Made by a program: the position numbers and the translations under genes
The notes under the pieces: model-generated
Database searches by the model: none
What the model was told of the DNA's origin: nothing
The model's input: only the letters and a program-made list of their open reading frames with translations
In this document: one piece after another, positions 1 to 64,000 of the stretch
Layout: each line of letters opens with the position of its first letter
Numbering within the stretch: position 1 is the stretch's first letter
NCBI GenBank assembly: GCA_902771535.1
Contig: CACXWU010000010.1
Location: 1 to 64,000, forward strand
Reading direction: 5' to 3'
Origin: an uncultured Pseudomonadota bacterium
Lineage (GTDB): Bacteria > Pseudomonadota > Alphaproteobacteria > UBA3830
Length of the DNA stretch: 64,000 bases

Positions 1-1
1 A

Positions 2-1324
2 GAGTCTGACGATCAGGACGGAGAGTGGAAGTATTATATTAAATTGCCAAAGGGGTGTGACGGAATATATGCTGCGAGAAAATATTCTGAGACCGAAGCT
101 GTTTACGATATGATTGATTTCACTGAGAATACTACGATCAGTAAAAACGGATGTTTGTCGACAGATTTCAACGGTAGCTATGACAAAGGTTTCTATTATT
201 TCGGGTCTTCTCCTGTTACAAAAACTTTAACCACAAACGCAAAGGGAAGTTTGAAACTGAAAGTCGCTCCATACTTTGAAGCCTACAGAGGATATATTAA
301 ATACGGAACTACAGAGGAAAATATCGAAGCTCCAAAAGAGATTAAAATAAAATATGAGGATCTCTCGAACGGCACGATGCAATTCACGTTCAAAGACTGC
401 GTGATTTTATATGCGAAACTCTGTGATGTTAAAGCAGAAATAGGTAATTCAGCGTGTTACTACCATGCCCATAATTTGGTATGGTACCCTACTCCTTATA
501 TTTCGGGAGCTATAAGTTTATCAGGAAGTTATTCAAACTACAGTGTGGGTGAGGGATGGCAATGGCAGCACTGGCTTAAATACCAAAGTAATGACGATAA
601 CAAGCTTCGTGTCTGGAGCAATTCACATGTTTCGGACATTACCACAGTTTTAGGCGCAACATCTCCAATGTTTGCTGACTGGTACATGCCGCAAGATGTC
701 TATACCGATTTTGCGAATACCTATTTGGTCGGACCAATGCGTCTGTTTTCTCCGATGACAAGGGATTCGTCTCTCACTCCGAGAAAATACTGCCAGATGT
801 CTGCACGTGATGGGTATGATAATAAAGCAAATTTGCTGTGGCATAATTTCACGCTCCCAATCAATAGGGTATTGAATTGGGGATATCAATCAAGTGATCA
901 AGAAGAGGCAGTAATAGGACTCAAAAAAGCCACTGCAAAAGTTTGTGCAAAATTAAAGACGGATTATGGAAATGATCTGCGAGTCTACGTAGTAAAATAT
1001 AGGAAACAAGCTAAATACAAGACTTTTCCAGTCTATAATGTTTCACAATCAGATATAGATCACGATTATTCAGTTGTTGATGCGTGCGCTACAAATACCG
1101 GCGGAAAGACTTACGATATATCATCCGAAGCCGATCTGAAAACGACTTTGGATAATATCGCGGACGATATTAAAAACTTCGCCGGGGGAGTTACACCTGC
1201 CAGTAGCGGCTGGGAAGAATTCGCCGAGGTAGTTATACCTGCTGATAGCGACGGGGAAGAATTCGCCGAGGTAGTTATACCTGCTGATAGCGACGGGGAA
1301 GAACCGTATGTGATAATAAGGTGA
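2..1324 (+). CDS. TadG/vWA-like pilus-associated protein, C-terminal part (5' end outside window)
   Basis: The frame is already open at base 2, so the gene starts upstream; the in-frame TTG at 44 is unlikely to be the start. The last 150 residues look like the end of alphaproteobacterial TadG-like proteins with a von Willebrand A fold. They show a block around VCAKLKTD followed by RVYVVKY, then DACATNTGGKTYDISS and a helix with LDNIADDI. That matches the family pattern in which the final strand precedes a Cys-containing helix and a terminal 'eL...f..ia..i' motif. TadG proteins are secreted or membrane-anchored parts of Flp/Tad pilus systems. The C-terminus is extended by an acidic 14-residue repeat (EEFAEVVIPADSDG) that TadG proteins do not normally carry. 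No other tad gene is visible. The family call is from motif memory and is moderate. Confidence 0.5.
   Translation, partial: ESDDQDGEWKYYIKLPKGCDGIYAARKYSETEAVYDMIDFTENTTISKNGCLSTDFNGSYDKGFYYFGSSPVTKTLTTNAKGSLKLKVAPYFEAYRGYIKYGTTEENIEAPKEIKIKYEDLSNGTMQFTFKDCVILYAKLCDVKAEIGNSACYYHAHNLVWYPTPYISGAISLSGSYSNYSVGEGWQWQHWLKYQSNDDNKLRVWSNSHVSDITTVLGATSPMFADWYMPQDVYTDFANTYLVGPMRLFSPMTRDSSLTPRKYCQMSARDGYDNKANLLWHNFTLPINRVLNWGYQSSDQEEAVIGLKKATAKVCAKLKTDYGNDLRVYVVKYRKQAKYKTFPVYNVSQSDIDHDYSVVDACATNTGGKTYDISSEADLKTTLDNIADDIKNFAGGVTPASSGWEEFAEVVIPADSDGEEFAEVVIPADSDGEEPYVIIR
1172..1303 (+). repeat. 42-bp in-frame tandem repeat, three copies
   Basis: Two identical 42-bp units lie at 1214-1255 and 1256-1297. 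A diverged first copy precedes them (1172-1213), and a fourth begins (GAAGAA) and breaks off at 1304. Because 42 is a multiple of three, the array adds whole 14-residue units, EEFAEVVIPADSDG, to the C-terminus of the TadG-like protein. The identical pair implies recent expansion by slippage or unequal exchange. Confidence 0.85.
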
Positions 1325-1593
1325 ATCTCTTATGGAATAGTTTTACAATTCCGGGTAATCATGTGTTGTTACAAGCGGGATATCAATCATCCCAAGAAGA
1401 TACTATAGCGGCACTTAAAAACACTACGGCGGCGGTTTGTGCAAAATTAAAGACAGATACCGGCGGAAAGACTTACGATATATCATCCGAAGCCGACCTG
1501 AAATCGACTCTGGATGATATCGCGGACGATATTAAAAATTTCGCCGGGGGAGTTACACCTGCCAGTAGCGGCTGGAAAAAAGATGATTTTTAA
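1312..1593 (+). pseudogene. Frameshifted partial duplicate of the TadG-like C-terminus
   Basis: The readable frame (GTG at 1321, 90 residues) repeats the upstream gene's tail. NLLWNSFTIP matches NLLWHNFTLP, GYQSS and VCAKLKTD recur, and TGGKTYDISSEADLK is identical, ending in GGVTPASSGW. Relative to the original it lacks about 44 residues between KLKTD and TGGKTYD. It is out of frame with the preceding gene because of about two extra bases near 1310 (TATGTGATAATAAG against TATGATAATAAA). It overlaps the preceding stop and shows no ribosome binding site of its own. It is best read as a tandem-duplicated, partly deleted 3' end that once extended the same protein. Translation as a separate small protein cannot be excluded. 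Confidence 0.7.
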
Positions 1594-1655
1594 ACAGATC
1601 ACTTCGACATCAGCAGACAGCCGAATATAACAGAAGATCAGGGAAAACGAGTGAA

Positions 1656-1731
1656 TGGTGGGCAATGCAGGATTCGAACCTGCGACACCCTGATTAAAAG
1701 TCAGGTGCTCTACCAACTGAGCTAATTGCCC
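1656..1731 (-). tRNA. tRNA-Lys (anticodon TTT)
   Basis: The minus strand folds as a complete 76-nt tRNA. The acceptor stem GGGCAAT pairs with ATTGCCC, the D arm is TTAGCTCAGTTGGTAGAGC, the anticodon loop CTTTTAA holds TTT, the T arm carries GGTTCGAATCC, and CCA is encoded at 1656-1658. A promoter lies just upstream (1745-1773). Confidence 0.97.
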
Positions 1732-1744
1732 TAAAACCGAGGCC

Positions 1745-1773
1745 AATATAAACAACTTTATATGCAAAAGCAA
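1745..1773 (-). promoter_or_regulatory. Promoter of tRNA-Lys
   Basis: The minus strand reads TTGCTT, 17 bp, TATATT. Transcription would start about 7 bases before the tRNA. The tRNA-Val promoter in this window has the same TTGCT-17-TATA layout. Confidence 0.55.
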
Positions 1774-1866
1774 GTGATATTTTTAATAAATGGCCTTATT
1801 GCGGAAACTATTAATTCGTTTTGTGAGGTTCGACACGGATTAATTTTGGAATTTTTAGCAATCTTC

Positions 1867-1895
1867 TTGAGTTTTGAAATATTTGCGGTTATAAA
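1867..1895 (+). promoter_or_regulatory. Promoter of the rpsB-tsf operon
   Basis: TTGAGT (1867-1872), a 17-bp spacer and TATAAA (1890-1895) form a good sigma70-type promoter. The predicted start near 1902 leaves a leader of about 150 nt before rpsB. Confidence 0.7.
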
Positions 1896-1901
1896 TACGG
1901 A

Positions 1902-2052
1902 GATAACGCATGCGAACAGAGGGGCAGGGTTGTCCGTTCGGTCCGAGAAATCGGTTGGAGTTCGCAGAGGAGGGGGCGCATGGTGTGTTCCCGTGATGGG
2001 ATTATTTTTTCTTGGATAATTCCATCTTTATAACCGAAAAAGGAGCAAAAAT
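1902..2052 (+). promoter_or_regulatory. rpsB mRNA leader
   Basis: About 150 nt of noncoding sequence that is noticeably more G-rich than other intergenic DNA here, with runs such as GAGGAGGGGGCG near 1970. E. coli rpsB is autoregulated by S2 through its leader; similar control here is inference, and I could not match a known fold. The short frame at 1762-2019 overlaps the promoter and is not convincing as a gene. The ribosome binding site AAAAAGGAG ends at 2045. Confidence 0.35.
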
Positions 2053-2850
2053 ATGCAAGAAGTTTCAATAAAAAGTTTGTTAGAAGCTGGAGTTCATTTT
2101 GGACACCAGACACGTCGTTGGAATCCAAAAATGGCGCCGTACATTTTCGGATCTAAGGACAAAATCCATATCATAAATTTGGATAAGACTGCTGCGATGA
2201 TGAGAGAGGCGTTGAGCGTCGCAGGAAACGTTGCCGCTGAGGGGGGACGTATTCTGTTTGTCGGAACAAAGAGGCAGGCCAGTGAGAGAGTGGCGGAAGC
2301 GGCTCAGAAGTGCGGTCAGTATTATGTTAACCATCGTTGGTTGGGTGGTATGCTCACCAATTGGAAGACCGTGTCGCAGTCAATCAAAAAATTGGAGACA
2401 CTGGAAAACAGGTTAAAGGACGAAAACATCGTACTGAAAAAGAAGGAAATCCTGAGCATCGAGCGAAAGATTGAGAAATTCAACAGAGCTCTCGGTGGAG
2501 TTCGCAGCATGGGAGGAATTCCGTCGTTGTTGTTCGTTTTGGATGTCACTTTGGATAAGACCGCCGTTGAGGAAGCCAGAGTTTTGGGAATCCCTGTGAT
2601 CGGTATTTGTGATACGAATTCAGATCCTTCTGTTGTTGACTTCCCAATTCCGGGAAATGACGATTCGTCCAGAGCGATTGAGTTGTATTGCACCGCCATG
2701 GAAAATGCTATTATTGAAGGAATTCAAAAAGGATTGAGTTCGTCCGGGGTTGATGTCGGTGCGTTGGAGAATCCTGTTGTCGCAGAGGAAGTTTCTGAGG
2801 AGAGTACGGAATCCGGCGATGATCAAAGTCAAGAAGCGGTTGCTGAATAA
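2053..2850 (+). CDS. rpsB: 30S ribosomal protein S2
   Basis: Structural protein of the small ribosomal subunit; it binds late at the head-platform junction and is needed for S1 docking. The 265 residues start with the family signature (SIKSLLEAGVHFGHQTRRWN) and include HRWLGGMLTNW and the conserved GIPVIGICDTN...PIPGNDD region. It is longer than the E. coli protein because of an acidic Glu/Ser-rich tail of about 30 residues from residue 235, as is common in alphaproteobacteria. AAGGAG sits at the right distance from ATG 2053. The gene heads a run of translation and envelope genes, with tsf 17 bp downstream. Confidence 0.98.
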   Translation: MQEVSIKSLLEAGVHFGHQTRRWNPKMAPYIFGSKDKIHIINLDKTAAMMREALSVAGNVAAEGGRILFVGTKRQASERVAEAAQKCGQYYVNHRWLGGMLTNWKTVSQSIKKLETLENRLKDENIVLKKKEILSIERKIEKFNRALGGVRSMGGIPSLLFVLDVTLDKTAVEEARVLGIPVIGICDTNSDPSVVDFPIPGNDDSSRAIELYCTAMENAIIEGIQKGLSSSGVDVGALENPVVAEEVSEESTESGDDQSQEAVAE

Positions 2851-2867
2851 TTATTGGGAGAAAAATT

Positions 2868-3791
2868 ATGGCAGAAATTACGGCTAGTGAAGTAAAAGCC
2901 TTAAGAGATCGTACCGGTGCAGGTATGATGGATTGTAAAAAAGCTCTTGTTGCTTGTGAAGGTGATGTTGAGAAATCTATCGATTGGCTTCGCAAAAAAG
3001 GACTTTCCGCAGCGGCTAAGAAATCCGGAAGAGTTGCAGCTGAAGGTTTGGTCGGTCTCTATGTCGACGGAAACAAGGGAACGGTTTTGGAGGTTAATGC
3101 CGAGACAGACTTTGTTGCTCGTAACGATTTGTTTCAAAAATATGTTTCAACAGTTGTTGAGATTGCATCCAAGAACGATGCCGATTTGGAGACACTGAAA
3201 ATTTTGGACTACCCTGAAACGGGCCGCAATGTTTCCGAAGAATTGACAAATTTGATTGCAACAATCGGTGAGAATATGGGATTGCGCAGAGTTTCTCATC
3301 TTTCGGTGAGTGATGGAGTAGTCGCATCTTATGTTCACAATAAGATCGCTGATAATTTGGGAAAGATCGGAATTTTGGTTGGGTTGGAATCAACCGCCGA
3401 TAAATCCAAGTTGTTGGAGCTGGGAAAGAAAATAGCCATGCATATCGCTGCAGCAAGTCCGAAATCGGTAAATATTTCTGATTTAGATCCTGAAGTTGTT
3501 GCGAGAGAGCGTGATGTTGTTACGGAGCAAGCGAAGAATTCAGGAAAGAAAGAGGAATTCATTCCGAAAATTGTTGAGGGTCGTTTGAGCAAATTTTACG
3601 GAGAGGTTGTTCTTACGGAACAGATCTTCGTGATTGACGGAACCTCAAAAGTGAAGGAAGTAATTGCTCAGGCTGAAAAAGATCTCGGAGCACCGATTAA
3701 AATCGTTGGATTTAAAAAGTTCGTTCTGGGAGAAGGTATTGAGAAACAGGCTGTTGATTTTGCAGCTGAAGTCGCGGCTCAGTTGAATTAA
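2868..3791 (+). CDS. tsf: Elongation factor Ts
   Basis: Guanine-nucleotide exchange factor that regenerates EF-Tu-GTP in the cytoplasm. The N-terminal UBA-like domain reads LRDRTGAGMMDCKKAL, and the exchange-core motif ETDFVARND lies near residue 80. At 307 residues it has the normal length, with both halves of the dimerisation region present. It follows rpsB as in most bacteria and shares its promoter; pyrH begins 9 bp after its stop. Confidence 0.98.
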   Translation: MAEITASEVKALRDRTGAGMMDCKKALVACEGDVEKSIDWLRKKGLSAAAKKSGRVAAEGLVGLYVDGNKGTVLEVNAETDFVARNDLFQKYVSTVVEIASKNDADLETLKILDYPETGRNVSEELTNLIATIGENMGLRRVSHLSVSDGVVASYVHNKIADNLGKIGILVGLESTADKSKLLELGKKIAMHIAAASPKSVNISDLDPEVVARERDVVTEQAKNSGKKEEFIPKIVEGRLSKFYGEVVLTEQIFVIDGTSKVKEVIAQAEKDLGAPIKIVGFKKFVLGEGIEKQAVDFAAEVAAQLN

Positions 3792-3800
3792 GAAGGTCTT

Positions 3801-4511
3801 ATGTTGAAGAATTTTCATCGAGTATTGTTAAAAATTTCCGGTGAATTTCTTATGGGAGATCGTGATTATGGTCTCGATGTTAAGACAGTGGATCGGATCG
3901 CCGAGGAGGTGAAGGCCATTCGTGATTTCGGCGTCGAGGTTTGTATAGTTGTTGGGGGCGGGAATATCTTTCGTGGTGTTTCCGCCGCCGCTTATGGCAT
4001 GCATAGGGCGGCCGCTGACAATATCGGAATGTTGGCAACAGTGATGAATTCAATTGCTTTTCAAAATTCTTTGGAAAGAGTTGGAGTTGATACGCGTGTT
4101 ATGTCTGCGATTCACATGCCGAATATTTGTGAACCTTATATTCAAAGAAAAGCAATACGTCATTTGGATAAAGGACGGGTAGTTATCTGTGCGGCAGGAT
4201 CGGGAAATCCATACTTCTCTACGGATACTGCGGCCGTACTTAGAGCTTTGGAAACGAATTGTGAAACTTTCATAAAAGCGACAAAGGTTGATGGAGTTTT
4301 TGATTCCGATCCGATTAAAAATCCGAATGCCAAGTTTTTGGAAAAGCTATCCTACGACGAAGTTATTGATAAAAACATAAAAATCATGGATCATACCGCC
4401 ATTACTTTGGCTAAAGAAAATGGTATCCCCATGATTGTGTTTTCTTTGAAAGAAAAAGGTAATTTAGAGAAGGTCTTATTGAGAACGGGAAAGTATTCTC
4501 TTATAATCTAA
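3801..4511 (+). CDS. pyrH: Uridylate kinase (UMP kinase)
   Basis: Phosphorylates UMP to UDP, the committed step toward UTP and CTP, as an allosteric hexamer. The 236 residues belong to the amino-acid-kinase fold: LLKISGEFL at the N-terminus binds phosphate, VVGGGNIFRG follows near residue 53, and TDTAAVLRALE and TKVDGVFDSDP mark the nucleotide site. The length matches the family. It sits between tsf and frr as in most proteobacteria, probably cotranscribed. Confidence 0.97.
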   Translation: MLKNFHRVLLKISGEFLMGDRDYGLDVKTVDRIAEEVKAIRDFGVEVCIVVGGGNIFRGVSAAAYGMHRAAADNIGMLATVMNSIAFQNSLERVGVDTRVMSAIHMPNICEPYIQRKAIRHLDKGRVVICAAGSGNPYFSTDTAAVLRALETNCETFIKATKVDGVFDSDPIKNPNAKFLEKLSYDEVIDKNIKIMDHTAITLAKENGIPMIVFSLKEKGNLEKVLLRTGKYSLII

Positions 4512-4525
4512 CAGTGGAGGGAATA

Positions 4526-5071
4526 ATGTTAGAAAAGTTAAGAAAAAAGATGACAGCCAGTTTTGAGAATCTGTTGAAGGATTTCGGTGGGTTGAGAACA
4601 GGAAGGGCCTCCGTGTCCATTTTGGATAGCGTTATGGTTGAAGCCTATGGAAGTATGGTTCCGCTGCAGCAAGTCGGAACAGTAAGCGCTCCGGAAGCAA
4701 GATTGTTAACAGTGCAAGTTTGGGATTCTTCATTGATAAAGCCAACGGAAGTTGCAATCAGAAATTCCTCGATAGGTTTGAGTCCTATGGTGGATGGTCA
4801 GTTAATTCGCATAGCAGTTCCCGAGTTGAGTGAAGAGAGAAGAAAAGAAATCTGTAAGTTGGCGGGAAAATATGCTGAACAGACCAAGGTTGCAATTCGC
4901 AACGTTCGTCGAGAGGGGATGGATGATGCGAAAAGGCAAGAGAAGAATAAGGAAATTACCGAAGATGAATTAAAGAGACTTTCGGACGATATTCAAAAAA
5001 TAACCGATGAATACGTAAAGAAGGTCGATTCCGCTCTCGAGGTAAAAGAAAAAGAAATAATGAGAGTTTAG
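4526..5071 (+). CDS. frr: Ribosome recycling factor
   Basis: Splits post-termination ribosomes together with EF-G. The start is placed at ATG 4526 because GGAGGG (4516-4521) has proper spacing to it; an in-frame GTG at 4514 would lie inside the ribosome binding site. The resulting 181 residues fit the family, with LRTGRASVSILD near the N-terminus and the long three-helix bundle carrying VAIRNVRREGMD and the ELKRLSDDIQKITDEYVKK helix. uppS starts 3 bp after its stop. Confidence 0.97.
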   Translation: MLEKLRKKMTASFENLLKDFGGLRTGRASVSILDSVMVEAYGSMVPLQQVGTVSAPEARLLTVQVWDSSLIKPTEVAIRNSSIGLSPMVDGQLIRIAVPELSEERRKEICKLAGKYAEQTKVAIRNVRREGMDDAKRQEKNKEITEDELKRLSDDIQKITDEYVKKVDSALEVKEKEIMRV

Positions 5072-5074
5072 TCT

Positions 5075-5800
5075 ATGTCGAATGCGGAGTTGGATTCGAG
5101 CAAAAATTCAGAATTACAGCACATTGCATTTATTCCAGATGGTAATCGTCGTTGGGCTAGAAAACGCGGAGCTATTTCAACTTTAGTTGGTCACAGACGG
5201 GGGTTTGATAACGTTAAGCAGCTTTGTGTTTCACTTATCAAATACAATGTGAAATATGCAACGTTTTTTTGTTTTTCTACAGAGAACTGGAACAGGTCTA
5301 AGGAAGAGGTTTCTTATCTGATGAAGTTATTCGGTTCAGTATTCGATGATGCGGATAATTTTTTGCAGGATAACGGAATAAAGGTTGAAACCGTTGGAGA
5401 TTTGTCTCAGTTGTCCCAGGATCTCCAGGATAAAATTTCTCAAATAAAAGAGAGAACGAAAAATAACAGTAAGATTACTCTTATTTGTGCGGTTAGCTAT
5501 TCCGGACGAAATGAGATAGTTCGTGCTGTAAAAAAAATTGCTCAAGATGTTCGGGATAATAAGATTAGTATAGACGATATAGACGAACGGCGATTCGAAT
5601 CTTATTTGGATTTACCAGAGGTTCCGTATCCTGACATTATAGTAAGAACCAGCGAGCAACGTATCAGCAATTTTTTGTTGTGGGAATCGGCATACAGTGA
5701 GCTGATATTTTTGGATAAGTTCTGGCCGGACTTTACGGAGGATGATGTTCGGCTCGTTATAGATGATTTTTCCAAAAGGAAGAGGCGTTATGGTAAGTGA
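5075..5800 (+). CDS. uppS: Isoprenyl transferase (undecaprenyl diphosphate synthase)
   Basis: A cis-prenyltransferase that condenses isopentenyl diphosphate onto farnesyl diphosphate to make the C55 lipid carrier for peptidoglycan and surface polysaccharides. The catalytic motif FIPDGNRRWARKRG holds the essential Asp near residue 28. FSTENWNRS and the C-terminal VRTSEQRISNFLLWES follow; the Arg/Ser residues there bind diphosphate. The 241 residues are normal. Its last 11 bases overlap the start of cdsA, implying translational coupling. Confidence 0.95.
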   Translation: MSNAELDSSKNSELQHIAFIPDGNRRWARKRGAISTLVGHRRGFDNVKQLCVSLIKYNVKYATFFCFSTENWNRSKEEVSYLMKLFGSVFDDADNFLQDNGIKVETVGDLSQLSQDLQDKISQIKERTKNNSKITLICAVSYSGRNEIVRAVKKIAQDVRDNKISIDDIDERRFESYLDLPEVPYPDIIVRTSEQRISNFLLWESAYSELIFLDKFWPDFTEDDVRLVIDDFSKRKRRYGK

Positions 5801-6467
5801 AATAATAACCGGAAAAGTATCTTTCAATTACGATCTTCTAAAAAGGATTTTATCTGGATTTTTGTTCGCACCTATGATCGCATTGGTGCTGATCTTATCG
5901 GAAAACAATTTCCGAATCTTATGCTGGCTTGCCTATTTGGTGATTGCTTTTGAAATTTTTTCGCCGAAGGTTAAAGGGTATTATCTTATCAGAAGTTTGG
6001 CACTTCTTTTCTGTTTCTTCGGAATGAAATCTTTCATATATTGTCGGCAGTTTTTCGGTTCCATGGGATGTATTCTTTTGATTTGCGTGTCAAGTTTTAC
6101 GGATATGGGCGGGTATTTCTTCGGTCGGATGTTTAAAGGTCCGAAATTATGTCCAAAAATCAGTCCCAACAAAACCTGGTCTGGCTTTTTCGGTGGGGTA
6201 CTGTTGGCGAATTTATGCGTGTTTTTTATAAGAGATTTCTTTTACGCGGGGCCGATAAGCAGTTCCGTTTTTTATTTGAGGTTTTGGGGAGTGGAACTAC
6301 TTGTTTTATCCGCGGTAGGAGGCGATTTGCTCGAGTCCATGTTTAAGCGTTATATCGGAGTGAAAGATATGAGTAAGCTTTTTCCGGGACACGGAGGACT
6401 TTTAGATCGGCTCGACAGTTTGTTAATGGTTTCCATAGTTTTTACTCTCATTGATATTTTTTTGTAG
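5790..6467 (+). CDS. cdsA: Phosphatidate cytidylyltransferase (CDP-diglyceride synthase)
   Basis: Makes CDP-diacylglycerol from CTP and phosphatidate at the inner membrane, feeding all phospholipid synthesis. The C-terminal family signature is clear (KRYIGVKD, then FPGHGGLLDRLD), and PNKTWSGFFGG precedes it. I place the start at ATG 5790, after GGAAGAGG; the longer frame from 5763 begins deep inside uppS. The 225 residues are shorter than E. coli CdsA, with fewer N-terminal membrane segments, as in compact alphaproteobacterial versions. In many alphaproteobacteria dxr follows; here rseP follows directly. Confidence 0.93.
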   Translation: MVSEIITGKVSFNYDLLKRILSGFLFAPMIALVLILSENNFRILCWLAYLVIAFEIFSPKVKGYYLIRSLALLFCFFGMKSFIYCRQFFGSMGCILLICVSSFTDMGGYFFGRMFKGPKLCPKISPNKTWSGFFGGVLLANLCVFFIRDFFYAGPISSSVFYLRFWGVELLVLSAVGGDLLESMFKRYIGVKDMSKLFPGHGGLLDRLDSLLMVSIVFTLIDIFL

Positions 6468-6473
6468 GGTGAC

Positions 6474-7601
6474 ATGAGCTTTATATATTATTTTCTATCG
6501 TTTTTTTTGATTATCAATGTCATCGTTTTTGTTCACGAATATGGTCATTTTCAAGCAGCCAGAAAAATGGGAGTTAAAGTCTCGACCTTTTCTTTGGGAA
6601 TGGGGCCGGAGTTGTTCGGATTTGAAGACAAGCACGGTACCCGATGGATTTTTTCGGCATTTCCGATAGGTGGATACGTAATGATGCTTGGAGATGGTGA
6701 TGCGTCATCCATGACCGAAGATAAGGAATCACTAAAAGGATTGTCTGAGGAGGAAAAGAAACAATCTTTTTACGCTAAAAGTAATTGGGCGAAGATTTGG
6801 ATAGCCTTCTGTGGACCGTTTTTCAATTATATTTACGCATTTGTCGTCATTGTTTTTATGAGTTTATTTTACGGGCTTCCGAATTATGAACCCGTCGTTT
6901 CTACCGTGATGCAAGGAAGTCCTGCAGAATTAAGCGGAATTAAAGCCGGTGACAGAATTTTATATGTTGATGGTAAAAAAGTAGAAAAGTTTCGCGATGT
7001 GAAAATTGGAATAATTTGTTCTGATAAAGAAAAGATAAAATTCACCGTTGAGCGCGACGGTATGATTCGAAATGTTGAAGTTAAGCCTGAAGTTAAAGAG
7101 ACAAAAAAACCTTGGGGCACAACCAAAAAAACGAAAGTGGTGGGGATATCCAGCGGAGAACCTATCTATGTTAAGTCAGGTTTCCTGGATTCGATAAAGG
7201 GGGCTTCTAAGTATTGTTGGGACATGACGGTTGAAATGTTCGGCATATTCTCGAGGTTGTTTTCAGGGAAAACCTCCATTGATAATTTCGGTGGTATAGT
7301 TCAAATGACCAAAGTTGCCGGGGATTTATCTAAATCCGGAAATTTTGCTCAGCTGATAATGTTTACGGTAATGTTGTCGTTGAATTTGGGATTTATAAAT
7401 CTGTTTCCGTTGCCGGTTCTGGACGGCGGACGCATATTCATATGTTTGGCAGAGGAGATTAGCGGAAAGAAACTCAATGAAAAATTACAAGAATATCTGA
7501 TGATAGCTTGTATGATTTTTTTGATATTTTTGATGTTAATTACAACTGTAAATGATATTTTAAATATAGAAACGGTTAGCAATTTTATTTTTAAGAGGTA
7601 G
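6474..7601 (+). CDS. rseP: Site-2 intramembrane zinc metalloprotease
   Basis: Cleaves transmembrane substrates such as anti-sigma factors and remnant signal peptides within the inner membrane. The zinc-binding HEYGH is at residues 21-25 in the first membrane segment. A single PDZ domain follows at about 125-200 (GSPAELSGIKAGDRIL), and the second metal-binding motif LPVLDGG lies near residue 315, then a C-terminal membrane segment. E. coli RseP has two PDZ domains; one is common in this class. It directly precedes bamA, the usual order. Confidence 0.96.
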   Translation: MSFIYYFLSFFLIINVIVFVHEYGHFQAARKMGVKVSTFSLGMGPELFGFEDKHGTRWIFSAFPIGGYVMMLGDGDASSMTEDKESLKGLSEEEKKQSFYAKSNWAKIWIAFCGPFFNYIYAFVVIVFMSLFYGLPNYEPVVSTVMQGSPAELSGIKAGDRILYVDGKKVEKFRDVKIGIICSDKEKIKFTVERDGMIRNVEVKPEVKETKKPWGTTKKTKVVGISSGEPIYVKSGFLDSIKGASKYCWDMTVEMFGIFSRLFSGKTSIDNFGGIVQMTKVAGDLSKSGNFAQLIMFTVMLSLNLGFINLFPLPVLDGGRIFICLAEEISGKKLNEKLQEYLMIACMIFLIFLMLITTVNDILNIETVSNFIFKR

Positions 7602-7604
7602 TAT

Positions 7605-9998
7605 ATGAAAGTTTTGCCTGGTGTTTTGTTATCTTTGAGTATTAGTTCGGTCGTCTTTGCAGATGTTGTTGAAAAGATTGAATATTCAGGATTGGACAGA
7701 GTAGAAGAGGCTGCTATTTCAAGTGCTGTCCTCATAGAACCGAATAAGAATTACGATAAAAAGGACGTAATACAAAGTATTCGAAATCTGTATGAAAAAG
7801 ATTTCTTTTCGGATGTTGAGTTTTTTAAGAAGGGCAATACGTTAGTAATAAAAGTGAAAGAGAAGCCAATGGTTGATAAGGTTGCTTTCGAAGGTAACGA
7901 TGCCGGAACTGATGAAATGCTGAAAAATGTCGTAAACGGCAGGTTAGGCGAGGGTAAGCTGTTTAGTAGCCACGTCGTGAAAGATGTGTTGTCCGATATG
8001 CAGTTGGCCTATAAGGCTTTAGGTTTCTATTTCACGGAAATCAAGCCTCAATATATAGAGCGTACGGGGAATAAGATTGACATTGTTTTCAACATAAAAG
8101 AGGGACGAAAGACGACCATTGAGAAAATTGTTTTCGTTGGGAACAAGACCTTTTCTGATGATCAGCTGAAAGACATCATGTCTATGAAAGAGTTCAGACT
8201 CTGGCGTTTTTGGGACTCTGACAGCCAGATTTATCGTGAAGATAAGGTCGATGTCGACATAGAAAATATCACGAAATTCTATAAGAGTAAGGGATTTCCT
8301 TTCTTTGTGATAACTTCAAATCACGCAGAGATGAGTAATGACAAACAGTCTCATTTTTGCACTTTTATCATGGACGAGGGAGATAAATACAATATAAGGG
8401 ACGTTTCTCTGAAATCGGAAATTCCGGACATAAAAGCAGATGATTATAAAAATTATATAAGATTCAAGTCAAAGGATGTATACAATGAAACGCTAATATA
8501 CGAGGTACGAGACAAAATTCGAAAAGAGGTTTCTCTTAAGGGTAATCCGTTTATCAATGTAACAGTAGATATTCAGTATGATAAAGAGAAGAATTTAGCG
8601 GACGTTTTTTATAATATAGTAAAAAGCAAAAAGGTCTTTGTTGAGCGTATAGAGATTGTCGGGAATACCCGTACTTTGGATAAGGTTATTCGTAGAGAGT
8701 TATCTGTTCATGAAGGAGATGCTTTGAATGCTTACAAAATCCAGCGAAGTATAGATAAACTGGAAGCCATGGAATATTTCGACGATGTGCAGGTTCGACA
8801 GGAAGACGGATCAGCAGAAGATAAGAAAGTAGTAGTCGTTTCTGTTAAAGAAAAGGACTCTACTGCTCAAATCAAATTTGGTTTGAGTGTTAACGATTCC
8901 GACGGTTTTGGTGGTTTCCTCGGGTTTTCTGAGAATAACTTAATGGGAACCGGAAGGGTTTTGTCCGCTGATATTATATGGATGCAGCAACATCACGGAG
9001 CAAGTATTGGTTTGTACGACCAGAGGTTTTTTGATCAGAACGTAGGAGCTGGAATTAAGGTCGGTGTAAGTGATATTAACCGTAAGAAATTTGAGAGGTC
9101 TTCTCTTCGCTCGTTTTTTATAAGACCTTATATTCGTTATGCGATTAATGATCATTTGAGTCATACAGTAAGTTATTCAGTTTCGTTCAACAGAAGAAGG
9201 TTTTGGAATAAAAGCTTGAATAAATGGACCAATGAGCTCGCGGATTCGTATACTATAGATGGTGGTAAGGATGATGGCAAAATAGTAAAGTTGCGAAACA
9301 GGGATATCAGACAAGATGAATACGGAAAGTATACGAATTGTGAGTTGTCCTCTGTTTTATTCTATCATAATGTAGACAATCCTTATGATCCGAGATATGG
9401 ATATGATATATCCCTGACCAATTCTTATTCCGGCCTTTTAGGGAACGTGAAATATTTCAAAAATATAATCGAAGGAAACCTGTACCGTCCTGTTACGGAG
9501 AAAATCACTTTCGTATTGAATGGTCAAATCGGGCATATTAAAGAGATTTCTAACACCAGAAGTTGTGATAGATTTACTCTCGGTGGCGGACAGACGATGC
9601 GAGGATTCGATTCGTACGGTATCGGTGCGAGAGAGATCGGTGCTGGTGATGACATTTACGACAAAAATGGAAAGTTTCTTTATACGAGAAATAGTGATGG
9701 GGGCAGCTTGGGAAGTACGAAGTATTGGACTGTCAGTCTCATGCTGAAAGCACCGTTGTCTACCAAAGAAATGGGCATAAATGGCGTGGCTTTTATGGAT
9801 TTCGGAAGTGCTTGGGGTAGCAAGTATCCGAAGAACAGAGTATATGATTCGAGTGCGATCAGAGTGTCCACAGGTGTTGCGATTGAATGGGCGAAATGTC
9901 CGTTGGGAATGCCGATGTCCTTTGTATTCGGATTTGCTCTGAAAAAGAAGCATTTTGATGAGAGACAAGTATTTACGTTAACGGGACCGATGTTATGA
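7605..9998 (+). CDS. bamA: Outer membrane protein assembly factor BamA
   Basis: Omp85-family core of the BAM complex that inserts beta-barrel proteins into the outer membrane. A signal peptide of about 19 residues ends at VVFA. Five POTRA domains span roughly residues 22-420, with typical GNKTF and VGNTRT motifs, and a 16-strand barrel follows. The conserved loop-6 motif is MRGF, a conservative variant of VRGF. The terminal strand ends without the usual Phe (TGPML). The 797 residues are normal. Its stop overlaps the start of the Skp-like gene by 4 bp. Confidence 0.96.
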   Translation: MKVLPGVLLSLSISSVVFADVVEKIEYSGLDRVEEAAISSAVLIEPNKNYDKKDVIQSIRNLYEKDFFSDVEFFKKGNTLVIKVKEKPMVDKVAFEGNDAGTDEMLKNVVNGRLGEGKLFSSHVVKDVLSDMQLAYKALGFYFTEIKPQYIERTGNKIDIVFNIKEGRKTTIEKIVFVGNKTFSDDQLKDIMSMKEFRLWRFWDSDSQIYREDKVDVDIENITKFYKSKGFPFFVITSNHAEMSNDKQSHFCTFIMDEGDKYNIRDVSLKSEIPDIKADDYKNYIRFKSKDVYNETLIYEVRDKIRKEVSLKGNPFINVTVDIQYDKEKNLADVFYNIVKSKKVFVERIEIVGNTRTLDKVIRRELSVHEGDALNAYKIQRSIDKLEAMEYFDDVQVRQEDGSAEDKKVVVVSVKEKDSTAQIKFGLSVNDSDGFGGFLGFSENNLMGTGRVLSADIIWMQQHHGASIGLYDQRFFDQNVGAGIKVGVSDINRKKFERSSLRSFFIRPYIRYAINDHLSHTVSYSVSFNRRRFWNKSLNKWTNELADSYTIDGGKDDGKIVKLRNRDIRQDEYGKYTNCELSSVLFYHNVDNPYDPRYGYDISLTNSYSGLLGNVKYFKNIIEGNLYRPVTEKITFVLNGQIGHIKEISNTRSCDRFTLGGGQTMRGFDSYGIGAREIGAGDDIYDKNGKFLYTRNSDGGSLGSTKYWTVSLMLKAPLSTKEMGINGVAFMDFGSAWGSKYPKNRVYDSSAIRVSTGVAIEWAKCPLGMPMSFVFGFALKKKHFDERQVFTLTGPML

Positions 9999-10606
9999 GG
10001 GAGTTAGGTGTTTTTTTACTTTGTTGTTCTTTGTTTTTGCAGGCTTCTTGTGATAGTAAGCAAAGTAGTCGAAGCAGGGAGGTTCCGAGTAGTTCTGCCA
10101 AGGAAGTCGAATCAGCAAATGTTGGAGTTTTGAATAATTCGGGGAAGGCGGTAAAGCTTGCTGTCTTCAGCATAACGGATGTTGCAAAAAGATCCAAAGC
10201 CGGTCAGAGCATTGACGAACAGATCGAGGAAATTAATAACAAGTCGAAAAAGGATCTTTTGGAGCTGGAAAACAGTATAAAGAAAATGGATTCCGATGCT
10301 AAAACCAGTTCGGACGAGAGAAAGGTTGATGATCTGCAAGTTATTCTGTATGACATGACCAAAGAAAAAAGATACCAGATTGAGGCTGCTTTCAAGTCGG
10401 CGCTCGGAGTCCTTAATAAAGAAATTCGTAAAGTCGTCGAGGAAATTGCCAGTGAGAAAGGCTATTCTTTGATAGTAGTTTCGGAAGCGGTTTTCTTTAG
10501 TAGTTCCGAATGTCCGGACATTACAGAAGAGGCAATCCGTCGACTAGACAGCAGAATTCCTAAGATAAAAGTAGATATGACCAAAAAAGATCCGGCAGAG
10601 AGGTGA
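9995..10606 (+). CDS. skp: OmpH/Skp-family periplasmic chaperone, predicted lipoprotein
   Basis: The position between bamA and lpxD and the architecture identify an OmpH/Skp chaperone, which holds unfolded outer-membrane proteins in the periplasm. The architecture is an N-terminal strand (KLAVFSITDVAKRSKAG), a long charged coiled coil at about residues 65-150, and a closing strand (YSLIVVSEAVFFSS). Unlike ordinary Skp, the leader ends in a lipobox (LQASC), so the mature protein should be lipid-anchored at Cys19. That is visible in sequence but untested. It overlaps bamA by ATGA, indicating coupled translation. Confidence 0.8.
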   Translation: MRELGVFLLCCSLFLQASCDSKQSSRSREVPSSSAKEVESANVGVLNNSGKAVKLAVFSITDVAKRSKAGQSIDEQIEEINNKSKKDLLELENSIKKMDSDAKTSSDERKVDDLQVILYDMTKEKRYQIEAAFKSALGVLNKEIRKVVEEIASEKGYSLIVVSEAVFFSSSECPDITEEAIRRLDSRIPKIKVDMTKKDPAER

Positions 10607-10609
10607 TGG

Positions 10610-11629
10610 ATGATAGATCAGCGATTTTTCGGGGAAATAAAAAAAATTAAGGCGACTGAGTTGGCTGTGATTTGCGGATTTAAGGTGTTTGGAAATAGGG
10701 ACTTCGTGATATCCAGCGTTGCGACGTTGAAGCACGCCACAAAGGACGATTTGTCCTTTTTCGGCAACAAAAAATACAAAGATGACCTTAAGAAAACAAA
10801 GGCAGGGGCGGTGATTGTGTCAGAAGCTGATCTTTCTGAGTTACCGGAGAATGTTATGGCATTGGTATCTCCAAATGTCATGGTCGGATACGCGAAGGCG
10901 TTGACAGTTTTGTGCCGTCCGGATGAGCATCTATCTCATATTTGTCAGACTGCTGTTATCAGTGAAACGGCGAAAATCGGAGCGAACTGCTATATCGGAG
11001 ATTATGTAAAAATTGAAGACGACGTTGAAATCGGCGACAATGTTGTGATCGGATGTAATACTGTGATCGAAAAAGGCTGCAAAATTGGAGACAACGGATT
11101 AATCCGAAACAACGTCACGATTTCTCACAGCATCATAGGTTGTAATGTCATAATAAATTCCGGTGCACGCATTGGAGAATCCGGTTTCGGGATTATTCCG
11201 ACGGGAAGCGGCATGGTATATGTTAAGCAACTGGGGCGGGTAATCATCGGTGACAGAGTTCGTATCGGAGCGAACACAACTATAGATCGAGGTAGTATTG
11301 AAGATACGGTGATCGGGAACGATACAATCATTGATAATCTGGTGCAAATTGCTCATAACGTAACAATCGGAAATCAATCTGTTTTGGTTTCTCAGGTTGG
11401 TATTGCAGGGAGTTCAAAAATAGGAAACGGAGTAATTTTGGCTGGGCAAGTCGGTGTGGCAGGTCATATTGAAATAGGGGACGGAGCCATTGCTGCAGCG
11501 AAAAGCGGTATTGCATCCAGTATTGAACCCGGCAAAATCGTCGGGGGGATCCCGGCAGTGGATGCTGGAATTTGGAAAAGGCAAGCAGCTTTCCTAAAAA
11601 TGTCGGTTACAAAAAAGAAGAAAAATTAA
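10610..11629 (+). CDS. lpxD: UDP-3-O-acylglucosamine N-acyltransferase
   Basis: Third enzyme of lipid A synthesis: transfers a hydroxyacyl chain from ACP to the 2-amino group of UDP-3-O-acylglucosamine. The N-terminal uridine-binding domain (to about residue 100) is followed by a left-handed beta helix of hexapeptide repeats. The catalytic His lies in [10 protein letters not shown] near residue 247. The 339 residues are standard. The start at ATG 10610 follows GAGAGGTG. It is followed by fabZ and lpxA as in most Gram-negative bacteria. Confidence 0.96.
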
Positions 11630-11660
11630 GCAAATAAGTAAAGAAAGGGAGGTAGTGTTT

Positions 11661-12158
11661 ATGGCGAAAGAATCATTAAATTTGGAGGAATCGTTGGTTT
11701 CAGAAGAGTTATTAAGTTTAAATGTTAACGAAATAAAAGAATGTTTACCTCATAGGTATCCAATGCTTTTGATTGATCGAGTGCAGGAGCTGAAGCTTGG
11801 AGAAAGTGCAGTTGGAATCAAGTGTATTACCAATAGCGAGCCTTTTTTTCAGGGACATTTCCCTGCGCGTCCGATTATGCCAGGAGTTCTGATTGTCGAA
11901 GCAATGGGACAAACTGCTGGAGTAATCGTAGCTAAGACTTTGAATTTAGAGAACAGCGGTGGATTGGTTTATTTTATGTCTATGGACGGAATCAAGTTCA
12001 GAAAGCTAGTTGAACCGGGCGATGTTTTGCATCTGTGTGTTTGCAAAGAAAAAAGTCATGGAAATGTCTGGCGCTTCAACGGAAAGGCTTATGTCGATAA
12101 TACTTTGGTAGCAGAGGCCATTTTTACGGCGATGATAGTTCTAGAGGATAAGCAATAA
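11661..12158 (+). CDS. fabZ: 3-hydroxyacyl-ACP dehydratase FabZ
   Basis: Dehydrates 3-hydroxyacyl-ACP in fatty acid elongation and competes with LpxA and LpxD for hydroxyacyl-ACP. The hot-dog fold catalytic His is in HRYPMLLIDRV and the catalytic Glu in PGVLIVEAMGQ, after GHFPARPIMPG. The start is ATG 11661, 7 bases after GGGAGG; the upstream GTG at 11655 abuts the ribosome binding site. This gives 165 residues with about 20 extra at the N-terminus. Its stop overlaps lpxA by one base. Confidence 0.95.
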   Translation: MAKESLNLEESLVSEELLSLNVNEIKECLPHRYPMLLIDRVQELKLGESAVGIKCITNSEPFFQGHFPARPIMPGVLIVEAMGQTAGVIVAKTLNLENSGGLVYFMSMDGIKFRKLVEPGDVLHLCVCKEKSHGNVWRFNGKAYVDNTLVAEAIFTAMIVLEDKQ

Positions 12159-12943
12159 TGATTCATTCGACTGCTATTATTTCTGGTAATGCGAAGATAG
12201 GAAATAACGTAGAAATTGGCGCTTATTCGGTTATCGGGGACAATGTTGAAATAGCAGATAATGTGAAAATCATGTCCCATGTTTGCGTGGAGGGAGACAC
12301 GTACGTTGGCGAAGGTACACAGATTTTTCCCTTTGCTGCCATAGGGTTTCCTCCGCAGGATTTGAAATTTCACGGAGAAAAATCGAGGGTTATTATTGGA
12401 AAAAACAACTCGATTCGTGAGTATGTTACGGTTCATCCGGGAACCGAGGGTGGTACGATGCAAACGGTTATCGGAGATAACAATTTGTTGATGATCGGAG
12501 TTCATGTTGCGCATGATTGTGTTGTCGGAAATAATACGGTTCTCGCAAATAATGTAACGCTTGCTGGGCATGTTGAAATAGGTGATCATGCCATAGTTGG
12601 AGGACTGTCTGCCGTTCATCAGTTTGTGAGAATCGGACACAATGCAATAATCGGAGGCATGACGGGAATAGAAAGAGATGTTATTCCTTTCGGAGCAGTG
12701 AAAGGAGAGCGAGGGCACCTGTACGATGTCAATGTTTTGGGATTGAAGAGAGCGAATTATTCCCGCGAAGAGATTGTTGCTATCCGCGAAGCCTATCAGA
12801 TCATTTTTTTCGGAGATGATGTTCTCCTGGAAAATGTAAATGAAGCCGAAAAAAAATTACCAAATTCCGATGGTGTTAAAGAAATAGTAAACTTTATGAG
12901 ATATAAGAGTAACAGATCGTATTGTTTACCTAAAGGGAAATGA
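12158..12943 (+). CDS. lpxA: UDP-N-acetylglucosamine acyltransferase
   Basis: First enzyme of lipid A synthesis: adds a hydroxyacyl chain to O-3 of UDP-GlcNAc. It is a homotrimeric left-handed beta helix; repeated hexapeptides of the type IGNNVEIGAYSVIG fill the first 190 residues. The catalytic His is in GVHVAHDCVVGNN, and the C-terminal helical domain carries GLKRANYSREEI. The 261 residues match E. coli LpxA. It overlaps both neighbours by 1-4 bases, so translation is coupled. Confidence 0.97.
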   Translation: MIHSTAIISGNAKIGNNVEIGAYSVIGDNVEIADNVKIMSHVCVEGDTYVGEGTQIFPFAAIGFPPQDLKFHGEKSRVIIGKNNSIREYVTVHPGTEGGTMQTVIGDNNLLMIGVHVAHDCVVGNNTVLANNVTLAGHVEIGDHAIVGGLSAVHQFVRIGHNAIIGGMTGIERDVIPFGAVKGERGHLYDVNVLGLKRANYSREEIVAIREAYQIIFFGDDVLLENVNEAEKKLPNSDGVKEIVNFMRYKSNRSYCLPKGK

Positions 12944-14856
12944 TGATTGGTATATTTTGCGGAAGAGGAGAGTATCCTCATGTAATTATTGATTCTTGTG
13001 AGAAGCAGAAGAAGGATTTTTGTCTTCTTTTTATTGATGATTATGACCGTACTTTTGTTTATCCGGATGTTCCCAAAATTGTATTTAAGCTGGGGCAGGC
13101 CGGTAAGGTTTTTCAGTTTTTAAAGGTAAACGAAGTAAAAGAAGTCGTTTTTGCAGGACATGTTAAGAGGCCGAAACCTTGGGATTTGTCTCTCGATTTT
13201 GAGGGGTTTAAATGTTTGGTTAAGTTGTGGAAGGCTCTGTTTTGCGCCGGAGACGATGCGTTGTTGCGAACAGTTGCCGATATTTTTAAAGAAAAAGGAA
13301 TTGATCTGATTTCCGGTACTGATCTGGTGAAAAGTGCTTTTTTTCCAGAGGGAATTTATTCTGCGCGAAAGCCGAACAAAGAAGAACAAGCAGAAATTGA
13401 GTTAGGTGTTAAAGAATCTCAGATACTGGGGATTAATGATATTGGTCAGAGCATTGTTGTTTCTGGAGATAAGATAATTTCGAAAGAGGATAAGAGTGGA
13501 ACGGATGCTCTGATCGACAGGTGTTATGACGGGGTGTTGGTTAAAACTTCCAAACCGCAGCAGGATTTTCGCATGGATCTTCCGGTTATTGGTGTTCATA
13601 CCATAGAAAATCTGCATAATCATAATTTTCGTGGGCTTGTCATTGAGGCCGACAGAACTATCGTGTTGAATAAAACAGAGGTTCTGAAAAAGATTGATGA
13701 ATACGGGCTTTTTTTTCAGGTAGTGAAAATTCGAAGAAAACATAAGATATTTATAGTGGCCGGCGAGTCTTCAGGAGATTATCTTGGCAGTCGTTTGATG
13801 AAAAGTTTGAAAAAAATCGACGAAGATATTGAGTTCGTAGGTGTTGGCGGTCCGTGTATGGAGGAAGCTGGGCTCATAAATCTTTGTCCGATCTCGAAAC
13901 TTTCCATTATCGGAATTTGGGAAGTTATTGGGAAGATATTTTACATAAAAGATCTTATAAAGAAGACGGTAGATACTATAATTAATTACAATCCGGACGT
14001 TTTGGTAACGATAGATTCTTCAGGATTTACACACAGAATAGATAAGCAAGTTAAAAGTAAAAAGCCAAGCATTCCGGTTGTACATTATGTTTCGCCTCCT
14101 GTTTGGGCTTGGAGAGGCTGGAGAGCGAAAAATTTGCATAAGTTTATCGATAAGTTGATGGTTTTGCTCCCGTTTGAGGTGGATTTTCTGAAAAATTACG
14201 GAGTAAATACAACTTTTGTCGGGCATCCGATTGCTTCTGATTCGGATTTTGAGAAAAACGACAGTTTGAAATCCGATAATCTCACTATAACTTTATTGCC
14301 GGGAAGTAGGCCTTCGGAACTTGAATATCATATGCCGATTTTGAAGAAATTTTCGGAGATGATGATTGCAAGATATCCGGAAGTCAGATTTTATCTTCCG
14401 ACAGTAAAGACCGTTGCACCTCTGATAAAAAGATATGTTGAAACTTGGAAATACAAACCAATTGTTTCAACAAAAAAGTTGAAAAAAGTAAAAGCGTATA
14501 ATTCGTCTCACATTGCGGTGGCAGCTTCCGGAACAGTTACTCTTGAGCTGGCCAAAATGGGCTTGCCGTTCGTGGTGATATACAAAACTTCTTTCATAAC
14601 CTCCAGGCTAGTGAAGTGGCTTATAAAGGTTCCGTATGTTTGCTTGGTTAATATCTTGGCTGGAAAACCTGTAGTACCAGAGCTTCTGCAAAATGAATGT
14701 ACTCCTGAGAATATTTTCATTGCAGTTGAAAACATACTTAATACGGATTTGAAATATCAACAGCAAAATGAGTTCGCGAAAGTCATGGAGTCATTGAAAG
14801 CCGACAAAATGAAGCCCGCTCAGGAGGTTTTTTCTTATATTAAAGACAAAAAATAA
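12940..14856 (+). CDS. lpxI-lpxB: LpxI-LpxB fusion: UDP-2,3-diacylglucosamine pyrophosphatase and lipid A disaccharide synthase
   Basis: One uninterrupted 638-residue frame joins two consecutive lipid A enzymes. Residues 1 to about 265 are LpxI (DUF1009): GIFCGRGEYPHV at the N-terminus, GTDALIDRC, KPQQDFRMDLPVIG containing the proposed catalytic Asp, and VIEADRTIVLNK. From about residue 270 the GT19 enzyme LpxB begins at IFIVAGESSGDYLG and continues with VGVGGPCMEEAGL, YVSPPVWAWR, VGHPI and LLPGSRPSELE. LpxI hydrolyses UDP-2,3-diacyl-GlcN to lipid X; LpxB condenses lipid X with a second UDP-2,3-diacyl-GlcN. In other alphaproteobacteria the two are separate adjacent genes. The linker is only a few residues (VVKIRRKHK) and I see no internal ribosome binding site. 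The start overlaps lpxA by ATGA. Confidence 0.95.
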   Translation: MMIGIFCGRGEYPHVIIDSCEKQKKDFCLLFIDDYDRTFVYPDVPKIVFKLGQAGKVFQFLKVNEVKEVVFAGHVKRPKPWDLSLDFEGFKCLVKLWKALFCAGDDALLRTVADIFKEKGIDLISGTDLVKSAFFPEGIYSARKPNKEEQAEIELGVKESQILGINDIGQSIVVSGDKIISKEDKSGTDALIDRCYDGVLVKTSKPQQDFRMDLPVIGVHTIENLHNHNFRGLVIEADRTIVLNKTEVLKKIDEYGLFFQVVKIRRKHKIFIVAGESSGDYLGSRLMKSLKKIDEDIEFVGVGGPCMEEAGLINLCPISKLSIIGIWEVIGKIFYIKDLIKKTVDTIINYNPDVLVTIDSSGFTHRIDKQVKSKKPSIPVVHYVSPPVWAWRGWRAKNLHKFIDKLMVLLPFEVDFLKNYGVNTTFVGHPIASDSDFEKNDSLKSDNLTITLLPGSRPSELEYHMPILKKFSEMMIARYPEVRFYLPTVKTVAPLIKRYVETWKYKPIVSTKKLKKVKAYNSSHIAVAASGTVTLELAKMGLPFVVIYKTSFITSRLVKWLIKVPYVCLVNILAGKPVVPELLQNECTPENIFIAVENILNTDLKYQQQNEFAKVMESLKADKMKPAQEVFSYIKDKK

Positions 14857-14888
14857 ATCGCGTCGAGTCTGAAAAGTTTCGAGTTGCG

Positions 14889-15821
14889 TTACAGAACCTG
14901 CCTCACGACATATAGAGGACGCCGTTTTGTTTCAAGATAAATACGACCTACATATTCACCGATAATTCCGAGACTGATCAATTGAACTCCTCCGAAAAAC
15001 AAAATCGCGGTCATCAGGGAAGCGTATCCGGGAACATCAATGCCGAAGATCAGAGTCCGAATCAGAATCCAGATACCGCGGAGGAATGCCAATGTCGTAA
15101 CAAGTAGCCCGAAATAGGTCGACAATTTCAGCGGAAATGTCGAAAACGACGTAATGCCGTCGAGCGCATAGTTCCAGAGTTTCCAATAGTTCCACTTGGA
15201 CTGTCCCTCAGCCCGTATGGGTCTCTTGTATCCCACGCAAGCAGTTTTGAATCCGGCCAGAGCAAACAACCCCTTCATAAATCTCTTTCTTTCGTGAAAT
15301 GATTTTACGACATCCACTACTTTACGGTCCATCAGGCGAAAATCTCCTACATTTTCCGGTATCTCTAAATCTGAAAATTGGTTGAAAGACTTGTAAAATA
15401 ACCAAGCGGTCAACCTCTTGGCTAGAGAATCATCAGATCGATCTTCTCTCTTGGCCAAGACGACATCCACATTTTTGGATTTCCAAATCTTTACCATTTT
15501 GGGAATCAATTCTGGCGGATCTTGCAGATCGCAATCCATTGGAATGACGCATTGCCCTGTTGCAAAATCCAGTCCTGCAGACATGGCGGCGTCCTTCCCG
15601 AAATTTTTTGAAAAATCCACTATTCTCAGTTGCGGGACAGTTTCCTTTATCTTGATTAACTTGTTCAGTGTATCGTCTTTGCTTCCGTCATTTACGCATA
15701 CAATTTCGTAGGACAGAGCTAACCCGTCTAAAATAGGCACAATTTTTTTGAAAAAAGAATCAACAGCTTCCGATTCATTATAGCAAGGCAAAACTATACT
15801 CAGCTCGGGATTCTTAGTCAT
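14889..15821 (-). CDS. GtrB/ArnC-like family 2 glycosyltransferase, polyprenyl-phosphate type
   Basis: An inner-membrane GT2 enzyme expected to move a sugar from a nucleotide donor to undecaprenyl phosphate. The N-terminal GT-A domain shows ELSIVLPCYNESE, VCVNDGSKDDT and MDCDLQDPPELI, the last carrying the metal-binding Asp-x-Asp-type site. Two C-terminal membrane helices (about residues 230-255 and 265-290) precede the IGEYVGRIYLETKRRPLY motif typical of GtrB, YfdH and ArnC relatives. The sugar cannot be read from sequence. The start overlaps the end of bamE by 8 bases. A GT39 enzyme that could use such a lipid-linked sugar lies at 42114-43622. Confidence 0.85.
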   Translation of the reverse strand: MTKNPELSIVLPCYNESEAVDSFFKKIVPILDGLALSYEIVCVNDGSKDDTLNKLIKIKETVPQLRIVDFSKNFGKDAAMSAGLDFATGQCVIPMDCDLQDPPELIPKMVKIWKSKNVDVVLAKREDRSDDSLAKRLTAWLFYKSFNQFSDLEIPENVGDFRLMDRKVVDVVKSFHERKRFMKGLFALAGFKTACVGYKRPIRAEGQSKWNYWKLWNYALDGITSFSTFPLKLSTYFGLLVTTLAFLRGIWILIRTLIFGIDVPGYASLMTAILFFGGVQLISLGIIGEYVGRIYLETKRRPLYVVRQVL

Positions 15822-16212
15822 GAGGCTTTTTCAGGAGAGACCCTGCTTCCGCATTTGAAATAAGACCAGTCATTTCTTCATCAAAGTTATAAGTATTACC
15901 CGACGAGCGGATTATTTTCTTGCTCTTCAGAACCTTATTGGTATCAAATGTCAGCCTGATCATCGTACGATTTTTCATTTCAATACCCTTGAAAGAAGTT
16001 TCTTCTGACCTTCCTCCCAAGTATATCCATGTGAAGTTATCCTTATGCAGAGAAGGAGTTCCGCAACTTTCTATCACTTCTTCCATAGTCGTTCTTCCCT
16101 CTATGAAGGACTCAAATTGCTTTTCCGCAACAACATTTCCCCGAGAATTTATGAACGGTTCACACGAAGCCAACAACAGGGAACCTACCAAAAGACAATT
16201 CCTAAAGCGCAT
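15814..16212 (-). CDS. bamE: BamE (SmpA/OmlA) outer membrane assembly lipoprotein
   Basis: Small lipoprotein of the BAM complex. The leader ends with a lipobox (LLASC, Cys17). The SmpA/OmlA fold follows: a GRTTMEEVIESCGTPS helix-turn, then strands around FTWIYLGGRSEET and MIRLTFDTNKVL. The 132 residues are typical. A strong promoter (TTGAAA-17-TAAACT) lies directly upstream. Together with bamA and the Skp-like gene, the window holds much of the outer-membrane protein assembly pathway. Confidence 0.85.
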   Translation of the reverse strand: MRFRNCLLVGSLLLASCEPFINSRGNVVAEKQFESFIEGRTTMEEVIESCGTPSLHKDNFTWIYLGGRSEETSFKGIEMKNRTMIRLTFDTNKVLKSKKIIRSSGNTYNFDEEMTGLISNAEAGSLLKKPHD

Positions 16213-16236
16213 ACCAACTCCACGATTACATGTGTC

Positions 16237-16265
16237 AGTTTAGTTGCTGAATGCATAATTTTCAA
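16237..16265 (-). promoter_or_regulatory. Promoter of bamE and the glycosyltransferase gene
   Basis: The minus strand carries TTGAAA, a 17-bp spacer and TAAACT. The predicted start lies about 18 nt before the bamE ATG. Confidence 0.6.
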
Positions 16266-16337
16266 GAAATTTCGCTCAACTCTATAGAAAAATCTGAATT
16301 TTCATATATATTTAATGTACTATCATGAGGTGGTTTA

Positions 16338-16865
16338 ATGATATTGACTTATCAAAAGATTTTGGAGAGTGTGAATAACGGAAAAATTTGCATTTCTCCT
16401 TTCGATGAAGCAATGTTGAACAGCAACAGCTACGATTATCGCATCGACAGAAAGTTGCTTGAAATCGACGATATACCAGTGGATCCCAAGAAGCAGACTT
16501 CGTATCACGAGATAGAATTTAACGATGACGGTTATGTACTCTCTCCGAACAAAACTTATTTGGCGAATACTTATGAAGAAATAGGCAGTAAGGAATTTGT
16601 TCCGTTGTTGATAGGAAAGTCTTCTTTGGGAAGATTGGGGCTGTTTTTGCAAATTACTGCAGATCTTGGAAATTTAGGGTCGGCCCATCGTTGGACTTTG
16701 GAGTTGAAAGCAGTTCAGCCGATAAAGATTTATCCTATGATGAGAATCGGTCAGGTGTCTTTCTGGGAGACTTCCGGGGATAGAGAAATGCTCTACGACG
16801 GGAAGTACAATAAGTTTTCATCAGCAAAATCCAGCGAAATTTATAAGGAATTTATCGGAAAATAG
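16338..16865 (+). CDS. dcd: dCTP deaminase-family protein, paralogue 1
   Basis: Trimeric dUTPase-like fold, 175 residues. The phosphate-binding motif GKSSLGRLGLF lies near residue 94, and the presumed catalytic Glu is kept in TLELKAVQPI near residue 129, followed by MRIGQVSFWETSG. Dcd deaminates dCTP to dUTP, feeding dTTP synthesis; some members also hydrolyse dUTP. The loop before the catalytic strand (ADLGNLGSAHRW) departs from the usual ID-x-G-x-x-G. ATG 16338 follows GAGGTGG. A second paralogue follows 16 bp downstream; the two share the opening MILT and most fold motifs. Confidence 0.8.
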   Translation: MILTYQKILESVNNGKICISPFDEAMLNSNSYDYRIDRKLLEIDDIPVDPKKQTSYHEIEFNDDGYVLSPNKTYLANTYEEIGSKEFVPLLIGKSSLGRLGLFLQITADLGNLGSAHRWTLELKAVQPIKIYPMMRIGQVSFWETSGDREMLYDGKYNKFSSAKSSEIYKEFIGK

Positions 16866-16881
16866 TCGAGGAGTAACAAAA

Positions 16882-17403
16882 ATGATTTTAACCGGTAGCG
16901 AAATTTTAAAAAATTACGAAGAAAAAAGAATAATAATTGATCCGTTTAACAGAGATCAGCTGAACCCGAATTCCTATAACTTTACCTTGGGCAACAAGCT
17001 TTTGGTTTATAACGATTATGTTTTGGATGTAAAAAAAGAAAATCCAGCCAGAGAGTTGGAAATTCCGGAAGAAGGTTTGACCTTGGCGCCGGGTACGGTT
17101 TACCTGGGCCACACGAAAGAAGTGATTGGCAGTGAGTATTTTGTTCCTGTCATCAGAGGACGTTCATCCATAGGACGTTTGGGGTTATTCATTAACATTA
17201 CCGCGGATTTGATTGATGTCGGGGCAATCGGGCAGGTGACTTTACAGTTGAATGCCGTCCAGCCTGTAACCATATATCCGGGAATGCAGATCGGACAGGT
17301 GACTTTCTGGGCTGTTTCCGGAGATGTGAAAAAGTACGATGGGCGTTATCAAAATTCCATGGGACCAGTTGCATCGAAAATGTACGAAGATTTTCGAAAA
17401 TAA
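16882..17403 (+). CDS. dcd: dCTP deaminase-family protein, paralogue 2, with catalytic Glu replaced by Gln
   Basis: 173 residues of the same fold as the preceding gene: GRSSIGRLGLF, then the canonical-looking loop DLIDVGAIGQ and PGMQIGQVTFW. The residue aligned with the catalytic Glu138 of E. coli Dcd is Gln here (VTLQLNAVQP). In characterised family members this Glu activates water for deamination, so this copy may be a non-deaminating partner, a dUTPase-like variant or a regulatory subunit. The ribosome binding site is GAGGAG. The pair probably arose by tandem duplication and diverged in a complementary way: copy 1 kept the Glu, copy 2 kept the loop. Confidence 0.8.
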   Translation: MILTGSEILKNYEEKRIIIDPFNRDQLNPNSYNFTLGNKLLVYNDYVLDVKKENPARELEIPEEGLTLAPGTVYLGHTKEVIGSEYFVPVIRGRSSIGRLGLFINITADLIDVGAIGQVTLQLNAVQPVTIYPGMQIGQVTFWAVSGDVKKYDGRYQNSMGPVASKMYEDFRK

Positions 17404-17476
17404 GGTACTGAAAAATCGGAGCGAAGTTTGCGTTTGGGAATTTGTTAACCCAAGAAACCTGGGGGAATGATTAAGA

Positions 17477-19101
17477 ATGGGGAAGCTGAAAGCGAAGAGT
17501 GGAGATAGATTTTATTCCTGGTGGATTGGTCTAAGTCACAAATCTCGGGTGCGCTTTTCTTTCATTGTCCTTGGGTTGTGTTCAGCTTTAAGTTTTGTGT
17601 CCCCTGTTGGTTATGAAATTACTGAAGAGACTGCTGTATTTGACGATTTCTTGGGATTTTTCTTTATTGCACTATTTGGATTTTGTTTTGTGGTTTTTTA
17701 TATTGGCTTTTTTACTTCATTGGTGCTCTATATTGGTTGGTTTATCCGCTGACTATAGATCTTAATCTTCACTGTGTGTTAATTCCGTTTGCATTGATTG
17801 CAATTCCGACGTATTTAGCGGTTCCGTTGTTGCTGCCGGTGTACATCACGAAGAAGTTCTGCGAAAATGTCTGGATTTCAGCCTTTGTTTTTGCGACATT
17901 AACCTGTTTGGTTATGTATTTGCAAGGACATTATGCGCCTGGATTTCCTTGGGCTCTTCCCGGATATGTTTGGGGTCATAATCTCAATCTTATGCAAGGC
18001 CTAAGTATTTGGGGAATATACGGGCAGACCTTTTTTACGTTGCTTATGGGAAGTATCTTTGGAGTATTTATAGTTGGCCTTAAAGATAATTCCACCAGCG
18101 AAGCGGAGGAACTATCAGAAATTGAGGTTCTTGAAAAATTTCGTAGGTCGGAAATTAATTTCTCTGAGGAGTTAAAAAAGGTCGATTTCAAAAAAAGTGG
18201 TCTTTCTTTTACAATTCTTCTTGTTTCATTTTCATCATTATCTGTTTTCGGAAATATACGACTTTCAGAAAATCCGATGAAGTATACGTCGTACAAAATT
18301 CGATGCGTTCAAGGCAGCATTCATCAAAAGAATAAAATGAACAGAAATTTGTCTGCTCATAATTTAAATCTGTATTTAAATTTGAGTCAAATGAAGTCAG
18401 AACGCGATAATTGGAATCCCGATTTTGTGATTTGGCCTGAAGCAAGTGTTCCTTACCTGTTTACGGATAAATCCAAGACGCTGACTGAAAAATTGGCGGG
18501 TGTAGTGCCGCCTGACGGATACTTATTGACGGGGGCGGTGAGAAAGGATTCCGTTAGCGGGGATATTTACAACAGCGTAATCGTTTTGAATGAATTCGGA
18601 AAAAATGTCACAAATTATGATAAAAAACATCTTGTGCCTTTCGGCGAATACATTCCGTTTCGCAGATTTATTCCCGATGTTTTTGCTCCGATTGCTAACA
18701 GTATCGGAGATTTTGCTGTGGGAAAAAATTCCAACGTAATAGATCTTAAAGGGGTGAAAATGGCTTTAACCGTGTGTTATGAAGCTATATTTCCGGGCGA
18801 GTTTATATCGAGTGACTCCGATATTGATGTTATCGTGAATATCACCAATGATGCTTGGTTTGGACATACATCAGAACCAGCACAACATTTGAATATTGTA
18901 AGAGCAAGAGCGATAGAAGAAGGAGTTCCTCTTATACGAGTGACGAATTTCGGAATCAGTGCGGTTTTTGATGCTTATGGCAGAAAAGTTGATTTTTTGA
19001 GAACGGATGAAGTCGGAGTTATAGATTGTTATATTCCGAAAAAGATCGAAAAAACTTTTTTTCGAAAATTTTTTATGGATAAAATGAAATTAAAACAGTA
19101 G
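17477..19101 (+). pseudogene. lnt: Apolipoprotein N-acyltransferase, interrupted by a frameshift
   Basis: Lnt adds the third acyl chain to lipoproteins in the inner membrane. The N-terminal part (17477 to about 17690) is in one frame, and the rest (open from 17644 to 19101) is one base back. The switch falls in the T-rich stretch 17655-17700, where the needed membrane motif FIGALYWL is readable only in the second frame. Downstream all catalytic parts are intact: Glu in WPEASVPY, Lys in KKHLVPFGEYIPF and Cys in TVCYEAIFP. The second frame has no convincing start. Either the gene is a recent pseudogene, the assembly has a homopolymer error in the T6 run at 17693-17698, or slippage restores the frame. 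The window contains at least two lipoproteins that would be Lnt substrates. Confidence 0.85.
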
Positions 19102-19215
19102 GATACGTTTTGATGAATGCAGAAAAGCGAAAAAGCTAAAATATTTTTTATGAAATTAATAATTTATTTGAATATTAATGAGAATATTAAATAGAATTAA
19201 TGATAGGAGAATGTT

Positions 19216-20463
19216 ATGGAAAGATCAGATAAAGACGGTACTTTGCGTTGTTCCTTTTGCGGAAAGACTCAGCATGAAGTAAAGAAGCTTATCGTTGGTC
19301 CTACTGTATACATATGTGATGAATGCATTGAGTTGTGTGCAGGAATAATTTCCGATGCAGAACCTGCGGACTCTTTGAAAAAGAATAATGAATTACCATC
19401 TCCTAAAGAAATTTGCAAAACTTTGGATGATTACATAATCGGACAGGACAAGGCAAAGAAGGTTCTGTCGGTTGCTATATATAATCACTATAAAAGATTA
19501 AATTGTGGTGCCAAGAGCACGGACGTGGAGCTCTCGAAGTCAAACGTTTTGTTGGTGGGGCCGACTGGTACCGGAAAAACGTTGCTCGCTCAGACATTAG
19601 CCAGAATAATTGATGTTCCTTTCACCATGGCGGATGCAACGACTCTTACCGAGGCGGGATATGTTGGAGAGGATGTCGAAAATATCATTCTGAAATTGCT
19701 GCAGGCGGCGGATTATAATGTTGAAAGAGCACAAAAAGGAATTGTTTATATTGATGAGATCGATAAGATTTCGAAAAAATCTGACAACCCATCCATTACG
19801 AGAGATGTTTCGGGAGAGGGTGTACAGCAGGCTTTGTTAAAAATTATGGAAGGCACTATATCGTCCGTTCCTCCTCAGGGAGGCAGAAAGCACCCGCAGC
19901 AGGAATTTTTGCATGTTGACACGACAAATATTTTGTTCATTTGTGGTGGAGCCTTTGCTGGATTAGAGAAGATCATTGAGTCTAGAGGGACGAAGACATC
20001 CATAGGTTTTGAAGCTCAAATTAAAGCAAAAGAAGACAAAAAAGTCGGGGAGATTTTCTCTAAAGTTGAGCCGGAAGATTTGCTTAAGTTCGGATTAATT
20101 CCGGAATTTATCGGAAGATTACCCGTTATCGCTACGCTGAATGATTTGGACGAAGTCGCTTTGGTTTCGATCCTGACTGAACCTAAAAATGCTTTAGTGA
20201 AGCAGTATCAAAAGCTGTTCAGCATGGAGGGGGTTACCCTGACATTTGATGACGAGGCTGTACATCGTATCGCGAAGTTAGCATTGGAAAGGAAAACGGG
20301 TGCAAGGGGGCTGCGCTCCATAATGGAATCTATTTTACTCGACATAATGTATGAGCTGCCGTCCATAAAAAATCTTGAGGAAGTCATTATTACAAAAGAA
20401 GTTATTGATGGAAACAGCAAACCTATATTAAAATACTGCGAAGTGAAAACGGATATTGCGTAG
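19216..20463 (+). CDS. clpX: ATP-dependent Clp protease ATP-binding subunit ClpX
   Basis: AAA+ unfoldase that feeds substrates to ClpP. The N-terminal zinc-binding domain (CSFCGK...CDEC, residues 11-40) recruits substrates and adaptors. Walker A GPTGTGKT, Walker B YIDEIDKI, the [13 protein letters not shown] pore region and sensor 2 ([12 protein letters not shown]) are present. The IGF-type loop that docks ClpP reads IGF in TSIGFEA. The 415 residues are normal. clpP, usually immediately upstream, is absent; the broken lnt gene is there instead. lon follows after 9 bp. Confidence 0.97.
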
Positions 20464-20472
20464 GAGACAGTT

Positions 20473-22788
20473 TTGAAAAATAGTTATCCAGTCCTGACTG
20501 TGCGAGATATAGTCATATTTCCGCATGTAGTTGTTCCTTTATTCGTAGGACGGTCAAGGTCCATAAAAGCTTTGGAAGCGGCGATGGATCAAGACAAAAA
20601 GGTAATTTTTCTAAGCCAGAAGAATGTACAAGATGAAGAACCTAGATTTGGTGATCTGTATCATGTCGGAGTGCTGGGCAATATATTGCAAATGCTAAAT
20701 CTTCCGGATGGATCGGTAAAAATTCTTGTTGACGGAATAGATAGAGTCAGGGTTTCCGATTATAGGGAAGAAGACGGGTATTGTTCGGGGAAATGCGAAG
20801 TTTTGGAAAAGGAAAATTATAACGAAATCGAGGTTGAAGCCTATAGTCGCATGGTTTTGGAACAATTCGAGATTTATTCGCGGTTGAATAAAAGAATTTC
20901 CCTGGACACTATAAATGCCGTCAAGAATTTGCAATCTCCGGATGACATAATTGACGTTATCGCGGCGCATCTAACTCTGAAAGTTCAGGATAAACAAAAC
21001 CTTCTAGAAGATACCAATATTTTACGTCGATTCGAAAAATTGCTGAAATTCCTCGAGGCGGAGATCGATGTCATTCATGTGGAAAAGAAGATTCGCAATC
21101 GAGTTAAAAAGCAGATGGAGAAGAGCCAGAAGGATTATTACCTGAATGAGCAAATAAAAGCCATCCAAAAGGAACTCGGCGACACTGATTTTGTGCTTGA
21201 TGATACGAAGGAATTTGAGGAAAAAGCTCAGAAGGTTAAGTTGTCCAAGGAAGCGCGAGAAAAATTTCAGTCGGAATTGAAGAAATTGAAAAACATGCCG
21301 CCGATGTCTCCGGAGGCGACGGTGGTGAGAAATTATTTGGATTGGTTGCTGACGATTCCTTGGAAAGTAAAAACCAATATAAAAAGAGATTTAAAAGAGG
21401 CCAAGAAAATTTTGGACGAGGATCATTACGGACTGGAAAATGTGAAAGAGCGGATTCTCGAATTTTTATCGGTTCAAAAAAGAGTGGGGAAGATAAAAGG
21501 ATCGATCCTTTGCTTTATGGGACCTCCGGGGGTTGGTAAGACGTCGCTGGCAAAATCGATTGCAAAGGCAACAGGTCGTAATTATGTGAGAATTTCATTA
21601 GGTGGAGTTCGCGATGAATCTGAAATCCGGGGTCATCGCCGTACTTATATAGGGTCTATGCCGGGAAAAATTATCTCCAGCATGAAAAAGGCAAAGTCGT
21701 CAAATCCGTTGTTTCTTCTGGATGAGATAGATAAGGTCGGGTCGGATTGGAAGGGCGATCCTGCAAGCGCTCTGTTGGAAGTTCTTGATCCCGAGCAGAA
21801 CAGTAATTTTAATGATCACTATCTTGAAGTCGACTATGATTTGTCTGACGTAATGTTTATCACCACCGCCAACAGTTATGATATGCCAAGTCCTCTGCTG
21901 GACAGACTCGAAATCATAAAGCTTTCCGGATATACCGAAATGGAAAAGTTCGAGATAGCCAAGAGGCATTTGCTTCCGAAGCAGATGGAAGAGAATGGCT
22001 TGAAGGCTGCGGAACTCACCATATCCGATGATACTATTATGAAATTGATCAGAGACTATACCAGAGAGGCGGGGGTCAGAAATCTTGAAAGGGAGATTTC
22101 TAAAATTGCCCGTAAAGTTGTGAAGGAATTGACTGAAAATTCGGAGTTAAATACAGTTTCAATCGATCTCAAAAACCTGGAGAAATACGCTGGAATTGCT
22201 AAATTTAAGCGGCAGGATATCGAAGACAAAAATTTAGTTGGAGTTGTGACTGGGCTGGCTTGGACTGAGGTTGGCGGAGAATTACTTTCGATCGAAGCAG
22301 TAGCTGTTCCAGGAAAGGGGAAAACTATTCTTACGGGAAAGCTCGGTGATGTGATGCAGGAGTCCATTCAGGCGGCAATAAGTTTTGTGAGGTCTCGTGC
22401 GAAAACTTTCGGAATTGATCCAAAAGTGTTTGAAGAAAGTGATATTCACGTTCACGTTCCGGAAGGAGCCACTCCGAAAGATGGTCCATCGGCAGGTGTT
22501 GCAATGATTACCAGCTTGGTGTCCAGCTTGACGTCGGTTCCGATCAGGAGAGATGTGGCCATGACAGGAGAAATTACTCTGCGCGGAAGAGTTCTTCCGA
22601 TCGGAGGTCTGAAAGAGAAGTTGTTGGCTGCTCACAGAGGCGGGATCAAGACGGTTTTGATTCCGAAAGCGAATGAATCGGATTTACAGGACATTCCGAA
22701 GTGCATTCTCGACGATCTTGAGATAGTTAAAGCAGAGGTTGTGGACGAAGTTCTCGCTGTAGCTCTGGAACACCCTATCGCTTCTTAA
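20473..22788 (+). CDS. lon: ATP-dependent protease Lon
   Basis: Homohexameric AAA+ serine protease that degrades misfolded and regulatory proteins. The 771 residues show the N-terminal LAN domain (to about 200), a coiled region with DYYLNEQIKAIQKELG, Walker A GPPGVGKTSLAKS, Walker B FLLDEIDK, and the C-terminal protease domain with catalytic Ser in PKDGPSAGVAM and Lys in the KEKLLAAHRGG segment. The start is a TTG at 20473, supported by GGAG 7 bases upstream; no ATG is nearby. A terminator follows. Confidence 0.97.
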   Translation: MKNSYPVLTVRDIVIFPHVVVPLFVGRSRSIKALEAAMDQDKKVIFLSQKNVQDEEPRFGDLYHVGVLGNILQMLNLPDGSVKILVDGIDRVRVSDYREEDGYCSGKCEVLEKENYNEIEVEAYSRMVLEQFEIYSRLNKRISLDTINAVKNLQSPDDIIDVIAAHLTLKVQDKQNLLEDTNILRRFEKLLKFLEAEIDVIHVEKKIRNRVKKQMEKSQKDYYLNEQIKAIQKELGDTDFVLDDTKEFEEKAQKVKLSKEAREKFQSELKKLKNMPPMSPEATVVRNYLDWLLTIPWKVKTNIKRDLKEAKKILDEDHYGLENVKERILEFLSVQKRVGKIKGSILCFMGPPGVGKTSLAKSIAKATGRNYVRISLGGVRDESEIRGHRRTYIGSMPGKIISSMKKAKSSNPLFLLDEIDKVGSDWKGDPASALLEVLDPEQNSNFNDHYLEVDYDLSDVMFITTANSYDMPSPLLDRLEIIKLSGYTEMEKFEIAKRHLLPKQMEENGLKAAELTISDDTIMKLIRDYTREAGVRNLEREISKIARKVVKELTENSELNTVSIDLKNLEKYAGIAKFKRQDIEDKNLVGVVTGLAWTEVGGELLSIEAVAVPGKGKTILTGKLGDVMQESIQAAISFVRSRAKTFGIDPKVFEESDIHVHVPEGATPKDGPSAGVAMITSLVSSLTSVPIRRDVAMTGEITLRGRVLPIGGLKEKLLAAHRGGIKTVLIPKANESDLQDIPKCILDDLEIVKAEVVDEVLAVALEHPIAS

Positions 22789-22837
22789 TAATTTATTTTG
22801 GACAGTCGCCGATTAAATCGGATTTAAAACACAGAAA

Positions 22838-22870
22838 GGACTTTCGTATAAGAAAGTCCCACTTTGCTTT
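22838..22870 (+). terminator. Terminator between lon and the convergent methyltransferase gene
   Basis: A perfect 8-bp inverted repeat, GGACTTTC (22838-22845) and GAAAGTCC (22852-22859), encloses a 6-base loop. A T-rich stretch follows on the plus side. The minus side also runs into T-rich sequence, so it may serve both convergent genes. Confidence 0.6.
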
Positions 22871-22889
22871 TTAAAAAAGAGGAGAGCTA

Positions 22890-23675
22890 TCAGGATTCCG
22901 GTGATTTTTCAGAATCGACCCTATTGTTCTCGTATAAATAAATTCTCTTAATTCTCGGAGTCCTTGCCTTATAATCCCTAACCAATTTTAATTTCATGTA
23001 GAACGGAGAAATTTCGAGGTTTAAAGGTCTGCTGTCTCCAGTTTTTATTTCGGAGTTAACAGGTCCTTGGCTCGGAAAATATATGTCGTTAACTATAATT
23101 GCATATTTAAAGTTTGGAAGTATATGCTCTTTAGCATATATGATACTATCATTATTCCAATACTGAATTACATCCTTTAGAATAAGCAAATCTCCTTTAT
23201 ATTTTGACAGATCTTTGATGTCGTCTACGGTGTCATACGAAACATTTGTTCTCTCATAGTGAAGTTTATTATAAGCGATGATCGAATCAACAATGTCCAA
23301 CCCCAGATATGTTGTATTTTGCGGAAGATTCAGACCTTTGAGTAATTCCCCATAGCCACATCCCATATCGACGATAGTGGAAATGTTATGTTCTGTAATG
23401 AAGTTTTGCAAATAATCTATAAACGGACGGTGTTCTTCAACTTGAGGAATCTCAGTGATGGACACTTCTTCATCCTGTTTGACTGTGTAAATTTTTGTAA
23501 ACACTTCCTTATCTGTTCGTTTATATGCACGGGTAGCTTCGCGATAATCTCGGAAGTGAGCGTTATATGCTACATATACAGCAACGCACGACGCTACTAC
23601 AACAGCTCCTATTAATACTTGTTTTTTTGAACAACACTTGAAACAACCCGTCTTATCATCCTTTTTAGATTTCAT
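22890..23675 (-). CDS. Membrane-anchored SAM-dependent methyltransferase
   Basis: 261 residues. The N-terminus has a cytoplasmic Lys/Cys-rich stretch (residues 1-20) and a single membrane segment (about 21-40, VLIGAVVVASCVAVYVAY), then a class I Rossmann methyltransferase. Motif I is VDMGCGYGELLKGL, YLGLDIVDSII is the acidic SAM-ribose strand, and DLLILKDVIQYW is motif IV. The start is ATG 23675, after GGAGGG; a longer frame from 23726 would begin inside the promoter. The substrate is unknown. By topology the catalytic domain probably faces the periplasm, which would be odd for a SAM enzyme, unless the orientation is N-out. Confidence 0.7.
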   Translation of the reverse strand: MKSKKDDKTGCFKCCSKKQVLIGAVVVASCVAVYVAYNAHFRDYREATRAYKRTDKEVFTKIYTVKQDEEVSITEIPQVEEHRPFIDYLQNFITEHNISTIVDMGCGYGELLKGLNLPQNTTYLGLDIVDSIIAYNKLHYERTNVSYDTVDDIKDLSKYKGDLLILKDVIQYWNNDSIIYAKEHILPNFKYAIIVNDIYFPSQGPVNSEIKTGDSRPLNLEISPFYMKLKLVRDYKARTPRIKRIYLYENNRVDSEKSPES

Positions 23676-23697
23676 GAATCCCTCCAAATTTAATTTT

Positions 23698-23726
23698 ATT
23701 TTAATATGCATATTTTTAAAATTCAA
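23698..23726 (-). promoter_or_regulatory. Promoter of the membrane-anchored methyltransferase gene
   Basis: The minus strand reads TTGAAT, 17 bp, TAAAAT. The predicted start is about 16 nt before ATG 23675, which supports the shorter start. Confidence 0.55.
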
Positions 23727-23842
23727 TCTTATTAACCGGTTTTATTTCAAGAAAATAAGACGTATGGACACGATGGTATCGAATGTTTATTTCACGACTT
23801 GCGTACAATTTACATAATTCTAGTTTAGTCAGCTAAACGAGA

Positions 23843-25189
23843 TTATTTCTCATCCGGGTTTTTTTCTCTCAGCGATTTCAGTTTGCGATGTAATGCAGAT
23901 CTTTCCATTCCCACAAATTCTGCTGTCTTAGATATGTTTCCGGAAAATCTTTCAACTTGAGCGTTCAGGTAATCTGTTTCAAAGGCATTCCGAGCTTCAC
24001 GCAATGGTAATGCAATTAGTTTGGATACATCGAGAGACACGAATTTGTCTCGGGTGCTGGCGGTAAGTTCTGCCGGCAGGTCTTTTTTTGTAATTTGGGT
24101 ATCCTCCAGCGCGTTGATCAAAGAATTTTCTACGATACTTTTCACCTGGTAGACATTTCCCGGCCATTCATAAGTCTGAAGAATCGCACGGCATTCGTCG
24201 GTGAATGGCTTTGATTTTAATCCGAAAAAGCTGTCGGAATTGTCGACATAATAATCTACCAGCGACAGAATATCTTCGCGTCGATTTCTCAGTTCGGGAA
24301 TTTTTATATTTACAATATTTAATCGATAAAACAAATTCTGATTAAAATTGGAAATATCGAGATTTGAATTGTGGCTGCAGATAATTCTCGTATCTATATA
24401 AACATTTCCTCTGTTTTCGATGTAAATTCGTCCTTCCTGGATATATTGCAGAAGACGGCGCTGACAGTCTTGGGATAATTCCGTAACGTTATCCAGGAAC
24501 AGGGTTCCAAAATTTGCTTTTTCGAGATAACCCATGGTCTTATCTTTACCGAATAATTCTATTTCAATTTTATCCTTGGCATCGGAGGAGCAATTAAAAT
24601 GAATAAACGGATAATCTTTCCGCGGAGATTGGCGGTGAATGTACAGAGCTATATTCTCCGCGCCCATTCCGGGATAGGTTTCGATGAATACACGTCCGTT
24701 CGTTTGAGCTGCCTTATCCAGAACGGATTTGAGACCGAGCACAAACGGAGACTTACCGACGTTGATAACTTCCAAATCCACTCTTTTGTTTCTCAATTTC
24801 AGATTTTCTTTGCGCAGACGGTACATCTCTATTGCCTGATTGGCCGTGAGCAACAGTCGATCGATTACGAAAGGTTTTTCAATGAAATCAAAAGCTCCGT
24901 TCTGGATGGCATTGACCGCCACGTCTATTGTTCCATGTCCCGAAATTATCACCACGGGAACTCCGGCATATTGATTTTTTATCTTGTCGAGGATTTTTAA
25001 CCCGGCGGATTCGTCGTCGCCGATCCACAGATCCAAAAAGATCAGATCAAATTCAGTTTTCTTTAAATTCGAAAAAGCTTCGGTTTCGTTGCTGACGGGG
25101 AAGGTCGCATAGCCCTCATCTGAAAGGACGTCAGAGATTAAAGACCGAACCTCGGCATCATCGTCTATGATTAAAATATTATTTTTCAT
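23843..25189 (-). CDS. ntrX: NtrX-type response regulator with degenerate AAA+ domain
   Basis: 448 residues. The receiver domain is intact (IIDDDAEVR at the N-terminus, phospho-acceptor Asp in LIFLDLWIGD, Lys in FIEKPF). The C-terminal Fis-type HTH is the NtrX signature GNISKTAEFVGMERSALHRK. Between them the sigma54-activator AAA+ domain is recognisable but damaged. Walker A is TYPGMGAEN with no Lys, Walker B is LFLDNV instead of LFLDEV, and the GAFTGA loop is absent (LFGKDKTMGYLEKANFG). The missing GAFTGA is, as far as I recall, seen in other NtrX proteins; losing both Walker residues implies no ATPase activity. It probably acts as a phosphorylation-controlled DNA binder. It overlaps ntrY by 11 bases. 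Confidence 0.92.
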   Translation of the reverse strand: MKNNILIIDDDAEVRSLISDVLSDEGYATFPVSNETEAFSNLKKTEFDLIFLDLWIGDDESAGLKILDKIKNQYAGVPVVIISGHGTIDVAVNAIQNGAFDFIEKPFVIDRLLLTANQAIEMYRLRKENLKLRNKRVDLEVINVGKSPFVLGLKSVLDKAAQTNGRVFIETYPGMGAENIALYIHRQSPRKDYPFIHFNCSSDAKDKIEIELFGKDKTMGYLEKANFGTLFLDNVTELSQDCQRRLLQYIQEGRIYIENRGNVYIDTRIICSHNSNLDISNFNQNLFYRLNIVNIKIPELRNRREDILSLVDYYVDNSDSFFGLKSKPFTDECRAILQTYEWPGNVYQVKSIVENSLINALEDTQITKKDLPAELTASTRDKFVSLDVSKLIALPLREARNAFETDYLNAQVERFSGNISKTAEFVGMERSALHRKLKSLREKNPDEK

Positions 25190-27443
25190 TTTCGACCTCT
25201 ATTTTTTTTTGTTCGGATTCCGTGAAAACTGGAAGAATTATTGTTATTTTTGCTCCTGCATCGTGAGAACTTTGTCCGAAAACCAAAGATCCCTTGTGAT
25301 CTTGAATGATCTTTTTTACGATTGCCAATCCCAAACCTGTCCCCTTCGGAAGTAATGTAAAATACGGTGTCGCCAGCGAATCCATTCTGTCTTGCGGAAG
25401 TCCAGGACCGTTATCTTCAACATCCAGACGTATGGTGTTATCTTCCTTTCGCAGTTGGATCCAAATACCTTTACTTCTGCGGCTTATCGTTGAGAGAGCG
25501 TTCAAAGCATTCTTTACGATATTAACAATGCATTGATGTAATAACCTATCATCTCCATTTACAAAGTATGTCTCGTTATCTTTTTCTTTGCTGAAGTGGA
25601 TTTTTACCTTATCTGCAGTTTCATTCATAAGGAAAATGGCTTGCTGGCAGACTTCTTCAAAATTGGTTTTCTTTAATTTCGGTTCCGGAAGTCTCGCGAA
25701 GAAGCTGAACTCATCTATCAATCTCTTGATGTCGCCCACTTGCTTCACTATAACCTCGATCAATCGGGTAAAAGTATCTGGATCATCCGAAATTTGAGAA
25801 ATATATTTTCGCTGCAAGCGCTGAGCCGACAGTTGAATTGGAGTAAGCGGATTTTTAATTTCGTGAGCAACTCGCCGTGCGACCTCTGACCAGGCCGCCT
25901 TATGCTGAGCAACCATCATATTTGTGAGATCATCGAAGGTTACTACATAACGGTTATAATCTTCCGCTACGATATTTACGATTTTTATGGAGAATAGGAA
26001 AGTCTTATTGTCTATTCGGTAGTTGATTTCCTTCGATATAAACGAATTTTGTTTATTTATTTCTTTAATCATTTCCTGCAATTCCGGTAGAACATTGAGA
26101 ATATTCTCACCGAAAATAAATTTCTTGCCGAGCAACTCTTCTGCTTTGCTGTTCCAGATGTAAACGCATAAATTATCGAGTCCGATAACTCCTGACGAAA
26201 TTCCCGACAGCACATTTGTGATGAACTTAACTTTTTCGTCAAGTTCGTTATTGATTGCGATGAGCTCACTCTGTTGGCGATGAACTTTCGATATCATTTG
26301 GTTAAATGTCCTGGTAAGATTAGAAATCTCTCCTTTGTCGGAGTGCGGTTCATTCACTCGGGCTGTGAAATCTCCCTTCATTACCGTTTCGGAGACATCG
26401 ATTAAGTTACTGATACATTTTATGAATTTCCAAGAATATATAAGAGATAGAAGTATTGAAATCACAAGTATGAGCAAGCCGATGATGAAAAACATTACAG
26501 TAAAAGCTGTCTCCAAGGAGCTTCGATTGTCCAGCAATTTGTAATAATCTTTAAAAGCTTTGCGGGCATTGTCGGCGTGTTCGATTATTTGCGGATTAAT
26601 TTTTTTCTCAGTGATTAAGTATATATATTTGTTCGGATTTTTTATGAGGCGAAAACAAGCAGCACATATGAGGGTTTCCTTGTCCATACCACTGATATTC
26701 AAAAGTTTTCCATTTCTTTGATGTCGATCAGCAATTTCTCTCAGTTGTTGCATATCTTCATCTTTTATATTTAGAAAGTGCAACGAAACACTGTATTTAC
26801 TATGCACGATGATTTTTTCATCAGTTACGAGGATCGCTCCGCTCATATCTTTAAATCTGCAAAGATCATCTAACATTCCTCCAAAAGCTCGTTCGAATTT
26901 ATCATCTAAGCTTTCCAAACTTTCCGGAATATCCATACTATTCAGCTGTCCTTCAATTGCACGTGATATGGATACACAGTCTCCCAATGCGGATTTTCGG
27001 GTTTCTTCCAGATAGGAATTCGCGACATTTAATGAATTTCTGAGAGCAGTTTGATTTCTTTTATTGAACCATGATTCCAGACCATTGTGAAAAAACAGGG
27101 AAGTAAAAATACACATTAAGATCGATGGTAGAATAGAAATAAAAGAGAAGATCGAAATCAATTTTAGAGTAAATCGGGAACTTCTTTTATGACGATTGCC
27201 CCAAATGAAAGTAATTTTGTTCCAAGCTAAAAATAAAAATACGGCGATAAAAGCTAAATCGAAATATAGAATCGAGACCACCTTGCGGGGATTTTCGTTA
27301 AATAACTCGATGTTGTAAAACAGGCAGTAAGTGCCTACACAAGACACAATCGATAAAAAGAAGAAAAGGTAAGTCAGGACTTCTCTTTTGTAGGATTTTT
27401 TCAGAAAAAACCAGAACTTTCGTAGAGCAAAACTAATATTCAT
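25179..27443 (-). CDS. ntrY: NtrY-type sensor histidine kinase
   Basis: 754 residues. Four membrane segments are predicted: three within the first 120 residues and one near 315-340, flanking a periplasmic sensor region. HAMP (about 345-395), PAS (about 410-520), HisKA with the phospho-acceptor His in VAHEIKNPLTP, and a HATPase domain with NALNAL, DNGPGLPQ and GTGLGLAI follow. It should phosphorylate NtrX; in alphaproteobacteria NtrYX is linked to nitrogen, redox and envelope control. The kinase motifs are intact, in contrast to the decayed NtrX ATPase. It overlaps the small Fis-like gene by 11 bases. Confidence 0.95.
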   Translation of the reverse strand: MNISFALRKFWFFLKKSYKREVLTYLFFFLSIVSCVGTYCLFYNIELFNENPRKVVSILYFDLAFIAVFLFLAWNKITFIWGNRHKRSSRFTLKLISIFSFISILPSILMCIFTSLFFHNGLESWFNKRNQTALRNSLNVANSYLEETRKSALGDCVSISRAIEGQLNSMDIPESLESLDDKFERAFGGMLDDLCRFKDMSGAILVTDEKIIVHSKYSVSLHFLNIKDEDMQQLREIADRHQRNGKLLNISGMDKETLICAACFRLIKNPNKYIYLITEKKINPQIIEHADNARKAFKDYYKLLDNRSSLETAFTVMFFIIGLLILVISILLSLIYSWKFIKCISNLIDVSETVMKGDFTARVNEPHSDKGEISNLTRTFNQMISKVHRQQSELIAINNELDEKVKFITNVLSGISSGVIGLDNLCVYIWNSKAEELLGKKFIFGENILNVLPELQEMIKEINKQNSFISKEINYRIDNKTFLFSIKIVNIVAEDYNRYVVTFDDLTNMMVAQHKAAWSEVARRVAHEIKNPLTPIQLSAQRLQRKYISQISDDPDTFTRLIEVIVKQVGDIKRLIDEFSFFARLPEPKLKKTNFEEVCQQAIFLMNETADKVKIHFSKEKDNETYFVNGDDRLLHQCIVNIVKNALNALSTISRRSKGIWIQLRKEDNTIRLDVEDNGPGLPQDRMDSLATPYFTLLPKGTGLGLAIVKKIIQDHKGSLVFGQSSHDAGAKITIILPVFTESEQKKIEVENEK

Positions 27444-27705
27444 CTTCCAAGTCTAGAGTAAGTAGTTTTTTATGTAAAGTATTTCTGTTTATGCCAAGTA
27501 TGCGGGCAGCCTTCACCTTATTGCCTCCTGCGTGGCGCATAGTTACGTTTATCAGACCTTTCTCAATTTCTTTCATTATGATGTCATAAAGTCCCGTTGG
27601 AACACTGACTTCACTATGCATTTCGAAATATTTCTCAAGCCGAGCTTCCATTGCTTCGGATAAACTGCCGAAGCCGAAAACGCTTGCCTCTTCCAAACTT
27701 TTCAT
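27433..27705 (-). CDS. Fis-type HTH protein resembling the NtrC C-terminal domain
   Basis: 90 residues from ATG 27705. An N-terminal helical part is followed by a Fis-family helix-turn-helix, GNKVKAARILGINRNTLHKK, close to the end of alphaproteobacterial NtrC. There is no receiver or AAA+ domain. The usual order in this class is dusB-ntrB-ntrC-ntrYX; here ntrB and most of ntrC are missing and only this HTH protein remains in the ntrC position. The enterobacterial dusB-fis arrangement is the alternative reading. It could bind DNA alone or with NtrX, whose HTH is of the same family. A longer start at 27762 lacks support. Confidence 0.8.
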   Translation of the reverse strand: MKSLEEASVFGFGSLSEAMEARLEKYFEMHSEVSVPTGLYDIIMKEIEKGLINVTMRHAGGNKVKAARILGINRNTLHKKLLTLDLEDEY

Positions 27706-27763
27706 CTTTTTTCTTCCATGTAAGCTACATATTAGCGTTAAATTTGATTTTATGGAAGTCATT

Positions 27764-28726
27764 TTAGAAGTGATTTTCGTAAAAAACTCTAACTGCCTTT
27801 TCTATTGATTCTATATTATCCAAATGATTTATTTGTTCTCGGAAGCTTGAAGCTCCGCTCATACCGCTGCTGTACCAGCAAAAATGTTTTCGAAAAATCC
27901 GCATTCCATGCTCTGTTCCGTAAAAATCCAAAGTATTCCTGAAGTGCTGCATTACAATTTCATATTGTTTCTCCAAGGAGGGAGAGGGGACGTCTATTCC
28001 GTAATTGATTTTTTGCAAAATTTGGTTAAGGAGCCACGGCTTTCCCAGTGCGGCTCTTCCTATCATCACTCCACATGCATGGGATTGTTTTAAAGCCTCT
28101 TTTACGTCGTTGCAATTTTTTATGTCGCCGTTGACGAGGTAAGGAATTTTTATGAGGTCTTTTAAATCCGAAATTTCTTCCCAATTTGCTGTTCCGCTGT
28201 ACATTTGAGCGCGTGTTCGGCAATGAACTGTCAGCATTCGGATTCCTGATTCTTCGAATTGTTTGGCCAAACTACGAAAATTCTTCGATTCGTTGTCCCA
28301 TCCCAATCTCATTTTCAGAGTAACTGGAATTTTCACCGAATCCACGACCGTTTTAGCTATTTTTACCGCCAATTTTTCATCCTTAAGCAAGGCTGAACCG
28401 GAATTATTATTTACGATTTTTTTTACCGGGCATCCCATGTTGATATCGACAATATCGGCACCGTTGTCTTCGTTAATTTTTGCGGATTCTGCCATTCGTT
28501 GAGGATCTGATCCCATTATTTGGACGATTTTGATATCTCCTCCACCCGTAAGCCTTCGATAAGTTTTCACACTGTTTCTTACCAAAGCTTCGCTGGAAAC
28601 CATTTCCGAAACTACGGCTGTCGCTCCAAATTTGCTTACCATGTTGCGAAATGGCGCATCTGTTACTCCTGCCATCGGAGCTAAAAATACAGGAATTTCT
28701 TTATCTAACAATGATTTTAACTTCAT
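27764..28726 (-). CDS. dusB: tRNA-dihydrouridine synthase
   Basis: FMN enzyme that reduces uridines in tRNA D-loops. 320 residues from ATG 28726; a TTG at 28738 is possible. The TIM barrel opens with FLAPMAGVTDAPFRNM, the active-site Cys is in NMGCPVKKI, and LKMRLGW and HCRTRAQMYSG follow. The position before the NtrC-like HTH and ntrYX matches the nifR3/dusB location of other alphaproteobacteria, hence the DusB name. Confidence 0.93.
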   Translation of the reverse strand: MKLKSLLDKEIPVFLAPMAGVTDAPFRNMVSKFGATAVVSEMVSSEALVRNSVKTYRRLTGGGDIKIVQIMGSDPQRMAESAKINEDNGADIVDINMGCPVKKIVNNNSGSALLKDEKLAVKIAKTVVDSVKIPVTLKMRLGWDNESKNFRSLAKQFEESGIRMLTVHCRTRAQMYSGTANWEEISDLKDLIKIPYLVNGDIKNCNDVKEALKQSHACGVMIGRAALGKPWLLNQILQKINYGIDVPSPSLEKQYEIVMQHFRNTLDFYGTEHGMRIFRKHFCWYSSGMSGASSFREQINHLDNIESIEKAVRVFYENHF

Positions 28727-28746
28727 TCGTTTTCTCAAATAATTGA

Positions 28747-29175
28747 TTAGAATTCAACACGTACGTCATATACCGGATGAGTGAATAAATTGATTGAAGG
28801 AGAGGACGCGAACAACCAGTCATTGAAAATTATTTTTCCGTTCTCCTGAATTTTTATGTAGGCGTAAACTTCGTCCATATCATCAGGATTATTTACGAAA
28901 GCTTTTTCCAAACCAATTGTTATGGTGCCGAAACGAACAGACTGTCCTACGCTCATTTTAGCCCTAAAAACTTTACCACTGATTTTATCTAAAACCTGAA
29001 TATTCACATTATCAGATTTCAAAGGGAAGGACTTCCAGATTGACGAATCCGTGTCAGGAATAACACTTGTCAATACATCCTTCATCTTCTTTCGAATCTT
29101 TGGGTGAGATTTAGGATCTCCGGCGAAAACAGAAGTCGCAAAAAGAACAAGAAGGAGGCTACTCTTCAGTTTCAT
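28747..29175 (-). CDS. DUF2155 periplasmic protein
   Basis: 142 residues with a signal peptide (about 18 residues ending VFA). The rest matches the alphaproteobacterial DUF2155 pattern: VLDKISGKVFRAKMSVG, VRFGTITIGLEKA, and the characteristic ending DWLFASSPSINLFTHPVYDVRV. One conserved Cys of the family is absent. Function is unknown; the gene is often near accBC or aat genes in this class. It overlaps the FYDLN-type gene by 17 bases and shares its promoter. Confidence 0.85.
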   Translation of the reverse strand: MKLKSSLLLVLFATSVFAGDPKSHPKIRKKMKDVLTSVIPDTDSSIWKSFPLKSDNVNIQVLDKISGKVFRAKMSVGQSVRFGTITIGLEKAFVNNPDDMDEVYAYIKIQENGKIIFNDWLFASSPSINLFTHPVYDVRVEF

Positions 29176-29410
29176 TCAAGCTAACACTCTCTTCCGATTC
29201 GATATCTTCGTCGGTATCAAGCAACTCAACATCGTCGATTACGCTATCAACTTCTTTATCTTGATCCAACTTGGACTTCCTTTTCATCAGATATTCGGGG
29301 TCAAATTCTTCTCCGCAATTCGGACAAAAAATAGGGGATTTATTAAAATCATAGAAGCGAGTAGCACAGCACAAACAAACTCTTTTGATACCCCAATTCT
29401 CTTTATTCAT
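29159..29410 (-). CDS. FYDLN-acid family zinc-ribbon protein
   Basis: 83 residues from ATG 29410, with AAGGA 9 bases upstream. The N-terminal half has the family motif GIKRVCLCCATRFYDFNKSP followed by CPNCGEEFDP, a four-Cys zinc ribbon; here FYDLN reads FYDFN. The C-terminal half is almost entirely acidic (Asp/Glu). Alphaproteobacteria carry one such protein each; its function is not established. It is the first gene of the minus-strand run down to ntrX. Confidence 0.88.
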   Translation of the reverse strand: MNKENWGIKRVCLCCATRFYDFNKSPIFCPNCGEEFDPEYLMKRKSKLDQDKEVDSVIDDVELLDTDEDIESEESVSLNETEE

Positions 29411-29445
29411 GACCAAATTCCTTTTTAATAAATTTTAACCTTGCT

Positions 29446-29475
29446 AATATAAACCGAGCCATTTTCTAAAGTCAA
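29446..29475 (-). promoter_or_regulatory. Promoter of the FYDLN-DUF2155-dus-ntrYX run
   Basis: The minus strand has TTGACT, an 18-bp spacer and TATATT, placing the start about 30 nt before ATG 29410. The six downstream genes are closely spaced or overlapping, so ntrYX may depend on this promoter. Confidence 0.5.
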
Positions 29476-29507
29476 ATAAATATAACAATAATGTTTGTTC
29501 GATTTTG

Positions 29508-30230
29508 TTAATCAGGTTCTTTTGTTGTATTTTCCAAAAAAGAATGCCATCGAGGATTATTCAATGTCTGCAAAAATGCTTCGTGAACTTGGATTTCTTC
29601 TTTGGTTGGAAGAAATTTTCGAGCTTCATGAAATTTGTGCGACGAGTTTTTGGGGATCGAATCACTGAGTTCGCCTTTGCCTTCGAATAGCAGACTACTC
29701 TGTCGTCCTCCTAATAGATTCAAATACACTTCTGCCAAAAGATAACAGTCGACCAACGCTCCGTGTGTAACACGAATAGAGGTATCTATTTCAAATTTGC
29801 GACATAATGCATCCAAATTGACCGCTGATCCCGGAAATTTTATCTTCGCGAGAGTGAGAGTGTCTACGGCATCCTCCAGTTTGAAGAGGGGTTTATCGAT
29901 TCTGCCGAGTTCGCTGTTCAAAAAATCGATGTCGAATCTGGCGTTGTGTATTACCAAAGTGCTGTCTTTAACAAAATCCAAAAATTCATCTGCAATATCT
30001 TCAAAAAGCGGCTTATCCATCAGAAAATCATTTGTAATTCCTGTGATTCTCAAAGCTTCGTCATTCATAAGTCTTTGGGGATTAATATAAGTTTGGTAAA
30101 CCTTTCCCGTTTGTATATGATTGATTAATTCAACGCAAGCTATATCTACTATGCGATCTCCGTTTTCGGGATTTAACCCTGTCGTTTCGGTATCGAGCAC
30201 AATTTCTCGAACATTTTTTGAAATAGTCAT
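29508..30230 (-). CDS. dnaQ: DNA polymerase III epsilon subunit (3'-5' proofreading exonuclease)
   Basis: 240 residues of the DEDDh exonuclease family. ExoI is VLDTETTGLNP, ExoII is HNARFDIDFLN, and ExoIII is HGALVDCYLLAEVY with the His-x4-Asp pair. The C-terminal region after about residue 185 is expected to bind the polymerase alpha subunit. It is divergent from the Rsb-type module, with 56 bp between the starts. Confidence 0.94.
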   Translation of the reverse strand: MTISKNVREIVLDTETTGLNPENGDRIVDIACVELINHIQTGKVYQTYINPQRLMNDEALRITGITNDFLMDKPLFEDIADEFLDFVKDSTLVIHNARFDIDFLNSELGRIDKPLFKLEDAVDTLTLAKIKFPGSAVNLDALCRKFEIDTSIRVTHGALVDCYLLAEVYLNLLGGRQSSLLFEGKGELSDSIPKNSSHKFHEARKFLPTKEEIQVHEAFLQTLNNPRWHSFLENTTKEPD

Positions 30231-30286
30231 AATTTGTAAACTTTTTTATGCGAACATAATTGTAGCATTTTTAGGAGAATATTTAA

Positions 30287-31462
30287 GTGGCGGATTCTAT
30301 AAAAATACTTGTATTAGATGATGAAGAAGATACGAAAGATCTTTTTCAACAGGAATTTCGTCATCAAATAGAGAGAGGAGACTATTCCTTTTACTTTTCC
30401 GTATCCTCTGACGAAGTATCAAACATGTTAGAGAAGGAGAGTTTTGATATATTCATTACTGATATCAATATTGCAGGATTCGATGGAATAAATTTTATCG
30501 GTCAGCTTAAGACCACTTATCCATTGATGAAGACTATCGTTACGTCTGCTTACGGAGATATGAATACATTGCGTGCCGTTATGCGAAGTGGTGCGCATGA
30601 TTTCGTTATTAAACCGATTGATTTTCAGGATTTAGTTCTCACTATTAAAAATACGGTAAACACAGTATTGGAGCTGAAAAGAGCGGCAGTTACAGCCAAA
30701 AAACTCAGTGCGATTTCTGATGAATTAACCCTTTCCGCCAAATTGCAAAAGAGTATTTTGCCCGGCAACAGTTTGAAGCGGGGCGATGTCGATGTTTGGG
30801 CGGATTCAATTCCGGCCGCTGAAGTGGGAGGAGATTTTTACGATTTCTTTTGGTTGGATGACACAAAGGTTGGGATAGTTATGGCTGATGTGTCGGGAAA
30901 AAATGTTACGGCTGCAATGTTCTCTATTATTGCAAAGACTTTGATAAAATCTTTTTCAAAAATTTATAAGTCTCCGGCGGAGTGTTTTAAAGAGGTAAAC
31001 AAAACTCTCTGCGAAGAGAATGTAACTACAATGTTTGTTACGGCGATGTATGGGATTTTTGATACGGAAACTCACGAGCTGACCTATACAAATGCTGGAC
31101 ATCTTCCGATAGCGGTTGTTCATCCGAGTAAGGAGCCTTCATTTTTGGAATGCGACTCGGGTATAGCCCTTGGTATTATGGAAGATGTGACATTTCAGGA
31201 TAACAAATATGTTCTTTCACCTGGCGAGATAATAATGATGTACACTGACGGAGTAACTGAAGCCGCAAACAACAGCGGCGAGGAATTTGATTTTTCAAGG
31301 CTCATCGACGTCCTGAAACAACATTCAATTACCACTCCGAAATTATTGGTGAATGATTTGATTGTCGCGGTAAAGAGTTTTGTTAGCGGAGCTCCGCAGT
31401 CAGATGATATTACGACTTTATGTTTAAAATATAAACCGAGGATAATGCGCAATGTTACTTAA
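30287..31462 (+). CDS. Response regulator with PP2C-type (RsbU/SpoIIE) phosphatase output
   Basis: 391 residues from GTG 30287, after AGGAG. Residues 1-125 are a receiver domain (VLDDEEDTKD, phospho-acceptor Asp in FDIFITDINIAG, Lys in FVIKPI). A short coiled linker leads to a PPM/SpoIIE phosphatase at about 160-385 with the metal-binding Asp residues in EVGGDFYDFF, VMADVSGKN, YTDGVTEA and SDDIT. Such proteins dephosphorylate an STAS-domain anti-anti-sigma factor when the receiver is phosphorylated. The kinase and STAS partners follow directly. No sensor kinase for the receiver is adjacent. Confidence 0.92.
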   Translation: MADSIKILVLDDEEDTKDLFQQEFRHQIERGDYSFYFSVSSDEVSNMLEKESFDIFITDINIAGFDGINFIGQLKTTYPLMKTIVTSAYGDMNTLRAVMRSGAHDFVIKPIDFQDLVLTIKNTVNTVLELKRAAVTAKKLSAISDELTLSAKLQKSILPGNSLKRGDVDVWADSIPAAEVGGDFYDFFWLDDTKVGIVMADVSGKNVTAAMFSIIAKTLIKSFSKIYKSPAECFKEVNKTLCEENVTTMFVTAMYGIFDTETHELTYTNAGHLPIAVVHPSKEPSFLECDSGIALGIMEDVTFQDNKYVLSPGEIIMMYTDGVTEAANNSGEEFDFSRLIDVLKQHSITTPKLLVNDLIVAVKSFVSGAPQSDDITTLCLKYKPRIMRNVT

Positions 31463-31865
31463 TGTTAAAAACGATATCCGAGAGATAGATAGAGTATTCA
31501 CTTGTATCAAAGAGTTTTGCTGTGCTAACGGCATAAGCGAGAAGAAATGTTTTGATATACTGATGATTATAGATGAATTAGCGACCAACATAATAAGTTA
31601 TGCTTTCGATGACGGACAAGAGCATACCTTTACAGTTATGATAGAGAAAGAAAAAGATATGGTTCATGTGCGACTGTCGGATGCGGGCATTCCATTCGAT
31701 CCGCTGAATAGGATAGAACCTGATACAGATGCTTCCTTAGAAAGTCGTAAAGTCGGTGGTTTGGGAATTTTCTTTGCGAAGCAGTTATCACAGTTTATTA
31801 GTTATGAGAGAGTGGGAAACAAAAATCAATTAGATATATTAGTTAGTTTGAAAGAAGAGGAGTGA
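31452..31865 (+). CDS. RsbW-type anti-sigma factor / serine protein kinase
   Basis: 137 residues of the GHKL fold (HATPase_c_2). The N box is IDELATNIISYAF, G1 is LSDAGIPFDP, and G2 is KVGGLGIFFAKQL. Family members bind a sigma factor or another target and phosphorylate the STAS partner. It overlaps the phosphatase gene by 11 bases and is one base from the STAS gene, so the three are translated together. Confidence 0.88.
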   Translation: MLLNVKNDIREIDRVFTCIKEFCCANGISEKKCFDILMIIDELATNIISYAFDDGQEHTFTVMIEKEKDMVHVRLSDAGIPFDPLNRIEPDTDASLESRKVGGLGIFFAKQLSQFISYERVGNKNQLDILVSLKEEE

Positions 31866-31866
31866 A

Positions 31867-32202
31867 ATGGAAATTACAGTAAAAAAAGACTCAGGTATTA
31901 CCGTTGTATGTCCGAATGGAAGGATAGATACTTCAACTGCCAAAAATTTTGAAGAAGGCATTATGAAGTTAATTCCTGACAATCAACAAATAATTATTTC
32001 ATTTTCGGACACAAGTTATATTTCGAGTGCCGGGCTCAGAGTTATTCTTGTTGCGGGAAAGAAGATCGCATCGATGAACGGACAATTGGCTCTCTCAGAA
32101 ATGTCGGACAAGATTTACGAAGTCTTTAAAATGAGCGGATTCGATAAAATCTTGAAAATATATCCTACATTTGAGGATGCGAAGAATTCTTTTGGTAAGT
32201 AA
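31867..32202 (+). CDS. STAS-domain anti-anti-sigma factor (RsbV/SpoIIAA type)
   Basis: 111 residues forming one STAS domain. The phosphorylatable Ser sits in SDTSYISSAGLRVIL near residue 57, the family position, preceded by NGRIDTSTAKNFEE. Unphosphorylated, it should sequester the RsbW-like kinase. GAGGAG precedes ATG 31867. No sigma factor gene is in the window. Confidence 0.9.
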   Translation: MEITVKKDSGITVVCPNGRIDTSTAKNFEEGIMKLIPDNQQIIISFSDTSYISSAGLRVILVAGKKIASMNGQLALSEMSDKIYEVFKMSGFDKILKIYPTFEDAKNSFGK

Positions 32203-32225
32203 CGGGAATCTTACGTTCAGGTGAA

Positions 32226-32270
32226 AAGGTTAACACTTTATTAACCTTATTCGTGTACGATTTTCATAAT
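32226..32270 (+). promoter_or_regulatory. CtrA-type site and promoter before the S9-like gene
   Basis: A perfect inverted repeat, AAGGTTAA (32226-32233) and TTAACCTT (32241-32248), contains TTAA-N7-TTAAC, the CtrA consensus. TTAACC (32241) is 18 bp from CATAAT (32265-32270), a plausible promoter. The repeat lacks a T tract, so it is not a good terminator for the Rsb-type operon. Confidence 0.4.
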
Positions 32271-32289
32271 ATTGGTATGGGTGAGTTAT

Positions 32290-33723
32290 ATGCGGAATAT
32301 TTTGGCGATTTTCTTGATTTTCTTCTGTTTTGATTGTTGTTGTGATCGGGCTCAGCTCTTCGATGCCACTTTGAGAGGATTAAGTAAGAATTTTAATGCT
32401 AACGAATTTGTTAATTCTGTCGCGAACAGTTTTATAGGGAAAAATAATTCTTTGCAAAATAAAGATTCAAGACAAAGTAAAGTCCGGAATAATTCCTTGA
32501 AAGTTAAGCAACCTATAAAATTTATGAAAAGAGAGGATGTTTTTCCAAAGGAGGAGATAAAGAAGATAGAAATAAGTCCTGATGGACAGAGAGTAGTTTG
32601 TCTCGTCAGGCAGGGGAGAAATCAATATTTGAAAAATATTTCCAATGCAAATTCCTCCGTTGTACAAGAAGTTAAGGAGGAGAAATATCCAATTAATGAT
32701 TTTGTGCTTTTCGGAAGAAATATCGTATATACCTATTACGACGAAGAAAATATTCTTAATGTCAAGGCTAAATATTCTACTGCTACGGCTCGATTATTGA
32801 ATTTGCCGAGTAACTTGAGATCGGTTCGTTTTTTTAAGAATAATTCATTATGTATGGCTGAGTGTTATGATGGAGAAGAATACACTCTATACAGCATAAG
32901 GTACAATACGAAAACGAAAAAATTCTTATGTAGGGGGGAGAAACGTTTATCGAGACCAACTCAATCTTTATTTAATAATAATTTGAATCCGGTTCTTACA
33001 ATAAAAAACGAAAACGGTTTAACGAATGTTTACGCAAATCTACCAATGAAAACAAGTCTATCAAAAGAAGGAAAAGATAATGGTATCGATATGAGCAGTA
33101 ACGATTTCGTTGAGAGCGAAGAAGATGAATTGCCTAATTCTGAAGATTTGGATGATTCTGAAGATTCCGCCGATAACTTAATTCAGGTGGGACAAATACA
33201 GAATCCTGATTCAGAAAAATATTTTTCGGTAGATAACGATAATAATTGGTACACGGCTACATTGAAAAATAAAGGGAAGCTCCTTGTGATTGAGAGAAAG
33301 AAATTGTCGAAAGGGGATGAACTAAAGGTAGAAACGCGTGGAATATATAGCTTAAGGAATGTTTCAAGTCTCTCTCAGGTCAGGATTAATACGAATCAGA
33401 ATGGTGAGCCTTCCTTTGTGAGTGTAAGCAACAAAAAATATCAGCATTTTTCTTGGAAAGCCAATATTAATATTCATCTCAAGATAATCAATAATAAGTT
33501 TAATTATGCTTCTTGGTATCGGGTTAATACCTCATCAGACGGGAAGATTTGGCTTATTCGTGTAATGAGTGACAAGCTTAAGGATCAATTCTTTACCTAT
33601 AATACAGAAAAAAACAAATTTACATTTATTCCAACGAATTCGGATAATAACAGAGCATATAACGTTAACGATTACAGTATCAATGAACTCAATTTGAGAC
33701 CAATGACTTGTCATTACCTTTAA
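32290..33723 (+). pseudogene. S9 prolyl-oligopeptidase-like protein, N-terminal propeller part (frame broken)
   Basis: From ATG 32290, after GGGTGAG, a signal sequence (LAIFLIFFCF) leads into a beta-propeller-like region with WD-type phrases such as KKIEISPDGQRVVCLV and SDGKIWLIRVMSDK. The part before the stop (LNLRPMTCHYL) corresponds to the point where S9 peptidases pass into the catalytic domain. That domain continues one frame over at 33708. A low-complexity acidic insert (about residues 275-300) is not typical. The family call rests on architecture and a few phrases. It may be a real secreted protein that lost its catalytic half, or a pseudogene. Confidence 0.5.
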
Positions 33724-34499
33724 AACAATATGATTGGAAGTATATGCCGACAGTTCAAATTTTAGCTAATCGAGGATTTAATGTGCTTTGTTTGAATTGC
33801 AGAAAATCGGAAGAAGATTTTACAAAAGCTCTTCGAGAGATGATAAATTCAAATATCGAACAAAGAGATGAATCGCACGAAGATGAGAGCGATGATGATG
33901 AAGAGAATGACGGCGAAAAGGTTAAAAGAGAGGAATTGTCTCCTGATGAGTTAGTGAAATCAAAACGTATCGTCGAGGAGTCGGTTGACAAAGCTGTTGC
34001 GGATATCAAAGAAGCGATTAATTGGGCTGTAAAAAACAGGCTGGCCAAATACGGGAACATTATTTTGTTTGCAGAAAACCATAGTATAATTCCGGCTATG
34101 CGGCTTTTTTTGAAAAATCAGGCAAGATTTGCAGGATTTATTGCAATTGATCCGAGCGAAGATGATATAAGTCGGGTTAGTACTTTTGATTATGGTAACA
34201 ATTTAAAGCCGACAATGATTTTGGGCAGTTTTGAACGTTCTGAATCCATTAATGCATTTTTGGATAAAGTACCTGATGTCGACGAATCCAGTTTCTCCGT
34301 TGTTAGTTTCAAGAATCTGATAGATGAAAAATTGGCGACGGGAGTTGTTGAAACTTTTTTGCATAAGATTTTTACGAACAAAAAGATTGAGCCGATTTCA
34401 CAGAAAGATATTAATTCTCTATCATTTATCAAAGGCGAGGCCGATGTAGAAGAGTCCTCAGATGATTCGAACGATTCAGTGATATCGAATTGGCGGTGA
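33708..34499 (+). pseudogene. S9-peptidase-like alpha/beta-hydrolase remnant, C-terminal part
   Basis: This frame continues the preceding gene after a frameshift near 33705-33722. It starts with PTVQILANRGFNVLCLNCR, which recalls the S9 'QlLAnRGyaVL' segment. The nucleophile elbow is lost: where GxSxGG is expected it reads FAENHSIIPAM. A very acidic insert (about residues 52-75) interrupts the domain. Near the end, NLIDEKLATGVVETFLHKIF resembles the final helix of S9 enzymes, but the catalytic His motif is gone. Even with the frame repaired it should not be an active peptidase. The TTG at 33708 has no clear ribosome binding site. Confidence 0.5.
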
Positions 34500-34583
34500 A
34501 GAGATTAATCGTTGTCATACTTTTTTCTTTAAAATAAAAGAAAAATGCGGTAGCCTGACTCGAACGAATGTTGTGTTTAAGTA

Positions 34584-35300
34584 ATGGCGAAGGATAACAG
34601 AATTTGGATTTACGGAAAGCATGCTGTGCGAGCGGCGGTGCTGAATAAGGCGAGGCATATTTTTAGGGTGATTGTGCTTCCGCAGAATCGGGATTTTTTT
34701 ACAGATTGTTCCATAAAAGTTGATGTTGTTGATAAGAATTACTTTTCATCCTTATTCGGGAAAGATGTTATTCATCAAGGGTGTGCGGCGCAAGTTATGC
34801 CGCTGGATGAGTTTTTTTTGGAAGATTTGCCCGACGATGATCGACCGATAGTATTTTTGGATCAAGTTACGGATCCTCAAAATGTTGGAAGCATATTGCG
34901 GGCTTCTGCAGTGTTTGGAGCAAAAGCGGTTGTGCTTCCAGAGGCTCACGCACCGGAGGTTACAGCGGTGATTGCTAAGGTGGCTTCGGGGGCTCTTGAA
35001 ACTGTTCCTTTGATAAAGGTGAAAAATTTAGTTCAATCGCTCAAATTTCTGAAAAAATCAGGATATTGGTGTCTCGGATTGGATGAACGAGGCGATAAAA
35101 AAATCGGAGAAATGGATTTATCAGGCAAATTTGTGTTGATAATAGGAAGTGAAGGGCAGGGAATGCGTCGCTTGACCAGGGAAAATTGCGATTTTCTTGT
35201 TCAGTTGCCGAGTGTTGGGAAGTTTACGACTTTAAATGCGGCTCAGGCGGCAACGATTTCTCTGTATGAAATTTTAAGGCAGAAAGGGAGTAATAACTAA
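34584..35300 (+). CDS. rlmB: 23S rRNA (guanosine-2'-O-)-methyltransferase, TrmH/SpoU family
   Basis: 238 residues. The N-terminal substrate-binding domain begins IWIYGKHAVRAAVLN. The SPOUT catalytic domain has motif 1 DPQNVGSILRASAVFGA, motif 2 LIIGSEGQGMRRL and motif 3 LNAAQAATISLYEI. RlmB methylates the ribose of G2251 in the 23S P loop. Length and motifs fit RlmB better than TrmH or TrmL. It is followed with a one-base overlap by plsY. Confidence 0.9.
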   Translation: MAKDNRIWIYGKHAVRAAVLNKARHIFRVIVLPQNRDFFTDCSIKVDVVDKNYFSSLFGKDVIHQGCAAQVMPLDEFFLEDLPDDDRPIVFLDQVTDPQNVGSILRASAVFGAKAVVLPEAHAPEVTAVIAKVASGALETVPLIKVKNLVQSLKFLKKSGYWCLGLDERGDKKIGEMDLSGKFVLIIGSEGQGMRRLTRENCDFLVQLPSVGKFTTLNAAQAATISLYEILRQKGSNN

Positions 35301-35878
35301 TGTCGATGCATCAATATTTGTATCCTTTGTTCGCGTATCTGCTCGGATCTATTCCGTTTGGACTGATTTTTTCAGAGTTATTCGGACCGGGAGGGCTTCG
35401 TGAGAAAGGCTCGGGAAATATCGGCAGTACAAATGTTCTGAGGACGCAAGGGAAATTGCTTGGAGCGATGACCCTGGTTTGCGATTTTTCGAAAGCATTT
35501 ATCCCTTGTTATTTTTTCGATTCGGGTAATCTTGTTTGCAATCTGTTGATCCTTGTTGCGCCGACCATTGGACATATGTTTCCTATTTGGTTGAAATTTA
35601 AAGGAGGAAAAGGAGTTGCGACCTTCTTGGGTACAATTGGCGCTATTAGTTGGTTCGTGCTTTTATGTACCGGATTAATTTGGATAGCCGTCTTTTTAGC
35701 TTGTCGGATTTCTTCTGTCTCGTGTTTGATTGCTGTTTCCAGTAGTTTGCTGCTATACAGATATGTTCAAAACAATATATTTACGATGAGCGCGTTGATA
35801 TTTTTGGTAATTTTGATTTTTATCAAACATAAGGATAATTTGATAAGGTTGCGCAATAATCAGGAAAAAAAAATATAG
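35300..35878 (+). CDS. plsY: Glycerol-3-phosphate acyltransferase PlsY
   Basis: Inner-membrane enzyme that acylates glycerol-3-phosphate from acyl-phosphate, starting phospholipid synthesis. 192 residues with about five membrane helices and the three family motifs: GSGNIGSTNVLRT near residue 36, FKGGKGVATFLG near 100, and a third near the C-terminus around HKDNLIRL. The partner plsX is not in the window. dprA starts 9 bp downstream. Confidence 0.95.
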   Translation: MSMHQYLYPLFAYLLGSIPFGLIFSELFGPGGLREKGSGNIGSTNVLRTQGKLLGAMTLVCDFSKAFIPCYFFDSGNLVCNLLILVAPTIGHMFPIWLKFKGGKGVATFLGTIGAISWFVLLCTGLIWIAVFLACRISSVSCLIAVSSSLLLYRYVQNNIFTMSALIFLVILIFIKHKDNLIRLRNNQEKKI

Positions 35879-35887
35879 AGGTATCGT

Positions 35888-36979
35888 TTGGAAATACTTT
35901 CGAAGGAAGAAAAATTTGCTCGTTTAAAATTAACTCGAAGTGAGTCGATAGGTGTTCGTTTATTTTGGCGATTGATTAAAAAATATTCCAGCGCCGTAGA
36001 ATCTCTGGAGATACTAAAAGATCACTCGCGGAAATATAAAATTTGCGAAGACTCAGTTGTTGAAAAGGAAATAGAAAATACGAAAAAGTTGGGCGCGGAG
36101 TTTGTTTTTTTTGAAGATGAATTGTATCCACCTTTGTTGCGCGAGGTGGTCGACGCTCCTCCGGTTCTGACTTTTTTGGGAAGAAGGGAGAAATTAGCGG
36201 AATTCAACAAAAGAAATTTAATTTCGATTGTTGGAGCGAGAAATTCTTCGATAATGGCAAATAAGCTTTGCCGACAGATTGCCGAAGATTTAGGACGCAA
36301 CGACGTCGTCATTGTCTCAGGGATGGCTCGAGGCATAGATTCCGAAGCTCATAAGGCAAGTATTGCAACGGGAACAATATCTGTTCTGGCATCGGGCGTG
36401 GATGTTATATATCCTCCGGAAAACAAAAAATTGTACGAATCCATAAAAGAGAACGGAATTATTTTTGCGGAAATGCCTCTGGGAACCGCGCCACAAGGGC
36501 ATTTATTTCCGAAAAGAAATCGAATTATTGCTGGTTTGTCTTCAGGGACGGTGATAATTGAAGCAGCGAAGCAATCGGGTTCTTTGATAACAGCAAAATG
36601 CGCTTTGGAGTATGACAGAGACATTTTTGTTGTTCCTGGATTTCCTTTGGACGTAAAAAGCGAGGGAGGAAATAATTTGTTGAAACAAGGAGCGATTTTA
36701 ACGTTGTCTTCCCAGGACATTTTGGATTATATTTTTCCTTATAAGGCGATTCAGGAGGAGCTTCTTTTGGATAACACGTCCGTTTCGTTTGAATCTGAAC
36801 CCGAAGAAATTCACGAAAAGATATTGAATTTGTTGAGTTTTACTCCTATAACTATCGATGAGTTGGTTTCTACGCTTGGAGTGTCTCTTCAGAAGGTGTT
36901 GCCGATTTTGATGGAATTGGAAATAGAAAATAAAATCGTTAGGCTTAGCGGACAGAGAGTAAGTTTGATAAATGGGTAA
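35888..36979 (+). CDS. dprA: DNA-processing protein DprA
   Basis: 363 residues from TTG 35888, with GAGGTATCG just upstream. A divergent N-terminal HhH/SAM-like part precedes the Rossmann core: SIVGARNSS, VSGMARGIDSEAHKAS, LASGVDVIYPPEN and PGFPLDVKSEGGNNLL. The C-terminal winged helix (about 300-360) carries DELVSTLGVSLQKVLPILMELE. DprA binds incoming single-stranded DNA and loads RecA in natural transformation. Its retention in a reduced genome is common and does not prove competence. topA is directly downstream, as in many alphaproteobacteria. Confidence 0.95.
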   Translation: MEILSKEEKFARLKLTRSESIGVRLFWRLIKKYSSAVESLEILKDHSRKYKICEDSVVEKEIENTKKLGAEFVFFEDELYPPLLREVVDAPPVLTFLGRREKLAEFNKRNLISIVGARNSSIMANKLCRQIAEDLGRNDVVIVSGMARGIDSEAHKASIATGTISVLASGVDVIYPPENKKLYESIKENGIIFAEMPLGTAPQGHLFPKRNRIIAGLSSGTVIIEAAKQSGSLITAKCALEYDRDIFVVPGFPLDVKSEGGNNLLKQGAILTLSSQDILDYIFPYKAIQEELLLDNTSVSFESEPEEIHEKILNLLSFTPITIDELVSTLGVSLQKVLPILMELEIENKIVRLSGQRVSLING

Positions 36980-36988
36980 AAGGTTGAT

Positions 36989-39307
36989 ATGCGTCTTGTA
37001 ATAGTGGAATCTCCGGCGAAGGCTAAAACGATCAATAAATATTTAGGATCGGATTTTAAGGTTATGGCCAGTTATGGTCATATCCGTGATTTGTTAGCGA
37101 AAGACGGAAGTGTTCAGCCGGATAATGATTTCTCAATGGTTTGGGAAATGAGTGCGCGAGGCAAGAAGTGCGTTCAAGACATCGTAAAACAACTCAAAAA
37201 CTGTGATGAATTATTGCTTGCGACTGACCCTGATAGAGAAGGGGAAGCTATTTCTTGGCACATAAAAGAGGTACTGCAGGAGGCGAAGAAGTTAAAAGTT
37301 CCGTTCAAGCGTATAGCATTTCACGAGATTACTAAAAGTGCGATTAAAGCGGCGATAGAAAATCCGAGGGATATTGATAATTCTTTGGTGGATGCTTATC
37401 TTGCGCGTCGAGCTTTGGATTATTTGGTCGGTTTCAATCTTTCTCCGATTTTGTGGCGCAAGCTTCCGGGAAGTAAGTCTGCTGGTAGAGTTCAATCAGT
37501 CGCATTGCGAATAATTGTAGATCGAGAAACCGAAATAGAGTCTTTTGAGAAAAAAGAATATTGGACAATTGAGGGGAAGTTTGCGGCTCCTGATAAAAAA
37601 GTCTTTCCTGCCCATTTGACCCATCACAAAGGGAAAAAGTTGGATAAGTTTTCCATAAAAAATGAGCAGGAAGCGCAGGCGATAAAAGACGAGTTGGTGA
37701 ATGATTTTTCAGTAACTAAGGTTGATTCGAAAATCGTGAAGCGAAATCCCGCTCCGGCATTTATTACTTCGACTTTGCAGCAAGAGGCCTCTCGAAAATT
37801 GGGATTCAGTGCCAAGAAAACCATGCAGTTGGCGCAAAACTTGTATGAAGGTGTTGATATCGGCGGAGAAACCAAAGCATTGATAACCTATATGAGAACC
37901 GACAGTATAAATTTGTCGACGGACGCGGTTAATAAGATTCGACAGGTTATTGAAGAAAAATACGGGAAGGACTTTGTTCCGTCGAAGCCGAGAGTTTACA
38001 ACACAAAGGTGAAAAATGCTCAGGAGGCTCACGAGGCTATTCGTCCTGTGGATGCGGGGGTTATTCCGGATACTCTTGAGGGAAAGCTCTCTAATGATCA
38101 ACTGAAATTATATACTTTAATTTGGAAGAGAGCAGTTGCCTGTCAGATGTCTTCGGCTGAATTCAACAAAGTGCAGGTAGATCTGAGCGACCAGAATAAA
38201 AATATTTTCAGAGCAAACGGAAATACAGTTGTTTTTGAAGGATTTTTGAAGGTTTATGTAGAAGGAAGAGACGATCAAGATGAAAATGAGGAGGGGCTAC
38301 TGCCTCCGTTGAAGGAAGGAGATAATACTCCGACCAAGAAAATTGAAGCACTGCAACATTTTACGACACCGCCTCCGAGATTTTCCGAAGCAAGTCTTGT
38401 AAAGAAACTGGAAGAGTTGGGAATAGGTCGCCCTTCGACGTATGCTACGATTTTGCAGGTTCTTCAGGACAGGGGTTACGTAAAATTAGTGAAAAAGTTT
38501 TTTGTTCCTGAAATTCGTGGGCGTTTGGTTACTTCGTTCTTGATGAGTTTCTTCAGTCACTACCTGGAGTACGGATTTACCGCGGATTTAGAGCAATTTT
38601 TGGATGATATTTCAAACAACAGTCGTTCGAAGCTCGATGTTCTGAATGGTTTTTGGAAGGATTTTTCGGCAGCGATTGCCGGCATGAAGGATGTAAAGAT
38701 TTCCGACGTTATTGATAAACTGAACGAATCCATGGAGAAATTCCTTTTTATGTCCGACGGAAAGGTTTCAAGACAATGTCCGGAGTGCAAGGAGGGCGAG
38801 CTCAGTCTGAAAATAGGACGATTTGGTTCGTTCATTGGTTGTTCTCGATACCCTGAGTGCAAGTATGTAAGAAAATTGGATTCTTCTCCGATGAATCAGG
38901 ATGATAATGTTATGATTGCAGCCAGTGAGTTTCCGAAATTTTTGGGGAATGATCCTACGGACAATGCGGAAATCTTGTTGAAGAAAGGACCGTACGGTCT
39001 GTATCTCGAAAAGAAAGATCAAAATAAAACGGAAGAAAAAGGCAAAAAGAAAGAGAAGCCTCTGAGGGCGCCTGTTCCAAAGACAGTGGAAGCAAATAAT
39101 ATCGATTTGAATATGGCTCTGTTTTTGTTGAGCCTTCCGAAGTCGATTGGAACGATCGGGACGGAAGAAGTAAAGGTCGGCATCGGTCGCTACGGGCCAT
39201 ATGTGTTTTTTAAAGGCAAATATGTGTCTATACCGAAAACGGAAGATATTTTTTCGATGGATCTGCCAAAGGCCGAAGAGCTCTTGAAAAAGAGAAAGTT
39301 TGTGTAA
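36989..39307 (+). CDS. topA: DNA topoisomerase I
   Basis: Type IA topoisomerase that relaxes negative supercoils. The TOPRIM domain starts VIVESPAKAKTINKYL with ATDPDREGEAISWH. The active-site Tyr is in LITYMRTDSINLS near residue 300. The C-terminal region has one four-Cys zinc ribbon, CPECKEGELSLKIG to CSRYPECKYVRKL, and a second degenerate topoisomerase C-terminal repeat. The 772 residues are slightly shorter than alphaproteobacterial averages. A candidate terminator follows. Confidence 0.97.
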   Translation: MRLVIVESPAKAKTINKYLGSDFKVMASYGHIRDLLAKDGSVQPDNDFSMVWEMSARGKKCVQDIVKQLKNCDELLLATDPDREGEAISWHIKEVLQEAKKLKVPFKRIAFHEITKSAIKAAIENPRDIDNSLVDAYLARRALDYLVGFNLSPILWRKLPGSKSAGRVQSVALRIIVDRETEIESFEKKEYWTIEGKFAAPDKKVFPAHLTHHKGKKLDKFSIKNEQEAQAIKDELVNDFSVTKVDSKIVKRNPAPAFITSTLQQEASRKLGFSAKKTMQLAQNLYEGVDIGGETKALITYMRTDSINLSTDAVNKIRQVIEEKYGKDFVPSKPRVYNTKVKNAQEAHEAIRPVDAGVIPDTLEGKLSNDQLKLYTLIWKRAVACQMSSAEFNKVQVDLSDQNKNIFRANGNTVVFEGFLKVYVEGRDDQDENEEGLLPPLKEGDNTPTKKIEALQHFTTPPPRFSEASLVKKLEELGIGRPSTYATILQVLQDRGYVKLVKKFFVPEIRGRLVTSFLMSFFSHYLEYGFTADLEQFLDDISNNSRSKLDVLNGFWKDFSAAIAGMKDVKISDVIDKLNESMEKFLFMSDGKVSRQCPECKEGELSLKIGRFGSFIGCSRYPECKYVRKLDSSPMNQDDNVMIAASEFPKFLGNDPTDNAEILLKKGPYGLYLEKKDQNKTEEKGKKKEKPLRAPVPKTVEANNIDLNMALFLLSLPKSIGTIGTEEVKVGIGRYGPYVFFKGKYVSIPKTEDIFSMDLPKAEELLKKRKFV

Positions 39308-39343
39308 ACTGGATTTTGTGGGGTTCTGATAAAATTCAGGAAA

Positions 39344-39404
39344 ATAAGACAGTACGATTTCGACGATTGTAAGGTGTCTTATGCAAAAATCAATAGTTTT
39401 TTTT
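39344..39404 (+). terminator. Possible terminator after topA
   Basis: ATAAGACA (39344-39351) and TGTCTTAT (39375-39382) form an 8-bp stem with a long loop; eight T follow at 39397-39404, about 14 bases past the stem. The spacing is not ideal. Confidence 0.35.
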
Positions 39405-39448
39405 AGATAAAATTAGGAGAGATAAGAGTAAAGAGAAATATTCAGATA

Positions 39449-39477
39449 TTGTGCCTTTAATTTTTACGAAATATTAA
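39449..39477 (+). promoter_or_regulatory. Possible promoter of the OB-fold protein gene
   Basis: TTGTGC (39449-39454), 17 bp, TATTAA (39472-39477). It gives a short leader of about 35 nt before ATG 39518. Confidence 0.35.
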
Positions 39478-39517
39478 ACTTTATTAATTAAAATAATCCA
39501 CAGTAAAGGAAAAGTAT

Positions 39518-40036
39518 ATGAAAAAACATATCAAGGCATTATCAATTTTTTTAGGAATTGGCGTTATTTGTATTGGAGCGGTATCTGTTTATAGATTTAG
39601 TTCTCCTCAACCATTGCAACAAAACGTACAAGAGGGCAAGATAAAAATATTCAAAGTAGAACGACTTCGTGATTTGGTGAAAGACAATGATATAATTGCA
39701 AATGACTATAACCATAAGACCATATATTTAAAAGGACGCTTTTATTCAGTGCGTGATAGAAAAAAATATTATGAACTAAGATTAGCTCCCCTAAAAGGTA
39801 AGTTTCTTTCGTTTACACGGTTAAAAACGATACCATGCAAATTTTCCATGGAACAGAAGAAAAATTTAGAGCGTTTAAAAAAGGATAAGATTCTAGTTAT
39901 TAAAGGGAATATATCGATCAATAAAGGGCTTTTTAATCGCGTTAAATTAGAAATGAATGACTGCGTCATTGTTGACGAGAGCAAATTACGTAAAGGTTGG
40001 TTCTCTGACAAGGTATTTCGTGTAAAAAATCAATAG
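39518..40036 (+). CDS. Membrane-anchored OB-fold (tRNA_anti-like) protein
   Basis: 172 residues. An N-terminal signal anchor (about residues 8-27) is followed by a small beta-rich domain: a helix with LRDLVKDNDIIAND, KTIYLKGRFYSV, IPCKF, KDKILVIKGN and a closing LEMNDCVIVD. This order resembles the tRNA_anti-like OB fold found in many secreted or anchored bacterial proteins of unknown function. AAGGA precedes the ATG. It probably faces the periplasm. It stands alone between topA and the convergent tmk. Confidence 0.6.
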   Translation: MKKHIKALSIFLGIGVICIGAVSVYRFSSPQPLQQNVQEGKIKIFKVERLRDLVKDNDIIANDYNHKTIYLKGRFYSVRDRKKYYELRLAPLKGKFLSFTRLKTIPCKFSMEQKKNLERLKKDKILVIKGNISINKGLFNRVKLEMNDCVIVDESKLRKGWFSDKVFRVKNQ

Positions 40037-40059
40037 GTTGTAAAAACTAACTTTATCGA

Positions 40060-40094
40060 AAAATTGTTAATTAAGAGTTAAATTCAACAATTTT
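40060..40094. terminator. Inverted repeat between convergent genes, possible bidirectional terminator
   Basis: AAAATTGTT (40060-40068) and AACAATTTT (40086-40094) form a 9-bp stem around a 17-base loop, between the OB-fold gene and the end of tmk. A/T-rich tails flank both sides. The stem is weak in G/C. Confidence 0.35.
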
Positions 40095-40105
40095 GGCGAA
40101 ATTTT

Positions 40106-40762
40106 TCAGGGATCGTTTTTACAAATGTCGATTTCGGATTTTTGGGCTATTAATTTTTTTATCGCTTTGTGTATTCTGGAAAATACTTTTCTTTCGTTTC
40201 CAGATGCATCTATTAGTTTGCAACGGAATGGGAATATTTCTGCGATTTTTTTAAATCCGTTCCGAATAATGTTGTATTCATTTTCGGACATCATATCGTA
40301 GTCGTCCCAATATAATTGGCGACCCTGAATTCTCTTTTTCGCTACGCTCGAAGGAATATCCAAGATAATCGTAAAATCAGGTTCGAAATTCCCGAGGGTC
40401 ATTTCCTTCAACTGCATTATTTTTTCGATCGAAACGTTTTTTAATATTCCCTGATAAACCAAGGAGGAATCATAAAACCTATCGCAAAGTACGATATAGT
40501 TCTGCTCAAGTAACGGGCAAATGGATTTTATGAAATGCTCTCGACGAGCGGCGAATAACAGCAACATTTCCGTTATTGAATCGATATTTGAAGTTGTTTT
40601 CAGAATGTCGCGAATTTTTTCAGAAAGTTCTGTTCCCCCAGGCTCTCTCGTGATACGGACTAGATTTCCTTGTTCGGCCAGCTTGTTAGCCAGCAGCCTT
40701 ACTTGAGTCGATTTTCCTGTGCCTTCTCCGCCTTCGAAGCTGATAAAAAATCCTTTTTTCAT
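40106..40762 (-). CDS. tmk: Thymidylate kinase
   Basis: Phosphorylates dTMP to dTDP. 218 residues with P-loop FEGGEGTGKSTQ, the TREPGGTELSEKIRDIL motif, DRFYDSSLVYQG and a LID region with KKRIQGRQ. The start overlaps the end of dacC by 4 bases (ATGA), so it is translated from the dacC transcript. Confidence 0.96.
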   Translation of the reverse strand: MKKGFFISFEGGEGTGKSTQVRLLANKLAEQGNLVRITREPGGTELSEKIRDILKTTSNIDSITEMLLLFAARREHFIKSICPLLEQNYIVLCDRFYDSSLVYQGILKNVSIEKIMQLKEMTLGNFEPDFTIILDIPSSVAKKRIQGRQLYWDDYDMMSENEYNIIRNGFKKIAEIFPFRCKLIDASGNERKVFSRIHKAIKKLIAQKSEIDICKNDP

Positions 40763-41982
40763 TGCTGAGTTTCTTGTCCTTGCTGGCTATCGGATGTTCC
40801 GAACAATAAATAACTTACGGCAGACTTTGCTCTTTCGAAAAACCCTGCTCGGTTCACTGCTTGGCAGGCGAACAGATCGTATTTTTTGGAGACAAAGTTT
40901 TCATAGCGATAGGATAGTTCTCCGACTTTTGATCCGAGCGCCACCGGAGCTTCAACTGGTTCCTTCATTTTTGCTTCTACTTTGAATTTATTTTGGAATT
41001 TTCTAGGAATCATTATATTGATGTCTTCGTGAGCGCAAACGTCAATTTCGTTCCTATCGCCCAGCCAGACTTTTAATTTTGTGATCGGAGTTCCTGCCTT
41101 TATCTTTCTAAAATTTGCAAATTCGCGATATCCAAGAGCCAACAAGCCATTTGCTGCCAAATTTCGTGATTTTGTACCGGAACATCCGTTCACGACAGCA
41201 ATTAATCGCTTATCATTTCGAGTGGTAGAAGCGATAAGTCCATATCCACCAGCGTTCGTATGTCCTGTTTTTAACCCATCAACACCCATAGAGTTTCCCA
41301 AAAGAGTATTACGGTTTGGTTGAGTGATTCCGTTAATGGTAAACGTTTTTTCGGAAAAATAAGGATAATATTCCGGAAAATCTTTCATTAAACGTTGAGC
41401 AATGATCGCCAAATCATAGGCGGTAGAGTAATGCTCTTCATCCGGCAGTCCCGTGGGATTGGTGAAATGAGTGTTTTTCAAGTCGAATTCTTCCACTTTC
41501 CGATTCATTTCGTCAGCGAATATGGATGAGTCTCCTGAAAGAGCTTCTGCGACGATGACACAGGCATCGTTTCCGGAATGCACGATTATGCTTCTTATTA
41601 GATCTTCTAACTTGGCATAAGTTCCGGCTTTGAAAAAGCTACGGGAACCTTCCATGCTTTGGGCTTCTTCACTTACCAAAAGTTCATCGTCCATCGCTAA
41701 GCGACCGCTTTTTATCGCAGAGAACAAAATGTACAGTGTCATCAATTTTGTCATAGACGATGGAGAACATCTCTCCTGAGAATTTTTATCATACAAGATT
41801 TCTCCGGTATCAAAATCGATGAGAACCGCCTGTTTAGCATCGGGTAATCCTACTCTTTTCTTTGCAGATTGAATAGCTGTTTTTTTCGATGAAGATTTTC
41901 CCGAATAGATCTTCTTTTTTCCTTTCGCAAAATCCGCGTTAAACACAGCAACAACGGACAAAATTACCAAAATCTTTTTCAT
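40759..41982 (-). CDS. dacC: D-alanyl-D-alanine carboxypeptidase (S11, PBP5/6 type)
   Basis: Periplasmic penicillin-binding protein that trims the terminal D-Ala of peptidoglycan stems. A signal peptide of about 19 residues precedes a basic stretch. The catalytic motifs are SSMTK (SxxK), SGN (SxN) in VHSGNDACV, and KTG in DGLKTGHTNAGG. A C-terminal beta domain follows, but the usual amphipathic membrane-binding helix is short; the tail ends in SDSQQGQETQQ. The 407 residues fit the family. The dac letter is uncertain. Confidence 0.92.
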   Translation of the reverse strand: MKKILVILSVVAVFNADFAKGKKKIYSGKSSSKKTAIQSAKKRVGLPDAKQAVLIDFDTGEILYDKNSQERCSPSSMTKLMTLYILFSAIKSGRLAMDDELLVSEEAQSMEGSRSFFKAGTYAKLEDLIRSIIVHSGNDACVIVAEALSGDSSIFADEMNRKVEEFDLKNTHFTNPTGLPDEEHYSTAYDLAIIAQRLMKDFPEYYPYFSEKTFTINGITQPNRNTLLGNSMGVDGLKTGHTNAGGYGLIASTTRNDKRLIAVVNGCSGTKSRNLAANGLLALGYREFANFRKIKAGTPITKLKVWLGDRNEIDVCAHEDINIMIPRKFQNKFKVEAKMKEPVEAPVALGSKVGELSYRYENFVSKKYDLFACQAVNRAGFFERAKSAVSYLLFGTSDSQQGQETQQ

Positions 41983-42113
41983 CGGATTTAATTCCTTTAT
42001 ACAGATTCAAATATAACTTATAAACGCAGGTTTTTTAATCGTTATTAGGAAAAAAATTACATGAGCTGAATTTAAATTCGATCGACTTTCAATGCGAAAA
42101 CGCGGATATTCAT

Positions 42114-43622
42114 TTATCGATTTTTGAAGAAAGCGTAATGCAGTTTCCAATTTCCGAAAATATCAATGTCATTTTCAAAAATTATGTCGGCATCGTAAAA
42201 TTTTCTGAAATTTTCTACCTCAGCGTAATCTCTATAGGTAAATGTCGCGATGCGGTTGGTTAAATTGTTTCCTTTTTCGGTAAAAAGTTTCTGAGTTCTG
42301 TGGATTTTGGGGTTGTAAAAAGACGGATAATCCTTCAGATAGAGATGCAGCGGGGTCGTATCTTTGTCCGAGATAATATTTTTGATTTTCTGATTGGGGA
42401 ATACACGACTGTAGTTCTGCTCAATTTGCCGACTGACCGTTTTGTAATTTATTGCGTAGGACGGATGGGAGTTGCGTAAAATCTGACGTACCAACCCCAA
42501 TTTTAGGACTAAAATTACAGCGAAAAAACAAGATATCCATTTTGTAAATTTAAAAAGTGACTCAATGTTTAGCTGCCTTTTGTTGATAATAACCAGATAA
42601 ATTCCGATTGTGGTCATCATACTCGCTCCCCAGAAACTTCCTATTCGCATTCCGGTAAAGAGGGCGGACAAAAACAAAATAGCTGACGGAGCGAGTGTTA
42701 TTGCGATTATAAATAGTTCCTCCGTTGAATAATTTTCGTTCCTTTTGTATATAAAGTTCATATTGTACCATATTTCAGATAATTTGAATTTCTTTTTTCT
42801 TGAACGCTTGTTTGGTCGAAAAGCGAAACAGGCCGCGACAAGTGAAGTAATGAAGAAAAAGCACATCATCAATAGAAACTTTAGGGCAAACATAGGCGAT
42901 TTTTTAGCCAATGCTGATTTTTCAAGAGCATATTGAATAGTTACGAAATCGTTGGAGTAAATCCAGTAAATATGCCAAGAAATTCCAATCAAAAATACGA
43001 CTGTAGAAATGTAGGGGAGAGAAGTTCGGAGCATTTTTCGGCAATCGGAGTTTATCAACAGAAAAAATCCCATGCATCCGAAAAATAAAAGAGCGATATA
43101 TTTTCCGATGAAAGATAGCGCAGCGAAAATTCCCAGCAAAACGGCATCTCTTTTTCGACCGAACTTCATCATTTTCAAAAAATAATAAAAAGTCATCGGC
43201 AGGAGAGAAAACAAAATCGTTGTGGCATTAAATTTTTCGTTTCCCAGAATTGCCGCAGCAGAGGACATGAATATAAAAACCGAAGCGTATGATTTGATTC
43301 GGTCGTTATAAATAAGTTGAGAAATTTTAAAAATGAAAACCAATCCGAGCAAGAGATTTAATTGAGTTAGAACATAAAGAGATTCCGGAATTGAAAAAGA
43401 AAGTTTGAAAAATGCCTGAGAAATCCAAGCAAAAAGAGGAGGGTGTTTTTCATAACCGAGTTGCCACTCTTTGCCCCAGTATAAATTTTCTACCATATCG
43501 AAGGGAATTACGTTGCGCGTAAGTATCGGAATTAGCGAGAAGACAGTAATATAAATCAGAATGAATAAATTAAACTTATTCCAAGTGCCATTTTGATCAC
43601 CTGAAATTTTCCAGAAACCCAT
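42114..43622 (-). CDS. GT39-type (ArnT/PMT-like) membrane glycosyltransferase
   Basis: 502 residues with about ten membrane helices. The first periplasmic loop has FDMVENLYWGKEWQLGY followed by KHPPLFAWI, the GT39 signature with the catalytic acidic residue in the D-x-x-E context. Such enzymes transfer sugars from polyprenyl-phosphate to lipid A, proteins or other envelope acceptors on the periplasmic side. The polyprenyl glycosyltransferase at 14889-15821 could make its donor. Substrate and acceptor cannot be read from sequence. Confidence 0.8.
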   Translation of the reverse strand: MGFWKISGDQNGTWNKFNLFILIYITVFSLIPILTRNVIPFDMVENLYWGKEWQLGYEKHPPLFAWISQAFFKLSFSIPESLYVLTQLNLLLGLVFIFKISQLIYNDRIKSYASVFIFMSSAAAILGNEKFNATTILFSLLPMTFYYFLKMMKFGRKRDAVLLGIFAALSFIGKYIALLFFGCMGFFLLINSDCRKMLRTSLPYISTVVFLIGISWHIYWIYSNDFVTIQYALEKSALAKKSPMFALKFLLMMCFFFITSLVAACFAFRPNKRSRKKKFKLSEIWYNMNFIYKRNENYSTEELFIIAITLAPSAILFLSALFTGMRIGSFWGASMMTTIGIYLVIINKRQLNIESLFKFTKWISCFFAVILVLKLGLVRQILRNSHPSYAINYKTVSRQIEQNYSRVFPNQKIKNIISDKDTTPLHLYLKDYPSFYNPKIHRTQKLFTEKGNNLTNRIATFTYRDYAEVENFRKFYDADIIFENDIDIFGNWKLHYAFFKNR

Positions 43623-43674
43623 AAGCTTATTTCCTTCGCAAATGTAAAAAATAACAACAAAACATGCTGATAGT

Positions 43675-43703
43675 ATTATATGGGAGCAATGGAATCAATA
43701 TAA
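43675..43703 (-). promoter_or_regulatory. Possible promoter of the GT39 gene
   Basis: A perfect TATAAT lies on the minus strand at 43675-43680, with a poor -35 (TTATAT) 17 bp upstream. The predicted leader is about 45 nt. Confidence 0.4.
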
Positions 43704-44232
43704 TTGCCGGAGATGAGATAACTGAGGTCCACTTTCTTTTTTTTGAATTCGCATTTGCAGACTCCAATAAAAAAGGTTTTGAACAGTTATTCGGTGATAG
43801 GTTGCGCATAAAATGTATGTAACTTCGAATAATAACGGCAAATATCTGCTCCTGGTGCGTTCAAGTGCAAGAAACTCCACTTTACTATCCGTGTCATTAC
43901 AAACATACTGTTACAATCAAAGAAAGAACTAATCAGCTATTATTCCGAGATGAATGTCTTCATCGAATCAGTTTGACTTTTTTCTTTCTATCACAACATC
44001 ACACTAACTATCAAAATAACAGACAAAACCTTTTTTTTAGAGTCACTATCGGAATTTAAAGTAATTCCAAAACATCAATTTAAATTTCAATATGCCTCTA
44101 TAAATTAATTTTTTCTAAACCTTGCAAAAAATCAAATCAAAAGCACTTTATCTTATTCCATAGTAGTAACAATTTATTAACAAAAGGTTAACAAATTGAA
44201 AAATTTTGGAGATTTTAAAAACCACTAATGGC
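43704..44232. other. Long intergenic region without a convincing gene
   Basis: Together with 43623-43703 this makes a 610-bp gap between the GT39 gene and cysS. Short frames exist on both strands (for example 43695-43880 minus and 43865-44059 plus), but none has a ribosome binding site or recognisable motif. One exact TTAA-N7-TTAAC motif lies at 44177-44192. Decayed coding sequence is possible; I could not identify a parent gene. Confidence 0.5.
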
Positions 44233-45597
44233 CTAATCCAAAATTACCTTCCAAATAGGACCGTCCTTGGTGTCTTCGATTTTTATCTTGTTTTCAAGAA
44301 GATAATTGCGAATTTCATCAGCTTTCTGGAAATTTCTTTCAGATTTTGCTTTTGTTCTTTCTCTCAATAACCTCGCAATTTCTTCTTCGGATAATTTTGC
44401 ATCCTTCTGGAACCAATTTTCGCGCATTAGCAATCCCAAAATTTCCGCCTCTTTCTTCAGTATCGAGCACAGACGATTTTTTTCTTGTTGATCATCCTCT
44501 TTGTAAATCTGATCGGTAATTTCCATCAATTGTTGCAGCGCAAGAGGAGTATTTAGGTTATTGCAGAGCGCGGCGATAACTTTGCTTTCAAAATCGACAT
44601 CGTCATAAATTTCTGTTGCGGAATTTAGTGCTCCGTAAAATCTGTCAAGCGCCAATTTCGCCTGATTAACGATTTGATCTGTCCAGTTCAGTGTTTTCTG
44701 GTAATGACTGGACAGCAGCACGTAACGAATGATTTCCCCGTCGAGCTTCTGAAGAATTTCATCGAGAGAAATAATATTTCCGATGGATTTGGACATCTTT
44801 TGGTTGTCAACTAACAAAAGACCGTTGTGAACCCAATAATTCGCCATAAGGCAGCCGAAAGCTCCGAAATTTTGAGCGATTTCGTTTTCGTGATGCGGGA
44901 AAATCAAATCCTGACCGCCTGCGTGGATATCGAATTGCCTTCCCAAATATTTTGAACTCATTGCTGAGCACTCTATGTGCCACCCCGGACGGCCCTTTCC
45001 AAAAGGACTGTTCCAACTTGGTTCGTTTTCTTTTGAAGGTTTCCATAAAACGAAGTCGAGCGGATCTTCTTTGTAAGGGGCAACCTCCACGCGACTTCCC
45101 GGAATCATATCTTCCACGCTTCTCTTGGAGAGTTGTCCGTAGTTGCTCAACTTCTTAACGCGGAATAAAACATGACCCTCAACGACATAAGCAAATTCGT
45201 TTTTTATGAGCAAATCTATGATATCTAGCATCTCTTTTATGTGAAAAGTCGCGCGTGGCTCATGAGTCGGAGGGAGTACATTAAGCTGATCTGTACTTTT
45301 GTGAAATTCAGCAATGACTTCGTCGGTCAATTCTTTGATCGAAATATTTCTTTCAAAAGCGCGCTTATTGATTTTGTCGTCGACGTCGGTAAGATTTCGG
45401 ACATACGTAGCATTTCCGTAAATCTTTTTAAGAAGACGAAACAATACGTCAAATACAACAAGAGGTCTAGCATTTCCAATGTGCGGACTGGAATAAACCG
45501 TTGGACCGCAGGCATACATGCGGACGTTATCGGAATCAATAGGTTCAAACTTCTCTAACTTATTGGTCAGAGAATTGTATAAATGTAACGAAGTCAT
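44233..45597 (-). CDS. cysS: Cysteinyl-tRNA synthetase
   Basis: Class I synthetase that charges tRNA-Cys. 454 residues with the HIGH-type motif PTVYSSPHIGNARP, the zinc-site residues around GWHIECSAMS and HHENEIAQ, and KMSKS in NQKMSKSIGN. The start overlaps the end of gltX by 4 bases (ATGA), placing it last in an rne-gltX-cysS operon. The C-terminal DALR-like helical region is short but present. Confidence 0.97.
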   Translation of the reverse strand: MTSLHLYNSLTNKLEKFEPIDSDNVRMYACGPTVYSSPHIGNARPLVVFDVLFRLLKKIYGNATYVRNLTDVDDKINKRAFERNISIKELTDEVIAEFHKSTDQLNVLPPTHEPRATFHIKEMLDIIDLLIKNEFAYVVEGHVLFRVKKLSNYGQLSKRSVEDMIPGSRVEVAPYKEDPLDFVLWKPSKENEPSWNSPFGKGRPGWHIECSAMSSKYLGRQFDIHAGGQDLIFPHHENEIAQNFGAFGCLMANYWVHNGLLLVDNQKMSKSIGNIISLDEILQKLDGEIIRYVLLSSHYQKTLNWTDQIVNQAKLALDRFYGALNSATEIYDDVDFESKVIAALCNNLNTPLALQQLMEITDQIYKEDDQQEKNRLCSILKKEAEILGLLMRENWFQKDAKLSEEEIARLLRERTKAKSERNFQKADEIRNYLLENKIKIEDTKDGPIWKVILD

Positions 45598-46922
45598 CGT
45601 ATATTCTTCTCTATTCTGTTCTTTACTTTTTCATATCCCAATAGCTCGAAAATCTTTCTCAATTCCGGACCTTTTTCCAAATTTGTCAGAACCATTCGGA
45701 TTGGGTGAAATAAATCCCTTCCTTTCCTCGCGGAAATTTCTTTCAGCCGCAAAATCCATGTATCGAAATCAACTTCGGGCGAAAGACTTTCTAGCATCTG
45801 ACGCAAATAATCTTGATCCATTTTTTCGGAGCAAGGAAGTATATCCTTATAGAAAATTTCGTACCAAAAATCAACTTCTTTTAAGGTATTAATATTTTCT
45901 TTTATTGTTTCCCAAAAATCCTCAGAGATCTCTTTAGAAAATTTCGATTTTACTTCATCAAAAGATTTTTCCGAGATAATTTTTTTCGTTAGAAGTTCTA
46001 CATCTCGGACGTTAAATTTCGGAGATGATAAACTCATTTTTTCGAAAGAGAAATTTTTGATTAAATCTTCAAGCGAATTTTTGTGATCGATGTTATTTGA
46101 AGTTCCCAGCGACGACAGCACATTAATGATTGCTTGCGGTTCCATCCCGGCGTTACGCAGATTTACCATGCTTAAAGAAGAACTTGTTCTTTTTGATACA
46201 TCTTGTCCGTCTATCGAAGATAATAACGGAACATGAGCAAATTCTGGTGACTTTCCCGAAATAGCTCGAAACATATCAATTTGCGCCGCAGTGTTTGTTA
46301 TGTGATCATCTCCACGAATGATATGAGTAATTCCGATATTGATATCATCGACCACAGAAGCAAATGTATAAACATAAGATCCGTCTGGCTTGATTATGAT
46401 AGGATCGCTGATGCTGTTCAAAGGAATGGAAATTTTTCCGTGAACCAAATCGTTCCACTCTATGATTTCCGCATCGTTGAGTTTAAATCGCCAATATTTG
46501 CGGACACCTCTTTTTTCAAGATCAGCTTTTTCCTCGTCAGACAATTGCAAAGATGCTCGATCATAGACAGGAGGTATTCCTTGTGAAGATTGAATTTTTC
46601 TTTTCAAAGAAAGTTCATCTTTTGTTTCGTAGCAAGGGTAAACTCTGCCGATGGATTTCAAATACTCCAATGTCTCATTGTATTTAGGAAAATGATTCGA
46701 TTGCTTATAAAATTCATCCCATTTAAATCCGAGCCATTTTAAATCTTCCAAAATTAAATTCTCGGACTCTACGGTAGAGCGTTCTTTGTCGGTATCATCG
46801 ATGCGTAGCACAAACCTACCGCCTCGACTTTTGACGAACAAATAGTTCAAAATCGCAATTCGAATATTTCCAACGTGCAGTAAACCCGTAGGGGAGGGAG
46901 CAAACCTGACCTTTACGCTCAT
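45594..46922 (-). CDS. gltX: Glutamyl-tRNA synthetase
   Basis: 442 residues from ATG 46922, which overlaps the rne stop by ATGA; a longer frame extends into rne and is unlikely. The HIGH-type motif is FAPSPTGLLHVGN and the KMSKS loop is DGQDVSKRTSS. Alphaproteobacteria often carry two GltX proteins, one of which charges tRNA-Gln for amidation. Which one this is cannot be told from the window. Confidence 0.94.
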   Translation of the reverse strand: MSVKVRFAPSPTGLLHVGNIRIAILNYLFVKSRGGRFVLRIDDTDKERSTVESENLILEDLKWLGFKWDEFYKQSNHFPKYNETLEYLKSIGRVYPCYETKDELSLKRKIQSSQGIPPVYDRASLQLSDEEKADLEKRGVRKYWRFKLNDAEIIEWNDLVHGKISIPLNSISDPIIIKPDGSYVYTFASVVDDINIGITHIIRGDDHITNTAAQIDMFRAISGKSPEFAHVPLLSSIDGQDVSKRTSSSLSMVNLRNAGMEPQAIINVLSSLGTSNNIDHKNSLEDLIKNFSFEKMSLSSPKFNVRDVELLTKKIISEKSFDEVKSKFSKEISEDFWETIKENINTLKEVDFWYEIFYKDILPCSEKMDQDYLRQMLESLSPEVDFDTWILRLKEISARKGRDLFHPIRMVLTNLEKGPELRKIFELLGYEKVKNRIEKNIR

Positions 46923-49219
46923 GAGTTCTCCAACGGTTTGTTTTGCGGTTTCTTCAACAATTTCTGCCACCAACCGCTTTTTTTCTTGCCGGAATTCGGA
47001 GAAATGCTTGCATTCCTTAATTCCTTCTTTTGATAGGTTTGCATAACTCTGGAAACGATCTCCTGCTGATACTCACTCACTTCTATCGGAGCTTGGAAAT
47101 CTACTTTTCCTTCCTTCAGCTCGGGAATTTCGGGAGTGAGAGTTTGTTTCTGCGAATTTTCATCAGAGATATCCTGCGATTCAGTAACTTGGGCTGACCC
47201 TTTTTTTACCCCTGATTCCGCTTTTTTTGATGATTTCTCGGTCCGCTTAGCTTTCTTATTTGATTTTTCATCAGATTCAGCAACTTTTTCTGACTTTTTC
47301 TTAAATTCGCTAACGTCCGTTTTACGAGACCTTCTCCTGTCTTTTGTGTTGGAACGTCTCGCTATTTTGCGAGTTGCCGGCAAGGATTCTTCCGATGATT
47401 CTTGCACAACAGTATCCTCAGAGTCAGCTTCTTGTTCTGTCTTTTCCATGTTTGAACGAGACTTGTAACCTTTTTTCTTTTGAGTAGATTTCGTTTCTGA
47501 AGCTTCCGACGAGCTATTTTCTCTGGTTTCTGACTTTTTCCCAGAGGATTTTTTGATGAAAGTTTTTTCAGTCGATCCTTTTTCCTCTTCTACTTCGGTA
47601 CTTTCCTCATCATCAAAAACTATCGGCTGAGGCTTGAAAATCTGCTCGATTTTGAAATCATTTGTCGCAATACGATGATCAGTGTTGAAAGTAATTTTCA
47701 AACTTCCTCGAGATTCGATCGCAGAAATGAATGATCTCTTGTTATTCAGAATATACAGAGCAATAACAGGGGAGAGAGTGACGATAATTTCTTTAAACTC
47801 CGAAGCGATGCAGGCCTCTTCGATTTTTCTCAACACTTGGATTGCCATGGATTCTTCCGACCACATAAAGCCCGTTCCTCGGCAATGAGGGCACACGATC
47901 ATATTTGCGTCGGCGATGCTGGAGCGCAATCTTTGGCGTGAAAATTCCAACAACCCAAAATTACTTATGTTTCCCACTTGAATCTTCGCTTTATCGCTTT
48001 TTAAAGATTCACGCATACATCTTTCGACTTGGATATTGTTTCTTTTTTCTTCCATATCGATGAAATCAACTACGATCAATCCGGCGAGATCTCTCAGACG
48101 GCATTGACGTGCGATTTCGTGCGCCGCTTCCAGATTGGTTTTCAACGCGGTTCCTGCAATATTTCTTTCTCTGGTGGATCTTCCGGAGTTAACGTCGATG
48201 GCAATCAGGGCTTCGGTGTTATTGATGACCAAATATCCGCCTGAAGGCAAATCGACCCTCGTCGAATAAATCTGATTTATTTGTTCGTTTAACTTATATT
48301 TGCTGAATAAAGGGACATTCTTGTCGTTGTACAATTTCACTTTTCTGGAATGGCTCGGCATCAGTTTCTTCATGAAATTCTTGGCGACTTTGTAGCCAGC
48401 TTCTCCCTCTACCACGACAGAATCGATTTCTTTTGAGTACATATCTCGCAAGGATCTCTTGATGACACCCGCTTCCTCGTGAATCAAGCACGGAGCGGAA
48501 GACTTAAGTGTCGTCTCTCGAATTTCATCCCAAATATTTTTCAGATAAGCGAAATCTTTTTTTATTTCGGTTTTTGTGTGTCCTATACCTGCAGTACGAA
48601 TGACCGTGCTTCCGTTCTCAATGTGCAGCTCCGAAACAATCTTCTTTAATTTTTCGCGATCACTTCGATTTGTAATCTTTCTGGAAACCCCGCTGCCTTT
48701 TGACGTGTTCGGCATAAGAACACAATATCTTCCAGCCAAAGAGATGTAAGTGGTAAGGGCGGCTCCCTTGTTTCCCCTTTCTTCTTTCGTAACCTGAACG
48801 AGCATTATTTGCCGTTTTTTGATGACTTCTTGGATTTTGTAACGGCGATAAAACTGGTAACGAAGTCGAGAAATTTCTCGTGCATCCATTTCTTCGGCAG
48901 TTTTCCCAGTTTCTTCGACATAAGCGGCAATTGCATTTTGTAAGTGAGCTTCCAATTCCTGACGGTCGCTCACTGGAATCTGAAAATAATCGTAATGAAT
49001 TTCGCTGAAACTCAGGAACCCGTGGCGATTTCCTCCATAATCGATAAAAGCTGCTTGCAACGAAGGCTCCACACGGATAACTTTCGCCAAATATATATTT
49101 CCCTTGACTCTGATTTTCGAGCGAGTCTCAAAATCGAATTTGTCTAATTTTCCGTCATCAACAACCGCAATTCGAATCTCTTCAGCATGCGCCGAATCTA
49201 TAAGCATATCTTTTGACAT
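46919..49219 (-). CDS. rne: Ribonuclease E/G
   Basis: Endoribonuclease for mRNA decay and rRNA processing. The start is ATG 49219 after GGAG; ATG 49231 is an alternative. The catalytic half (to about residue 510) has the S1 domain, IDVNSGRSTRERN and LIVVDFIDMEEKRN with the metal-binding Asp residues, and the zinc-link CPHCRGTGF. The last 250 residues are a low-complexity Lys/Glu/Ser scaffold with repeated KKS, EKS and SEE phrases, ending near VMQTYQKKELRN. The scaffold is shorter than in E. coli RNase E but longer than in RNase G. A long structured leader suggests autoregulation. Confidence 0.94.
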   Translation of the reverse strand: MSKDMLIDSAHAEEIRIAVVDDGKLDKFDFETRSKIRVKGNIYLAKVIRVEPSLQAAFIDYGGNRHGFLSFSEIHYDYFQIPVSDRQELEAHLQNAIAAYVEETGKTAEEMDAREISRLRYQFYRRYKIQEVIKKRQIMLVQVTKEERGNKGAALTTYISLAGRYCVLMPNTSKGSGVSRKITNRSDREKLKKIVSELHIENGSTVIRTAGIGHTKTEIKKDFAYLKNIWDEIRETTLKSSAPCLIHEEAGVIKRSLRDMYSKEIDSVVVEGEAGYKVAKNFMKKLMPSHSRKVKLYNDKNVPLFSKYKLNEQINQIYSTRVDLPSGGYLVINNTEALIAIDVNSGRSTRERNIAGTALKTNLEAAHEIARQCRLRDLAGLIVVDFIDMEEKRNNIQVERCMRESLKSDKAKIQVGNISNFGLLEFSRQRLRSSIADANMIVCPHCRGTGFMWSEESMAIQVLRKIEEACIASEFKEIIVTLSPVIALYILNNKRSFISAIESRGSLKITFNTDHRIATNDFKIEQIFKPQPIVFDDEESTEVEEEKGSTEKTFIKKSSGKKSETRENSSSEASETKSTQKKKGYKSRSNMEKTEQEADSEDTVVQESSEESLPATRKIARRSNTKDRRRSRKTDVSEFKKKSEKVAESDEKSNKKAKRTEKSSKKAESGVKKGSAQVTESQDISDENSQKQTLTPEIPELKEGKVDFQAPIEVSEYQQEIVSRVMQTYQKKELRNASISPNSGKKKSGWWQKLLKKPQNKPLENS

Positions 49220-49386
49220 ATTCTTCTCCATAACTTTGAGTAGGAATATTCAAAAGTCTTTGCTTGTAACTCGAGTCATCTGCCCTCGGTATGGCCCGCG
49301 CAGCTTCACCCGATCGAAACAATATCCTGAAAAAATTTAACTCCAAAACAGGCATAACACCCTTTTAAACATTCCGTCCAATCAAA

Positions 49387-49419
49387 TCTGCGAAAATAAA
49401 TCAGTTCAACTTTCGCAGA
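49387..49419 (-). promoter_or_regulatory. Hairpin in the rne mRNA leader
   Basis: TCTGCGAAA (49387-49395) and TTTCGCAGA (49411-49419) form a perfect 9-bp stem with a 15-base loop, about 30 nt into the predicted rne transcript. E. coli rne is autoregulated through leader hairpins; a similar role here is inference. The rest of the gap 49220-49565 holds the promoter and no gene. Confidence 0.5.
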
Positions 49420-49455
49420 ACAAAAACCTATATGGTCCAAATAACCACTAAGGGC

Positions 49456-49484
49456 AGTATATATGATTAATGGATAACTGTAAA
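49456..49484 (-). promoter_or_regulatory. Promoter of the rne-gltX-cysS operon
   Basis: The minus strand has TTTACA, a 17-bp spacer and TATACT. The predicted start near 49449 leaves a leader of about 230 nt before rne. Confidence 0.65.
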
Positions 49485-49565
49485 CAAATGTCATAACTTT
49501 TTCTGATATATATCATAAAAAGCCGATAAAATACTACAAATATAACAAATTGAAAAATAATAAAA

Positions 49566-50915
49566 TTATTCCAGTTTTAGTCCCTCAGAAAAGCTCTCCA
49601 AAAAATGTATATTGAAGTTTCCGTCAATGATGCGCGGATCATTTGCAAGACGTAAATGCAAGGGAATCAAGGTGTCAATTCCACTGATAACATATTCATT
49701 TAAAGCTCTGCGCAATCTCGCCAAGCACTGCTGACGATCTTTTCCATGGATAATCAACTTTGCGATTAAGCTGTCATAATACGGTGGAATCTTATAACCC
49801 TCATATATGAAACTGTCGACCCTTACTCCGGGACCGCCTGGGCAATGATATTTTGAAACCGTTCCTGCCGACGGGATGTAGGTATCCGGATTTTCCGCAT
49901 TGATTCTACATTCGATCGCATGGCCCGTGAATGTCACATCGTCCTGCGTAAAAGACAATTTCTGTCCATCCGCGATCAATATTTGCTCGCGTACTATATC
50001 GATTCCGGTAATCATCTCGGTTATAGGGTGTTCGACCTGAATACGGGTGTTCATCTCGATAAAATAAAGCTGCCCGTTTTCATACAAAAATTCTAAGGTG
50101 CCGACTCCGACATATCCCATTTCGGATATAGCTTTTGCAATTTTTCTGCCGAATTCGTCTCGGAATTCCGGAGATAATACCATACTCGGTGCTTCTTCCC
50201 AAACTTTTTGGTTGCGTCTCTGCATGGAGCAATCACGCTCTCCCAAATGAACAGCGTTTCCGTATTGATCAGCAATGACTTGGAACTCAATGTGTTTCGG
50301 ATTTTCCAGATATTTCTCCAGATACACCACGTCATTACCAAAAGAAATCCCCGCCTCTCTTCGGGCTGTCTCGTAGGCTTCCACAAACTCTTCATTCGAT
50401 CTTGCGACCTTCATTCCTCTTCCGCCGCCGCCGCCGGCTGCTTTTATCAGAACAGGATATCCCATGTCATCGGCGAGCTTGATTGCCTTATCCAGCTTGG
50501 TCAGGGCACCGTCTGATCCCGGAACTGTTGGTAAGCCAAGACGAGAAACCGTCTTCTTCGCCATAATCTTGTCGCCCATCATAACGATGTGATCAGCTTT
50601 AGGTCCGATAAAAATCAATCCATGTTCTTCCACCATGTGAGCAAATGTCGGGTTTTCGCTTAAAAATCCGAAACCCGGGTGAACCGCATCCGCCCCGGTG
50701 ATGCAAGCTGCAGAAATAATTGCAGGAATATTCAGATAGCTTTCTCTTGGAGAAGCGGGGCCGATACAAACACTCTCGTCTGCCAATCTCACATGCATTG
50801 CATCCGCATCCGCAGTAGAGTGTACTGCGACTGTCTTAATCCCCAGATCCTTGCACGCCCGCAAAATTCTGAGAGCAATCTCACCTCTGTTGGCAATCAG
50901 TATCTTCTTTATCAT
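49566..50915 (-). CDS. accC: Acetyl-CoA carboxylase, biotin carboxylase subunit
   Basis: ATP-grasp enzyme that carboxylates biotin on AccB, the first step of malonyl-CoA synthesis. 449 residues from ATG 50915. [17 protein letters not shown] opens the N-terminal domain, GGGGRGMKV is the ATP-binding glycine loop, and [20 protein letters not shown] holds the catalytic and Mg-binding residues. It follows accB by 30 bp. Confidence 0.97.
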
Positions 50916-50945
50916 GGACAATCAACTACGACTACTTAACTAAAA

Positions 50946-51449
50946 CTACTCAATTACAATTATAGGATCGCCATACTCTACAGGCTGGGCGTCCTTCACA
51001 AAAATGTGCTTAACAGTTCCCGATTTCGGAGCCTTTATCATATTCATCACTTTCATTGCCTCTATGATGAACAAAGTCTGACCTTCCTCGACTTTGCTTC
51101 CTAAGGTAATGAAAGGATCAGCAGAAGGTCCCGGAGCCAGATAAACCGTTCCGACCATCTGTGCTTCAACCACTCCCGGATGATTGGACCAATCGTCTTT
51201 TCCTGATTCTCCAGCGGATGAATTTGGTTCCGTAGTTCCGGTCGCGACATTTTGCGCCGGAGCCTGAGCTGCCGCAACCGGAATGACCGCCTGCTGAACA
51301 GTTCTCAAAACTTTTATCCTTGTCGAATTTTCCTGATATTCAATTTCTGTCAGATCTGTTTCCCTCAGAAGCTCTGCAAGAGCACGAACAGCTTCTGTAT
51401 CTATCTTTACTTGAGGAGCCAACTTAAACCCTTTCCTTGGTGTTGCCAA
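50946..51449 (-). CDS. accB: Acetyl-CoA carboxylase, biotin carboxyl carrier protein
   Basis: 167 residues. An N-terminal helical domain (LAELLRETDLTEIEYQ) is followed by an Ala/Pro-rich linker and the C-terminal biotinyl domain (about 90-167), with the biotinylated Lys in EAMKVMN and the thumb segment before it. It is transcribed with accC. tRNA-Val lies 10 bp upstream on the same strand, so read-through from the tRNA promoter may express accBC. Confidence 0.96.
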   Translation of the reverse strand: MATPRKGFKLAPQVKIDTEAVRALAELLRETDLTEIEYQENSTRIKVLRTVQQAVIPVAAAQAPAQNVATGTTEPNSSAGESGKDDWSNHPGVVEAQMVGTVYLAPGPSADPFITLGSKVEEGQTLFIIEAMKVMNMIKAPKSGTVKHIFVKDAQPVEYGDPIIVIE

Positions 51450-51458
51450 AAAAACTAA

Positions 51459-51533
51459 TGGTGGGCACAGCAGGGATCGAACCTACGACCACTACGATGT
51501 CAACGTAGTGCTCTACCTCTGAGCTATGTGCCC
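51459..51533 (-). tRNA. tRNA-Val (anticodon GAC)
   Basis: The minus strand forms a 75-nt tRNA. The acceptor stem GGGCACA pairs with TGTGCCC, the anticodon stem CTACG/CGTAG encloses TTGACAT with GAC, the T arm carries GGTTCGATCC, and CCA is encoded at 51459-51461. Confidence 0.96.
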
Positions 51534-51546
51534 AAACTCTGGGAAT

Positions 51547-51575
51547 CTTATACACCCTTTAAAATTTTTTAGCAA
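51547..51575 (-). promoter_or_regulatory. Promoter of tRNA-Val (and possibly accBC)
   Basis: The minus strand reads TTGCTA, 17 bp, TATAAG, with the predicted start about 7 bases before the tRNA. The layout matches the tRNA-Lys promoter. Confidence 0.55.
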
Positions 51576-51627
51576 TAGTAAATTTTTAACAGTACTGCGA
51601 AATAGTTTACAAAAGGTTAAGGGAAGG

Positions 51628-51656
51628 TTGAAATTTTCAGATATCATTCATATAAT
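51628..51656 (+). promoter_or_regulatory. Promoter of ssb
   Basis: TTGAAA (51628-51633), exactly 17 bp, TATAAT (51651-51656): close to the sigma70 consensus. The start near 51663 gives a 22-nt leader and fixes the ssb start at 51685. A near-match to the CtrA motif lies just upstream (51606-51620). Confidence 0.75.
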
Positions 51657-51684
51657 ATCCCAAGTTTATGTGGATGGGTGTTTC

Positions 51685-52122
51685 ATGGCTGGAAGTATCA
51701 ACAAAGTAACTTTATTGGGGAACTTGGGAAGGGATCCGGAAGTTAGATCAGGTCAGGACGGTAGCAAAATAGTGAGTTTTTCCATTGCTACGACGGAATC
51801 TTGGAAAGACAGAACTACGGGAGAAAGAAAAGATCGTACAGAATGGCACAGAATTGTTGTTTTCAATCCGAATTTGGCGGAAATTTGCGAAAAATATTTG
51901 AGAAAAGGGTCTAAGGTATATATCGAAGGTCAGCTTCAGACCCGAAAGTGGCAGGACAAAGACGGAATCGAGCGATTCACTACGGAGATAGTAATTCCTC
52001 GCTTTAAAGGTGAACTTGCTCTGTTGGATTCCAGAGGCAGCGGTGACGATGCTGCGGATATTTCTTCGGATATGGGTTCAGATCAACCACCGGCGGGGAT
52101 AGACGACGATATTCCGTTTTAA
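51685..52122 (+). CDS. ssb: Single-stranded DNA-binding protein
   Basis: 145 residues from ATG 51685; the frame is open further upstream, but that part contains the promoter. The OB fold starts INKVTLLGNLGRDPEVR and includes WHRIVVFNPNLAEICEKYL and YIEGQLQTRKW. A short flexible linker leads to the acidic tip DDDIPF, which recruits repair and replication partners. gyrA begins 30 bp downstream. Confidence 0.97.
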   Translation: MAGSINKVTLLGNLGRDPEVRSGQDGSKIVSFSIATTESWKDRTTGERKDRTEWHRIVVFNPNLAEICEKYLRKGSKVYIEGQLQTRKWQDKDGIERFTTEIVIPRFKGELALLDSRGSGDDAADISSDMGSDQPPAGIDDDIPF

Positions 52123-52152
52123 TCAGTTTTTGTAGTATTTGGGAGATTTCTT

Positions 52153-54807
52153 TTGAGTGTGGAAAACGAGGACATTGTTCCGGTCAGTCTTGATGAGGAG
52201 ATGAAGCGCTCTTATCTGGATTATGCCATGAGCGTTATCGTTGCACGTGCATTGCCTGATGTAAGAGATGGTTTAAAACCTGTGCATCGTCGTATCGTCT
52301 ACAGTATGACGGAGTGCGGGAACGACTATAACAAGCCATTCCGTAAGTCGGCCCGTATCGTCGGTGATGTCATGGGTAAATATCATCCTCATGGAGATTC
52401 GGCGATATATGAAACCATGGTTCGCATGGCTCAGCCGTTTTCAATGAGAGTTCCCCTTGTAAATGGTCAAGGTAACTTCGGGTCGATGGATGGTGACTCC
52501 GCTGCGGCGAGTCGTTATACGGAGGCTCGATTAACTAAAGTTGCTCACAAACTGACAGAAGATTTGTATTTGGATACGGTCGATTTTCAACCGAACTATG
52601 ACGGATTGGAGAAAGAGCCTGTCTTGTTGCCGGCTAGGTTCCCGAACTTTTTGGTGAACGGAGCCAGTGGTATTGCCGTGGGTATGGCGACCAATGTTCC
52701 GTCTCATAATCTCGGGGAGGTTATCGATGCTTGCGTTCTGTTGATCGACAATCCGGAAGCTACATTGGAAGAGATAATGACAGTGTTGCCGGGACCGGAT
52801 TTCCCTACGGGAGGTATTATTCTCGGGAAAGGAGGAATTGTTTCCGGATTTAAGACCGGACGAGGTTCCATTACTATTCGAGCAAAGACACATATAGAAA
52901 AGATTCGCAAGGATCGTGAGGCGATAGTCGCCACCGAGATACCTTATCAGGTCAATAAGGCGAAGATGATAGAAAAAATCGCATCTTTGGTGAATGAAAA
53001 GGTTATAGAAGGAATTTCCGACATAAGAGATGAATCGGATAAGGACGGAGTGCGAGTTGTTATCGAGCTGAAGAGAGATGTCAATGCTGATGTTGTGTTG
53101 AACCAGCTCTACAGAGCTACTCCGATGCAGTCATCTTTCGGAATTAACATGCTTGCATTGCATAATGGTCGTCCGAAATTAATGGGATTGATCGAAATTT
53201 TGCAGGCCTTCGTTGAGTTCAGGACGGAAGTTGTTGTTCGTAGGACACGTTTCAATCTGGGGAAGACTAGGGACAGGGCCCATGTGTTGATCGGATTGGC
53301 GATTGCCGTTGCGAATATCGATGAAGTAATTCGTATTATCAAAGCCAGTGAAGATCCGAGTTCAGCAAAGGTGACTTTGATGAGTAAAGATTGGGATGCT
53401 GCAGAAATCGAGCCGTTGATTAAATTGGTTGATGATCCAAATAGTATTTATTCCGATGGAAAATGTCGACTTACAGAAGTTCAAGCTCAGGCGATTTTGG
53501 ACTTGAAGTTGCACAGATTGACGGGATTGGAGAGAACGAAGATTTCCGATGAATTGAATCAACTTTCCGATCGAATTAAGGATCTTTTGAGCATCTTGGC
53601 TTCGCGTGCGAGAGTTATGGAGATAGTTCGGACTGAGTTGATTGAAGTTCGCAATGAGTTTGCGACTCCGCGACTGACTACCATTGAGGAAAACAGTGTT
53701 GATCTTGATGACGAAGATTTTATCCAAAAGGAGGATATGGTCGTAACCATCAGTCACAGTGGATATATAAAAAGGGTTCCTTTGAATACTTACCGCGCGC
53801 AGAATCGAGGAGGTAAGGGTAAGACAGGTATGACGACGAAGGATGAAGATTTCGTCCAGGATGTTTTTGTTGCGAATACTCATACTCCGGTTTTGTTTTT
53901 CTCGACAACTGGTATGGTTTATCAGATGAAGGTTTACAAATTGCCTTTGGGAACTCCGCAGTCGAAAGGGAAGGCTCTCGTAAATCTTTTCCCGACAAAG
54001 GCAGATGAAGCTTTGGCTACAGGCTTATCTTTACCGGATGATCCTTCAACTTGGGATGATTACGATATAGTGTTGGCAACTTCGCGGGGAACAATCAGGC
54101 GTAATAATTTGAGCGTGTTTGCGAATATAAATTCCAAAGGAAAAATCGCGATGAAGCTCGAAAACGAAAAATTGATCGCGGTTTCTCTTTGCAAGGCGGG
54201 AATGGATATTTTGATTTCCACCAAACTTGGAAAGAGTGTCAGATTCCCTGTAGATTCTCTTCGGGTATTTTCCAGCAGAAATTCCGTCGGGGTTCGTGCG
54301 ATTAAGTTGGTCGGTGATGATGAAGTCATTTCCATGGCGGTCCTGAATAACGGAACTTCTACAGTTGAGGAAAGGGAAGAATATGTTCGCTACTCCAATT
54401 GGTTGAGGCGTACGGGGGAAGAGCTTGATTTAGAGCAAAAAATGGACCCTCCGGCGAAATATGAAGAGATGAAAGATCTGGAGCAAATTCTGATGACCAT
54501 AACCGAAAAGGGATATGCGAAGAGGACCTCGTCTTTCGAATACAGAACCATGAGTCGGGGAGCTCAGGGTGTGAAAAACCTGGATATGAGTTCTAAGAAC
54601 GGAAAGGTCATCGCGGTATTCCCGGTGAATGAAGAAGACGACGTGATGTTGATTACTGACGGCGGAAAGTTGATTCGTTGTCCGGTTTCTGGTGTGAGAA
54701 TTACAGGGCGAGCGACTCAGGGAGTGATTTTCTTTAAAGTTGGTAAGGACGAAAAGGTCGTATCTGCGGTTAGATTGATCGAGAACAGTAAAATTGAAGA
54801 GAAATAG
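52153..54807 (+). CDS. gyrA: DNA gyrase subunit A
   Basis: 884 residues from TTG 52153, after GGGAG. The breakage-reunion domain has the active-site Tyr in [10 protein letters not shown] and the quinolone region [15 protein letters not shown], with Ser at the E. coli 83 position and Glu instead of Asp at 87. The GyrA box [10 protein letters not shown] in the C-terminal domain, which wraps DNA, separates it from ParC. Six blade-like repeats follow. A charged insert (about residues 740-775) lies in the C-terminal domain. Confidence 0.96.
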
Positions 54808-54819
54808 AGAAGAACAAAC

Positions 54820-55941
54820 ATGGCATCTATAAAGTTACAGGGAATAAATAAATCTTTCAAAGATAGTCCCATAATAAAGAATGTGGATTTAACTATCGAA
54901 GATGGGCAATGCACGGTGTTGGTTGGTCCTTCCGGATGCGGAAAGTCTACAATTTTGCGATTGATTTGCGGTTTGGAGGATGCAGATTCGGGGGAGATAT
55001 ATATCGGCGATCGATTAGTAAATGATGTTCCTCCTGCAAGTCGCGGAATTGCAATGGTTTTCCAATCATACGCTCTCTATCCGCATATGACGGTTTTTGA
55101 GAATATGTCCTTCGCTCTTCAGGTTCGCAAGTTGAAAAAAGATGAAATCCGAAAAAGAGTAGAGGAAGCTGCAAAAATTTTGAAGATTGACCATCTTTTG
55201 CAGCGCAAACCGAAAGAGTTGTCTGGAGGTCAGAGGCAGAGAGTTGCGATAGGTCGTGCGATTGTTCGTAATCCTTACGCTTTCTTGTTTGATGAACCTC
55301 TTTCAAATTTGGATTATTCTTTGCGATGCCAAATGAGATATGAACTCGCAAAGTTGAAGGCTCAGCTGAAAACCACAATGGTCTATGTTACCCATGATCA
55401 ATCCGAAGCGATGACTTTGGCCGATAAGATTGTTGTGATGCACGATGGTATTATTGAACAAGAAGGCTCTCCGTTGGAGATTTATAATTCTCCGGTAAAC
55501 ACATTTGTTGCGCAGTTTATCGGTTCCAGTAAGATGAATATTTTCCCAGTGACCTTTGAGGGATGTAAGGGTAGTTTGTCCAACTTTAGATTGGCGACGG
55601 GAGAGGTTGTTTCTGTTGATAAGAAATTAGATTTGAACAGAGGTTCCAAGTACCTGATGGGAGTTCGTCCTGAAGATTTGGACGTTGTTGCCGAGAATGC
55701 GAAAGTTTCGGGCAATTGTTTGGAGGGAGAGGTTATCCTTGCTGAGAATTTGGGAGGCGAGGGATTCGTTCATGTATGTTTGAAGGACGGCTATCAGATT
55801 ATGTCTAAATCAAAGAAAACAGTGATGGAGCAGGTTGGAGAAAAAGCTCGTCTGTTCTTCGGATGCGACCGTTGTTATTTGTTCGATGAGCAAGGTAAGG
55901 CAATTTGCGGAATTAATTCGCGATCGATTGACGCAGAATGA
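54820..55941 (+). CDS. ABC transporter ATP-binding protein, MalK/UgpC type
   Basis: 373 residues. Walker [14 protein letters not shown] loop [11 protein letters not shown], signature [15 protein letters not shown], Walker [13 protein letters not shown] and the H-loop [10 protein letters not shown] are intact. The C-terminal TOBE/MalK regulatory domain (about 240-365) is that of sugar and glycerol-3-phosphate importers (UgpC, MalK). No permease or binding-protein gene is adjacent, so the substrate is unknown. rlmH overlaps its stop by 4 bases. Confidence 0.88.
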
Positions 55942-56402
55942 TTAAATTTCAAATAAATGCGATTGGAAAATTGAAGAAATCTCCGACACTTGAGCTGATT
56001 GAGGATTACAAGAATCGGGTCCATAATCAGGTAAAGATAAACGAGCTGGAGTTCAAAAGATCACAAAATGCGTCCGAAGATTCTATAAAGCAAGCTGAGG
56101 CAGAATTGCTTTTATCCGATGTTCCGAAGAATTCATATTTGATTTCGATGGACGAAACGGGCGATCTTCTGACAAGTCATGAATTCGCAAAATTTATAGA
56201 GCAGAAAACCAATGAGGGGTATTCGTCTTTTGTGTTTTTTATCGGTGGGGCGGACGGATTGCACTCTTCGGTAAAAAAACAGAGTAATCGTGTAGTTTCG
56301 CTAGGAAAAATCACTCTGCCTCACATGTTGGCGCGACTGATTTTGGTTGAGCAAATTTACCGCATCGAGAAGATAATGGACAACCATCCGTATGATAAAT
56401 AA
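55938..56402 (+). CDS. rlmH: 23S rRNA (pseudouridine1915-N3)-methyltransferase
   Basis: SPOUT-class enzyme acting on assembled 70S ribosomes. 154 residues with INAIGKLK at the N-terminus, the SAM-binding glycine-rich [10 protein letters not shown], and the conserved end [13 protein letters not shown] then HPYDK in place of the usual HPYHR. The length is exact for the family. A broken fabD begins immediately after. Confidence 0.93.
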
Positions 56403-56427
56403 TTGACAAGGTTCTCAAAAAATTGGA

Positions 56428-57312
56428 ATGGGAAAGGATATTTACGATAGTTTTTCTTCGGTGAGAAATGTTTTCCACGAAGTTGACGACGCGATTTCTT
56501 TTAATTTATCGAAGTTGATTTTCGAAGGAACGGAAGAAGATTTAAAAAAGACAGAAAATACCCAACCGGCGTTGATGACGGTCAGTATGGCGTTTGTCGA
56601 GGTTATGAGAAAAGAATACGGATTCGATCTTTCTGAAAAAGCAAAGTATTTCGCGGGACATTCTTTGGGAGAATACACCGCGCTGTGTGCGGCAGGTGCT
56701 CTTTCGTTGAGAGATACTGCGAGAATCTTGCGAACCAGAGGACGTGCGATGTCCGAAGCTTGTCCAACAGGCGGAGCGATGGCAGCGATTTTAGGATTGA
56801 GCATAGACCAAGTTGAAGAAATCGTGAAGGAGTCGTGTTCCGAGATATCCAAGGTGCAAATTGCAAATGATAATTCCGTCGGACAGATCGTTGTCAGTGG
56901 TCGTGAAGAAGCCGTAAAAAAAGCGACGGAAATTGCTCAAAGCCGCGGAGCAAAAAGGGCGGTAATTCTTCCTGTCAGCGGTCCATTTCACAGTGAATTA
57001 ATGCGTCCGGCGATAAAAATTTTGGAAGAAGTGTTATCTGATGTTGAGTTCAGATCTCCGTCAAAACCGATTATTGCGAATATCACGGCGCAAGCGGAAA
57101 CGGAGAATTTCAAAGAGCTTTTGTTAAAACAAATCACGGGCAGAGTTAGATGGGTCGAGTCAATTAGATATGCCGAAGCGCAGGGAGTTTCTCAATGCAT
57201 CGAAGTCGGAGCAGGAAAGGTTTTAACTGGACTGGTGAAAAGAATTTCCCCGAGTATGCGGCTGGTGAACATTAACTCTCTGGAATCTTTGGATTTGCTG
57301 AAAGATTTATAA
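56428..57312 (+). CDS. fabD: Malonyl-CoA:ACP transacylase with damaged N-terminus
   Basis: Moves malonyl from CoA to ACP for fatty acid synthesis. From ATG 56428, 294 residues match FabD from its usual residue 16 or so: GHSLGEY with the nucleophile Ser, RTRGRAM with the carboxylate-binding Arg, and GPFHSELM with the catalytic His. Just upstream, in frame, the codons read QGSQKIG directly after a TGA at 56404, so the family's opening FPGQGSQ is present only as a fragment behind a stop. The Gln of that motif contributes to the oxyanion hole. No good ribosome binding site precedes ATG 56428. Activity is doubtful unless initiation occurs at a rare codon such as ATT 56422. Confidence 0.88.
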   Translation: MGKDIYDSFSSVRNVFHEVDDAISFNLSKLIFEGTEEDLKKTENTQPALMTVSMAFVEVMRKEYGFDLSEKAKYFAGHSLGEYTALCAAGALSLRDTARILRTRGRAMSEACPTGGAMAAILGLSIDQVEEIVKESCSEISKVQIANDNSVGQIVVSGREEAVKKATEIAQSRGAKRAVILPVSGPFHSELMRPAIKILEEVLSDVEFRSPSKPIIANITAQAETENFKELLLKQITGRVRWVESIRYAEAQGVSQCIEVGAGKVLTGLVKRISPSMRLVNINSLESLDLLKDL

Positions 57313-57350
57313 CAGAGTTATTCTTTCGTTAACGAGCTTTGGAAAATTTT

Positions 57351-58085
57351 CTAATTCGGATTGGGCTGGAATATATTAACTAATGGCTCGATATTTTTTT
57401 TGAAGTCATCTAATTTTTCTTTGAGATTTTCTTCGTCTTTTATTTTTTCCCAATCATTAAGAACGTTGAAATATAAGTTCTTCAAATCGGAAGGTATACT
57501 TTCTGATCTGAAAAATTTATTATTGCTATCACTGAATATCTCTTTTCCTTTTCCCGAAATCGTATCGCGATGAGTTCCAGGGTTATTCATGAGTTTATTA
57601 AAGATTATCAGATTTTTCCCAAATTTCTTGAAAGTCGGATCATTTAAATATTGGTTATCGTTTACCTGCAATTTTACGTTTAACAATAAATTCCTCATTT
57701 CATTAAGCAAAAAAATAAGTTCTTTGGTTTTTTTTTTTTTTTTTTTTTTATTTATCCAGGTACTTGATTTAGAATTCGATGGATACTCAATTTCACTGAT
57801 TTGTTCATTATATTTAGTATTGTTATAACGAATTTGATCATCATTGGATTTACTAATTTGTTTGTCATATTCAATATCCGAGAATGTTGTATCAGGGTTT
57901 AGTTGGATTTTAGCATTGGATTCAACTTTACTGTTTTGTTTATTATATTTAATATCTAGTGGGATTTCGTCATTGGATTCAAAATGTTTAATATTTAACG
58001 ATGTGTTATGAGGATTTTGCTCAGCATTGGATTCAAAACTTGATAACGTCACGCAAACGACTAATCCAAAAATTATTTTTTTCAC
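57351..58085 (-). CDS. Secreted protein of unknown function with poly-Lys tract
   Basis: 244 residues with a signal peptide (MKKIIFGLVVCVTLSSFESNA). The next 90 residues are Asn/Ser-rich with degenerate repeats of the type KYNKQ-S and DIEYDKQIS. A run of seven Lys codons, all AAA, follows, then a helical C-terminal domain (about 120-240) with LIFLLNEMRNLLLNVKL. I do not recognise a family. The A21 tract lies within the frame and could switch the protein on and off by slippage. The gene has a CtrA-type site upstream and sits beside the T6SS cluster; an effector role would be speculation. Confidence 0.65.
   Translation of the reverse strand: MKKIIFGLVVCVTLSSFESNAEQNPHNTSLNIKHFESNDEIPLDIKYNKQNSKVESNAKIQLNPDTTFSDIEYDKQISKSNDDQIRYNNTKYNEQISEIEYPSNSKSSTWINKKKKKKKTKELIFLLNEMRNLLLNVKLQVNDNQYLNDPTFKKFGKNLIIFNKLMNNPGTHRDTISGKGKEIFSDSNNKFFRSESIPSDLKNLYFNVLNDWEKIKDEENLKEKLDDFKKNIEPLVNIFQPNPN
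57729..57749. repeat. Homopolymer of 21 T (A on the coding strand)
   Basis: Twenty-one consecutive T on the plus strand lie inside the minus-strand gene and encode seven Lys. It is by far the longest single-base run I see in the window. Confidence 0.95.
57776..58035 (-). repeat. Degenerate repeats in the N-terminal half of the poly-Lys protein gene
   Basis: ATTGGATT occurs at 57843, 57915, 57972 and 58026. It is followed at most copies by related sequence that encodes variants of SN-x-KYNKQ. Spacing is irregular (about 55-75 bp), so the copies have drifted. Confidence 0.5.
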
Positions 58086-58128
58086 GACATTTCTCCAATC
58101 TTCTAATAGAACAGGATATCAATAATGT

Positions 58129-58144
58129 GTTAACTATTGGTTAA
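58129..58144 (-). promoter_or_regulatory. CtrA-type site before the poly-Lys protein gene
   Basis: The minus strand has TTAA-CCAATAG-TTAAC, an exact match to the CtrA consensus TTAA-N7-TTAAC. TTAACA within it could act as a -35, 17 bp from TCTATT. The site is 44 bp upstream of the start at 58085. Confidence 0.4.
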
Positions 58145-58215
58145 TGGAAGAGCAGTGAGAGATTTCTTATAAAATTTTATGGCTTCTATAAATTAATTAA
58201 TAATTTTCAATAAAT

Positions 58216-58231
58216 TTAACTATTAATTAAC
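58216..58231 (+). promoter_or_regulatory. CtrA-type site before the T6SS operon
   Basis: TTAA-CTATTAA-TTAAC matches the CtrA consensus exactly and lies 46 bp before tssK. CtrA sites commonly overlap the -35 of the promoters they activate; no strong sigma70 -35 is otherwise seen. Confidence 0.4.
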
Positions 58232-58277
58232 CAATATTAATTTAGCTTAATCCTAGGGAGTTTATGTAGGAGAGTAA

Positions 58278-59570
58278 ATGGAATCTTTGGTTCAGTGGCA
58301 TGAAGGAATGTTAATTTCTCCACAGCATTTTCAGTTAACAACAGGGTATTTTCAGCAGGTGATCGGGTATACGTCGGCAGCGGTTTTCCCTTTTGGATAC
58401 GGTGTATTCGATCTCAAAATAGATACCTCATGTTTATCTTCAGGATTAGTTCGAGTATTGAAAGCGAAAGGCTTTTTCCGAGATGGATTGTTTTTTGATT
58501 TTGACGCGACACGCGATGATCCGTTGGAATTAAATCTGGGGGATTATTTTGAAGTTAATTCTGCTTCCACGAAAATTTATTTGGCGACACCGTCTCGTCG
58601 CAGCGGAGAAAATATGCTTGAGGGAAATTTGGCTCGCTATTATTCCTCGGAAATTGCTGATGTGAAGGATGAAAATACGGGAAAAGAGCCAATTACAATA
58701 CCTATCTTAAAACCAAATCTAAAATTAATGCAGGAAGATCAAGTAGATGCCAGATATCAAAGTTTTCCTGTGTTTGAAGTGGGGAAATCAGTTGACGGAG
58801 GTATATCTGAGACGAAATTTATCGCCCCATTCTTATCTTTGGATAAACATTCGAAGATTATTGAAATGTGTTCCTCTCTTGTGCGACTCATTCGAGACAA
58901 GATTTCATATTTTGCGGATCGCAAAGAAAATTTTGCTCGAAATCAAACGGAAGAATCTTTTGCAAATCTTCGATTGTTAATACAGGCGGCAATTCCTTTG
59001 GAGACGGTTCTTGGAGTGGAAGGCGTACATCCGTTCGAATTGTTTAAAGCTTTATCTCAGACGGCGGCGTTTGTGATGTCGATGAATCCGGCACAGTTGA
59101 TTCCGAGACTGCCTGCTTATGAACATGAAGATTTATATGGCTGTTTTTCTCAGCTGCATGATTATATTCATGGAATAATTTTTCATTTGAAACAGAAGTA
59201 TGATGTTCTTTTGTTCGATAAAGTTCAGGATGAATTCAGGTTAATGATGAATCCGCATATGCTTGAGAAGGATGAAATAGCTATTGGTATTCGTAAGCCG
59301 TTCTCGGCAACTGACAGCGATGTTATAAATTGGATTAAGGGACTTCAAATCGCCAGTGAGTCGATGATGCCTTTAATAAAAGATCGTCGAATTTTGGGGG
59401 CGGAACGAAGGATTTTGGAAAGAGGAGAATATATCACACAGCCTAATGGCGTGACCATTATCGCGGTAAAAACTAAAACCACATACATCAAGAGTAATGA
59501 ACAATTATGTCTGATAAGCAGTAATTTGGATGTCGTTCCGGAGGAGATTATTCTTTATGCAGAGAGATAG
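58278..59570 (+). CDS. tssK: Type VI secretion system baseplate protein TssK
   Basis: 430 residues, the usual TssK length. The N-terminal signature is VQWHEGMLISPQHFQ, followed by beta-rich shoulder domains and a C-terminal domain near QPNGVTIIAVKTKTTYI. TssK links the baseplate wedge to the TssJLM membrane complex; it is evolutionarily related to phage receptor-binding proteins. GGAG precedes ATG 58278. It overlaps tssL by 14 bases, so the three tss genes form an operon. Confidence 0.93.
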   Translation: MESLVQWHEGMLISPQHFQLTTGYFQQVIGYTSAAVFPFGYGVFDLKIDTSCLSSGLVRVLKAKGFFRDGLFFDFDATRDDPLELNLGDYFEVNSASTKIYLATPSRRSGENMLEGNLARYYSSEIADVKDENTGKEPITIPILKPNLKLMQEDQVDARYQSFPVFEVGKSVDGGISETKFIAPFLSLDKHSKIIEMCSSLVRLIRDKISYFADRKENFARNQTEESFANLRLLIQAAIPLETVLGVEGVHPFELFKALSQTAAFVMSMNPAQLIPRLPAYEHEDLYGCFSQLHDYIHGIIFHLKQKYDVLLFDKVQDEFRLMMNPHMLEKDEIAIGIRKPFSATDSDVINWIKGLQIASESMMPLIKDRRILGAERRILERGEYITQPNGVTIIAVKTKTTYIKSNEQLCLISSNLDVVPEEIILYAER

Positions 59571-60282
59571 TAAAATTACCGATCTGGGCTTAATTTTTGG
59601 CGATTTCTGCTCGGAAATTTTTAAATACAAGACTCAGATTATCCAAAAAACGGAGAATCTCGATCCGAAAGTAATTTACAAAAATTTGGTATCGAAAGTA
59701 AAAGGAATTCTTGAGCGTCAGAAGAGTATTACTTTTGAGCAGCAAGTAAGGGAAGTGGTTTATATCATGGTTTCTTTGGCCGATGAAATCTTTTTGAATA
59801 TTTCTTGGGACGGAAAAAAATTCTGGGAAGATAACATGCTTGAAAAACATTTTTTCGGAACCCAAATAGCCGGAGAAAAAATCTTCAATAATATCGAAAA
59901 ATTGATTGAGAAAAATGATGTCGAAAGCCTATTGATCGCGGAAATTTATATGAAGGTGCTTTCGTTGGGATTTAGGGGTAAATTCAGAGATGATACGGAT
60001 AAAGATAAGCCAATAAATGTTTTCAGGAGAAATCTTTTTAATTTTGTTGAAAAGTACGACAAATCTATCAATATGGTGAGTCACAGGATGTTTGGCAAGG
60101 AGTACACTTATACGTTACCGACAATTAATAGACAATTTCTGCCGGATGTTTCGGTTATTAATTATGTTTATGCCTTCTTTGTTTTTATGTTTTTGGTAAT
60201 AAGTTCTGTTGTTTGGCTGATCGAGACACGAGACTTATATGAAATTTTACACGAGATATCAGCTATAGTGTTGAGAGCGTAA
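59557..60282 (+). CDS. tssL: Type VI secretion system inner-membrane protein TssL (DotU/IcmH)
   Basis: 241 residues from ATG 59557, after GGAGGAG; a longer frame from 59530 starts inside tssK. The cytoplasmic helical bundle shows VREVVYIMVSLADEIFLN, and a single C-terminal membrane segment (about 203-225) is followed by a short tail. There is no OmpA-like peptidoglycan-binding extension, as in simpler TssL proteins. It pairs with TssM. tssM begins 2 bases after its stop. Confidence 0.92.
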   Translation: MQRDSKITDLGLIFGDFCSEIFKYKTQIIQKTENLDPKVIYKNLVSKVKGILERQKSITFEQQVREVVYIMVSLADEIFLNISWDGKKFWEDNMLEKHFFGTQIAGEKIFNNIEKLIEKNDVESLLIAEIYMKVLSLGFRGKFRDDTDKDKPINVFRRNLFNFVEKYDKSINMVSHRMFGKEYTYTLPTINRQFLPDVSVINYVYAFFVFMFLVISSVVWLIETRDLYEILHEISAIVLRA

Positions 60283-60284
60283 AT

Positions 60285-63200
60285 ATGGATGGATTTAAGA
60301 ATTTTTTGTCTGACAGTTTACCTGCAATTCCCAAAGAGATGGTACCTGCTGTTTCCTTAGGATTGATTTTGTTTTCGATTATTTTGGTACTGATTTTTTT
60401 TGTTATGTGCGTAATGTACATAAATTCTCAGCCTAAGCCGAAGGTGATCACTCCGCTGAAAAGAGATGATTTAAAGAAGAAACAAGAAGAAAAGCCTAAA
60501 ACCGAAGACTCAATTAAAAACGGAAGTTGCGAAGAAATACCAACGATTTCGGGAAGGTTAGGGGAGATTCTGAGTCTTTTGGGTATTTTAAAAATCGGTC
60601 CTATAACAAAAATGTTTTTCAAAGTTTTGGAAGCCATACGAAGCAGTACATACGACCTGAGATGGAGGTACAAACTTCCTTGTTTCATGATCATAGGTCC
60701 AAAGGGGAGCGGAAAAACAACTTTGTTGGATAATTTGAATTTTGAGCACCTGATGTCCGAGAAATCAGAGAAAAATTCTTTGTGGAAATTGTTTAAGGAA
60801 GGGGCGATTTTTGAATTTCCGAATATAGATCCGGCGGTAGATAAATCCAAATTTTGGACCTTTATCAGTGAATTATTTGTTTTCATAAGACCACGTCGTC
60901 CGCTTGATGGAATTATTGTTACAGTTCCCGCAGATTTCTTTATTTCAGGAGCTGTAAACGTTGAAAATCATGCCCGCGAAATGTTCGACAGGATATTTCA
61001 ATTTCAGCACGATATCAATTTCAAGCTTCCGATATATTTTATAGTGACCAAGGCAGACCAAATTTTCGGATTTCAAGAGTTTGTTCATTTGTTGAAAGAA
61101 AATACAAAGCAGCAAATTTTCGGATGGTCGTGCCCTTATTCATTGGATATGGCTTTTTCTCCGAATTGGATTAACGAAATTTTTAGCACCATAGCCGATG
61201 GAATCCGAAAAGCGGGATTCTATTTTGCTCGCAAGAGAAATATAGATGAAAATCTCGAAAAAGCGATGCTATTCGAAGCATATTTTGAAAAAATTAAACC
61301 GATGTTGTCGGAATATTTGCTTACGATGTTTCGCTCTCACAATCCTATGGATGGTATGATTCTAAGAGGAGTTTATTTTGTAGGACGCCAAAAGGAAGTA
61401 GCGATTTCTTCGGGAGGAGTTGTACAAGTATCAGCCCTAATGCCGAGAGTGGATGTTGACGCCAGTTCGAATCATTTGCATACGGATGACCTGTATTTCG
61501 TACAGGATCTTTTCAAGGACAAGATTTTCAAGGAGCACAACATTGCGTATCCTATTTTGAAAGATACGGGGGGTATTACTAAAAAAGAATATCGCAACAA
61601 ACTGATATTTGCCGGGTCGGCACTGTTTTTATCCGTTGGATGGATTTGGGGGAACGGCAACATCAGAACCAATGTTCGGAATTGTTACCATACAATGTGT
61701 ACCGTAAAGAAAAATTTACAGAGAATAAAATATCTGGAAGACACTTTGAAGAATGCGGAAGATCAATCCCTGATTAACAGTCAGGCATCTGCTTTGCTGC
61801 AAAATATGCCAGTGGTGAAAATGGGGGATTTCTTCTCGATTTTTGTTCCTCAGTCTTGGCTTTTTGGAATAGGGAGTTCGGTCAGGTCAACGACGGAATT
61901 AGTCTTTGACTCTGTTGTGGTAAAAGCCATGTATATCGATTTGAATTTCAATACCAAGAATATTTTGCTAGGGTCGCACAAGTCTTTGAAAAAAAGTCTC
62001 AATAGTCAGAAAGATATTTTCGATGTGTTGAATTTTGAGAGCTTTAAGGAGCTATCGGGATTTGCAGAAAAAATCAAAAATTTGAAAAAAATAAGCTCTG
62101 AATATAATTCTATACGAAATCTGGAAGACAGCAATAATGTCATAAGCGTAACAGAGTCTCTTTTTAAAGATAAATTTGAAATTATGGATGAAATGAGAAC
62201 TCACGTTCCGAATAAGCAGATTATGCCGCCGAAATTTAATTTGGAGGATTTCCAGACGAATATCGAAAACAGCCTGAAAAATATCTTCGACAATTTTATA
62301 AAAGACACTTTGGATACGACTGTAGAGAAAGTCCTTCAGAATGTCTCGAGTGATATCGATCGTTTACACGAGGCGGGACAAAATTCGAAGGTTGATTACA
62401 GTGTTCAAGATTTGGCTAAACTCTATAATAAGGTGGAGTTGGTAGAAGATATTTTCAAAAACAAGAATTTCTCATGGATCAGAGAGAATACTTTTTGTCC
62501 GACTCCTGAATATCAGAAAATTTTGAAAGACTTGGAGTCTACGGGAATGGTCAGTCCCGACTGTTTGAGAGATCTGATACATTTTGCAGATGTTTCATTT
62601 AATAGTTATAAAGATGCATTAGGAGCATACAAATCCAATCTTTCGGGGAAGATTTTGGATAACCAGAATCCATCAGGAGGGTTTATTCAGGTGAAAGGGG
62701 AGTTGAAATCTCTGTTGGATCTTCCTTTCATTTGTGTAGTTCCTTCGGGGCATTTTTTGCGAGAACTTCCGACGGACAAAATGCTGATTTGGGATGTTAA
62801 GCGCTTAAAAGAGCTTTGCAATTTGATCGATAAATACAACGAATTTTCCGAAACAGTTCCTGAGGGAATGCGGGCGGAATATTTTGATATCTATAAAACG
62901 GTTGCGAAAAAATGCTTTTATCCAACCATAAAAGCAATGATCGGAAATGCTCAAATTTTAGAGGACATGCCGTTGGGAAATTCAAGGGCCCTATTCGAAA
63001 ATTCATATAAAAAACAGGCGTTGAATATTCGTAATGTTTCAGTATCTCTTCCGAAAATAATAAAAATTTTGGACGAAATTATTTCGGAGGAAAATTTACA
63101 GGACTTTGGTTTTTCCGATCTTATAATTTCCCAATATTTAGGATTATTGGAGAAGATCGACGCCTTGTTCAACACAGAAAAACCGTATTCTACCAGTTCT

Positions 63201-64000
63201 GCTTTGTTTGACGACTGGGACGGCAACGGAAACCCGCAATTTATGAAAATGAGCAGCCAAGCTAACATCAAACAGTATTTGAATGCTCAGTTTGAAAGGA
63301 TAAAGTTTTTGGCGAAGGATTTGGCCAGTCCGATTGTGGATTTGTTGACCATTCCTAATATTTTTGAAAAAATTCGCGACAAGAAATTGATTAACAAATG
63401 GCGGGAAATTATTACCAGTGTCGATGATTACGAAAACAACAAACCTGGTAATTCGATCGCAGCACTGGAAAGCTTCATTACTGAAAATCTTTCTAAGGTG
63501 TCTCTGGATAATTTTGATACTCAGGGAGAAATTAGGGATATTTCGCAAAATGATTCAGACTATTTCCTATCTAAGCGTTCTGTTGTGGCGAAATCTCTCA
63601 TGAATCGTGCTGATACAGTACAATACGACAGAGTGGCATCGATTTACAATAAAGTTTATAGCATATTCAATAAAAAATTGGTCAATAAATTCCCGTTCGG
63701 AGACTCTGATGAAGACGCTGAGATTAAGGACCTTGAAGAATTTGTTAAAGCTTACGAAGCAATAGATGCGACAGCGATAAATGTTTTGAAAAGAAATAAA
63801 GAGACAAAACAAGTTAATTCGCAGGTGTTCGATTTCTTTGAAAACACAAACAAAATACTGCCGTTCTTGAAAGCATGTGTTGCTCAGTCCAAGAGTTCTG
63901 ACCCGAATACTTGTCCGATGTGCTTTAACGTATTGTTACGACCTTTTCCGAATATGGAAGCGTTGACATCTGCCGTAATAGACAGAACATTTTCTATTAA
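60285..64000 (+). CDS. tssM: Type VI secretion system membrane protein TssM (IcmF), 3' end outside window
   Basis: The frame is open from ATG 60285 to the window end (1238 codons). Membrane segments lie near residues 20-46 and 445-460. The cytoplasmic NTPase domain between them has Walker A GPKGSGKT at residue 138, RPRRPLDGIIVTVP and YFIVTKADQIFGF (G4-type motif TKAD). The long periplasmic region is rich in helices. TssM spans the envelope and contacts the outer-membrane lipoprotein TssJ. The Walker A motif is intact, which not all TssM proteins have. tssJ and the sheath genes are not in the window. Confidence 0.95.
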   Translation, partial: MDGFKNFLSDSLPAIPKEMVPAVSLGLILFSIILVLIFFVMCVMYINSQPKPKVITPLKRDDLKKKQEEKPKTEDSIKNGSCEEIPTISGRLGEILSLLGILKIGPITKMFFKVLEAIRSSTYDLRWRYKLPCFMIIGPKGSGKTTLLDNLNFEHLMSEKSEKNSLWKLFKEGAIFEFPNIDPAVDKSKFWTFISELFVFIRPRRPLDGIIVTVPADFFISGAVNVENHAREMFDRIFQFQHDINFKLPIYFIVTKADQIFGFQEFVHLLKENTKQQIFGWSCPYSLDMAFSPNWINEIFSTIADGIRKAGFYFARKRNIDENLEKAMLFEAYFEKIKPMLSEYLLTMFRSHNPMDGMILRGVYFVGRQKEVAISSGGVVQVSALMPRVDVDASSNHLHTDDLYFVQDLFKDKIFKEHNIAYPILKDTGGITKKEYRNKLIFAGSALFLSVGWIWGNGNIRTNVRNCYHTMCTVKKNLQRIKYLEDTLKNAEDQSLINSQASALLQNMPVVKMGDFFSIFVPQSWLFGIGSSVRSTTELVFDSVVVKAMYIDLNFNTKNILLGSHKSLKKSLNSQKDIFDVLNFESFKELSGFAEKIKNLKKISSEYNSIRNLEDSNNVISVTESLFKDKFEIMDEMRTHVPNKQIMPPKFNLEDFQTNIENSLKNIFDNFIKDTLDTTVEKVLQNVSSDIDRLHEAGQNSKVDYSVQDLAKLYNKVELVEDIFKNKNFSWIRENTFCPTPEYQKILKDLESTGMVSPDCLRDLIHFADVSFNSYKDALGAYKSNLSGKILDNQNPSGGFIQVKGELKSLLDLPFICVVPSGHFLRELPTDKMLIWDVKRLKELCNLIDKYNEFSETVPEGMRAEYFDIYKTVAKKCFYPTIKAMIGNAQILEDMPLGNSRALFENSYKKQALNIRNVSVSLPKIIKILDEIISEENLQDFGFSDLIISQYLGLLEKIDALFNTEKPYSTSSALFDDWDGNGNPQFMKMSSQANIKQYLNAQFERIKFLAKDLASPIVDLLTIPNIFEKIRDKKLINKWREIITSVDDYENNKPGNSIAALESFITENLSKVSLDNFDTQGEIRDISQNDSDYFLSKRSVVAKSLMNRADTVQYDRVASIYNKVYSIFNKKLVNKFPFGDSDEDAEIKDLEEFVKAYEAIDATAINVLKRNKETKQVNSQVFDFFENTNKILPFLKACVAQSKSSDPNTCPMCFNVLLRPFPNMEALTSAVIDRTFSI

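Follow-up and report, generated by a model that had tools for sequence, protein, structure and literature searches.

Two genes of the dCTP deaminase (Dcd) family lie in tandem, in the same direction and 16 bp apart, in the window, by which we mean the whole 64,000-nucleotide stretch of DNA analysed here (G000:C10:1-64000). Both open reading frames were found where a preliminary description of this DNA had put them: copy 1 (16338..16865, forward strand) encodes a Dcd-fold protein of 175 aa and copy 2 (16882..17403, forward strand) one of 173 aa, the two products being 46% identical. Shine-Dalgarno-like stretches can be read from the sequence on the same strand, GAGGTGG (16327..16333) 5' of copy 1 and, between the genes, GAGGAG (16868..16873) 5' of copy 2. 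The host genome, G000, comprises 1.0 Mb, and its close relatives are MAGs named Holosporaceae or Alphaproteobacteria, many of them from ruminants.

Next on the forward strand comes lnt (17477..19101), an apolipoprotein N-acyltransferase by sequence character and the conserved third gene of the block in the window's family. In the window it is read as two overlapping frames of 91 and 472 aa and in near-identical relatives as one ORF of 558-562 aa, the split being either a frameshift in this genome or an assembly error. Elsewhere in the window, a 638-aa ORF (12940-14856) within a run of lipid A genes has, read by eye, the look of an LpxI-LpxB fusion, and it is conserved in the close relatives of the window genome.

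The same pair, adjacent and in the same order, is present in 26 of the 41 family genomes, with 13 genomes carrying neither gene and 2 carrying fragments; an intact single copy without its partner was not found in any of the 41. The order copy 1, copy 2, lnt is kept in 25 of the 25 Holosporaceae loci with room for it (L070-L093, L108 and the window), and the neighbours further out change. One of the fragments, in G012 (L024:1492-1881, reverse strand), is a single 130-codon ORF that joins residues 1-100 of copy 1 to a copy 2-like C terminus and still lies upstream of lnt; it is, to judge from its make-up, a deletion remnant such as a deletion between the two genes would leave. With homologues in distant phyla as well (see below), the pair is, on this distribution, no local accident.

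Active-site residues of the two copies

The preliminary description had quoted the motif stretches ADLGNLGSAHRWTLEL for copy 1 and ADLIDVGAIGQVTLQL for copy 2, and had proposed that Gln replaces the catalytic Glu in copy 2 and that Glu is kept in copy 1. An ungapped alignment with E. coli Dcd (copy 2 stretch RSSIGRLGLFINITADLIDVGAIGQVTLQL, copy 1 stretch KSSLGRLGLFLQITADLGNLGSAHRWTLEL), in which R110, S111, S112 and R115 correspond to residues 94-99 of the copies, D128 to 112, W131 to 115 and E138 to 122, bears this out. On the forward strand, copy 2 has an intact phosphate-site motif II (R-S-S-I-G-R, residues 94-99, 17161..17178), Asp at the Asp128 position (codon 112, 17215..17217) and Gln at the catalytic Glu138 position (codon 122, CAG, 17245..17247). 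Copy 1, on the same strand, has Glu at the latter position (codon 122, 16701..16703), Asn at the Asp128 position (codon 112, 16671..16673) and the motif II K-S-S-L-G-R (residues 94-99, 16617..16634), in which K94 stands for Arg110 and which is degenerate in relatives (KTE..K, KAS..S). The loop of copy 2 had been called canonical; this holds for its Asp and fails at the aromatic W131/F position, which is taken by Ala/Ser, making the loop partly canonical. Neither window copy has an aromatic residue there, and the sugar gate is missing from both chains in the window's lineage; in dUTPases, a Tyr matching the W131 position excludes ribose (PMC12524310).

The residue pattern is more than chance: all 23/23 copy 2s of the family have Q122 and all 23/23 copy 1s have E122, with diverged synonymous sites and a dN/dS of ~0.01-0.04 for both genes against close relatives. 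A sequencing or assembly error at Q122 was ruled out by the presence of Gln in all 23 family members and in other phyla. A further Glu in the active site of copy 2, which would have told against the original proposal, was sought in the alignment and in the predicted structure, and no conserved substitute was found in either; E80, the sole invariant Glu of the copy 2 set, is common to copy 1 and lies outside the site, which rules it out as a replacement.

Fold and relation to known enzymes

Both proteins score above the cut-off of 27 for the DCD profile PF22769 (dCTP deaminase-like domain), copy 1 with 110.3 bits (1.2e-31) and copy 2 with 133.7 bits (7.4e-39). Against the dCTP deaminase equivalog model TIGR02274 (cut-off 92.8), copy 2 is over the threshold at 109.2 bits and copy 1 under it at 88.2, as are both partners of the Pseudomonas orientalis pair. 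With the dUTPase models, copy 2 gave a sub-threshold score for PF00692 (trimeric dUTPase, 13.5 bits, cut-off 22), for which copy 1 had no match, and a weak match to NF002598 (archaeal-type dUTPase, 29.2 bits, cut-off 130). The Asp of the dUTPase catalytic motif III is present in copy 2 as the invariant D112 and absent from copy 1. The predicted monomer structures are confident (pLDDT 94 for copy 2 and 88 for copy 1), the copy 2 model aligning with 3gf0, an engineered E145Q variant from M. jannaschii, over 169 residues (Z 24.1, rmsd 1.2) and the copy 1 model with 2qxx over 175 residues (Z 21.9, rmsd 2.7).

The bifunctional dCTP deaminase-dUTPases (DCD-DUT) of M. jannaschii, M. tuberculosis and B. 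halodurans (1ogh/3gf0, 2qxx, 4xjc) resemble the copies in the fold of the whole chain (Z 24-25 for copy 2, 21-22 for copy 1) and in the positions of the motifs, copy 2 being equivalent at the catalytic site to the engineered E145Q variant. They are, however, homotrimers that carry Glu and Asp in one chain, whereas here the two residues are on two chains, a pattern that speaks against both activities residing in one homotrimeric chain, and the aromatic sugar gate is absent from both window copies. E. coli-type Dcd (TIGR02274) likewise shares PF22769 and aligns without gaps at the RSS..R, D128 and E138 positions, but here there are two genes, with copy 1 under the TIGR02274 cut-off and no chain with the complete residue set: RSS..R, Asp128 and Glu138 do not occur together in any paired copy, copy 1 lacking the Asp and copy 2 the Glu. 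The double-domain alphaproteobacterial dCTP deaminase (PRK07559/NF005734, 2r9q) also joins two unequal Dcd domains, the C-terminal half being without RSS..R; it differs in being one fused chain with Glu in both halves, so that the loss is not reciprocal, and in being only distantly similar. The two copies, which are separate genes, scored 14.5 and 13.3 bits against NF005734, for which the cut-off is 283 bits.

To our knowledge, the well-studied members of the dUTPase/Dcd superfamily are all homotrimers or single fused chains, and the literature searched, in which subscription journals were barely covered, yielded no account of a Dcd that is tandem or heteromeric. The herpesvirus-type monomeric dUTPase has a duplicated fold in which motif III comes from one domain and motifs I, II and IV from the other, with the unused motifs decayed (PMC12524310). 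The logic is the same as that proposed below for the pair, but this is a single chain, a dUTPase rather than a deaminase, and the product of an unrelated duplication.

Distribution, reciprocal losses and history of the pair

A scan of 84,980 species genomes, plus plasmids, recovered copy 2 homologues of 46-64% identity in Verrucomicrobia, Saccharibacteria, Dojkabacteria, Streptomyces, Amycolatopsis, Labedaea, Nocardia, Microbacteriaceae, Blastocatellia, Chlamydiae, Rhodobacteraceae, Rhizobiaceae, Roseobacter and P. orientalis. Nearly every copy 2 homologue outside the family is adjoined by a copy 1 homologue, and homologous pairs are found in Verrucomicrobia, Saccharibacteria, Dojkabacteria, Actinomycetota, Acidobacteriota, Chlamydiota and scattered Proteobacteria. 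The gene order is reversed in Streptomyces NBC_00161 and Nocardia, and in two Microbacteriaceae (Curtobacterium and Microbacterium) copy 1 lies 6.6 kb from a copy 2-PPDK fusion in the same cluster. The pair is rare: at strict cut-offs it was detected in 0 of the 298 other Pseudomonadota genomes in our sample, and only 3 of 198 sampled actinobacterial genomes matched, a number that includes the starting genome itself and a weak single match. A phage origin was considered and rejected; the viral contigs yielded one distant, complete homologue (L031), and phage matches were below 40% identity.

Active-site residues were counted in 37 pairs and two single copy 2s. Glu occupies the Glu138 position in 37/37 copy 1s and in none of the 39 copy 2s (Gln in 33, Thr in 4, Met in 2), a count that by itself is circular, copy roles having been assigned by this very position; the Asp position and the tree (176 columns) are independent of the assignment. 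Asp is found at the Asp128 position in 39/39 copy 2s and never in the 37 copy 1s, which have His, Asn or Gln there. S111 and R115 are kept in 39/39 copy 2s, compared with 16/37 and 20/37 copy 1s, respectively, and S95, S96, R99 and D112 are invariant in copy 2 over seven phyla. Two Microbacteriaceae copy 1s identified later follow the same rule, bringing the total to 39/39 reciprocal pairs in at least seven phyla, and the complementary changes claimed from a single locus are thus borne out more strongly than that locus could have done.

Decay of motif II in copy 1 occurred on at least three occasions, separately in Holosporaceae (KTE..K, KAS..S), in Dojkabacteria (NR..K, AR..K) and in group II, to which the P. 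orientalis pair belongs and in which the motif is gone altogether (NLST, ARLST; NLST..CG). The copy 1s of Verrucomicrobia, Saccharibacteria and several Actinomycetota have kept both RSS..R and Glu and, with these residues, could work alone as homotrimers. The C-terminal tail, which in the Dcd fold lies over the active site, was considered as a third complementary element and rejected, for it varies in both directions: it is reduced in some actinomycete copy 1s and lost from the copy 2 of Dojkabacteria, a shorter protein of 146-150 aa (L111-L113, L116, L117).

A maximum-likelihood tree calculated from 82 proteins unites all the paired ones in a single clade (100/97), with unpaired proteins of Paenibacillus and Aneurinibacillus as its neighbours. 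Copy 1 is a single clade (91/81; 92% of bootstraps) and copy 2 comprises the remaining paired proteins, with no settled monophyly. The sub-branches of copy 1 and copy 2 mirror each other, and the distances within the two sets are correlated (r = 0.77 for 24 thinned pairs; maximum of 0.35 in 5000 shuffles). The unpaired Dcd proteins of this sister group, encoded on P. polymyxa pSC2 and in Aneurinibacillus, the nearest unpaired relatives being plasmid-borne, differ from the paired ones in that a single gene encodes the complete residue set (R,S,S,R,D,F,W,E) on the same chain. The pair appears to have been transferred as a unit, because groupings in the tree, such as Chlamydiae with Pseudomonas, depart from the relationships of the species.

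A proposed split enzyme, its rivals and its possible substrate

In the Dcd fold, motif II (RSS..R) holds the phosphates and places a serine beside the catalytic water, and the deaminating Glu of Dcd lies on the motif III side, as in the E. coli structures. In trimeric dUTPases, motifs II and III of one site come from different subunits (PMC12524310, PMC3905902), and DCD forms the same trimer, with its sites in inter-subunit clefts (PMC4827122). We take the assignment of motif II and the Glu strand to different subunits from the dUTPase papers and, for Dcd itself, from the E. coli structures. We consider it fairly probable, given the residues, their conservation, the co-occurrence and shared history of the genes and the fold, that the pair is a split Dcd-family enzyme whose sole complete deamination site would lie between copy 2, the source of motif II, and copy 1, the source of the Glu. 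The two halves of one enzyme would descend from one ancient duplication, after which each lost what the other kept, and would associate in a mixed oligomer, most simply a heterotrimer, and act on a nucleotide triphosphate. Because motif II and the Glu strand would come from different subunits, RSS..R and Glu would meet only at the copy 2/copy 1 interface, and the retention of RSS..R in copy 2 and of Glu in copy 1, together with the decay of motif II in copy 1, is the pattern that selection would be expected to leave if each mixed oligomer had a single active interface. The other interfaces, to which copy 2 would contribute a motif III with Asp but Gln, might bind nucleotide without deaminating it, in a regulatory or dUTPase-like capacity; a trimer of two copy 2s and one copy 1 would also contain such a site, with Asp and without Glu, between its two copy 2s.

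An obligate hetero-oligomer had been suggested for the pair at the outset, the other suggestion having been a deaminase with a partner that does not deaminate, which is close to the first alternative below. The hetero-oligomer is favoured by the strict reciprocity, by partners staying together and by the completeness of the unpaired relatives; the word obligate goes too far for the several lineages in which copy 1 keeps both RSS..R and Glu.

An alternative that we regard as unlikely, if the best of those considered, is that the copies form two homotrimers acting in sequence, copy 1 being a deaminase with altered sugar specificity and copy 2 a dUTPase (nucleotide diphosphatase) of Dcd descent, in which the Asp is kept and the deaminating Glu lost. 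The dUTPase counterpart of the Asp128 retained by copy 2 positions the water for its attack and also holds the 3'-OH (PMC3905902), the bifunctional DCD-DUT enzymes demonstrate that both reactions suit this fold, and the weak matches of copy 2 to NF002598 and PF00692 and the Met in place of Glu in two copy 2s would also be in keeping with a dUTPase. Yet G000 and most of its relatives already possess a canonical dUTPase, the group II copy 1s, without any motif II, should not bind a triphosphate alone, and strict adjacency and joint loss fit a complex better than two homotrimers. It is improbable, in our estimate, that copy 2 (or copy 1) is instead a pseudoenzyme, with no catalytic residue in use, that regulates or stabilises a catalytic homologue, for example as a dTTP-type sensor. 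Such a role would agree with the loss of Glu138 from every copy 2 and with the regulation of Dcd through subunit contacts in the trimer (PMC4827122), but the invariance of S95, S96, R99 and D112 in copy 2 over seven phyla is more than a scaffold needs, and it is the presumed catalytic copy 1 that loses its own motif II. Least probable of all is a pair of ordinary, redundant paralogues of dCTP deaminase that have drifted since the duplication and feed dUTP to Dut and ThyX for dTMP synthesis: this would suit G000, G001, G004 and G008, in which the pair is the only Dcd-like candidate and the thyX-folD locus is intact without a canonical dcd, but not the strict reciprocity across phyla, the low dN/dS of both genes, the presence of the pair beside a canonical Dcd in most family members, its retention in G002 (96% complete) and G009 (91%), in which ThyX and ThyA were not found, or its position in accessory clusters outside the family.

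In G000, ThyX and Dut are present, and ThyA and a canonical Dcd were not found. Assembly gaps were ruled out as a cause of the missing dcd in G000, G001, G004 and G008, where the thyX-folD locus lies mid-contig (in G006, dcd is beside thyX), and in these four genomes the gene content is such that the pair could supply dUTP. A different set is seen in G015, a family member of 92% completeness that has ThyX and in which Dcd, Dut and the pair were not found; its dUMP for dTMP synthesis either comes by another way or the genes were missed.

Elsewhere, the neighbours of the pair include dNMP-kinase-like P-loop proteins (phrog_139, 4e-16 and 5e-12; PF21448), cytidine deaminase and NUDIX proteins. 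A fusion of a SAMHD1-like HD phosphohydrolase to a TIR-like domain adjoins the pair in Streptomyces, Amycolatopsis and Spartobacteria (L098:2800-4851, L099:259-2886, L102:6533-8554). In Microbacteriaceae and Nocardia (L104:6001-8439, L107:5953-8439, L109, L110), an in-frame fusion joins copy 2 to a PPDK_N/PEP-utiliser protein, and at other group II loci this protein is encoded by a separate gene directly downstream. A defence system was considered, though rejected even with the TIR fusion adjoining three pairs: no PADLOC-DB model of a known or candidate anti-phage system matched the window copies, the P. orientalis pair, most of the neighbours tried or the HD-TIR fusion itself.

A nucleotide is the likely substrate of the pair, though perhaps not plain dCTP: the aromatic residue that excludes ribose is absent from both window copies, and the deaminating half is also without the 3'-OH-binding Asp. 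We therefore raise, tentatively and with more doubt than confidence, the idea that the pair is a mobile heteromeric nucleotide deaminase with a substrate other than dCTP, perhaps a ribo- or otherwise modified cytosine nucleotide. It would then belong to a dispensable nucleotide pathway, joined in other bacteria by the dNMP-kinase-like enzyme, cytidine deaminase, SAMHD1-like HD-TIR protein or PEP-synthase-like ligase.

Taken as a whole, the comparative evidence marks the pair as real and conserved, and as a probably heteromeric variant of a known enzyme family. If heteromeric, it would offer a clean example from nature of complementary loss making an enzyme an obligate heteromer, co-inherited across phyla. 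The annotation of both genes, now named 'dCTP deaminase' or 'deoxycytidine deaminase', would need correction, as it is unlikely that either has this function by itself. In symbionts, candidate-phylum bacteria and actinomycetes, the neighbours of the pair point to nucleotide pathways that are yet to be explored.
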